Assembly (NCBI GenBank): GCA_016185465.1
Contig: JACPNO010000086.1
Span: 1-32,209, forward strand
Source: Candidatus Solibacter usitatus
GTDB taxonomy: Bacteria > Acidobacteriota > Terriglobia > Bryobacterales > Bryobacteraceae
Length of the DNA: 32,209 bases
Reading direction: 5' to 3'
The notes beneath the pieces are model-generated. The model saw only the letters and a list, made by a program, of their open reading frames with translations, searched no databases and was not told the origin of the DNA. The translations under genes and the position numbers were made by a program. This document shows, in pieces, positions 1 to 32,209 of the stretch (the stretch's first letter is position 1; every line of letters starts with the position of its first letter).

Positions 1-371
1 GCTACGTCGATTGCAAAAGAAAGAATGCCGTCAATGTACAATTCAACCGTTGCGGTCGCATCATAGTCGCCGAGATATGACGGACCAGGCTTTCGCTGAA
101 AGTCCATTGTGTGGCCGGTCGAAGTGATCAACTGAACGTGATTGTGCTCGATTTCACGCGCTTGGCTAATCAACGCGGGAACGGCGTTGCGGGAATGGGA
201 AATCCACGACGGATAATAAAAGACGTTCTGGGCCAAATCCACAAATGAGCTTGTGAGACCTGTTGCTTCCGCTCTGCGTCGGCGCCGCTCAACTTGGCGC
301 TTGATTTGCGCGGGGCTGAGCGGCCCCGGCGGTTTGGTCCATCTCGCTAGAATCGTCTTAAGCCATTTCAT
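1..371 (-). CDS. Hypothetical protein, 3' end cut off by the window edge
   Basis: An open frame on the minus strand runs from an ATG at 369-371 to the window edge without a stop, giving about 123 residues. The N-terminus reads MKWLKTILARW and is followed by a Pro-rich stretch and a very basic segment (KRQVERRRRRAEA, residues 25-37). Later parts look like an ordinary soluble fold (VELYIDGILSFAIDV at the cut end). I see no signal peptide, no transmembrane segment and no family I recognise. The shine-dalgarno before the ATG is weak. The gene diverges from the HEPN-like gene at 567, with about 195 bases between the two starts. Codon use is less GC-biased than in the housekeeping genes from 1338 on, so it probably belongs to the same accessory patch as its neighbour. 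Confidence is moderate because the 3' end is missing. Confidence 0.55.
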   Translation of the reverse strand, partial: MKWLKTILARWTKPPGPLSPAQIKRQVERRRRRAEATGLTSSFVDLAQNVFYYPSWISHSRNAVPALISQAREIEHNHVQLITSTGHTMDFQRKPGPSYLGDYDATATVELYIDGILSFAIDV

Positions 372-566
372 ATGGTCACCAAGATCATTGAATCACTCAG
401 CAAAGGCCTCCAAACGACTATTATTTCAATCTCTCCGTGGTCCGGACGTCAAGAGGGTCCGACTTGATGAAATAGCACAACTTCACCTTGAAGGTGTTCA
501 GTCCAACAGCGCTTGTTCAGCCGCGTTATTCTGCATACCTGAAGGCATTTGTTTGTTGGAGGCCGC

Positions 567-1121
567 ATGACACACGCGAAGGCGCGCAAATGGCTCAACG
601 TCATACATGACGATGTTCGCGACCTGTACATAAGAAACGATCTCTTTTGGCAGTTGCAGCGGGTACTCAATGACAATGACCAGCTCGCGAATTCCCAGAA
701 CATCTTCCTCTTCTGGGTGAACTCACTTTTCATCGAGTCGATCACGATGGCTATTCGGAGACAACTCGACCAAGGAGATGATTGTATATCGTTAAGAGCA
801 CTTCTCGTGCGACTCAGTACTAATCCGGAGATCACCGCCGGTAGTGTTGAACTTGTCGAAATCAAGGCTGACATCGACGGTCTCGTGACGTCGGCTCGGA
901 CCTTGCGCGGATATGCGGATCGACGCGTGGCGCATAAGGATTACAGAGACCTTCAAGACGGCACCCCAACATTTCGCGATGTTACGGAGTCAATCGGACG
1001 GTTCTGCACACTGGTAAACAAATACAGCTTGGCTGTGTGTGATGGCATGTTGTCGCCACTTCCCCCGGCCCGTGCCGAGGCATGGAAGGAAATTTTCAAG
1101 TTTCCGTGGGTCTCCGCGTAG
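567..1121 (+). CDS. HEPN/AbiU2-like domain protein (abortive-infection type)
   Basis: A 184-residue, probably all-helical cytosolic protein. The start at 567 is chosen because GGAGG at 558-562 sits four bases upstream; the longer frame from a TTG at 549 would swallow that site. The N-terminal half has FLFWVNSLFIESITMAIRR followed by QLDQ, and the middle has RGYADRRVAHKDY. This last segment fits the HEPN R-x(4-6)-H signature as found in AbiU2-like proteins. HEPN families are often ribonucleases that act as toxins or in abortive infection, with the Arg and His as catalytic residues; that is family knowledge, and the assignment here rests on the motif and overall pattern only. A HicB-like gene starts 43 bases downstream on the same strand, so the two may be co-transcribed as toxin and antitoxin. 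It could instead be a non-catalytic HEPN binding protein. Confidence 0.6.
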   Translation: MTHAKARKWLNVIHDDVRDLYIRNDLFWQLQRVLNDNDQLANSQNIFLFWVNSLFIESITMAIRRQLDQGDDCISLRALLVRLSTNPEITAGSVELVEIKADIDGLVTSARTLRGYADRRVAHKDYRDLQDGTPTFRDVTESIGRFCTLVNKYSLAVCDGMLSPLPPARAEAWKEIFKFPWVSA

Positions 1122-1164
1122 ACTTGATAGGTTCCAAACCGTCGCTCCGGTGGTCGGTAAGACA

Positions 1165-1341
1165 ATGTCAAACACAGTGAACAAGTTGACTGCCGTATAC
1201 ATGAAGGTACCTGAGGGCTATGTGGCGTTCATCGAGGAACTTCCGGGCGCCAATACCCAGGGCGCGACTATGCAAGAGGCGCGAGAGAATCTCCGTGAAG
1301 CGGCCGCCTTGGTGCTGGAAGCGAACCAAGCGATACATTAA
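1165..1341 (+). CDS. Solitary HicB-like (UPF0150) protein
   Basis: A 58-residue protein beginning at the ATG at 1165. The core VPEGYVAFIEELPGANTQG followed by an ARENLREAAALVLEAN helix is the HicB/UPF0150 partial RNase-H-like fold, with the usual 'gYvAf...LPGa.tqG.t..eA..nl.eA' spacing. In HicAB systems HicB is the antitoxin and often has a DNA-binding tail; none is present here. No HicA gene (about 60 residues with a GSHH-type dsRBD-like motif) occurs on either side. The upstream neighbour is a HEPN-type protein and the downstream gene is convergent, its stop overlapping by four bases. The protein may therefore be an orphan, a remnant, or the partner of the HEPN gene. The family call is fairly sure; the role is not. 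Confidence 0.75.
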   Translation: MSNTVNKLTAVYMKVPEGYVAFIEELPGANTQGATMQEARENLREAAALVLEANQAIH

Positions 1342-1916
1342 GAGCGGCTGTTAGCCATCTCTTGCTCCATCACAAACCGCAGCGGCAGATCCGCGCACTT
1401 ACTAATCCCAATCCGCGGCGTCACCAAGATTTCAAACCGGCTCTCCTCCCGCGGCTCACGCACCACCAGCGCTCCCCGCGTCACATCAACTCCATTCTGC
1501 GCCCGTGTGATGCCCATCGCCAGCGTCAGTTTGCCGGGGCCTGATGCCAAGTCGCCGATGCCGCGTGCTTTCGGCCGCCTTTTCCGCATCAGCTCAATCC
1601 CCGTCACCGGTGCGAGTGCGCGAATGAGCACGCAGCCCGGCGTGCCGTCCGGCTCGGCCACCAGATTCAGGCATTCGTACATACCGTAAATCAGGTACAC
1701 ATAAGCGTGCCCGGGCGGGCCGAAAATCACTTGCGTGCGGGGCGTCATGCCGCGCGCGGTGTGCGCCGCCAGATCGTCGCCGCCACCCAGATAAGCTTCT
1801 GTCTCGACGATCGTTCCCGCCGTCGCGCCGTGCACCAGCACTTTGCCCAGCAGCGCGCGCGCCACCTCCGCCGTCGGCCGCGCGTAAAAAGACCGTGGTA
1901 GAATTCGACCTTTCAT
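1338..1916 (-). CDS. mpg: DNA-3-methyladenine glycosylase, MPG/AAG family
   Basis: A 192-residue base-excision repair enzyme that removes alkylated and deaminated purines from DNA. The length matches bacterial AAG-type proteins. Visible hallmarks are LPRSFYARPTAEVARALLGK at the N-terminus, the catalytic glutamate in IVETEAYLG, AAHTARGMTPR with the active-site histidine, and FGPPGHAYVYLIYGMYECLN, which lines the base-binding pocket (Tyr and Asn). The C-terminus ends RFVMEQEMANSRS. It converges on the HicB-like gene with a four-base overlap of stop regions and diverges from thpR with only 23 bases between the start codons. No strong ribosome site is visible before the ATG at 1914-1916. Confidence 0.93.
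   Translation of the reverse strand: MKGRILPRSFYARPTAEVARALLGKVLVHGATAGTIVETEAYLGGGDDLAAHTARGMTPRTQVIFGPPGHAYVYLIYGMYECLNLVAEPDGTPGCVLIRALAPVTGIELMRKRRPKARGIGDLASGPGKLTLAMGITRAQNGVDVTRGALVVREPREESRFEILVTPRIGISKCADLPLRFVMEQEMANSRS
1896..1904 (+). promoter_or_regulatory. Candidate extended -10 promoter for thpR-plsY-gpsA
   Basis: TGGTAGAAT is a TG-n-TAnnnT extended -10 element about 35 bases before the thpR ATG, predicting a short leader of about 29 bases. No convincing -35 box is visible. The element lies inside the start of the divergent glycosylase gene. Confidence 0.35.
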
Positions 1917-1939
1917 TCGTCTTCATTCTCGCAATTCTT

Positions 1940-2491
1940 ATGCGCCTGTTTACCGCGCTCGATCTCGCGCCGGAAGTTCTGACCAACCTGGAACGTCTCT
2001 TGGCAAAGCTCAAGCCCGCGGCGCCAATCAAGTGGAGTCCTCCGAAGAATCTTCACATCACCACCAAGTTCATCGGCGAGTGGCCGGGCGAGCGGCTGGA
2101 AGAATTAAAAGCCGCGCTACGAAATCTTCCCGCGCAGGCGCCGATCTCAATCACGATTGCCAAGCTGGGCTTTTTCCCCAATCCCCACGCCGCGCGAGTT
2201 TTTTGGGCGGGCGTGCAAGCGGGCGACGCCTTACCGGCGCTAGCGCGCGCAACCGATGATGCAACGGCCACCCTGGGCGTAGCCAAGGAGTCGCGCCCGT
2301 ATTCGCCTCACCTGACACTCGCGCGCATTGCCAGCCCCGGGCGCTTGCCCGGCTTGCTTAAAGCGATCGCCGCGCTGCCCTCGCTCGAGTTCGGCGCGTT
2401 CACGGCGGCTCGTTTTTATCTGTATCAGAGCCAAACGAGTCCGGCGGGTTCCGTGTACACTAAGCTTGCGGAGTTTCCGCTCGCCAAGTGA
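1940..2491 (+). CDS. thpR: RNA 2',3'-cyclic phosphodiesterase (2H family, LigT/ThpR)
   Basis: A 183-residue 2H phosphoesterase that opens 2',3'-cyclic phosphates on RNA ends. The two catalytic H-x-T-x motifs are present as HITT (about residue 39) and HLTL (about residue 124). The start at 1940 (MRLFTALDL) is preferred over an upstream in-frame codon at 1895 because family members begin with this '(M)RlFvAldl' strand and the extra 15 residues are hydrophobic and atypical. There is no shine-dalgarno. The stop TGA at 2489-2491 overlaps the plsY ATG by one base, so the genes are translationally coupled. Confidence 0.92.
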   Translation: MRLFTALDLAPEVLTNLERLLAKLKPAAPIKWSPPKNLHITTKFIGEWPGERLEELKAALRNLPAQAPISITIAKLGFFPNPHAARVFWAGVQAGDALPALARATDDATATLGVAKESRPYSPHLTLARIASPGRLPGLLKAIAALPSLEFGAFTAARFYLYQSQTSPAGSVYTKLAEFPLAK

Positions 2492-3147
2492 TGACACCTG
2501 TTCTGGCGGTTGTTGCCGCCTATCTGATTGGTTCGATTCCCTTCGGATTTCTGCTGGTAAAGTGGAAAACCGGCGCCGACGTGCGCGCCGCCGGCAGCGG
2601 AAATATCGGCGCCACCAATGTCCTGCGCACCACCGGACGCGCGGCCGGCATCGCCACGCTGCTGCTCGACATCGCCAAAGGATATTGCGCCGTGTGGCTG
2701 GCCGCCTATCTCACCGAAAACAAGATCGAGTGGATGAGCGCGGCCGCCATCGCGGTGATGGCGGGCCACGCCTTTCCGGTGTTCCTGCGTTTCCATGGCG
2801 GCAAAGCGGTCGCCAGTTTCGTGGGCGCGTTTCTTTACCTGACGCCGCTCGCGCTGGCGGCGGTGACCATCGTGTTTTTCGCCGCGGTAGCTTACTCGCG
2901 CTACATTTCCTTGGGATCGATTTTGGGAGCGGGCACATTTCCGCTCGCCGTGTGGTTGATCGAGAAGCCGCCGCTGGCCGTGGTGGCGGCAGCCTGCGTC
3001 AGCGGAGGCTTCATCATCTACCGCCATCGCGAAAACATCGCGCGCATCCGCGCTGGCACCGAGCACCTATTTTCTTTCAGTGCCAAGCGCCGTCAGCAGC
3101 ATCCTGATGAAGACGCCGCGGGCGATTGGAGGATGCGACGCCTTTGA
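2491..3147 (+). CDS. plsY: Acyl-phosphate:glycerol-3-phosphate acyltransferase
   Basis: PlsY is an inner-membrane enzyme that transfers an acyl group from acyl-phosphate to the sn-1 position of glycerol-3-phosphate, the first step of phospholipid synthesis. The 218-residue protein shows the family blocks: AYLIGSIPFGFLLVKW at the N-terminus, AAGSGNIGATNVLRT (the Gly-rich active-site loop), LLDIAKGYCAVWLA, AGHAFPVFLRFHGGKAVAS, and a C-terminal YRHRENIARIRAGTEHLF. About five membrane segments are apparent. The start ATG at 2491 overlaps the thpR stop. The last 20 residues are hydrophilic and longer than usual, and the stop at 3145-3147 overlaps a TTG start of gpsA (TTGA). plsY next to gpsA makes sense because GpsA supplies its substrate. 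Confidence 0.95.
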   Translation: MTPVLAVVAAYLIGSIPFGFLLVKWKTGADVRAAGSGNIGATNVLRTTGRAAGIATLLLDIAKGYCAVWLAAYLTENKIEWMSAAAIAVMAGHAFPVFLRFHGGKAVASFVGAFLYLTPLALAAVTIVFFAAVAYSRYISLGSILGAGTFPLAVWLIEKPPLAVVAAACVSGGFIIYRHRENIARIRAGTEHLFSFSAKRRQQHPDEDAAGDWRMRRL

Positions 3148-3973
3148 GCACTCTGGCTGTGATCGGCGGCGGTTCCTGGGGCACGGCGCTCGCCATTGTT
3201 CTGGCCCCGCGATTTTCCCGCGTGCGCTTCTGGGTTTTCGAAACCGACCTTGCCGCGCGCATGACCTCCTCGCGTCAAAACGACGTTTATTTACCCGGGG
3301 CTGTGCTCCCCGCCAACGTTGAAATCCATTCCGATCTCGCCCCGTGTCTCGATCACGCCGACATCGTTCTGAGTGTGATGCCGTCGCACGTGGCGCGCGC
3401 CGTCTACCAGCAGATGCTGCCCCATCTGGCGCCGTCGATGGCTTTTGTGAGCCCCTGGCGGAGAGGGTGCAAGGCTCGTTCTCGGGCTCTACGTTCCGCC
3501 TGTACACCAGCGGCGACCCGGCCGGTGTCGAGGTAGGCGGCGCAGTGAAGAACGTAGTGGCCATCGGCGCCGGCGTTTGCGCAGGCCTGGGGCTCGGAAG
3601 CAACGCTCTGGCAGCGCTGATTACAAGGGGGTTAGCTGAGATTACCCGCTTGGCTATCGCCATGGGAGGCAAGCCCGCCACCCTCGCCGGGCTGGCTGGG
3701 CTGGGCGATCTGGTCCTCACCTGCACGGGAGATTTGAGCCGTAATCGCAAGGTAGGCATGGAGTTAGCCGCTGGCAAGAAGTTGGACGAAATTGTCAGCT
3801 CCATGCAAATGGTAGCCGAAGGCATCAAAACCACTAATGCCACCGTCGATCTGGCGCACCGGCACGGCGTCGAAATGCCGATCGCCGAGCAAATGCACGC
3901 CATGCTGCACCAGGGCCGCGCGCCGCGCGAGGCTATACGACGGCTGATGGAACGCAGCCTGAAACCGGAATAG
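3144..3973 (+). pseudogene. gpsA: Glycerol-3-phosphate dehydrogenase with internal out-of-frame deletion
   Basis: GpsA reduces dihydroxyacetone phosphate to glycerol-3-phosphate for phospholipid synthesis. The N-terminal part (TTG at 3144, GGAGG at 3128-3132, four-base overlap with plsY) has the NAD-binding VIGGGSWGTALA and continues through VLSVMPSHVARAVYQQ to MAFVS. At 3452-3455 the frame changes by two bases and the text resumes at LAERVQGSFSGSTFRLYTSGDP. From there it runs normally through GGAVKNVVAIGAG, GLAGLGDLVLTCTGDLSRNRK and EMPIAEQMH to the stop at 3971-3973. Compared with the usual family order, roughly 56 residues are missing between these points. The lost segment includes the ATKG lysine motif and the SGPxFAxEV block. 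No frameshift-only reading can restore it, so the gene is broken in this sequence. Since gpsA is normally essential, a second copy, a strain-specific deletion or an assembly error must be considered. Confidence 0.88.
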
Positions 3974-4010
3974 TCCGCAACCTTTTATGGACCGGCGGGT
4001 TAAGGAGGAT

Positions 4011-4583
4011 ATGGGAGCCTCGATGGCTCTTGACCCCGACGCGGAATTGATGCTTCGGGTCAAGGAGGGCGACGAGGCGAGCTTTGCGCTACTGCTCGAT
4101 AAGCACCGCTCGTCGGTCATCCATTTTCTGTACCGCATGGTGCAGAACCGGGCCATCTCCGAGGAATTGGCGCAGGAGGTATTTCTCCGTGTCTATCGTT
4201 CGCGAGAGACCTACGAAGCCACGGCGAAGTTCACCACGTGGCTGTTCCGCATCGCCACTCACACGGCGTTCAACTGGCTGCGCGACCGTAAGAGCGAGCG
4301 CTCCCAGGAAAGTCTGGATGAAGAAGGGGGGCACGCCCGCCATGTGCCCGACCGATCACCGCTGGTTGAGCAGCGCATGGTGGCCGACGTAAGAGTTGAC
4401 GAAATTCGCCGGGCGGTGGCGGCGCTGCCGGATAAGCAACGCGCGGCGGTGGTGATGCATAAGTATGAAGAGATGGAATACGCGCAGATTGCCGCGGTGT
4501 TAAGCTGTTCCGAGTCGGCGGTGAAATCGCTGTTGTTCCGGGCTTATGAGACGCTGCGCGCGCGTTTGTCGCACATGGCGTGA
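4011..4583 (+). CDS. RNA polymerase sigma factor, ECF type
   Basis: A 190-residue sigma-70 family factor with the ECF layout. Region 2 contains LLLDKHRSSVIHFLYRMVQNRA, EELAQEVFLRVYRSRE and FTTWLFRIATHTAFNWLRDRK. A charged linker follows, and region 4 is AVAALPDKQRAAVVMHKYEEMEYAQIAAVLSCSESAVKSLLFRAYETLR, a helix-turn-helix for -35 recognition. A strong TAAGGAGG lies at 4001-4008. ATG codons occur at 3987, 4011 and 4023; the first precedes the ribosome site, the second is only two bases from it and the third fourteen, so the exact start between 4011 and 4023 is open. The anti-sigma gene follows after 15 bases, the usual arrangement for a factor held inactive by its own membrane partner. Confidence 0.93.
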   Translation: MGASMALDPDAELMLRVKEGDEASFALLLDKHRSSVIHFLYRMVQNRAISEELAQEVFLRVYRSRETYEATAKFTTWLFRIATHTAFNWLRDRKSERSQESLDEEGGHARHVPDRSPLVEQRMVADVRVDEIRRAVAALPDKQRAAVVMHKYEEMEYAQIAAVLSCSESAVKSLLFRAYETLRARLSHMA

Positions 4584-4598
4584 GACGATGAGGATTGG

Positions 4599-5114
4599 AT
4601 GATGCCTGGCCCCACAAATTGCCCGATGAACTCCCAGCAGGAAGCGGCGCTGCTGCTGGATTATTGCGCTGGCAGGCTCGAAGCCGGGGCCGCCCGCGAT
4701 GTCGAGCGGCATCTGGCGGAGTGCGCCCGCTGCACGGAGTTTGTCGCCGGTCAGCAGGCCTTGTGGAATGTCATGAACAGCTGGCAAGCGCCACCGGTGA
4801 GCGCGGACTTCGACCGGCATCTCGACGGCCGCCTGCGGGAAACGGATTCCTTGTTGTGGATCGAACGCGTGACGCGCGCCTTGCGCCCGGCGTTTGCCCG
4901 TCCGCCATTAGCCTTGGCGGCCGTGTGCCTGGTGATGGCGGCCGGCATGTTGCTGCGGAATCCCCGCGCCAGCGTCGCTCCCTCGGTCGATTCCCATGCC
5001 CGGATGGAACAGATCGAGCCCGAGCAAGTGGAAAAAGCCCTGGACGACATGCAAATGCTGCGTGAATTGAGTAGCGCGCCCAGTACGGACGCTGCGTCGC
5101 CGAAGACGCTCTAG
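4599..5114 (+). CDS. Membrane anti-sigma factor with zinc-binding domain
   Basis: A 171-residue protein with an N-terminal zinc-associated anti-sigma domain: an ALLLDYCAGRLEAG helix followed by H38-x3-C42-x2-C45 (RHLAECARC). A single membrane helix occurs at about residues 105-120 (LALAAVCLVMAAGMLL) and a short acidic extracytoplasmic tail follows. The domain should bind the ECF factor encoded just upstream and release it on an envelope signal; that partnership is inferred from adjacency and the fold. GAGGA at 4590-4594 serves either of the tandem ATGs at 4599 and 4602. The downstream secreted protein starts five bases after the stop and may belong to the same sensing circuit. Confidence 0.9.
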   Translation: MMPGPTNCPMNSQQEAALLLDYCAGRLEAGAARDVERHLAECARCTEFVAGQQALWNVMNSWQAPPVSADFDRHLDGRLRETDSLLWIERVTRALRPAFARPPLALAAVCLVMAAGMLLRNPRASVAPSVDSHARMEQIEPEQVEKALDDMQMLRELSSAPSTDAASPKTL

Positions 5115-5119
5115 GATTT

Positions 5120-5596
5120 ATGCGCGTGCGATGGATCATCGCGGCGTTGTCGATATGGCTGCTGGTCCCGCCCAGTGCTGGCGCCCAACCAGGCCCCCGG
5201 GAGACCCCGATCGAGCGCTGGATTCGCATGCCGCCGGCGGAGCGCCAGCGGGCTTTAGCCAAGTTGCCTCCCGCGCGCAGGCGGTTGATTCAAGAGAGAA
5301 TTCGCCAATATCTGCTGCTCTCGCCCGAAGAACGGCAGGCCCTGCGCCAGCGCTACGACCGCTTCAGCGATCTTCCGCCCGACAGACAGGATCGGGCCCG
5401 GGCTTTATTCCGGGAATTTCGCGCTCTTCCCGACGACCGGCGCCACGCCATGCGCAGAGAACTCCAGCAATTAAGGCTCATGTCTGAGGCCGATCGCCAA
5501 AAGCGCATGGCCAGCGAGGACTTCCGCCACCGCTTCTCCCCCTCGGAAAAGCTGATGTTACAGGATTTAGCCCGAGTCTTTAATCAAACTCCCTAG
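5120..5596 (+). CDS. Secreted DUF3106-type helical protein
   Basis: A 158-residue protein with a signal peptide (MRVRWIIAALSIWLLVPPSAGA, cleavage near residue 22). The mature part consists of repeated, charged helices with a recurring 'LPPxxRxxxxxRxxxxxxLSPEERQ' pattern, for example RMPPAERQRALAKLPPARR, LLLSPEERQALRQRYDRF and LPDDRRHAMRRELQQL. This is the pattern of DUF3106 proteins, which in several phyla sit next to sigma/anti-sigma genes. It has no catalytic motif. It is the third gene of the sigma operon, so a periplasmic sensing or damping role is possible by analogy with CpxP-like proteins, but that is inference. Confidence 0.8.
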   Translation: MRVRWIIAALSIWLLVPPSAGAQPGPRETPIERWIRMPPAERQRALAKLPPARRRLIQERIRQYLLLSPEERQALRQRYDRFSDLPPDRQDRARALFREFRALPDDRRHAMRRELQQLRLMSEADRQKRMASEDFRHRFSPSEKLMLQDLARVFNQTP

Positions 5597-5625
5597 AAAT
5601 ATTTGTTTATTTTCCCAGAGATTTC

Positions 5626-5634
5626 TGGTACCTT
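5626..5634 (+). promoter_or_regulatory. Weak extended -10 candidate for the DksA-like gene
   Basis: TGGTACCTT fits TG-n-TAnnnT and lies in the 124-base gap before the DksA-like gene. The surrounding 5597-5640 is AT-rich, unlike its neighbours. No good -35 box is seen. Confidence 0.25.
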
Positions 5635-5720
5635 TTTCTAACTATTCGTGATAACGGCGAATTTCCGAGGCCGCGAATGGGAGGGCGAAACTGAAATCGT
5701 CCGATTAACGTAAGGAGTAG

Positions 5721-6134
5721 ATGATGAAGCGTACCAAGGTAGCGGAGGACACCGGCCCACAAGCCGCGTATAGGAAAATCCTCATCGAAAAGCGCAAGAG
5801 CGTGCTGGCCGGGCTGGGAATCAAATTCGACACCCTGGCTAAGATGGGGCGGGTTGCGGAAGAGGATCAAGCCCAGCTTTCCCACGACGAATTTGTCTCG
5901 TTGCGGTTGAACAGCCTGGATTACGTACAGCTGCGGCTGGTCGAGGAAGCGCTTGACCGCATTGCGACCGGCGACTACGGCGTGTGCCTGTCGTGCGAGA
6001 AAGCCATCCCGCCGAAGCGCCTGCAGGCCTTGCCCTGGGCCAAGTACTGCGTGACGTGCCAGCAGAATTTGGGAAGCTTACAGCAGATGGACAATGAGGA
6101 AATACGGATGCGTCCCAGCGCCTCTGGAGATTAG
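5721..6134 (+). CDS. DksA/TraR-type C4 zinc-finger protein
   Basis: A 137-residue protein with an N-terminal helical part (AAYRKILIEKRKSVLAGLG and a coiled-coil-like region to about 85) and a C-terminal four-cysteine finger, CLSC-x17-CVTC. The segment ALDRIATGDYGVCLSCEKAIPPKRLQALPWAKYCVTC is diagnostic of the DksA/TraR/GreA-like group. DksA binds the RNA polymerase secondary channel with ppGpp. Whether this member does so is unknown; the DxxDxA tip of true DksA is not obvious here. TAAGGAG at 5711-5717 is three bases before the ATG at 5721 and six before the ATG at 5724, so 5724 may be the real start. It is a single-gene unit that converges on trxA. Confidence 0.85.
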   Translation: MMKRTKVAEDTGPQAAYRKILIEKRKSVLAGLGIKFDTLAKMGRVAEEDQAQLSHDEFVSLRLNSLDYVQLRLVEEALDRIATGDYGVCLSCEKAIPPKRLQALPWAKYCVTCQQNLGSLQQMDNEEIRMRPSASGD

Positions 6135-6138
6135 GTGA

Positions 6139-6176
6139 GCGGCGCCGGATGGTCTTATCCGCGCCGCCCGTGTTTT
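6139..6176. terminator. Bidirectional hairpin terminator between DksA-like gene and trxA
   Basis: A GC-rich stem of about 11 pairs (GCGGCGCCGGAT against ATCCGCGCCGC, one bulge, six-base loop at 6151-6156) occupies the 40 bases between two convergent genes. It is followed on the plus strand by a short T run at 6173-6176. Confidence 0.6.
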
Positions 6177-6504
6177 AGAGGTGAGCGTCCAGCATCTTCT
6201 GGACTTCAGACTTACCTACCGCTCCCACCCGTTGCTCCACAACTTTCCCGCCTTTGAACAGCAATAACGTGGGAATTCCCCTGACGTTGTAGCGCATGGC
6301 TGTTTGGCCGTTCTCGTCTACATTCAGCTTTCCCACTTTCGCTTTGCCCGAGTACTCGAGCGCGATCGTGTCGATGGTAGGGCCCATCTGGCGGCAAGGT
6401 CCGCACCATTCCGCCCAGAAGTCCACCAGAACCGGCACGCCGGCGTTCAAGACGTCGCTGTCAAATGCCGCGTCGGTAAAAGTAATTGTGTCGGTACCTG
6501 CCAT
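6175..6504 (-). CDS. trxA: Thioredoxin
   Basis: A 109-residue classical thioredoxin, the cytosolic dithiol reductase for ribonucleotide reductase, methionine sulfoxide reductase and others. The active site WCGPC is at residues 33-37 in VLVDFWAEWCGPCRQM. The conserved cis-proline loop VRGIPTLLLFKGG and the C-terminal VGAVGKSEVQKMLDAHL are present, and the length is typical. A good AGGAG lies upstream of the ATG at 6502-6504. glgA ends 43 bases upstream on the same strand, so the two may share a transcript. Confidence 0.97.
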   Translation of the reverse strand: MAGTDTITFTDAAFDSDVLNAGVPVLVDFWAEWCGPCRQMGPTIDTIALEYSGKAKVGKLNVDENGQTAMRYNVRGIPTLLLFKGGKVVEQRVGAVGKSEVQKMLDAHL

Positions 6505-6547
6505 TTAGTTCTCCTAACCCATTAGATTGGCTGGGCGCTTACTGGAT

Positions 6548-7975
6548 TCAACCGTCCGCCCGTCCGCTCAAAAGTCGTTGATACAGATTCGAATACGCTG
6601 CCGCCGACGCCTGCCAGGAAAAGTCTTTACCCATCCCCAGCCGCATTCTGGCGGTCCAACTTTCCCGGTCCGAGAAGGCTGCCGCAGCCGCCCGCGTGGC
6701 TTGTAGCAAGGCCCAGGCCGACGGCTCGTGGAACTTAAACCCTGTATCCTCATCGATAGTATCATCAAGGCCGCCGGTAGAGCGAACCACCGGGACGGTC
6801 CCATAACGCAAGCTATACATCTGGTTCAAGCCGGAAGGCTCATAGCGGCTGGGCATCAGGAAAATATCGGCGCCGGCCTCGATCTTGTGGGCGAGCGTTT
6901 CGTCGTATCCGAGGTGGACCTGAATGCGGCCCGGATGCGCGGCGGCAACTTTGACAAGCCCCGCTTCCAGGTCTGCCTCGCCTTTCCCCAGCACGGCAAG
7001 ATACAGATCGTCGGCAGCCAGCGCATCGGCGATCTTGACGATCAAATCGGCGCCCTTCTGCGACGCGAGGCGTGAAACCACGCCCAGCAGCGGCCGATCG
7101 ATCGCGGCTTCGTCAAGCCCGAGCGTGCGAATCAGATCCAGCTTGCAGGCGCGCTTGCCGCTCAAATCGTCAGGCCCGTAGTGCGCCGCGATGTGAGGAT
7201 CGGTTGCGGGATTCCACTGGCTATAGTCCACGCCATTCAGAATTCCGTGCAGCACGCTGCTGCGCGCGCGCAATACGCCATCGAGCCCGAAGCCATATTC
7301 CGGGGTTTGAATCTCCAGCGCATAACGGGCGCTGACGGTGCTGAGGGCGTCGCTGAAGTTGAGGCCGCCTTTCATGAAGCTGACGTCGCCGAAAAACTCA
7401 ATGCCGCCGGGATGAAACACGCCGCGGTCCAAACCCACCTGGGCCAGCGCATCGGGGGCGAAGATGCCCTGATAGCCGAGATTGTGAATAGTGAACAGGG
7501 TGCGAACGCCAATGAATGTCGGGTCGCGCGCGAAAGTTGTTTTCAGATATACCGGCGCCAGGCCGCTTTGCCAATCGTGGCAATGCAGAATCCGCGGGCG
7601 AAAGATGCCGCGCATCATTTCGAGCGCCGCGCGCGCGAGCACCGCAAAGCGGACGGCGTTATCCGGAAAGTCGCCCTTGGCGTTGCCGTAATAGCCATCG
7701 CGGTCGTAGAGCGCCGGGCAGTCGGCAAAATAAAAGGTGGCCCCGGCCTGGATGCGGTAAAGCGTCACCCGGTAATTGGAGCCCGCCAGCCAGATGGGAA
7801 AGTCGCCGGCGCGCTGCGCGGCGTCGATCGGGATGCCACGGTAGCGCGGCAGCAGGACCGCCGCCTCCACGCCCAACGGAGCCAGCGCCGCGGGAAGGGA
7901 ACCCAGGACATCGGCCAAGCCGCCGGTTTTGGCAAAGGGCGCCGCCTCCGACGCGACCATCAGGATTTTCGTCAT
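6548..7975 (-). CDS. glgA: Glycogen synthase (ADP-glucose glucosyltransferase, GT5)
   Basis: A 475-residue glycosyltransferase that extends alpha-1,4-glucan from ADP-glucose. The N-terminal KILMVASEAAPFAKTGGLADVLGSLP carries the KTGGL motif that binds ADP-glucose. Further blocks are LFTIHNLGYQG, GILNGVDYSQWNPATDP, GVVSRLASQKGADLI and the C-terminal FLMPSRYEPSGLNQMYSLRYGTVPVVRSTGGLDDTI with the retaining-GT EPSG motif. The start at 7975 is chosen because family members begin at this beta strand; in-frame codons at 7996 and 8011 would add up to 12 atypical residues, and none has a clear ribosome site. No other glycogen gene is in the window. The gene diverges from the TPR lipoprotein gene at 8047. 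Confidence 0.95.
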   Translation of the reverse strand: MTKILMVASEAAPFAKTGGLADVLGSLPAALAPLGVEAAVLLPRYRGIPIDAAQRAGDFPIWLAGSNYRVTLYRIQAGATFYFADCPALYDRDGYYGNAKGDFPDNAVRFAVLARAALEMMRGIFRPRILHCHDWQSGLAPVYLKTTFARDPTFIGVRTLFTIHNLGYQGIFAPDALAQVGLDRGVFHPGGIEFFGDVSFMKGGLNFSDALSTVSARYALEIQTPEYGFGLDGVLRARSSVLHGILNGVDYSQWNPATDPHIAAHYGPDDLSGKRACKLDLIRTLGLDEAAIDRPLLGVVSRLASQKGADLIVKIADALAADDLYLAVLGKGEADLEAGLVKVAAAHPGRIQVHLGYDETLAHKIEAGADIFLMPSRYEPSGLNQMYSLRYGTVPVVRSTGGLDDTIDEDTGFKFHEPSAWALLQATRAAAAAFSDRESWTARMRLGMGKDFSWQASAAAYSNLYQRLLSGRADG

Positions 7976-8046
7976 GAAAGGTGAAACGCTTGCCATAATA
8001 GCAGGCCGCAAACTACGCTAGACTGTAGGGTCCAAGGCAGGAACTC

Positions 8047-9522
8047 TTGAGGCGATTCTTCATTCCGGCCGTGCTGTGGCTGTTGGCGGCGGGCTGTGCG
8101 GGCGCGGCCGAGCACGGTCAACTCGACGCCAGTCCAGGTCTGTTCACGGTGCTGGCAGCCATCAACGCAGCTGGTTACGATGCCGAGCTGGCCTCGCCCA
8201 ACAACCATGCAATGCGCGCCCAGGTGCGCCAGGCTTTGGCTGCCTCCAACGCACCCGTCCTCAAGGAATTGCAGAGCTTCTTCGCCGCCCATCGCCAGCA
8301 AAATGCAACCGCCGAATTAAGCCAATACGTCTCGCTCGCCCTTTCCACCACCGGGCCGCCGGACTTCAACCTGCGCCTCAAATCGACGCAAATCCCGCCC
8401 GACGTGCAGCCGCTGCAGGATATGCTTCCCCTGCTGCAGACCTTTTATGTGGAAGCCCGCATCGACAAGCTGTGGCTCCAGGCGCAGCCGGCTTTCGACG
8501 AAGTCATCGCGCGCTACCAGCAGCCGCTGTCGCAGGCGATTCTGCAAGTGAACGCCTACCTGCGCAATCCCACCAGCGGTTATCTGGGCCGCCGTTTTCA
8601 GGTTTATCTGGATGTGCTGGGCGCGCCCAACCAGGTGCAAACGCGCAGCTACGCGGATGACTATATAGTGGTGGTAACGGCATCGGCCGAGCCGCGCGTG
8701 GATGACGTGCGCCACGCCTACCTGCATTATCTGCTCGACCCGCTGGCCACGAAATACGGCATGGATCTGTTGAAAAAAAGGTCGCTCCTCGATCTGGCGC
8801 AACCGGCGCCTGCGCTCGACGCTGCTTACAAATCGGACTTCCTGCTGCTAACCACCGAGAGCCTGATCAAAGCCATCGAAACCCGTTTGCCGGGCAGTAA
8901 GACGCGGGTGGACGAGGCCCTGCGCGAGGGTTATATTCTCACGCCGTTTTTCTCCGAACAGCTGCTGGACTTTGAAAAAGCGCCGGATGCCATGCGCCTG
9001 GCATTTCCGGAAATGGTGAAGCGGCTGAATTCCGCGGCCGAAATCAAGCGCCTGGCCGGAGTCGAGTTTTCCGCCAAAGCCCGCGAGCGGGCCGCCAAGG
9101 TCGCCGAGCGCCCCGCTGAGCCGGCGGTGCGCGTGAATCCGACGCTGGAAGAAGCCGAGCGGCTGTACAAGAATCGCGACTTGGAAGGCGCCAAGCAGGC
9201 GTACCTGCGTCTCCTCAAAGAGACTGACGACCAGCCGCTGCACGCGCGCGCCTATTATGGATTGGCGCGGGTGGCGGTGCTGCAGAAGGATCCCGAAACC
9301 GGCGACCGGCTTTTCCGAAAAGTGTTGGAATGTTCCCCCGAGCCTGACGTGAAAGCGTGGGCGCTGGTGTATCTGGGCCGCCTCTCGGATATCGCCGGAG
9401 AACGCAGTCAGGCGGAGTCGCACTATCAGAACGCGCTGGCTGTGAAGGGCGATTCAGCCGCCGCCGCGCGCGGCGCAGCCGAGAAGGGTATGCGCGAAAT
9501 AGCTTCGAAACAACCAAACTGA
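8047..9522 (+). CDS. Exported TPR protein (possible lipoprotein)
   Basis: A 491-residue protein starting at a TTG at 8047, supported by a purine-rich AGGCAGGAA upstream. The N-terminus MRRFFIPAVLWLLAAGCAGAAEH is a signal peptide. Cys17 in LAAGC could be lipidated, or signal peptidase I could cut after AGA. Residues about 25-350 form a helical domain I do not recognise (for example FEKAPDAMRLAFPEMVKRLN). From about 375 there are TPR-like repeats: EEAERLYKNRDLEGAKQAYLRLL, ARAYYGLARVAVLQKDPETGDRLFRKVL and WALVYLGRLSDIAGERSQAESHYQNAL. A second exported TPR protein follows after 15 bases and then rnc, so these form one plus-strand run. The role is probably scaffolding in the periplasm; no enzyme motif is seen. 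Confidence 0.82.
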   Translation: MRRFFIPAVLWLLAAGCAGAAEHGQLDASPGLFTVLAAINAAGYDAELASPNNHAMRAQVRQALAASNAPVLKELQSFFAAHRQQNATAELSQYVSLALSTTGPPDFNLRLKSTQIPPDVQPLQDMLPLLQTFYVEARIDKLWLQAQPAFDEVIARYQQPLSQAILQVNAYLRNPTSGYLGRRFQVYLDVLGAPNQVQTRSYADDYIVVVTASAEPRVDDVRHAYLHYLLDPLATKYGMDLLKKRSLLDLAQPAPALDAAYKSDFLLLTTESLIKAIETRLPGSKTRVDEALREGYILTPFFSEQLLDFEKAPDAMRLAFPEMVKRLNSAAEIKRLAGVEFSAKARERAAKVAERPAEPAVRVNPTLEEAERLYKNRDLEGAKQAYLRLLKETDDQPLHARAYYGLARVAVLQKDPETGDRLFRKVLECSPEPDVKAWALVYLGRLSDIAGERSQAESHYQNALAVKGDSAAAARGAAEKGMREIASKQPN

Positions 9523-9537
9523 AGGGAGTAATTTTTC

Positions 9538-10326
9538 ATGAATCGATTTCTCATCGCCGCCGTCCTGACCCTGGTGACAAGCCTGGGGCTGATGGCGCAG
9601 AAAAAGGTCTCGAAGGGCGAATACGAAGGTTACGTGGCGATGCACCAGGCTACGGACGCCGATTCCCGGATCAAAGCCGCGGAGGCCTTCCTGGCAAAGT
9701 ATTCAGATAGTCAATTCAAGGCCGAAGCTTTCTACATGATCGCGATATCTTACGAGACCAAGGGCGACAACGCGAAAGCCATGGCCTATGCCGATCAGAG
9801 CGTGACCGCCGATCCCAAGTTTTACCGATCCTTGCTGTTCATGGCTAAGTCGACGGTAGCCAAGACGCGTGAATTCGATTTGGACAAGGAAGAAAAGCTC
9901 ACCCGGGCGGAAAAATACGCAACCGACGCGATCGCGCTGGCCCTGGCCGCGCCTAAACCCAATCCGCAAGTTCCCGATGCGCAATGGGAAGGAATCAAGA
10001 AGGACTTCGCGGCCGAAGGGCACCTGGCGCTGGGCATGGCGGCGGTGGTACGTAAGAAGTACGACGTGGCGATTAAGGAATACCTGGCCTCGATCGAGCT
10101 CGGCAGCAGTGCGGACGCAGCCACCATGGTTCGCCTGACGCAGGCGTACAATCTGGCGGGCAAGTATGATGATGCGACCACCATGGCCAACAAAATCCTT
10201 GCCATGCCGGACGCTCCGGCGAATATCAAGTCGTTCGCGCAAGCCGAGCGCGCTCGCGCCGCCCAGGGTAAGGCGGGACCTGCCAAGCCGGCCGACCCCA
10301 AGCCCGCCGAAACCAAACAGCCGTAA
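9538..10326 (+). CDS. Secreted TPR protein
   Basis: A 262-residue protein with signal peptide MNRFLIAAVLTLVTSLGLMAQ and a clear GAAGGGAG ribosome site at 9522-9529. The mature part holds TPR units: DSRIKAAEAFLAKYSDSQFKAEAFYMIAISYETKGDNAKAMAYADQSV, EGHLALGMAAVVRKKYDVAIKEYLASIEL and AATMVRLTQAYNLAGKYDDATTMANKIL. A Lys/Pro/Ala-rich tail follows (AGPAKPADPKPAETKQP). Small exported TPR proteins of this type are common in acidobacteria, and no specific function can be assigned. It sits between the larger exported TPR protein and rnc, with 15 and 11 base gaps. Confidence 0.85.
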   Translation: MNRFLIAAVLTLVTSLGLMAQKKVSKGEYEGYVAMHQATDADSRIKAAEAFLAKYSDSQFKAEAFYMIAISYETKGDNAKAMAYADQSVTADPKFYRSLLFMAKSTVAKTREFDLDKEEKLTRAEKYATDAIALALAAPKPNPQVPDAQWEGIKKDFAAEGHLALGMAAVVRKKYDVAIKEYLASIELGSSADAATMVRLTQAYNLAGKYDDATTMANKILAMPDAPANIKSFAQAERARAAQGKAGPAKPADPKPAETKQP

Positions 10327-10337
10327 CCGGCAACGCT

Positions 10338-11072
10338 ATGCGCGCGGATCTGGAGTCTCTCGAGATCGCGATCGGCCACCGGTTTACGAATCGAGAGATT
10401 CTGGAGCGGGCTCTCACGCATCGCTCCCATGTTCATGAAAAAGGCCCGCCCCCCACGGATGGCGTGCCTTTTTGCGATAACGAGCAGTTGGAATTTCTGG
10501 GCGACGCCGTGCTCGGCTTCCTGGTGAGCGAAGCTCTGGTCGCGCGCTTTCCGGATTATTCCGAAGGCCGCCTGTCCAAGCTGAAGGCCCACATCGTGAG
10601 CGCCGCGCACTTGCACGGCGTGGCCGAAGGGCTGCAACTGGGCTCTTATTTGCAGCTCGGACGTGGCGAAGAATTATCCGGCGGCCGCTCTAAACGCACG
10701 CTGCTGGTGGATTCACTCGAAGCCCTGATGGCCGCGCTTTATCTGGATGCCGGCATCGGCCGGGTGCGTGAATTCGTCAGCCGGTTGGTGGTGGGCGCGG
10801 GCGCCGGCGAGTCCCTCGGTGAGGACCGGCTGCCTGAGAGCTTCACCGATTTCAAGAGCGCGCTGCAGGAATTGGCTCGCGCCCGCAAGTTGCCGCTGCC
10901 CCGCTACGTGACGGTTCGCGAGCGCGGCCCGGAACATTCCAAGACGTTCACCGTCGAGGCGCGCGTGGGCAAGGGGTTCGTCGGACAGGCGGAAGGTTAT
11001 TCCAAGAAGAGCGCCGCCCAAAAGGCCGCGCGCGGCGTGTTCGAGCAGCTCACGGCTCAGCCTGAGGTTTGA
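10338..11072 (+). CDS. rnc: Ribonuclease III
   Basis: A 244-residue double-strand-specific endoribonuclease that processes rRNA precursors and structured mRNAs. The RNase III signature NEQLEFLGDAVLG is at about 48-60, and the second catalytic carboxylates are in LLVDSLEALMAALYLDAG at about 120-137. The C-terminal dsRNA-binding domain runs from about 170 (DFKSALQELARARKLPLPRYVTV to YSKKSAAQKAARGVFEQL). The length is normal. Its stop lies a single base from the stop of the convergent TPR-SET gene, so no terminator fits between them. Confidence 0.96.
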   Translation: MRADLESLEIAIGHRFTNREILERALTHRSHVHEKGPPPTDGVPFCDNEQLEFLGDAVLGFLVSEALVARFPDYSEGRLSKLKAHIVSAAHLHGVAEGLQLGSYLQLGRGEELSGGRSKRTLLVDSLEALMAALYLDAGIGRVREFVSRLVVGAGAGESLGEDRLPESFTDFKSALQELARARKLPLPRYVTVRERGPEHSKTFTVEARVGKGFVGQAEGYSKKSAAQKAARGVFEQLTAQPEV

Positions 11073-11073
11073 G

Positions 11074-12690
11074 TTACTTCACGTTGATCGTGCCCCGGCA
11101 GTTGGCCGCGCCGCAGCGGCACGGTACTCGCGTCCCTTTTTTCGAAAACTTGTAGTCCAGAAAAAGTTCTTCACCGGCGTTGATCTGGCGTTTGCTGAAA
11201 TAGAGAATTTGGCCATGGAGCCTGCGAACCCTGATGTTGGGATCACAGCAGTGGTTGACGTACTGCGCGCCGCTGCCGCCGACGTGTCCATCAATCGCCC
11301 AATGCTTGTCCAGGCGGAACAGATAGTGAAGTTTGCGCCCGGCGCGAAGGTTGGCCTCGGAGTGAGTAAGCCGCTCGCCGGTATATTCGATCACTTCCTT
11401 GCCGGCGGGAATGGTTTCCTCGGCAAACAGACCCCAGCGATGGATTCTGGACGGCCGCACCGCTAAGCGAAATCGCGCCACTTTAGGATTGACTTTGCGT
11501 TTCCCGGCTTGGGCGGCGGTGGTCTTCAGATCCGTTTGAATCCGCTTGGCGCGCCTTTCCGCGGCGGCGGCTTCGGCCTGCAGCAGGCGCGCGTAATTCA
11601 CCAGCGCGGTGGCCACGTGGGGGTGCGCTGCCCCCAGGTTGCTTTCAAAAATTGCCAGAACGCGCTCGTAAATCGGCCTGGCTTCGGAGAACCGCTCCAG
11701 CGTTCGGTAGAAGACACCCAGGTTGTTGAGGGTCGTGGCCACATCGGGGTGGTTGGGTCCCAGGTGTTTTTCCTTAATCGCGAGGACACGCTTGTAGAGC
11801 AGCTCGGGCTTTACCGCGTCGCCCTGAGCGTGATGCAATGCCGCCAGGTCATTCAAGGTCGAGGCAATTTCCGGGTGATTGCGCCCGTAAGTCTTTTCGC
11901 CGATAGCAATGGCGCGCCGATAGAGCGATTCCGCTTCCGGATATTTCTTCAGGCCTCCCAGGATTGCCCCTAATAAAGACAAGTCCGCAGCCAGGTCCGG
12001 ATGATTCGGGCTGAGAGCGCGTTGGCGAACCTGCAATGCCCGGCGGGCGAAGGGCTCAGCGGCGGCGTGGCGTCCGCGCTCATGTTCGAGCGCGCCTAAA
12101 TTATGGTACGCGCCGGCGACTTGCGGATGACCGGCGCCCCAGGCCTTTCTGGCAATGGCGAGGGAGCGCTGGTACCGCTCGGCTGCCTGGCGAAAGCGCC
12201 CTTGCGATCGAAACAGAAGCGCCTGTTTATTCAGCAGGGTCGCAAGATAGGGATGGCGGGCGCCAAGGGTTTGTTCGGCCAGAGCCAGCGCGCGCTGGTA
12301 CAGAGGCTGGGCCTCTTGCAACCTGTCCTGCCTGCGGTAAAGATCGGCCACGCTGCTAAGGATTTGGATGTGAAGGGTGTCGATATCCACGCTGCGCTCC
12401 GACGTTTGGGCGATATCGAGCGAACGCAGATAGAGTTTTTCGGCTTGTTCGGGCTCCGCCTGGTGCTGGTAGGTGCTGGCCAGGGTGTGAAGCACATTGG
12501 CGACGTCAGGGTGCTTAGGGCCGAGGGTGGATTCTAGAATTCGGAGGGAACGGAGGCAGAGGGGCCGGGCTTTGAGGTGCTTGCCTTGGGCGCAATAGGA
12601 AGCCGCGGCGTCGTGGAGGCGGTTTGCCAGCTCCAGCAGGTCGCGGCTTCTCGATGTGTTTGCGTCATGTGTTTTCTTTGCCTGCGGCAC
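11074..12690 (-). CDS. Kinesin-light-chain-like TPR protein fused to a SET methyltransferase domain
   Basis: A 538-residue cytosolic protein without signal peptide. Residues about 18-375 are TPR_12-type repeats of about 42 residues, each closing with 'LGxxHPxVAxxLxNLAxLY' (for example EKHLGPNHPDVATTLNNLGVFY). A basic linker, 377-405, joins them to a SET domain at about 406-516: RIHRWGLFAEETIPAG (SAM-binding loop), EVIEYTGE, AQYVNHCCDPN (the NHS/CxxPN pseudoknot) and GEELFLDYKF with the catalytic tyrosine. A post-SET CRCGAANCRG supplies three zinc cysteines (524, 526, 531). All hallmark residues of an active protein-lysine methyltransferase are present. The start is a GTG at 12690, the first available in frame; the ribosome site is poor. 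Two lysine-rich microprotein genes end 47 bases upstream on the same strand, behind a sigma-54 promoter, and are candidate substrates or ligands of the TPR platform. Confidence 0.9.
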   Translation of the reverse strand: MPQAKKTHDANTSRSRDLLELANRLHDAAASYCAQGKHLKARPLCLRSLRILESTLGPKHPDVANVLHTLASTYQHQAEPEQAEKLYLRSLDIAQTSERSVDIDTLHIQILSSVADLYRRQDRLQEAQPLYQRALALAEQTLGARHPYLATLLNKQALLFRSQGRFRQAAERYQRSLAIARKAWGAGHPQVAGAYHNLGALEHERGRHAAAEPFARRALQVRQRALSPNHPDLAADLSLLGAILGGLKKYPEAESLYRRAIAIGEKTYGRNHPEIASTLNDLAALHHAQGDAVKPELLYKRVLAIKEKHLGPNHPDVATTLNNLGVFYRTLERFSEARPIYERVLAIFESNLGAAHPHVATALVNYARLLQAEAAAAERRAKRIQTDLKTTAAQAGKRKVNPKVARFRLAVRPSRIHRWGLFAEETIPAGKEVIEYTGERLTHSEANLRAGRKLHYLFRLDKHWAIDGHVGGSGAQYVNHCCDPNIRVRRLHGQILYFSKRQINAGEELFLDYKFSKKGTRVPCRCGAANCRGTINVK

Positions 12691-12716
12691 AAGTCGTGTC
12701 CAATAACCGTGCCATT

Positions 12717-12741
12717 CTAGCCTATTCCGGGCTGCGGCTAG
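12717..12741 (-). other. Small hairpin between microprotein B and the TPR-SET gene
   Basis: CTAGCC at 12717-12722 pairs with GGCTAG at 12736-12741 across a 13-base loop. The distal arm contains the TAG stop of microprotein B. It could be an RNA processing or partial-attenuation element that lets the microproteins outnumber the methyltransferase. The stem is short and may be chance. Confidence 0.25.
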
Positions 12742-12863
12742 CTATGCTTGAAGTGGCCGGCGCGGACGGCGGACTTCACTTTCAGGTTCTTGCTGTCGCG
12801 AACCAACGTCTCGCGGCGGCTCAGGCTTTCCATTTCGGCGTTGAGGTTGATCTTGGTCGTCAT
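12738..12863 (-). CDS. Microprotein B (41 aa), tandem paralogue
   Basis: ATG at 12861-12863 to TAG at 12738-12740, preceded by AAAGGAGAA with about seven bases of spacing, an excellent ribosome site. The 41-residue product begins MTTKINLNAEMESLSRRETL and continues VRDSKNLKVKSAVRAG, then ends HFKHS. It shares 35 of its first 36 residues with microprotein A upstream; only the C-terminal tail differs. Five lysines and four arginines give it a strong positive charge. It has no signal peptide, membrane segment or recognised domain. Near-identical DNA could mean recent duplication, but the conserved ribosome site and the intact frames of both copies support real genes. It sits 47 bases before the TPR-SET gene and shares its transcription direction. 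Confidence 0.8.
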   Translation of the reverse strand: MTTKINLNAEMESLSRRETLVRDSKNLKVKSAVRAGHFKHS

Positions 12864-13041
12864 TTTCGTTTCTCCTTTGTCCAGCAGTGACTAGAGGGTT
12901 TTCAAGTTCATGCGGCCGGCGCGGACGGCGGACTTCACTTTCAGGTTCTTGCTGTCGCGAACCAACGTCTCGCGGCGGCTCAGGTTTTCCATCTCGGCGT
13001 TCAGGTTGATCTTGGTTGTCATTTTCTTTTCTCCTTTGTCC
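12755..13041. repeat. Tandem duplication of a 128-base unit carrying the microprotein genes
   Basis: Bases 12755-12882 and 12914-13041 are the same sequence with five differences (about 96% identity), offset by 159 bases. Each unit holds a ribosome site and the first 36 codons of a microprotein. The 31 bases between the units, and those after the second, are unrelated, so each copy has its own stop and C-terminal tail. Confidence 0.9.
12891..13022 (-). CDS. Microprotein A (43 aa), first gene after a sigma-54 promoter
   Basis: ATG at 13020-13022 to TAG at 12891-12893, with AAAGGAGAA just upstream. The 43-residue product begins MTTKINLNAEMENLSRRETL, continues VRDSKNLKVKSAVRAG and ends RMNLKTL. 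It differs from microprotein B by one residue (N13 versus S13) in the first 36 and then has its own tail. The basic, helix-compatible sequence has no secretion signal. Its promoter-proximal position, about 28 bases after the predicted sigma-54 transcription start, makes it the lead gene of a likely microprotein A - microprotein B - TPR-SET operon. The conserved body with a variable end resembles precursor peptides, but no cleavage motif, Cys or Ser/Thr-rich core is evident. Function unknown. Confidence 0.8.
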   Translation of the reverse strand: MTTKINLNAEMENLSRRETLVRDSKNLKVKSAVRAGRMNLKTL

Positions 13042-13060
13042 CTAAGGACACCCTCACTAA

Positions 13061-13077
13061 TGCAAGCCCCGTGCCAA
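13061..13077 (-). promoter_or_regulatory. Sigma-54 (RpoN) -24/-12 promoter of the microprotein/TPR-SET operon
   Basis: Read on the minus strand the site is TTGGCACGGGGCTTGCA, matching YTGGCACGRNNNTTGCW at every specified position, with GG and GC ten bases apart. Transcription would start near 13050, leaving a leader of about 28 bases that contains the ribosome site of microprotein A. Confidence 0.85.
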
Positions 13078-13150
13078 AAGCCTAAAATCGCGGATTGTTT
13101 GGTAAGTGCCGCTGTTTCAATGCCAGCCCAATGGCGAGCGGCGGCCGTTC

Positions 13151-13185
13151 TATCTGATCGGATAAAATCCCTAACTGATCGGATA
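13151..13185. promoter_or_regulatory. Paired upstream activator repeats for the sigma-54 promoter
   Basis: CTGATCGGATA occurs at 13154-13164 and 13175-13185, exactly 21 bases apart, so the copies face the same side of the helix. The first is part of TATCTGATCGGATA, a near palindrome (TATC-n-GATC-n-GATA). Lying about 100-135 bases upstream of the predicted start, they fit the placement of enhancer-binding-protein sites. The rest of 13078-13297 shows no gene. Confidence 0.55.
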
Positions 13186-13297
13186 GCCTGGAGACGCTAT
13201 AGCCAACAAAACGAGCATCGGTCCCTCTGAAATCACTGGATTGTCGCCGGCGTTCTTGGCGGCAGATTAAGACCGGCTGCGGCGCTTTGAGCCGAAG

Positions 13298-14815
13298 CTA
13301 TTCCGACGCGCCGGTGCGCTGCGCAACCTGGAAATGGCTCAGCGTGCGCGCGTACTGCGAAACGCCCTGATACAAGGCTTCGGCCAGCTTCTGCCGGTGG
13401 TCCGGCTTCTTCAGCAGCGCCTCTTCCTTGCTATTGCTGAGGAATCCGATCTCGGCCAAAATCGACGGCATGGACGCGCCAATGAGCACTACGAACGGCG
13501 CCTTCTTGATGCCGCGATTCTTGGCGGCGCCGGTGGTGCGGGTTTCGAAACTCTGCAGCGCAGTTTGCACGCGGCCGGCGAATTCCTTCGACTCCTCTAC
13601 TTTGTCGTGCAGGGTGATGGACTGAATCAATTCGCGCAGCTCAAAAATGGATTTCTCGGAACTGGCGTTTTCGCGCGCCGCCACGTCCAGCGCTTCCGGC
13701 GAGCGGGTCAGGTTCAGGTAATACGTCTCGACGCCGCCGATTTTCGGATACGGCGAGGAGTTGGCGTGAATGGAGAGGAATAAGTCAGCCTTTTTCTGAT
13801 TCGCCAGTTCGGTGCGCGCGTGCAAGGGGATGAACGTGTCGTCGGTGCGAGTATAAATCACTTCACTGCCCATGCGCTCTTCGATGAGCTTGCCCAGCCG
13901 CAGGGTGACGTCGAGGACCAGGTCTTTTTCAGTCAGACCGCGCTTCCCGAGCGTGCCCTGGTCGGGTCCGCCGTGGCCGGCGTCGAGCACTACGCGATTC
14001 ACTTTGAGGCCGAGCGCCCGAGTCAGCGAGCTGGTGCCATCGGCCGTCCGCCGCGCGGCCTTGGGAGGGGCGGACGGCATCGTCTGTGGCGCGGGCGGTG
14101 GCGTCGTCTGGGGCATCGTCTGGGCCACCGTGGGCGAGGAACCAGCGACGGGCGGGGGAGCGGGCCCAAACACCGGCTTGGTGGTAAGGCGCGCGATGTT
14201 CAAGCGGGGCGTGTTCGGTCTGATCGAGGGCGGACTGCTTAGCACCATTTTCAGTTTGGTGCCGGCCTTGGCGGCGGGAGTCGCCGTCAGGGCGGCTACG
14301 CGGGGCCGTGTGGCCGCAGGCGCCGCTGTAACAGGGGGAGCAACCGGTGGGGCGGCGGGCGGCGCAACGGGAGCCGGAGCGAATACCGTGGCCAGCGAAT
14401 CGGACAGCCGGCTGTTGACCGGACGCAATTCAATCATCACGCGATCGGGATTGGCCAGCTGGGAAACCGTGAAATCCACGCCGGCTTCGAGATCCAGCAC
14501 TACGCGGGTGACATCCGGCTGAGTTTCCGCCACGCGAATGCGCTTGACCAACTTGTCGCCGATTTCGGCCGAGTGCACACGCTTGCCTTTGATGGAGGGG
14601 CGGGCGCCGATCAGGTCGAAGAAAATGCGGTCGGGGTCTTGGATGCGCTCGGCACGATAGCGGCACTCGCCGCTGACTTCGATAGCGATGCGGGTTGCGC
14701 CGTCAAGCGACCAGAAACGAACAGCGGTTACTTCGAGCCCTCCGGTTCGCCGTGCAGCCGGAGCTAGGGCGGCGCACGCCAGAACTAATGCCGTCGCTCG
14801 AAGCGTTCGCTTCAT
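13298..14815 (-). CDS. N-acetylmuramoyl-L-alanine amidase (AMIN + Amidase_3)
   Basis: A 505-residue periplasmic cell-wall hydrolase of the AmiA/B/C type that cuts the amide between MurNAc and the stem peptide. It has a signal peptide (MKRTLRATALVLACAALAPAAR) and an AMIN domain at about 28-133 (EVTAVRFWSLDGATRIAIEVSG, SRLSDSLATVF). A long Pro/Ala/Thr-rich linker runs from about 147 to 262. The zinc amidase domain at about 272-495 has LDAGHGGPDQG (His), TEKDLVLDVTLRLG (Glu), DLFLSIHANSS (His) and SILAEIGFLSN (catalytic Glu). The linker is unusually long and low in complexity. The gene starts four bases after the stop of the lytic transglycosylase upstream, giving a cell-wall remodelling pair. 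Confidence 0.93.
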   Translation of the reverse strand: MKRTLRATALVLACAALAPAARRTGGLEVTAVRFWSLDGATRIAIEVSGECRYRAERIQDPDRIFFDLIGARPSIKGKRVHSAEIGDKLVKRIRVAETQPDVTRVVLDLEAGVDFTVSQLANPDRVMIELRPVNSRLSDSLATVFAPAPVAPPAAPPVAPPVTAAPAATRPRVAALTATPAAKAGTKLKMVLSSPPSIRPNTPRLNIARLTTKPVFGPAPPPVAGSSPTVAQTMPQTTPPPAPQTMPSAPPKAARRTADGTSSLTRALGLKVNRVVLDAGHGGPDQGTLGKRGLTEKDLVLDVTLRLGKLIEERMGSEVIYTRTDDTFIPLHARTELANQKKADLFLSIHANSSPYPKIGGVETYYLNLTRSPEALDVAARENASSEKSIFELRELIQSITLHDKVEESKEFAGRVQTALQSFETRTTGAAKNRGIKKAPFVVLIGASMPSILAEIGFLSNSKEEALLKKPDHRQKLAEALYQGVSQYARTLSHFQVAQRTGASE

Positions 14816-14818
14816 AGG

Positions 14819-15514
14819 TCAAGGCGTTCGATAGAAAATTCGTCCCGTTGCGTCCATAAAGGACAGAATGGGATTATAGCCCTCGCTGGTCTTAACGGGA
14901 ACGCTGGCAGCCGCCTTCCCCTTTTTGGCCTCTTTGGCGTCGCCGAATTTCTTGCCCACTTCGTATACGTAGCGCTGGGTTTCTTTGTACGGCGGCACGC
15001 CTCCCCAGCGGCCCACCGCGCCTTCACCGGCGTTGTATGCGGCCAGGGCCAGGTGATGATCACCGTGGTAGGTTTCGAGCAAATATTTGAGGTAGCGGAC
15101 GCCCGCATCCACGTTCTGAGCGGCGCTGAATCCGTCGCCGCCGCCGAAGCGTTTGGCGGTTTCGGGCACAAGCTGCATCAGGCCACGCGCGCCTTTTACG
15201 GAAACCGCGAAGGGATTGTAATTACTCTCGACGCGAATTACGGAATCCACCAGATCGCTGTCCACTTCATGCTTTTCAGCGATGCGGTGCACCACCTGCT
15301 GCCAACTGCTGGACGCGTCGCGAGGAGTTTCGGGAATTTGAATCTGCGGGGATGCCTTGGCCGCCGGACGAACAGGTGGCGCAGCGCTGCGAACCAGCCG
15401 TCCTGTGCGGACGTCGGTCCGGACGATGTACGTCACCTGACCAGTCGGCGGCGCGGCCGCTGCAATGGAGGCTGAAACCAGCATCACCGGGATCATTATA
15501 GAACAGTTTCGCAT
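14819..15514 (-). CDS. Lytic transglycosylase, SLT domain
   Basis: A 231-residue exported murein lytic transglycosylase that cleaves the MurNAc-GlcNAc bond with formation of 1,6-anhydro-MurNAc. A signal peptide (IMIPVMLVSASIAAAA) is followed by a linker. The Slt fold starts near residue 78 with the catalytic glutamate in DSVIRVESNYNPFAVS, then GARGLMQLVPETAKRFG and HHLALAAYNAGEGAVGRWGG. The start at 15514 (MRNCSIM) is chosen because it leads directly into the signal peptide; a TTG at 15538 adds eight polar residues. There is no clear ribosome site. It is co-directional with, and almost touches, the amidase gene. Confidence 0.9.
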   Translation of the reverse strand: MRNCSIMIPVMLVSASIAAAAPPTGQVTYIVRTDVRTGRLVRSAAPPVRPAAKASPQIQIPETPRDASSSWQQVVHRIAEKHEVDSDLVDSVIRVESNYNPFAVSVKGARGLMQLVPETAKRFGGGDGFSAAQNVDAGVRYLKYLLETYHGDHHLALAAYNAGEGAVGRWGGVPPYKETQRYVYEVGKKFGDAKEAKKGKAAASVPVKTSEGYNPILSFMDATGRIFYRTP

Positions 15515-15572
15515 CGCTATGTTATTGACGTTACACAACTTAGATCGTTTACCGCTATTTGCCTAAACTCTA

Positions 15573-15582
15573 ATGGTATCAT
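15573..15582. promoter_or_regulatory. Shared -10 core for mobA (plus) and possibly the transglycosylase (minus)
   Basis: ATGGTATCAT contains TATCAT on the plus strand, with an upstream TG making it an extended -10, and TACCAT on the minus strand, overlapping by TA. The plus-strand box ends six bases before the mobA ATG, so a leaderless mobA mRNA is likely. Confidence 0.45.
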
Positions 15583-15588
15583 TTCCGG

Positions 15589-16149
15589 ATGATCCAGGCG
15601 GGCTACGTGCTGGCGGGAGGCAAAAGCTCCCGTATGGGCCGGAACAAAGCTCTGCTTCCGTATCGCGGCCGGACGCTGGTGGAGCATGTCGCCGGGGTTG
15701 TCGAAACCGCGGCCGGCTCGGTCAGCCTGGTGGGCGATGCTTCGACTTACGGCCACCTGGGCTACCCCGTGATCGAGGACGTGATTCCCGGCTGTGGGCC
15801 GCTTTCCGGAATTCACGCCGCCCTTTGCCATACGGAGGCCGACTGGAACCTGATCGTGGCCTGCGACATGCCGGATGTGGCCGCCGGGTTCCTGGCCACT
15901 TTGCTGGACCACGCCGAACAAGGCGGAGCCGATTGCCTGATCCCCGCCGGGCCTTCCGGCCTTCCCGAGCCTTTGTGCGCTGCCTATCACCGGCGGTGCC
16001 TGGAGGCCATTACCCGGGCGCTGGCCCGTCATATCCACAAGGTCACCGAGGGGCTGGCCGCGCTCGACACGGAGATTTGGCACGTGAAGGAACCGATTTT
16101 TCAAAACCTTAACACCCCTCAGGAATGGATGGGCCATGGCAACGGCTGA
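15589..16149 (+). CDS. mobA: Molybdenum cofactor guanylyltransferase
   Basis: A 186-residue nucleotidyltransferase that links GMP to molybdopterin, forming the MGD cofactor of DMSO-reductase-family enzymes. The GTP-binding N-terminus is AGYVLAGGKSSRMGRNKALLPYRG. Further family features are DVIPGCGPLSGIHAAL, the metal-binding LIVACDMPDV, and PLCAAYHRRCLEAI. The length is typical. Its ATG lies six bases after a -10 box and has no ribosome site. Its end overlaps the ATPase gene by 14 bases. No other cofactor gene or molybdoenzyme is in the window. Confidence 0.93.
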   Translation: MIQAGYVLAGGKSSRMGRNKALLPYRGRTLVEHVAGVVETAAGSVSLVGDASTYGHLGYPVIEDVIPGCGPLSGIHAALCHTEADWNLIVACDMPDVAAGFLATLLDHAEQGGADCLIPAGPSGLPEPLCAAYHRRCLEAITRALARHIHKVTEGLAALDTEIWHVKEPIFQNLNTPQEWMGHGNG

Positions 16150-16897
16150 AGAATTTCCGCACTACATCGAATTCCGCCATGTATTTAAGACGTTCAACAT
16201 GCCGGTTTTAGTCGATTCGAATTTTTGGGTCGATCCGGGGCAAACCACCGCCATTATCGGGCGCAGCGGCGTGGGGAAGTCCGTGACTCTGGGCCACATC
16301 ATGGGATTTATTCGGCCGGATAAGGGCCGGGTGATTGTGGCGCATGAGGATACCACCGATTTCTCCGAGGCCGACCTGCGGCGCATCCGCAAGAAAGTGA
16401 CCATGGTTTTCCAGTCCGGGGCGTTGTTCGATTCGCTCACGGTGGCCGAAAACGTGCTGTTTTCGCTCGAGCTGCGCGAGGACTATGACGAGCAGAACAA
16501 GGAAGACGTCGTCAACGGGCTGCTGGAGATGGTGGATATCCTGCCCGCTCGCGACGACTACCCGGCCGACCTGCCCACCGGCTACAAGCGTGCCGTGGCT
16601 ATTGCGCGGGCGCTGGCGGCGCAGCCGCAATGCATTCTTTACGACGAGCCCACCACGATGGTCGATCCGATCATGTCCGACCACCTGGCCGAGCTGATGC
16701 TGCGCTTGAAGAAGCAACTGCAGTTGACCTCAGTAGTGGTAACGCATGACCTGGGCCTGATGCAGCGGGTGGCCGACCGGGTGGTGTTTCTGCATGAAGG
16801 AAAAGTGATCTATTTCGGCCCGCCGGAGGGGCTGGAGAACGTGGATCACCCGCACGTGCAGGAATTTCTGGCGAAGGACCGGGTGATAAAAGTGTAA
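16136..16897 (+). CDS. MlaF/Mkl-like ABC ATPase with degenerate signature motif
   Basis: A 253-residue ABC ATPase closest in style to the lipid-transport ATPases MlaF/Mkl. It has an intact Walker A GRSGVGKS (42-49), a Q-loop MVFQSGALFDSLTVAENV and a Walker B ILYDEPTT; the H-loop VVTHDLGLMQRVADRVVFLHEGKV is also normal. The signature, however, reads LPTGYKRAVAIARAL (146-160) in place of LSGGMRKRVALARAI, losing the Ser and first Gly of LSGGQ. The D-loop is MVDP instead of GLDP. No MlaE-type permease or MCE/MlaD protein is adjacent. It overlaps mobA by 14 bases. It may serve a remote permease, or the altered site may make it a weak or regulatory subunit. Confidence 0.88.
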   Translation: MATAEEFPHYIEFRHVFKTFNMPVLVDSNFWVDPGQTTAIIGRSGVGKSVTLGHIMGFIRPDKGRVIVAHEDTTDFSEADLRRIRKKVTMVFQSGALFDSLTVAENVLFSLELREDYDEQNKEDVVNGLLEMVDILPARDDYPADLPTGYKRAVAIARALAAQPQCILYDEPTTMVDPIMSDHLAELMLRLKKQLQLTSVVVTHDLGLMQRVADRVVFLHEGKVIYFGPPEGLENVDHPHVQEFLAKDRVIKV

Positions 16898-16899
16898 AG

Positions 16900-16959
16900 A
16901 CCGCTCCCTCTGGTCACGGCTCCGAAACGACTCACAGAGCCGCGACCGAAGGAAGCGGT
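16900..16959. repeat. Large palindromic REP-like hairpin
   Basis: Arms 16900-16922 and 16937-16959 match at 19 of 23 positions around a 14-base loop. On the minus strand three of the four mismatches become G-U pairs, so the structure folds best in RNA from the SMR genes, which end at 16967. The arms contain CGGCTC/GAGCCG and ACCGCT/AGCGGT. The form resembles dispersed intergenic repeats, and it may act as a 3' stabiliser or terminator. Confidence 0.65.
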
Positions 16960-16966
16960 GCCTTGT

Positions 16967-17326
16967 TTACCGGGTTTCCGCTCCCAGCCCGATAAAAAAC
17001 ACACCCACCAGAATCATGAAAACGCCCATCATTTTGGCGCGTGTGAGCGGCTCTTTGAAGAACAGTCGCGACCAGAGCAGGGTCCACACGTTGCCCAAGG
17101 AAACCATCGGATAGAGCACCGAAACTTCGCCGCGCTTGAGTCCCATGAGGTAGAACCCCGAGGAAGTCAGAAATAAAAACACGCCTGCCGCCAGTTGGGG
17201 ATTGACGAACAGGTAGCGCAGCCCGAAGCGCAGCTTTTGCGCGCCGGACTTGAGAAAAACGGCGCCGAACGATCCGATGAAGGACGCCAGCAGCACCAGC
17301 ATCATGGAGGTTAGCGGCGTCTTCAC
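16967..17326 (-). CDS. SMR/EamA-like small membrane transporter, second subunit
   Basis: A 119-residue protein with four membrane helices: MMLVLLASFIGSFGAVFLKSGAQ, LAAGVFLFLTSSGFYLMGL, VSVLYPMVSLGNVWTLLWSRLFF and MMGVFMILVGVFFIGLG. The pattern, including 'YLMGLKRGEVSVLYP', is that of EmrE-like and EamA half-transporters. The start is a GTG at 17326 that overlaps the stop of the preceding gene (GTGA), a sign of translational coupling. Paired SMR proteins usually function as heterodimers with opposite topology, so the damage to the first subunit may leave this one without a partner. The substrate is unknown. Confidence 0.85.
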   Translation of the reverse strand: MKTPLTSMMLVLLASFIGSFGAVFLKSGAQKLRFGLRYLFVNPQLAAGVFLFLTSSGFYLMGLKRGEVSVLYPMVSLGNVWTLLWSRLFFKEPLTRAKMMGVFMILVGVFFIGLGAETR

Positions 17327-17615
17327 GATTTCGGCTTTCTGCCCAGCACCGCGACGCCAAGGACTACGATCACCACGCCCAGCACCTTGAGCGGGTTCGG
17401 CGATTCGTGAAAATACCCGATCGAGATCATCGTGACCCAGACACGTTGGTGAGATAACCGATGAGCCCGCCGCCATGCTGCTGGCTGGTGCCGATCTTCA
17501 TGAGCACCTGCGCTGCAGCTCCCAGGATAGTGAAGCAAAATACCAGACCGATGGATTGAGAGCGCGTGAAAGGCTTATGCGTGGGCGAAGGCGGACTGGG
17601 AATGGTCGACGTCAA
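17323..17615 (-). pseudogene. SMR-like transporter, first subunit, with internal out-of-frame deletion
   Basis: AGGAGG lies four bases before a TTG at 17615. The frame gives a short leader and then SIGLVFCFTILGAAAQVLMKIG and GGGLIGYLTN, the first helix and loop of an SMR-type protein. At 17443-17445 the frame changes and the text resumes at VWVTMISIGYFHESPNPLKVLGVVIVVLGVAVLG, the last helix, ending in a stop that overlaps the second subunit's GTG. Aligned to that subunit, about 37 residues are absent: helix 2, the Tyr-rich loop and the start of helix 3. The upstream frame alone ends at VSGSR. The original was probably about 115 residues. The lesion is of the same kind as that in gpsA. Confidence 0.8.
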
Positions 17616-17631
17616 TACGCCTCCTCGCGCG

Positions 17632-17641
17632 ATGATAGCAT
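17632..17641. promoter_or_regulatory. Shared -10 core between the SMR pair and the gluzincin gene
   Basis: ATGATAGCAT gives TGCTATCAT (extended -10) on the minus strand, about 17 bases before the SMR start, and TAGCAT on the plus strand. TACACT at 17700-17705 is a second candidate for the plus-strand gene. Confidence 0.35.
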
Positions 17642-17729
17642 TGCCGGGGGGTGAGCTGGAATGCGAAATTCTATAGTGCAAACATTAACCCAATCAGAGG
17701 TACACTGACAGAACCAAGCGGAGGAGCCT

Positions 17730-19592
17730 ATGCCGTTTTCTCCAGCTGCGGCCGTCGTGCTCGCGGGCACTCTGCTGGCTCCGGCAGCGTTGCCTGCCGC
17801 CGAGCAGTGGATCAAGATAAAATCTTCGCATTTCGAACTGTACACCACGGCCGGCGAAAAGAAGGGCCGGGAAGCGATCCTGTATTTTGAGCAGGTGCGG
17901 GATTTCTTCAGCAAGATCCTCGTTGAGAAGAAATCATCGGCGGGGGCGCCGCTCCGGCTCATCGCGTTCCGGTCGGAGAAGGAATACAAACCCTTTCAGC
18001 CCAACGAAGGCGCCGTCGCATTCTTTTTGCCCGGTTACGATCGCGACTACATCGTGATGCAGAGCATTGCCGCCGAGCATTATCCGGTTGCCGTGCACGA
18101 ATTCATTCACATGCTGGTGAAACGCTCCGGTGTCGAAGTTCCGATCTGGTTCAATGAGGGCCTGGCTGAGCTGTATTCGACCATGAGGCCGGTCGGCAAG
18201 AAAGTGCAGGTGGGCGACCTGATTCCGGGCCGCCTGGTGGTTCTGCGCGAGAGCAAATGGCTGCCCGTGGACGTACTCACGGCGGTCGGCCACGATTCGC
18301 CCTATTACAACGAGCGCGACCGCGCGGGGGTGTTCTACGCCGAGAGTTGGGCGTTAATGCACATGCTGAATCTCTCGCCCGAATATCGCCCCCAGTTCGG
18401 AAAATTCCTGACTTTGCTCGCCAGCGGTCTTCCTGCAACCAATGCGTTCTGGCAGGCATATGCCAAGACCACTGCGCGGGTTCTGCAGGATCTGCAGCAG
18501 TACCTGCGGGGCAGTTCATTCAACGCCGCCTTGTTCGACGTAAAGCTGCAGAAATCCGACGAGCAGCCGGACATTGAAGACGCGCCGCCACTCGAATCCG
18601 CCATGGTTTTGGCGGACCTATTTGCTCTGACTGGCAAGACGGCGGAGGCCAGGCAGAAATATGACAGCGCCGCGCGTCAATTTCCGAAAAATTGGGAGCC
18701 TGAAGCCGGGTTAGCAGAGCTGGCGCTGGGCGGGAAAGACATGGACGACGCGCGGCGTCATTTCGCCCGCGCCGCCGAGCTGGGCAGCACCAATGCGCGC
18801 CTGTACTACAACTATGCGATGACGCTGCGCAACAGCAGTCAGGACGAAGCCGCTCTGATACCGGCCTTGAAGCAGGCGCTGGTTCTCGATCCTGATTATC
18901 AGGACGCGCACCACTATCTCGCGTACTGCATGCTGCAGTCGCAAGACTACGAAGGGGCGGTGGAACATTTCACCAAGGTCCGGCAGATCAAACGCGCCGA
19001 GGCGTTCCAGTACTATCACGGCCTGGCTTACGCCAACTACCGGCTCGACAAACGCGACGCTGCCAGGAAGGCCGCCGAAGCCGCGCGAAAATTTGCCGCC
19101 AACGCCGAGGAGAAGACAACGGCCGAAGAGATTCTGAGCGTCATCAATGAGGAGCCGAAGGTGCAGGCGGTCCAGCGGAGTGCGCAAACGGTCGAGCGCG
19201 CGGCGCCACCGCTCGAACCCGCGGAGCGTGCGCCCAGCGCCCGACCGCAAGAACCGGAAGAGGAGAAACCCAGGCGGCTGGTGCGGAGAAACGAGCCGCC
19301 GGAAGATCGTCGCCCAGGCTCGCTGCCCGCGGCTCCTCTGCGCGTCGAAGGCATGCTGCGGCAGATCGATTGTTTGGGAAAGACCGCGCGGTTGCGGGTG
19401 CGGACCGGCCAGAAGGAGGTCGCGCTGGCCATCACCAACCCTGAAGCCGTGGTAGTAAAAAACGCGCCAACTGGAACGCTCGATCTCGCCTGCGGTCCGC
19501 AGAAGAGCAATCGCCTCACCATAGAGTACGAGAGCCGGCCCGACCCGAAGCTGGGCACCCTCGGCGCGGTACGCTCCATCGAGTACCACTAA
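17730..19592 (+). CDS. Secreted gluzincin-type (DUF1570/peptidase MA-like) metalloprotease with TPRs
   Basis: A 620-residue exported protein with a signal peptide (cleavage near ALPA, residue 23) and a GGAGGAG ribosome site. The zinc site is HEFIH at 123-127 with the third ligand in NEGLAE at 142-147, the spacing of DUF1570/peptidase-MA gluzincins. TPR units occupy about 285-470 (NWEPEAGLAELALGGKDMDDARRHFARAAELG, YQDAHHYLAYCMLQSQDYEGAVEHFTKV). A Pro/Glu/Arg-rich linker follows, then a C-terminal beta-rich domain (LRVEGMLRQIDCLGKTARLRVRTG) that looks like a small barrel. Family members are presumed periplasmic proteases or scaffolds; the substrate is unknown. It stands alone between the divergent SMR pair and lepB. 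Confidence 0.88.
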   Translation: MPFSPAAAVVLAGTLLAPAALPAAEQWIKIKSSHFELYTTAGEKKGREAILYFEQVRDFFSKILVEKKSSAGAPLRLIAFRSEKEYKPFQPNEGAVAFFLPGYDRDYIVMQSIAAEHYPVAVHEFIHMLVKRSGVEVPIWFNEGLAELYSTMRPVGKKVQVGDLIPGRLVVLRESKWLPVDVLTAVGHDSPYYNERDRAGVFYAESWALMHMLNLSPEYRPQFGKFLTLLASGLPATNAFWQAYAKTTARVLQDLQQYLRGSSFNAALFDVKLQKSDEQPDIEDAPPLESAMVLADLFALTGKTAEARQKYDSAARQFPKNWEPEAGLAELALGGKDMDDARRHFARAAELGSTNARLYYNYAMTLRNSSQDEAALIPALKQALVLDPDYQDAHHYLAYCMLQSQDYEGAVEHFTKVRQIKRAEAFQYYHGLAYANYRLDKRDAARKAAEAARKFAANAEEKTTAEEILSVINEEPKVQAVQRSAQTVERAAPPLEPAERAPSARPQEPEEEKPRRLVRRNEPPEDRRPGSLPAAPLRVEGMLRQIDCLGKTARLRVRTGQKEVALAITNPEAVVVKNAPTGTLDLACGPQKSNRLTIEYESRPDPKLGTLGAVRSIEYH

Positions 19593-19652
19593 GCGCGTTT
19601 TGCTCGGGGTGTTCTTCCCCCGTGAACCGGGGACAAACGTGTCACGAACGAG

Positions 19653-19676
19653 GCCGGCTAGACTCAGCCAGCCGGC
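19653..19676. other. Hairpin upstream of the lepB -10 box
   Basis: GCCGGCT (19653-19659) and AGCCGGC (19670-19676) are a perfect seven-base inverted repeat with a ten-base loop. It lies where the -35 region of the lepB promoter should be. It may end transcription of the gluzincin gene or act as an operator; there is no T tract. Confidence 0.4.
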
Positions 19677-19685
19677 GTATTCCGA

Positions 19686-19691
19686 TACAAT
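19686..19691 (+). promoter_or_regulatory. -10 box of lepB, near-leaderless start
   Basis: TACAAT ends nine bases before the lepB GTG at 19701. No ribosome site separates them, so the mRNA should begin within about two or three bases of the start codon. Confidence 0.4.
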
Positions 19692-19700
19692 GGCTATATC

Positions 19701-20492
19701 GTGGAATCTCAAAATTCGAGCGTAGCCGACCCGGCTACCGAGCATGGCAAGAAACCGCATCGCGCCGAAGCGCCGCGCGGAGTGATCGCCGAGTGGACCG
19801 TCACTATCGTGCTGCTGCTGTTCGGCACCACCACGCTGGTGCAGGCGTTCGTCATCCCGACCGGGTCGATGGAAGATACGCTGCTCATCGGCGATCATTT
19901 GCTGGTGGATAAGCTGGCTTACGCGCCGGCGGGCGCGGTCAGCGGGCATCTGCTGCCCTATCAAGACGTGAAGCGCGGCGATATTATTGTGTTCCGCTAT
20001 CCGATCGATATCCGGCAAACTTTCGTCAAGCGCGTCATCGGCGTTCCGGGGGACCATATCCGCCTGGAAAACAAGCGCGTGATTCTCAACGGCAACGCGC
20101 TCAATGAGCCGTACAAATATCACAAGACCGATTACATCGATTCCTATCGCGACAATTTTCCCGGCATGCCCAACGCCTATCTTTATCCGCCGGCGCAGGT
20201 GATGCTGGAGAAAAATGTGGAGCATGGCGATGTGGTGGTGCCGGCCGGTCATTATTTTGCGATGGGCGACAATCGCGATTCCTCGCTCGACAGCCGCTAT
20301 TGGGGATTCGTGCCGCGGGAGAATATCATCGGCAAGCCGGTGATTATTTATTGGTCCTACGACGCGCCCACCGAGCGGCTTTCGAATCCAGCGATTGGCT
20401 TCGACCACATCATGGACCTGGCCACGCATTTTTTCACCAAGACGCGCTGGAGCCGCACACTGCAGTTGATTCATCCGTATCCCATCAAATAG
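19701..20492 (+). CDS. lepB: Signal peptidase I
   Basis: A 263-residue membrane serine protease that removes signal peptides from exported proteins. One membrane helix at about 31-50 (EWTVTIVLLLFGTTTLVQAF) leads into the catalytic Ser56 in IPTGSMEDTLLIGDHLLVDK. The general-base Lys110 is in FVKRVIGVPGDHI, and box E is present as HYFAMGDNRDSSLDSRYWGFV. Residues about 130-165 form a longer insertion (KYHKTDYIDSYRDNF). The start is a GTG, chosen because the upstream ATG at 19690 lies in another frame. manC follows 13 bases later. Confidence 0.95.
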   Translation: MESQNSSVADPATEHGKKPHRAEAPRGVIAEWTVTIVLLLFGTTTLVQAFVIPTGSMEDTLLIGDHLLVDKLAYAPAGAVSGHLLPYQDVKRGDIIVFRYPIDIRQTFVKRVIGVPGDHIRLENKRVILNGNALNEPYKYHKTDYIDSYRDNFPGMPNAYLYPPAQVMLEKNVEHGDVVVPAGHYFAMGDNRDSSLDSRYWGFVPRENIIGKPVIIYWSYDAPTERLSNPAIGFDHIMDLATHFFTKTRWSRTLQLIHPYPIK

Positions 20493-20505
20493 GGCGGGTC
20501 GAGAT

Positions 20506-21585
20506 ATGTCCCAGGACAAGCGTTACGGCTTAATACTGGCCGGAGGGCGGGGCACGCGTTTCTGGCCGCGCAGCCGGCGCCGGCACGCCAAGCAAGTGAT
20601 CGGGATTGTGGAACCGCGCACCATGATCCGGGCTACGGTGGACCGGCTGCGTTCGCTGATTCCCGCCGAGCGGCTTTGGGTTCTGACCAACCCGTACCTG
20701 CGCGACGAGATCATCCGGCACTTGCCGGAAATTCCGCGCGCGCAAATTCTGGCTGAACCGGCGCAGCGCAATACAGCGCCGGCGATTGGCCTGGCGGCGC
20801 ACATTTTGCGTTCGATTGATCCTGACGCGGTGATGGGCGTGTTTCCATCCGATCACGTGATCCGGCGGCCCAAGCGGTTTTTGCAATTCGGGCGCGCGGC
20901 ATTTCGCGCGGCCGGCGATGGCCGCATGGTGGTGCTGGGCATACAGCCGCGCTGGGCGGAGACCGGCTACGGGTATATCGAATTTCCAGCGGGCGTGAAG
21001 GCGGGGTCGCTGGAACCTGTGGCCATACGCCGCTTTCGCGAAAAGCCCAATGCGGCAACCGCCAAAAAATTCGTTGCCGCCAAGCGATTCTTCTGGAACG
21101 CGGGCATGTTTTTCTGGCGGGCCGATGTTCTGCTGGACGCGCTGCGGCGCTACCAGCCGAAGACGGCCGTGATACTGGGCTCACTGCCGGCGTTTGGCGC
21201 GCGTGATTTTCAAGCCAAGCTCGGCAAGGCGTTTCCTTTGTGCGAAAACATCTCGATCGATTACGCGGTGCTGGAGCGCGCCGGCAACGTCGCGGGCCTG
21301 GCGTGCGACGACATTGGCTGGAACGACGTGGGTAGCTGGAACGCCGTTTACGAACTGATGCCGCGCGATGGCGACGGCAATGTAGCGCGGTCGCAAGTGG
21401 TGCAGCTCGGCAGCCGGGGCAATTATATTGACGCTGGCGGCAAACTGGTGGCGCTGGTGGGCGTTGAGAATTTGATTGTCGTCGACACGCCGGACGCGCT
21501 ATTGGTGGCGCGGCGCGAGGACGCCCAGCAAGTGAGCGACATCGTCAAGCAACTGGAGCGAGCGAAGCGCGAAGATTTATTGTGA
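20506..21585 (+). CDS. manC: Mannose-1-phosphate guanylyltransferase
   Basis: A 359-residue enzyme that makes GDP-mannose from GTP and mannose-1-phosphate, for exopolysaccharide and glycoprotein synthesis. The nucleotide-binding signature GLILAGGRGTRFWPRSR is at the N-terminus. Other blocks are LAEPAQRNTAPAIGLAA, MGVFPSDHVI, ETGYGYIEF, FREKPNAATA, FFWNAGMFFW, ISIDYAVLE and DIGWNDVGSW. It is the short form without the C-terminal isomerase domain of the bifunctional AlgA/ManC type. Other sugar-nucleotide genes are absent from the window. Confidence 0.95.
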   Translation: MSQDKRYGLILAGGRGTRFWPRSRRRHAKQVIGIVEPRTMIRATVDRLRSLIPAERLWVLTNPYLRDEIIRHLPEIPRAQILAEPAQRNTAPAIGLAAHILRSIDPDAVMGVFPSDHVIRRPKRFLQFGRAAFRAAGDGRMVVLGIQPRWAETGYGYIEFPAGVKAGSLEPVAIRRFREKPNAATAKKFVAAKRFFWNAGMFFWRADVLLDALRRYQPKTAVILGSLPAFGARDFQAKLGKAFPLCENISIDYAVLERAGNVAGLACDDIGWNDVGSWNAVYELMPRDGDGNVARSQVVQLGSRGNYIDAGGKLVALVGVENLIVVDTPDALLVARREDAQQVSDIVKQLERAKREDLL

Positions 21586-21645
21586 TGGCTGCAAGGCGAC
21601 GACTTCGAGCGCCGCCGGAAATGTAGAGACGAATGCGTCACAAGA

Positions 21646-21669
21646 GGGGACACGCTTGCGCATGTCCCC
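21646..21669. repeat. GGGGACA...TGTCCCC palindrome between manC and argD
   Basis: A perfect seven-base inverted repeat with a ten-base loop lies in the 151-base gap between the convergent manC and argD genes. It may be a bidirectional terminator or a dispersed palindrome. The rest of 21586-21736 shows no gene. Confidence 0.45.
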
Positions 21670-21736
21670 GGCGTCTGCGCTCTTAAGGCGACCGCTAGCG
21701 CGATTGCCGATTGTGCTCGAATAGGCGCGAGGCGAT

Positions 21737-22960
21737 TCACGTTGACGGCTGCATGGCAAAAACTTCCGCCAGGATCGCCAGCGCGGCGTCGACTTCCTTC
21801 TCGGTCGTAATATACGGCGGCAGAAAACGCAGCACGGTGTCGTGAGTGCAATTGATGAGCAGGCCGCGCGCTTGCGCATCCGCCACCATTTGTTTGCCGG
21901 GGACCGAGAGATCCACGCCGATCATGAGCCCTTGGCCGCGCACTTCCTTGATGAACGGATATTTGGTGGCGATCTCGCGCAGCCGGGCGCGGAAATAATC
22001 GCCCACGCGTTGGATGGATGGCAGCAGGCCGTCCAGAATATCGAAAAATTCGAGCGCCACGCGGCAAGCTAGCGCGCCGCCGCCGAAAGTTGATCCATGC
22101 ATGCCGGCGGGAATGGTGGAGGCCGCTTTTTCGTTGGCGATGAGCGCGCCCAGCGGCAGTCCGCACGCGAGCGGCTTGGCGACGACCACGACATCCGGCA
22201 ATACCACGGGACGCGCCATCTGATAGGCGAAGTGCTTGCCGGTACGTCCCACGCCGCACTGAATTTCGTCAAAGATCAGCAGCGCGTTGTGACGGTCGGC
22301 CAGCTCGCGGGCCTTGCGCGCGTAATCGAGCGTGATGGGAAAGATGCCGCCCTCGCCTTGAATCCATTCGATCACGATGCCGGCGGTGCGATCGGTGACG
22401 GTCCGCTCGAGCGCGGCAATGTCGTTGCCGGGAATGAATTTCGCGCCTGGAAGCAGCGGCTCAAAATCGGCGCGGTACTTGGGCTGGCCGGTAATGGAGA
22501 GGGCGCCGAAAGTGCGTCCGTGGAAGGAATTGTCGAGCGCAACCAATTCGTATTTATCCGGGCTGATTTTGTGGCCGTGCGCGCGCGCCATCTTCAGCGC
22601 GGCTTCCATGACTTCGGCGCCGGAATTGGCGAAAAACGAGCGCTGCAGGCCGCTGAGCTCGGCCAATTTCTTCGCCAGCGGGCCCTGATACGGATGGTAG
22701 TACAAATTGGAGCAGTGAATCAGCAGCCCTGCCTGCTCGCGGATCACGCTGACGATGCGCGGATGGGCGTGGCCCAGGGCGTTGACGCCAATGCCGGTGA
22801 TGAAATCCAGATAGCGGTTGCCATCGACGTCGTAGGCGTAGCAGCCTTCGCCGCGGCTGAGGGCCAGCGGGTAGCGGCCGTAATTTTGTAGCAGATATTC
22901 GCGCTCCAGATCCATGATGGGTTGGGCCTTCGAAGTCGAGGCGGGCGTGGCAGTGCTCAT
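21737..22960 (-). CDS. argD: Acetylornithine aminotransferase family (class III PLP)
   Basis: A 407-residue PLP-dependent class III aminotransferase. Features are LSRGEGCYAYDVDGNRYLDFITGIGVNALGH, the phosphate-binding SGAEVMEAALKMAR, SFHGRTFGALS, EWIQGEGGI, LLIFDEIQCGVGRTG, and the PLP lysine in VVVAKPLACGLPLGAL. The best fit is ArgD, which transfers the amino group between N-acetylornithine and 2-oxoglutarate in arginine synthesis. The closely related ornithine or 4-aminobutyrate aminotransferases cannot be excluded, and no other arg gene is nearby. The start at 22960 (MSTATPAS) lies six bases after a TATGAT on its strand, giving a probable leaderless mRNA that diverges from fabD. Confidence 0.88.
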   Translation of the reverse strand: MSTATPASTSKAQPIMDLEREYLLQNYGRYPLALSRGEGCYAYDVDGNRYLDFITGIGVNALGHAHPRIVSVIREQAGLLIHCSNLYYHPYQGPLAKKLAELSGLQRSFFANSGAEVMEAALKMARAHGHKISPDKYELVALDNSFHGRTFGALSITGQPKYRADFEPLLPGAKFIPGNDIAALERTVTDRTAGIVIEWIQGEGGIFPITLDYARKARELADRHNALLIFDEIQCGVGRTGKHFAYQMARPVVLPDVVVVAKPLACGLPLGALIANEKAASTIPAGMHGSTFGGGALACRVALEFFDILDGLLPSIQRVGDYFRARLREIATKYPFIKEVRGQGLMIGVDLSVPGKQMVADAQARGLLINCTHDTVLRFLPPYITTEKEVDAALAILAEVFAMQPST

Positions 22961-22966
22961 GGGTCC

Positions 22967-22976
22967 ATCATACAAT
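22967..22976. promoter_or_regulatory. Shared -10 core for divergent argD and fabD
   Basis: ATCATACAAT holds TATGAT (minus, argD) and TACAAT (plus, fabD) overlapping by TA. The two start codons are only 24 bases apart, with the boxes six and eight bases before them. Both transcripts would be leaderless or nearly so; neither gene has a ribosome site. Confidence 0.5.
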
Positions 22977-22984
22977 TCACAGAG

Positions 22985-23911
22985 ATGGCCAAGACAGCTT
23001 TTCTATTTCCCGGGCAGGGATCGCAATTCGCGGGCATGGGCAGAAGTCTGGCGGAGATGTATCCGGTGGCGCGCATGGTTTTCGAAGCCGCCGACCAGGC
23101 GCTGGGATTTTCGCTTTCCAAGCTCTGCATGGAAGGCCCGGAGGAAGAGCTGCGGCTCACCGAAAACACGCAGCCGGCGATCCTCACCGTTTCGACCGCC
23201 GCCTGCGCGGTGCTGCGTGAACAGGGCCTCAAGCCGGATTTTGTGGCTGGGCACAGCCTAGGGGAATATTCGGCGCTGGTGGCCGCGGGCAGCTTGGAAT
23301 TCGCGGCCGCCGTGCGTCTGGTTCGCCAGCGTGGACGCTACATGCAGGAAGCCGTCCCGGCAGGAGTGGGCGCCATGGCGGCGCTGTTGAAACTGCCGGC
23401 GGGCGCGCTGGCGGGGGTTCTGGAGAATGCCGCCCAGGGCGAAGTGGTGACGGCGGCGAATCTGAACGCACCCGATCAGGTAGTGATCGCCGGCCATGCC
23501 GGGGCGGTGCAGCGGGCGATCGATCTGGCCAAAGCTGCCGGGGCGCGCCGCGCGGTGCTGCTGCCGGTGAGCGCGCCGTTCCATTGTCCGTTGATGCGTC
23601 CGGCGCAACTGCGGTTGCTGGCGGATTTGCAGGCGATTGCGTTCCAGGATCTGACATTCCCGCTGGTGAACAATTGGCAGGCGCGGGAAATCCGCAGCGG
23701 GGCCGAGGCGCGCCAGGGGCTTTTCGAGCAAGTGCCGAATGCGGTGCGTTGGGAGGAATCGATCCGTTACCTGGCGGGGCAGGGAGTCGAGCGCTTTATC
23801 GAAGTGGGTCCGGGCGGGGTGCTGACGGGGCTGCTGCGCAGCATTGATCCGGGGTTGAGCGGTGTGAAATTCTGCGACCCAGGGGATCTGAAAAACATCA
23901 AGACAAACTAA
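22985..23911 (+). CDS. fabD: Malonyl-CoA:ACP transacylase
   Basis: A 308-residue cytosolic enzyme that loads malonate onto acyl carrier protein for fatty-acid elongation. The N-terminal FLFPGQGSQFAGMG, nucleophile Ser91 in VAGHSLGEYSAL, GAMAALL, NLNAPDQVVIAGH and the catalytic His in VSAPFHCPLM are all in place. The C-terminal FIEVGPGGVLTGLLRSI is typical. The usual APFHSPLM has Cys for Ser here, which should not matter. The start at 22985 is chosen because family members begin 'xxxaFlFPGQGsQ'; the longer frame from 22922 would overlap argD. It is a single gene, not in a fab cluster. Confidence 0.95.
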   Translation: MAKTAFLFPGQGSQFAGMGRSLAEMYPVARMVFEAADQALGFSLSKLCMEGPEEELRLTENTQPAILTVSTAACAVLREQGLKPDFVAGHSLGEYSALVAAGSLEFAAAVRLVRQRGRYMQEAVPAGVGAMAALLKLPAGALAGVLENAAQGEVVTAANLNAPDQVVIAGHAGAVQRAIDLAKAAGARRAVLLPVSAPFHCPLMRPAQLRLLADLQAIAFQDLTFPLVNNWQAREIRSGAEARQGLFEQVPNAVRWEESIRYLAGQGVERFIEVGPGGVLTGLLRSIDPGLSGVKFCDPGDLKNIKTN

Positions 23912-23916
23912 GAATT

Positions 23917-23996
23917 TTCTCGCTGAGACGCAGAGAACGCAGAGAAACACCAACTTAAATTATGTTTTCTCTGTGTACTCTGCGGCTCTGCGAGAA
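23917..23996. repeat. 31-base-arm palindrome after fabD
   Basis: Arms 23917-23947 and 23966-23996 match at 27 of 31 positions around an 18-base loop, starting five bases after the fabD stop. The arms are built of CTCTGCG-like units ('GCAGAG' repeated every ten to eleven bases), a style of intergenic palindrome I associate with environmental bacteria. It would form a strong hairpin at the 3' end of fabD mRNA. The remaining 23997-24101 holds only the promoter region of the kinase gene. Confidence 0.7.
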
Positions 23997-24101
23997 ATAT
24001 TTTTCCGTCCCTTCCCAGTGGCGATCCACCCCACGGAAAGTCCCCTTCGCCACGGAGTTATGCACTCGTTTTCCTGTGATGGTATAGGAAAGGAAGTCCT
24101 C

Positions 24102-25229
24102 ATGAAGCGCCGCTGGGTAGAGCCGTTCATCATTCTCGGACTCTGGACCCTGTTTGCGGGATACATGACCTTGCAGGGCCACTACGTGCGGGCCAGCATG
24201 GGGCAGCCCGCTTCGTGGCTGCAACTGGCGCACTCCGAATTCACTTACGCGTATCTGTGGGCCGCACTCTCTCCCGCCATCCTCTGGCTGGCGCGCCGGT
24301 ATCGTTTCGATCAAATTCGCTGGTACTGGGTGCTCGCGATTCACGCCGCGGCCTGCGTGGTGCTGGCCAGCGTGCAGAAAGTGCTGTTCGTCTTGCTGGT
24401 GCCGCCGTCGCAGGCCGAATGGCAGGTACACGATCTGAGCGGCTGGCTGCGGCAGATTGCGTTCAGCATGGATTACGGGCTGCTGCTCTACGGCATCGTG
24501 CTGGTGGTGTTTTACGCGGTCGATTATCACAACCGCTTCGAGCAGGGGCAACTGCGCGCCTCCCAGCTCGAAGCCCGCTTGGCGCAGACGCAATTGCAGG
24601 CGCTGCGCATGCAGCTTCACCCACATTTCCTGTTCAACACCATGCACACGATTTCCACCCTGGTGCGCGCCGATCCCGAAGCCGCCGAGCAAATGATTGC
24701 CCGCTTGAGCGAGCTGCTGCGCATCACCCTGGCCAGCAGCGGCATTCAGGAAGTGCCGCTCAGCCGGGAGCTGGAATTCGTGAAAGCGTACCTGGAAATC
24801 GAGAAAGTTCGGTTCGAAGAGCGTCTGGAATTACATTTCGATGTCGATCCGGCCACCCTCGACGCGATGGTGCCGAACCTGATTTTACAACCGCTGGTGG
24901 AGAACGCGATCCGCCACGGAATTGCCAATCGGCGCGAGGGCGGCCGGGTTGAGGTACGGTCGCAAATGATTGGAGACACGGTACATCTTTGGGTGATCGA
25001 CGATGGTCCGGGCCTGAATCTGGACCGTCCCAAAAGCCACCGCACCGGCGTGGGTGTCGCCAATACACGCGCGCGTTTGGAACGTTTATACGGGGCGAAG
25101 CATGACTTTGTGCTGCGTTCCGCGTCAAAAGGAGGAGTGGAGGCAGCCATACGGATACCGTTCTGCCACTCCGGGGAGAAGGGGAATGACGCCAACAACG
25201 GGCAAGATTCGAACCCTGATCGTGGATGA
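24102..25229 (+). CDS. LytS-type membrane histidine kinase
   Basis: A 375-residue sensor kinase of the HisKA_7TM-less LytS/YehU (HPK8) class. Four membrane helices are seen at about 8-26, 47-65, 76-100 and 122-142. A coiled coil follows (FEQGQLRASQLEARLAQTQLQALRMQ). The phosphoacceptor His173 is in QLHPHFLFNTMHTISTL. The ATPase domain has the N-box LQPLVENAIRHGI and the G-boxes VIDDGPGLN and TGVGVANTRARLERLYG. The start ATG at 24102 has AAAGGAAG upstream, and TTTCCT/AGGAAA half-sites flank a possible -10 at 24083. It overlaps the regulator gene by 44 bases, an unusually long overlap. The signal is unknown; partners of this class often control cell-wall or peptide uptake genes. Confidence 0.92.
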   Translation: MKRRWVEPFIILGLWTLFAGYMTLQGHYVRASMGQPASWLQLAHSEFTYAYLWAALSPAILWLARRYRFDQIRWYWVLAIHAAACVVLASVQKVLFVLLVPPSQAEWQVHDLSGWLRQIAFSMDYGLLLYGIVLVVFYAVDYHNRFEQGQLRASQLEARLAQTQLQALRMQLHPHFLFNTMHTISTLVRADPEAAEQMIARLSELLRITLASSGIQEVPLSRELEFVKAYLEIEKVRFEERLELHFDVDPATLDAMVPNLILQPLVENAIRHGIANRREGGRVEVRSQMIGDTVHLWVIDDGPGLNLDRPKSHRTGVGVANTRARLERLYGAKHDFVLRSASKGGVEAAIRIPFCHSGEKGNDANNGQDSNPDRG

Positions 25230-25968
25230 TGAGCGCCTGGCGCGCAAGCGAATCCGCCAGCTCTTGGACGAGGAGCAGGACATCGAGGTGCTGGGCGAGT
25301 GCGGCGATGCGCATGAAGCGGTCGAGTGGATCAACGGCCGCGCGCCCGACCTGGTGTTCCTGGACGTGCAGATGCCGGGCGACGACGGCTTCGCGATGCT
25401 GCGCACGCTCGATCACACCCGGCTGCCGGCGCTGATTTTCGTCACCGCCTACGACCAGTACGCGCTGCGCGCTTTCGAGGTGCAGGCGCTGGATTATCTG
25501 TTGAAGCCGTTTGACCGTCCGCGTTTTCAAGCCGCGCTCGATCGCGCGCGCAATCACATTCGGGGGCTCAAAGTGCCGGATTTCGATCGCCGTCTGACAT
25601 CGCTGGTAGAAACTTTGGAAGCCAAGCAAAAGGCGCCGGACCGCATCGTCGTGAAATCATCCGGCAAAGTGTCGTTCCTGAAGACGGACGAAATCGATTG
25701 GATCGAGGCCGCCGACAATTACGTGCGTCTGCACGTGGGCACAGAGAGCCACATGCTGCGCGAGACGCTGGGCTCGATTGCGGCGCGGCTCGATCCGGCG
25801 AAGTTTCTGCGGATTCACCGGTCGACGGTGATCAATATTAATCGGCTAAAGCAATTGCAGCCCTGGTTTCACGGGGATTATGTGGCGATTTTGGAGGACG
25901 GGACCAAGTTGAATTTGAGTAGGACGTATCGGGATAAGGTGAATCAGGCTTTGGGGGAAGTGCTGTAG
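25186..25968 (+). CDS. LytTR-family response regulator
   Basis: A 260-residue regulator. The receiver domain (about 7-125) has IRTLIVDDERLARKRIRQLL, the phosphorylated Asp60 in LVFLDVQMPGDDGF, FVTAYDQYALRAFEVQALDYLLKPF with the switch Thr/Tyr and conserved Lys. The LytTR DNA-binding domain (about 152-258) has DRIVVKSSGKVSFLKTDEIDWIEAADNYVRLH, and FLRIHRSTVININRLKQLQ. The start at 25186 has GGAGAAGGGG upstream and lies inside the kinase gene. Together they form a two-gene system; no target promoter is obvious in the window. Confidence 0.94.
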   Translation: MTPTTGKIRTLIVDDERLARKRIRQLLDEEQDIEVLGECGDAHEAVEWINGRAPDLVFLDVQMPGDDGFAMLRTLDHTRLPALIFVTAYDQYALRAFEVQALDYLLKPFDRPRFQAALDRARNHIRGLKVPDFDRRLTSLVETLEAKQKAPDRIVVKSSGKVSFLKTDEIDWIEAADNYVRLHVGTESHMLRETLGSIAARLDPAKFLRIHRSTVININRLKQLQPWFHGDYVAILEDGTKLNLSRTYRDKVNQALGEVL

Positions 25969-25998
25969 GGGCAGAATCCGCAAGGTATGGTTAACGAG

Positions 25999-28419
25999 TT
26001 AGCGCGCGAGGCTGAGTATCCGCACCATTGTCGCAAGGCACTCCACGACATAACGCTGTTGCCGGAGTTGCAGGGGAAGTCCGTTTATACGCCTCTCGAT
26101 ATATCTAGCCGCGTTGAGGATTTCCTCTCGCTCAGGGTCCGCAAGGGCTCCGACGAATGTATCGTAGAACTCGCCAATGCGAGTAGCGACCCGATAAGGG
26201 TAATGCAATCGTTCCGTTTGGATTTGTTCAAAGATGATCTTTCGTGCATCACGGAACAGCTTTAGACCAATCTCTTTGGAAGCACTTCTGCAGGCCTTCT
26301 CCAATAGCAGGCGGGCGTAGTGGTTATCGATCTTATGGGTGTCATAGCTGTGCTGCCGCCTCGCGAAAGAATACGCGGATTCGAAGTAGCGATCCGCCCG
26401 TTCGAAGTCCTCGAATACGAGGGCGGCAATAGCATATTGCAACCAAAACTGCGGGTTGGTTTGACAGTACGCCAAGTTCTTAACGCGCTCGTAATATCTG
26501 AACGCAGCGTCGCGGCGCTCGCTCAAGCTCCGATTTGGGAGAATCATTTCGATTTGGCTAAATTGAAGCAAACTCCTCAGCGTCTCGTTGTATAAGCGAT
26601 ACGACGTCCCAAATTTATCTAGAGATCGCGCCATTCCGGCAAGCACGTCGACAGTAATATTCGGATCGGCAATCCGGCTTAATACGAACCGCGCTGCGAC
26701 CGAAGAGCGATTTATGACATCACCGCTTCTAAAATTGACGAATTCAGCCACGCGTTCGTTGCGCTGGAAAGCCGCGTTCAACACACGGTTCCCAAAGAGA
26801 TCAGCCAACGTGTCGATTGTTACCCTCTGGCTAAGGACCGTCAGGGCAAGAATACCGAGTAGAACGTCGTAATATCCGCCTTTAGTATCCAACGTTCTCA
26901 AGACGTCGGAGAACCGTGATTCGATCTGGGGTGCTTGAAATAGATCGACGAGAATCGACTGCCACTCACCGTGGCAGCGTGATCGAAGCGATTGAACCCG
27001 TGCTCTTCTAGGCAGTGCGGATTTCTCTCCCCAGAGGCCGTACCGTTCGAATATTTCGTTGACCCGTTCGAGTTCGAGCTCGTCCATTCTTTCTATATCG
27101 ATTTCTTGGACTAAGCGCATCCTAAACATGTCTTCTATCCGGTCGACCAGAACGTCGTTCGGTCCGGTTCTAGCCGTGAGGAGAAGCGACATATGCTTAT
27201 TTCGATGCTTCCCTAACGTGCTCAACGCGTCCATCCAGCCCGGATACGAATCTATGATTAAAAGAAACGGTTTATCGGATGAGCAGAGGTGCGAGAGTTC
27301 TGCCTCCATGGAAGGCGAGCGTTTAGATAGCGAGTATACGGGTCTCCCTGCGGCAAACGCCAGGCCAGCGACGGTTTCGACGACCATCGACTTGCCGTTC
27401 CCGAGGTTTCCGTGGACGATAACGATGTTGACGGGATCATCGAGAGCCTTCAAGATCACCCCGACGCAGGTGCGTTGAACCATATATGGCTGGACGCTTC
27501 CGTGAACCGAATTCCACGCAAGTTGTCTATCAACGAGGCCACGTAAAAAGAGATCGAATATCGCTCGGTCCGACACCGCCGTCGTATCGGTCAGGCGCGT
27601 CTCATAGGGCTCCACGCAATACCAGATCGGATGGGTGCGTTCCCTGGGAGAATACCGAGCACGCTTTGTTTCGAGTTGCTTACCGAACCAGGCAGAGTCG
27701 AAGCGCTTAGGGGTGCCGTATCTGACGGCGCGGCTTTCGGTTTGGCGTGAGGGACTAGTGCCAACCACGAAGAATGTCTTTTCCTGCAACAATTCAGTGG
27801 ATGCGAGAAGCCGGGCAATATCAAGATCGACTAGGGAGTATCCGACAAAAAAGACTGATTTAGCCATCGATAAGTCAAGGCGAAACACGGACGACCATGG
27901 TGACGCCTCGATGGTAGCGGCAATGTAGCTGCTGTCAGTCAGTTTCAGCTCATCCCCGAGCGATGAAGTGACGCGTTCGACATACCCGTTAAAATGAACG
28001 CAAATTGATTCGTTTTGATCAAAGTCGCTCGGATGTTCGGATAGAGTGACGGGCCGGAACGGGTGTGCGGACTTGCCTGAAGCGATTTCAAGCACATTGT
28101 CATAGTTCGTCGTGTACACTCTTCGCCACGGCACGCTTCCAATCGACGTGTGGTGCTTGGCAACCGTCGTTGCTTGGAAGCTCTCAAGGACCTCTTTCGC
28201 AAGCGCGGCCGGGCCTCGGCTTTCAAGAAAGACCTCGGCGGCATCTTGGAGGTCAGTTGGCGTTGGCAGACCCACCGCAGACGCCAATCTATTCGCGAAG
28301 GCAGTCCCCAGTTCAAACGGTTGAAGGCGACTATTGATCGCTCCGAGCGAAAAGCCAGCACCTAGGAACAGCACAGATTCGCCGTCCAATGCATGTTCTA
28401 GCGCCGAATCAAAATCCAC
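25999..28419 (-). CDS. SIR2-STAND NTPase, probable antiphage defense protein
   Basis: An 806-residue cytosolic protein. The N-terminal SIR2-like NAD-consuming domain (about 1-215) has VLFLGAGFSLG (20-24 core), RVYTTNYDNVL with the catalytic-site Asn, VHFNGYVE with the His of the HxxG motif, and FFVGYSLVDLDIARLL. The central STAND NTPase (about 310-520) has Walker A HGNLGNGKS (337-344) and Walker B FLLIIDSYPGW (386-390). The C-terminal 280 residues are helical and TPR-like (YYERVKNLAYCQTNPQFWLQYAIAALVFEDFERADRYFESAYSFARR). SIR2-STAND proteins of the Avs5/DSR type deplete NAD+ on sensing a phage protein; that role is known for the family and inferred here. The start is a GTG at 28419, without a clear ribosome site. 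Base composition is visibly less GC-rich than the flanking genes, suggesting acquisition. It stands alone. Confidence 0.88.
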   Translation of the reverse strand: MDFDSALEHALDGESVLFLGAGFSLGAINSRLQPFELGTAFANRLASAVGLPTPTDLQDAAEVFLESRGPAALAKEVLESFQATTVAKHHTSIGSVPWRRVYTTNYDNVLEIASGKSAHPFRPVTLSEHPSDFDQNESICVHFNGYVERVTSSLGDELKLTDSSYIAATIEASPWSSVFRLDLSMAKSVFFVGYSLVDLDIARLLASTELLQEKTFFVVGTSPSRQTESRAVRYGTPKRFDSAWFGKQLETKRARYSPRERTHPIWYCVEPYETRLTDTTAVSDRAIFDLFLRGLVDRQLAWNSVHGSVQPYMVQRTCVGVILKALDDPVNIVIVHGNLGNGKSMVVETVAGLAFAAGRPVYSLSKRSPSMEAELSHLCSSDKPFLLIIDSYPGWMDALSTLGKHRNKHMSLLLTARTGPNDVLVDRIEDMFRMRLVQEIDIERMDELELERVNEIFERYGLWGEKSALPRRARVQSLRSRCHGEWQSILVDLFQAPQIESRFSDVLRTLDTKGGYYDVLLGILALTVLSQRVTIDTLADLFGNRVLNAAFQRNERVAEFVNFRSGDVINRSSVAARFVLSRIADPNITVDVLAGMARSLDKFGTSYRLYNETLRSLLQFSQIEMILPNRSLSERRDAAFRYYERVKNLAYCQTNPQFWLQYAIAALVFEDFERADRYFESAYSFARRQHSYDTHKIDNHYARLLLEKACRSASKEIGLKLFRDARKIIFEQIQTERLHYPYRVATRIGEFYDTFVGALADPEREEILNAARYIERRINGLPLQLRQQRYVVECLATMVRILSLAR

Positions 28420-28497
28420 TCATAACAAATACCATGTTTCAGTCGACATCGATCGATAAGGCGTTCCCAAACAAGCCATAAGACTCAAAGTCTTTCC

Positions 28498-28545
28498 TGT
28501 GGCACTGCCACACAAACTATGTCATACTAATGTGGCACTACCACA
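28498..28545 (+). promoter_or_regulatory. Two PadR operators flanking a -10 box
   Basis: TGTGGCACTGCCACA (28498-28512, perfect seven-base arms) and TGTGGCACTACCACA (28531-28545, one arm mismatch) are 33 bases apart, about three helical turns. CATACT at 28523-28528 lies between them and is a plausible -10. The second operator overlaps the transcription start and abuts the AGGAGA ribosome site, fitting autorepression. Confidence 0.7.
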
Positions 28546-28553
28546 GGAGAGAC

Positions 28554-28901
28554 ATGCCGACCAAGCTTGACCTGCTTCCGGGCACTTTGGATGTGATGGT
28601 TCTGCAGACCCTCGCCACGCTGGGGTCGCTGCATGGCTATGGAATCGCGCGTCGCATTGAGCAGATCAGCGGCGATCAGGTGCTGCTCAATCAGGGAACG
28701 ATTTACGCGTCCCTGGTCCGGCTGCAGCAGCGCGGGTGGATCAGCGCCGGGTGGGGGATTTCCGAGAACAACCGGCGCGCCAAGTTTTACTCGATCACCA
28801 AGCGCGGGCGCCATCAGCTCGCGGCCGACGCAGCCTATTGGCAGCGGTTGGCTCACGTCATGGGCAGCGTGCTGGCCCTTTCGCCGGGAGAAAATCGATG
28901 A
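28554..28901 (+). CDS. PadR-family transcriptional repressor
   Basis: A 115-residue winged-helix protein. The N-terminal LLPGTLDVMVLQTLATLGSLHGYGIARRIEQIS, followed by LNQGTIYASLVRLQQRGWISAGWG and RRAKFYSITKRGRHQL, is the PadR fold with its recognition helix and beta wing. The C-terminal helix (AAYWQRLAHVMGSVL) is short, as in the PadR-s2 group. The start at 28554 is fixed by AGGAGA at 28545-28550. It presumably binds the two TGTGGCA-type palindromes upstream and represses itself and the permease gene, which overlaps its stop (ATGA). Confidence 0.93.
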   Translation: MPTKLDLLPGTLDVMVLQTLATLGSLHGYGIARRIEQISGDQVLLNQGTIYASLVRLQQRGWISAGWGISENNRRAKFYSITKRGRHQLAADAAYWQRLAHVMGSVLALSPGENR

Positions 28902-31537
28902 GGGAAATGTTCGCGCGTATCGCCTCATTTTTCCGCGCGGAGAAAATGGATCAGGATCTCGATGCCGAGCTGGCGTCTCATCTGGAGATGGCCGTCGACG
29001 AGAATATTCGCAGCGGCATGTCCCCCAAAGATGCCCGCCGCAAAGCGCTCGCCAAGTTCGGCAGCATCGAGCCCGCCCGCGAATTGCATCGTGAAGCCCG
29101 CGGCCTGCCGGCTCTGGACACACTCTTGCAGGACTTGCGCTACACCTTTCGCGCCCTGCGTCGCGATGCCGGATTCACCACGTTCGCAATCCTCATCGTG
29201 GGCCTGGGCATTGGCGCCAGTTCCACCGTGTTCAGCGTCGTGAATGCGCTGCTGCTGCGGCCGCTGCCGTTTCGCGATCCCGGCCAGCTGGTCTGGTTTG
29301 TCAATCACAACGAGAGCAACGGGCTCTCCGGACAAACCGTGCAGGTGGGCCATTTGCTCGACATGCGCGAGCAGAATAAGTCGTTCTCCGGTCTGGCTGC
29401 TTACATGGCTTTTTACGGCGTGGGCGACAACAAACTCACCGGGCAGGGCGAGCCGGAGCGGCTCACCAGCGTGCCGGTGACCGAGAATTTTTTCCCGCTG
29501 ATGGGCGTGCAGCCTCAGCTTGGCCGGCAGTTTACCGCCGAAGAATGCAAGTGGAATGGGCCGAAAGCCGTGCTGTTGAGCCACGGCCTGTGGGTGCGGC
29601 GCTTTGCGTCCGATCCGGGTATCGTGGGCCGCGCGCTGACGCTGGATGAGACGCCGGTCACAGTGGTTGGTGTGATGCCGGCTTCGTTCGATTTCGGATC
29701 TATTTTTGCGCCCGGCACTCGCATCGATCTCTATTCGCCTTTTCCGCTCAGCCCGGAAACGAACCGCTGGGGAAATACGATCGCGATTATCGGCCGCTTG
29801 AAACCGGGCGTGGCCATCCAAGCTGCGCAGGCGGAATTTAGCGTGCTGTCCGAGCAGTTGACGAAAGCTCACCCGCGAGATCGCAACGAGCTTGACGCCA
29901 AGCTCAGTCCGCTGGCGGAGCACGTCGGTGGGCGGCTGCGCCCGGCGCTGCTGGTGCTTTCGTGCGCAGTGGGCGTGGTGATGCTGATTGTGTGCGCGAA
30001 TATTTCAAATCTATTGCTGGCGCGCACGGCCACGAGGCAAAAAGAGATTGCGGTTCGCATCGCGCTGGGAGCGGGTAGGCCGCGGCTCATTCGTCAGATG
30101 CTTACCGAAAGCGTGGTGCTTTCGTGTTGCGGCGCGGCGCTGGGCGTGCTGCTCGCGGTGGGCGGAACGCGCGCCCTGGCGCATTTGGACGCCTTTAGCA
30201 TTCCGCTGCTGCAGAATGTCCGGACCGATGCCAGCGTTCTCGCTTTCACTCTTTTTGTTGCTGTGCTGACGGGCCTGCTCTTCGGGCTGGTGCCGGCGCT
30301 GCAGGTTCCCGCCGTCGCGTTGCACGATGCCTTGAAAGACACCAGCCGCGGTTCGACCGAAGGCAAACGGCGCAGTTGGACGCGCGATTCGCTGGTGGTT
30401 TCCGAAATTGCTTTTGCGTGCGTGCTGTTGGTGGGCGCGGGATTGCTCATGCGCAGTTTTCTGCGCGTGCTCGATGTCAATTTGGGTTTTCAACCCGAAC
30501 GAGCCGCGACGCTGCGTGTCGATCCAAGCGGACGAAATCTCACCCAAGCCCAGCAGAATGCCTATTTCGACGAGGTGCTGCGGCGCACGCGGGATATTCC
30601 GGGGATCTCTGCGGCAGGCCTGACGGATGCGCTTCCGCTGGGCCGCAATCGCAGTTGGGGCGCGCCTGCCAAGGGGCAGGTTTATGCGAAGGGTGAATAT
30701 CCGATTGCCTTTGTGCGCATCGTCAGCGACGGGTACGTGAAGGCGCTGGGGATTCCGTTGATTGCGGGGCGGGACCTCAGCGAGCGGGACACGCCAACTA
30801 CGGAATCGGTAATTGTGATCAACGAGACGATGGCGCGGCGGCTGTTTCCAGGTCAGGACGCGATCGGCAAGATGGTGGTCGCGTGCAACGATAACGGACG
30901 CCGCGTGGTGGGTGTGGTGGGCGATGTGCGGCACCTTGCCCTGGAACAAGGCGCGGGCTCGGAAATGTACCTGCCGATCCGGCAGTGCAATGACTGGAGT
31001 TCGGTGGAACTGGTGGTTCGCACCACGCTGCCGCCCGCTGAGCTGGCAGCGGCGGTGCGCGCGGCGTTGAAGCCGGTGGATCCGAATCTGGCGGCGAATG
31101 AATTTCGCACGGTGCAGCAGTTGGTGGATAAAGCCGTTTCGCCGCGGCGCTTTGTGGTGATGCTGCTGGGCGGCTTCGCGGTGTTCGCATTGATTCTTGC
31201 GTCGCTGGGAATTTACGCGGTGATCTCGTATTCGGTGAGCCAGCGGACGCAGGAAATCGGCATTCGCATGGCGCTGGGGGCGACGGCTGGCGACTTGCAA
31301 TCGAGCATTATCAAACAGACGCTGAGCCTGGCCGCGGTAGGGATGCTGCTGGGCGTGGCTGCGTCCTGGGCGCTGGCGCGCTCTCTCAGCGGGCTGCTGT
31401 TCGGCATAACTGCAACCGACCCGGTGACCTTCGCCGGGATGCTGGTCGTGTTGACGACGGTGGCGGCGCTGGCTGGCTACTTGCCCGCGCGCCGGGCGTC
31501 GCGCATCGATCCGATGATTGCTTTGCGCTCCAGCTAG
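28898..31537 (+). CDS. Orphan MacB/FtsX-type permease, duplicated (ADOP family)
   Basis: An 879-residue membrane protein. Residues about 1-75 form the permease-prefix domain (MREMFARIASFFRAEKMDQDLDAELASHLEMAVDENIRSG pattern, soluble). Two MacB-periplasmic plus FtsX units follow. The first membrane helix is TFAILIVGLGIGASSTVFSVVNALLL, and the first FtsX helix group is at about 350-500 (LLVLSCAVGVVMLIVCANISNLLLAR). The second unit ends with FVVMLLGGFAVFALILASLGIYAVISYSV and PARRASRIDPMIALR. This matches the acidobacterial duplicated orphan permease family, which usually lies behind PadR and lacks its own ATPase; none is present here. The transport role (drug, lipoprotein or mechanotransmission) is unproven. 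The ATG at 28898 overlaps the PadR stop. Confidence 0.93.
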   Translation: MREMFARIASFFRAEKMDQDLDAELASHLEMAVDENIRSGMSPKDARRKALAKFGSIEPARELHREARGLPALDTLLQDLRYTFRALRRDAGFTTFAILIVGLGIGASSTVFSVVNALLLRPLPFRDPGQLVWFVNHNESNGLSGQTVQVGHLLDMREQNKSFSGLAAYMAFYGVGDNKLTGQGEPERLTSVPVTENFFPLMGVQPQLGRQFTAEECKWNGPKAVLLSHGLWVRRFASDPGIVGRALTLDETPVTVVGVMPASFDFGSIFAPGTRIDLYSPFPLSPETNRWGNTIAIIGRLKPGVAIQAAQAEFSVLSEQLTKAHPRDRNELDAKLSPLAEHVGGRLRPALLVLSCAVGVVMLIVCANISNLLLARTATRQKEIAVRIALGAGRPRLIRQMLTESVVLSCCGAALGVLLAVGGTRALAHLDAFSIPLLQNVRTDASVLAFTLFVAVLTGLLFGLVPALQVPAVALHDALKDTSRGSTEGKRRSWTRDSLVVSEIAFACVLLVGAGLLMRSFLRVLDVNLGFQPERAATLRVDPSGRNLTQAQQNAYFDEVLRRTRDIPGISAAGLTDALPLGRNRSWGAPAKGQVYAKGEYPIAFVRIVSDGYVKALGIPLIAGRDLSERDTPTTESVIVINETMARRLFPGQDAIGKMVVACNDNGRRVVGVVGDVRHLALEQGAGSEMYLPIRQCNDWSSVELVVRTTLPPAELAAAVRAALKPVDPNLAANEFRTVQQLVDKAVSPRRFVVMLLGGFAVFALILASLGIYAVISYSVSQRTQEIGIRMALGATAGDLQSSIIKQTLSLAAVGMLLGVAASWALARSLSGLLFGITATDPVTFAGMLVVLTTVAALAGYLPARRASRIDPMIALRSS

Positions 31538-31540
31538 CGG

Positions 31541-32122
31541 CTACTTCTTGGGGCGCGGCGGATTGATCATGATGTGCGCGCCGACCGTGCCGGGCGACAT
31601 CAGCCAGGGTGCGCCATCGCTGGCCTTGGTCGAGAGCCCCGTCGATTGCGGCGTGGCGAAGGGCGTGTAGATCACCCAGCGCAAATAGGCGTCGGCCACT
31701 TTTCCGGTGGCGGCGTCGTAGCTGCTGCCGTCGAGAACATAGAGCGTGCGGGGCTCGTGCGGCATGAAGAGTTTGCCATCGGCTACTTCTTGCCAGCGGA
31801 CGTCGTTGCGATCGTTGCCGGTGACTTTTTTGGCCAGCAGTTCGCGGCCGCGGGCCATGTACGGTTCCAAATCCTTGTGGTAGCAGGCGGCGTGAAATTT
31901 TGCGCTGGCCGGATCGCTGGCCAGGCAGATCAGCTCATTTTTACCTTCGCGCAGGCGGACCAGCTCACCTTGCGCGTTGTAGCCGAGAACGGCGGCGCCG
32001 TCGCGAAGCTCGGCGGGCGCGGCCAGAACCGCGGCGGCGATTTGGGTGGCTGGGGCAGGGGCGTCGGCGGCGAAAAGGGCCGAAGCTACGAGCACAGTAG
32101 AAAGCACGATGGACATTTTCAT
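31541..32122 (-). CDS. Secreted hypothetical protein
   Basis: A 193-residue protein with a clear signal peptide (MKMSIVLSTVLVASALFAADA). The mature part contains VLGYNAQGELVRLREGKNELICLASDP, FHAACYHKDLEPYMARGRELLAKK, KLFMPHEPRTLYVLDGSSYD and RWVIYTPFATPQSTGLSTKASDGAPWLMSPGTVGAHIMI. I do not recognise a named family, and no enzyme motif or membrane anchor is visible. Two cysteines could form a disulfide. It converges on the permease gene with three bases between stops. A TAAGAT at 32136-32141 on its strand may be the -10 box, which would give a very short leader. The remaining 32123-32209 shows no gene. Confidence 0.75.
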   Translation of the reverse strand: MKMSIVLSTVLVASALFAADAPAPATQIAAAVLAAPAELRDGAAVLGYNAQGELVRLREGKNELICLASDPASAKFHAACYHKDLEPYMARGRELLAKKVTGNDRNDVRWQEVADGKLFMPHEPRTLYVLDGSSYDAATGKVADAYLRWVIYTPFATPQSTGLSTKASDGAPWLMSPGTVGAHIMINPPRPKK

Positions 32123-32209
32123 ACAAGTGCTCTACATCTTATCAACAAGTGGGGCAGGTCCCCGATGTCAAGAGCCAAGACATGGTGGACACTGACTGCC
32201 AGGACATCC

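Follow-up and report, generated by a model that had tools for sequence, protein, structure and literature searches.

Twin basic microproteins and a predicted TPR-SET lysine methyltransferase behind a sigma-54 promoter in Candidatus Solibacter usitatus: a gene pairing that recurs within the family

The locus described here lies in a 32,209-nucleotide stretch of Candidatus Solibacter usitatus DNA (the whole stretch analysed, called the window below), and our preferred reading, to which we give a probability slightly above one half (about 0.55), is that it represents a recurring module in compact form, switched by sigma-54, in which a small basic peptide is paired with a dedicated TPR-SET enzyme that would bind and methylate the peptide or its partner. 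It was found that a short open reading frame (ORF) matching the profile of the peptide family was present directly upstream, on the same strand, at four of five TPR-SET loci, whereas none of 55 other SET loci had one (60 distinct loci, the upstream sequence being 600 nt or longer at 51 of the 55). The initial annotation of this DNA had asked whether such ORFs always precede TPR-SET genes, and this held at those four loci, the gene at the fifth being divergent. Because the pairing of microprotein and TPR-SET gene recurs, a dedicated partnership between them is likely.

The coordinates of the features are given in Table 1. The description of the locus in the initial annotation was borne out: the RpoN consensus was perfect, the two tandem Lys/Arg-rich genes (K+R content 23% and 22%) were each preceded by the ribosome site AAAGGAGAAA, and the TPR protein, the GTG start of which follows the second microprotein gene after 47 bases, had intact SET and post-SET domains.

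Table 1. Positions in the window of the features of the microprotein/TPR-SET locus.
Feature	Position	Strand	Basis
Sigma-54 (-24/-12) promoter, perfect consensus	13061-13077	minus	TTGGCACGGGGCTTGCA, 0 mismatches to YTGGCACGRNNNTTGCW
Two direct TATCCGATCAG copies, candidate activator sites upstream of the -24 box	13175-13185 and 13154-13164	minus	Putative function
Microprotein 1 (43 aa)	12891-13022	minus	ORF; rank 2 of 417 window ORFs by family profile
Microprotein 2 (41 aa), tandem duplicate	12738-12863	minus	ORF; rank 1 of 417 window ORFs by family profile
TPR-SET protein (538 aa), GTG start	11074-12690	minus	Pfam TPR_12 E 6e-82, SET E 8e-20
SET and post-SET (residues 396-538) within the TPR-SET gene	11074-11505	minus	Pfam SET, residues 419-514
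TPR superhelix and long linker helix (about residues 17-396)	11503-12642	minus	Pfam; AlphaFold2

The twin microproteins were compared with the VKAG/NHN repeat peptides ('..VKTxVKAGG..NHNQT..') by means of a profile made without the window from 17 two-unit peptide starts that were reached through genome G467. Applied to the 417 ORFs of the window, this two-unit profile gave E values of 1.9e-5 and 3.1e-5 for the twins and 0.31 for the next ORF, and the score of twin 1 was 18.5, compared to a highest value of 11.0 among 5000 shuffles, 4354 of which were scored. The matches of the twins to a profile made from the G467 repeats alone were poor and not significant (E 0.07 and 1.1). A profile of all units was partly circular, because L055 and L072-L076 among its loci had come from patterns of the window motif, and therefore the two-unit profile, the seed locus of which was found via the TPR half of the window protein, was the one relied on.

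Other searches with the peptides were negative within their scope. A window microprotein used as the sole query retrieved nothing reliable from 396 genomes of the phylum or 61 of the family, and an alignment of the twins retrieved nothing reliable from viral contigs or genome contigs. In 16 weak microprotein matches (L003-L018), no short ORF passed the motif filter. No match above cut-off to Pfam or NCBIfam was obtained for any peptide tried; two family peptides had NCBIfam matches below cut-off, the best of them to the L34 ribosomal protein (E 0.0019, 18.4 bits relative to a cut-off of 37.65). PADLOC reported nothing for the twins and a generic TPR match only for the window TPR-SET protein. 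Elsewhere in the window, an 806-aa protein on the minus strand (25999-28419), which by eye has a SIR2-like start (VLFLGAGFS..) and a P-loop NTPase-like middle, is possibly a defence gene.

The twins contain one VKAG unit only. Neither they nor the other three TPR-SET microproteins have the NHN/QHN segment or additional VKAG units; therefore, the SET-linked microproteins were classed as a separate reduced subfamily rather than as typical members of the family. The single unit and the missing NHN segment in the window would fit an explanation in which the short ORFs descend from a repeat-peptide gene by decay and persist solely as a leader for the transcript of TPR-SET, but a similar reduced form is present in genomes G452 (twice) and G494, and the twins have ribosome sites, differ at 4 of 36 shared codons with 3 of the 4 changes synonymous, and exhibit a GC content at codon positions 1, 2 and 3 (0.45/0.36/0.89 and 0.48/0.38/0.88) that is a coding pattern, such that we consider this explanation improbable.

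In the TPR-SET protein, what we take to be the key motifs of the SET domain (WGLFA, EYTGE, NHCCDPN and EELFLDY) and of the post-SET domain (CRCGAANCRG) were intact. The Pfam match, these motifs and the post-SET cysteines identify the domain, at the level of sequence, as a SET lysine methyltransferase, and the nearest solved chains were those of H3-lysine-4-specific (Set1) and KMT2 methyltransferases (6ven, H3K4-specific, E 2.3e-26). The AlphaFold2 model was confident for the TPR part (block-mean pLDDT 83-98 over residues 11-390), and the SET part was poor and not usable because it was modelled with no alignment. When the TPR model was compared with known folds, the TPRs of kinesin light chain (KLC), several of them solved with cargo peptides, were nearest, and the TPR of O-GlcNAc transferase was also among the matches. 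In O-GlcNAc transferase, a transferase domain is attached to a TPR superhelix. The window protein shares a KLC-like TPR fold with kinesin light chain, and differs from both of these proteins in that its catalytic domain is a SET domain and in being bacterial and linked to a microprotein.

A search of 150 family genomes with the TPR half, at E 1e-70 and among the best 13 or fewer candidates scored per genome, returned the window protein itself and one G467 gene only. This G467 gene (E 1.1e-77 to the window TPR half) directly follows a repeat-peptide gene with 15 matched units, and is itself followed by HlyD and C39-peptidase ABC (C39-ABC) genes. The C-terminal TPR-SET part of the window protein was 52% identical to the TPR-SET protein of genome G577. 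The presence in one window protein of both a TPR of the kind found at peptide loci and the G577 type of TPR-SET suggests a functional link.

The distribution of TPR-SET genes was evaluated in 237 family genomes at a threshold of E 1e-52. Among the best 11 or fewer candidates scored per genome, five genes were found in four genomes (that of the window, G452 with two, G494 and G577), and a gap from 3e-66 to 2e-56 separated these matches from the rest. A SET protein of the window type was found in 122 of 150 family genomes, and among the 16 SET matches with an open frame of at least 240 aa, TPRs preceded the SET domain only in the window, G452 (two) and G494. One stand-alone SET protein of this common kind, in G467 (L080, 3157-3624), is located beside a gene that by eye resembles an ammonium transporter. 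The abundance of this kind of SET protein, together with the 55 such loci that have no peptide upstream, would agree with a TPR-SET protein whose targets, like those of other bacterial SET enzymes, are chromosomal proteins or other proteins of the cell, next to microproteins that are unrelated neighbours; however, the short ORF tracks the TPR-SET gene (four of five as opposed to none of 55), which makes a chance neighbourhood very unlikely.

At the two G452 loci (37 aa each) and in G494 (35 aa, or 46 from the first start), the same-strand ORF ended 23-29 nt before the TPR-SET gene. These ORFs (MKTKQKMNQAIEQVVLRDIPAGMPVKTRIRAGLKIKL and two relatives) matched profiles made without the window, and the one at G452:C287 had an E value of 0.013 with the two-unit profile and of 0.00013 with the all-unit profile. 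At G452:C457, a 21-aa ORF, MKTKTNVKAGVNCRKAGDKGE (L117, 5679-5744, plus strand), is oriented divergently to the microprotein gene of the TPR-SET locus. The fifth TPR-SET gene, in G577, starts divergently from a repeat-peptide gene and is flanked by two such genes on the opposite strand; one G577 repeat peptide ends '..NHNQTLVRDNRGLKVKTRVKAGYKAI', which is close to the '..RRETLVRDSKNLKVKSAVRAG..' of the twins. Its neighbours include a separate family TPR gene, a protein kinase gene and an ECF sigma gene.

Four G467 repeats used as a query at E 1e-4, with the best 18 or fewer candidates scored per genome, found the peptide family in 13 of the 237 family genomes, including 21 matches in G452, and missed the window. 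With the window added, TPR-SET genes were present in 4 of 14 peptide-bearing genomes and in 0 of 223 without a peptide (P 7.8e-6), a group that may include missed carriers because no more than 18 candidates per genome were scored and the G467 query missed the window. When the window was left out, the values were 3 of 13 and 0 of 223 (P 1.3e-4); the association draws on four genomes from a single family, one of which supplies two of the five loci, and the large size (8.5-12 Mb) of the three other carrier genomes is a possible confounder.

The sigma-54 promoter was the only perfect match among 16 window sites with up to three mismatches to the -24/-12 pattern, which taken together were not above chance (mean of 19.4 in shuffles). 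A best upstream score of 12 out of 12 was obtained in 0.10% of 7200 random 300-nt segments from the same loci, a control that retains true sites. There were no copies of TATCCGATCAG in the window beyond the two in Table 1, and between 10900 and 13400 no terminator-like site was found on the minus strand and no sigma-70-like promoter was found. The promoter and leader could be aligned, down to the start codon, with those of the G467 repeat-peptide gene, the sigma-54 promoter of which is TTGGCACGGCAGTTGCA; the alignment score was 11.5, compared to a maximum of 10.5 over 5000 shuffles. The genome to which the window belongs has an RpoN gene and seven sigma-54 activator matches, none of them on the window's contig. 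A second -24/-12-like site, with two mismatches to the 17-base pattern, occupies 12699-12715 on the minus strand; the GTG start codon of TPR-SET follows very closely, after 8 bases.

The initial annotation had also asked whether a -24/-12 site always accompanies the pair, and this was not the case: the window was the only one of the five TPR-SET loci to have such a site, and the scores before the three other TPR-SET short ORFs (7, 8 and 8 of 12) were at the chance level. Two other repeat-peptide loci do have one: scores of 11 or 12 out of 12 were found before 4 of 29 peptide ORFs, which represent three sites (window, G467 and Labilithrix), relative to 0.43% of random segments. The G467 and Labilithrix loci are also the two peptide loci that have an activator gene. 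In G467 the activator is divergent from the peptide gene and contains FHA, GAF and sigma-54 interaction domains (FHA-GAF-AAA+), and in the Labilithrix metagenome-assembled genome (MAG) it was called from the sigma-54 interaction domain alone. Sigma-54 control is not general, and there seem to be two control styles across the peptide loci, one using sigma-54 with its own activator and the other an ECF sigma factor with a kinase. In G467, an ORF (L079, 8549-8944, minus strand) includes another short stretch that looks peptide-like, MKTKTNVKAGRKAGVDFNENETSGLRVQTSLKAGRRAN, located between the genes for the repeat peptide and the activator, and in G452:C163 (L123, 3802-11384) the genes alternate in the order ECF sigma, peptide, kinase, peptide, kinase, peptide.

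The VKAG/NHN repeat peptides are apparently a wide, multi-phylum and undescribed bacterial family, which on sequence similarity extends from Acidobacteriota to MAGs labelled Planctomyces, Labilithrix, Kuenenia and Actinomycetota (labels that may be wrong). A DNA pattern for LKVKSxVRAG matched the window and four other places in 396 phylum genomes, a count without meaning because the reversed control gave 4. One of these matches, in genome G326, was recognised on reading as a short protein of four repeats ('VRTGVKAGGPxLQHNK'), downstream of which are a TPR gene, an HlyD gene and a C39-ABC gene. A tighter pattern applied to genome contigs of 84,980 species returned five stretches, all five with repeat peptides (Planctomyces, Labilithrix, Acidobacteria, which is the G326 contig, Actinomycetota and Kuenenia), and the G326 peptide used as a query gave weak matches in 10 of 297 phylum genomes. 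A DNA pattern run on viral contigs had five matches, and no family peptide was seen on reading the translations. In the open-access literature, we found no description of a microprotein/TPR-SET system or of the peptide family.

Gene neighbourhoods were compared at the 18 of 20 loci that had a peptide by the motif filter (L147 and L149, with no peptide by this filter, were left out). A family TPR gene was present at 10 loci (window included), C39-ABC at 7, HlyD at 6, a sigma-54 activator at 2 and an ECF/kinase pair at 8 (7 from the similarity listing plus L111, where the ECF gene was read and confirmed by Pfam); these assignments were made by similarity with Pfam run on some, several of the contigs are short, and G452 and G596 give more than one locus. 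Pfam confirmed the C39 and HlyD assignments in G467 and other loci. The initial annotation had taken homologues lying mostly away from TPR-SET genes as evidence against its proposal, and this was in part what was found, in that most of the examined relatives of the peptides have as neighbours a SET-less TPR gene, whether or not an exporter is also present, or ECF/kinase genes. As judged from the profile matches, the SET-linked peptides share ancestry with these VKAG/NHN repeat peptides, which elsewhere are often paired with a similar TPR protein and a peptide-processing exporter. This ancestry and pairing suggest that the original role of the SET-linked peptides was probably that of cargo or ligand for the family TPR.

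The exporter genes at these loci, and the possible resemblance of VKAG(G) to a C39 cleavage site, raise the alternative that the microproteins are export precursors that are methylated by the TPR-SET protein and then processed and exported by an unlinked C39-ABC transporter, in the manner of RiPP tailoring. However, there is no exporter in the window, the C39 part of the exporter was unmatched in the window's genome (a 2.3 Mb draft in 91 contigs, about 73% complete), no C39-ABC match was found in the stretches read around the four other TPR-SET genes, and the NHN segment is missing, and so we regard this alternative as unlikely. What the peptide family has in common with bacteriocin-type C39-ABC exporters and RiPP clusters is the occurrence of C39-ABC, HlyD and a second ABC gene at part of its loci; it differs in that none of its peptides that were tried matched Pfam or NCBIfam above cut-off, a TPR protein is a frequent partner, and the window is without an exporter.

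For the preferred module of peptide and dedicated enzyme, the following sequence of events is proposed. A sigma-54 activator, probably acting at the TATCCGATCAG repeats, would switch on the twins and the enzyme as one transcript; the KLC-like TPR groove would bind the peptide, as the fold and the gene pairing suggest; and the tethered SET domain would methylate lysine residues, either in the peptide or in a protein brought in or licensed by it. Most likely, the peptide would sit in the TPR groove next to the SET active site, as a substrate or as a ligand. There is no invariant lysine in the SET-linked microproteins, and the motif lysine varies (VST in G452:C287), which weakens the simplest version, in which one lysine is methylated; because of this variation, substrate and ligand are given similar weight.

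If the peptide were a ligand and not a substrate, it could serve as an intracellular or re-imported signal, or as a docking factor; binding of the peptide to the TPR would then turn the SET enzyme on another protein. The similarity of the TPR fold to peptide-binding KLC, the variable lysine, and the lack of a SET domain in most family TPRs beside the peptide are consistent with this, although no other substrate is evident near the window locus and Pfam shows none of the HTH or phosphatase outputs of known peptide receptors; it is a possibility that we regard as somewhat doubtful. Also tentative is a specific form of the substrate view, a peptide-methylation system in which a Set1/MLL-like SET domain and a KLC-like TPR groove would act on histone-tail-like microproteins (MKTK.., ..VKTR..RAG), which, once methylated, would act as signals, the system being an offshoot of the multi-phylum repeat peptides linked to sigma-54 or to ECF/kinase genes.

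Among known systems, the bacterial SET lysine methyltransferases tabulated in one source, such as NUE and RomA/LegAS4, are entered there as acting on host histones, and have SET and post-SET motifs in common with the window protein (PMC3980110). Compared to these tabulated enzymes, the window SET domain is distinct in being fused to TPRs and in having a recurring microprotein gene in front. RRNPP-type receptors are TPR proteins encoded next to a small peptide gene and switched by peptides. The window has the same layout of a TPR gene beside a peptide gene, with a SET domain in place of the HTH or Rap output. The TPR stretch of the window protein scored 153.5 bits to the TPR protein of the FxSxx-COOH system (NF040586), far under the cut-off of 300, and by eye the twins have no C-terminal FxSxx.

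To our knowledge, no native partner is well known for the SET enzymes of non-pathogenic bacteria. The gene order at the five loci predicts a small, concrete partner for one bacterial SET subfamily. The same data point to a family of repeat peptides repeatedly encoded near TPR proteins, exporters and regulators, which would constitute a new system of peptide signalling or antagonism.
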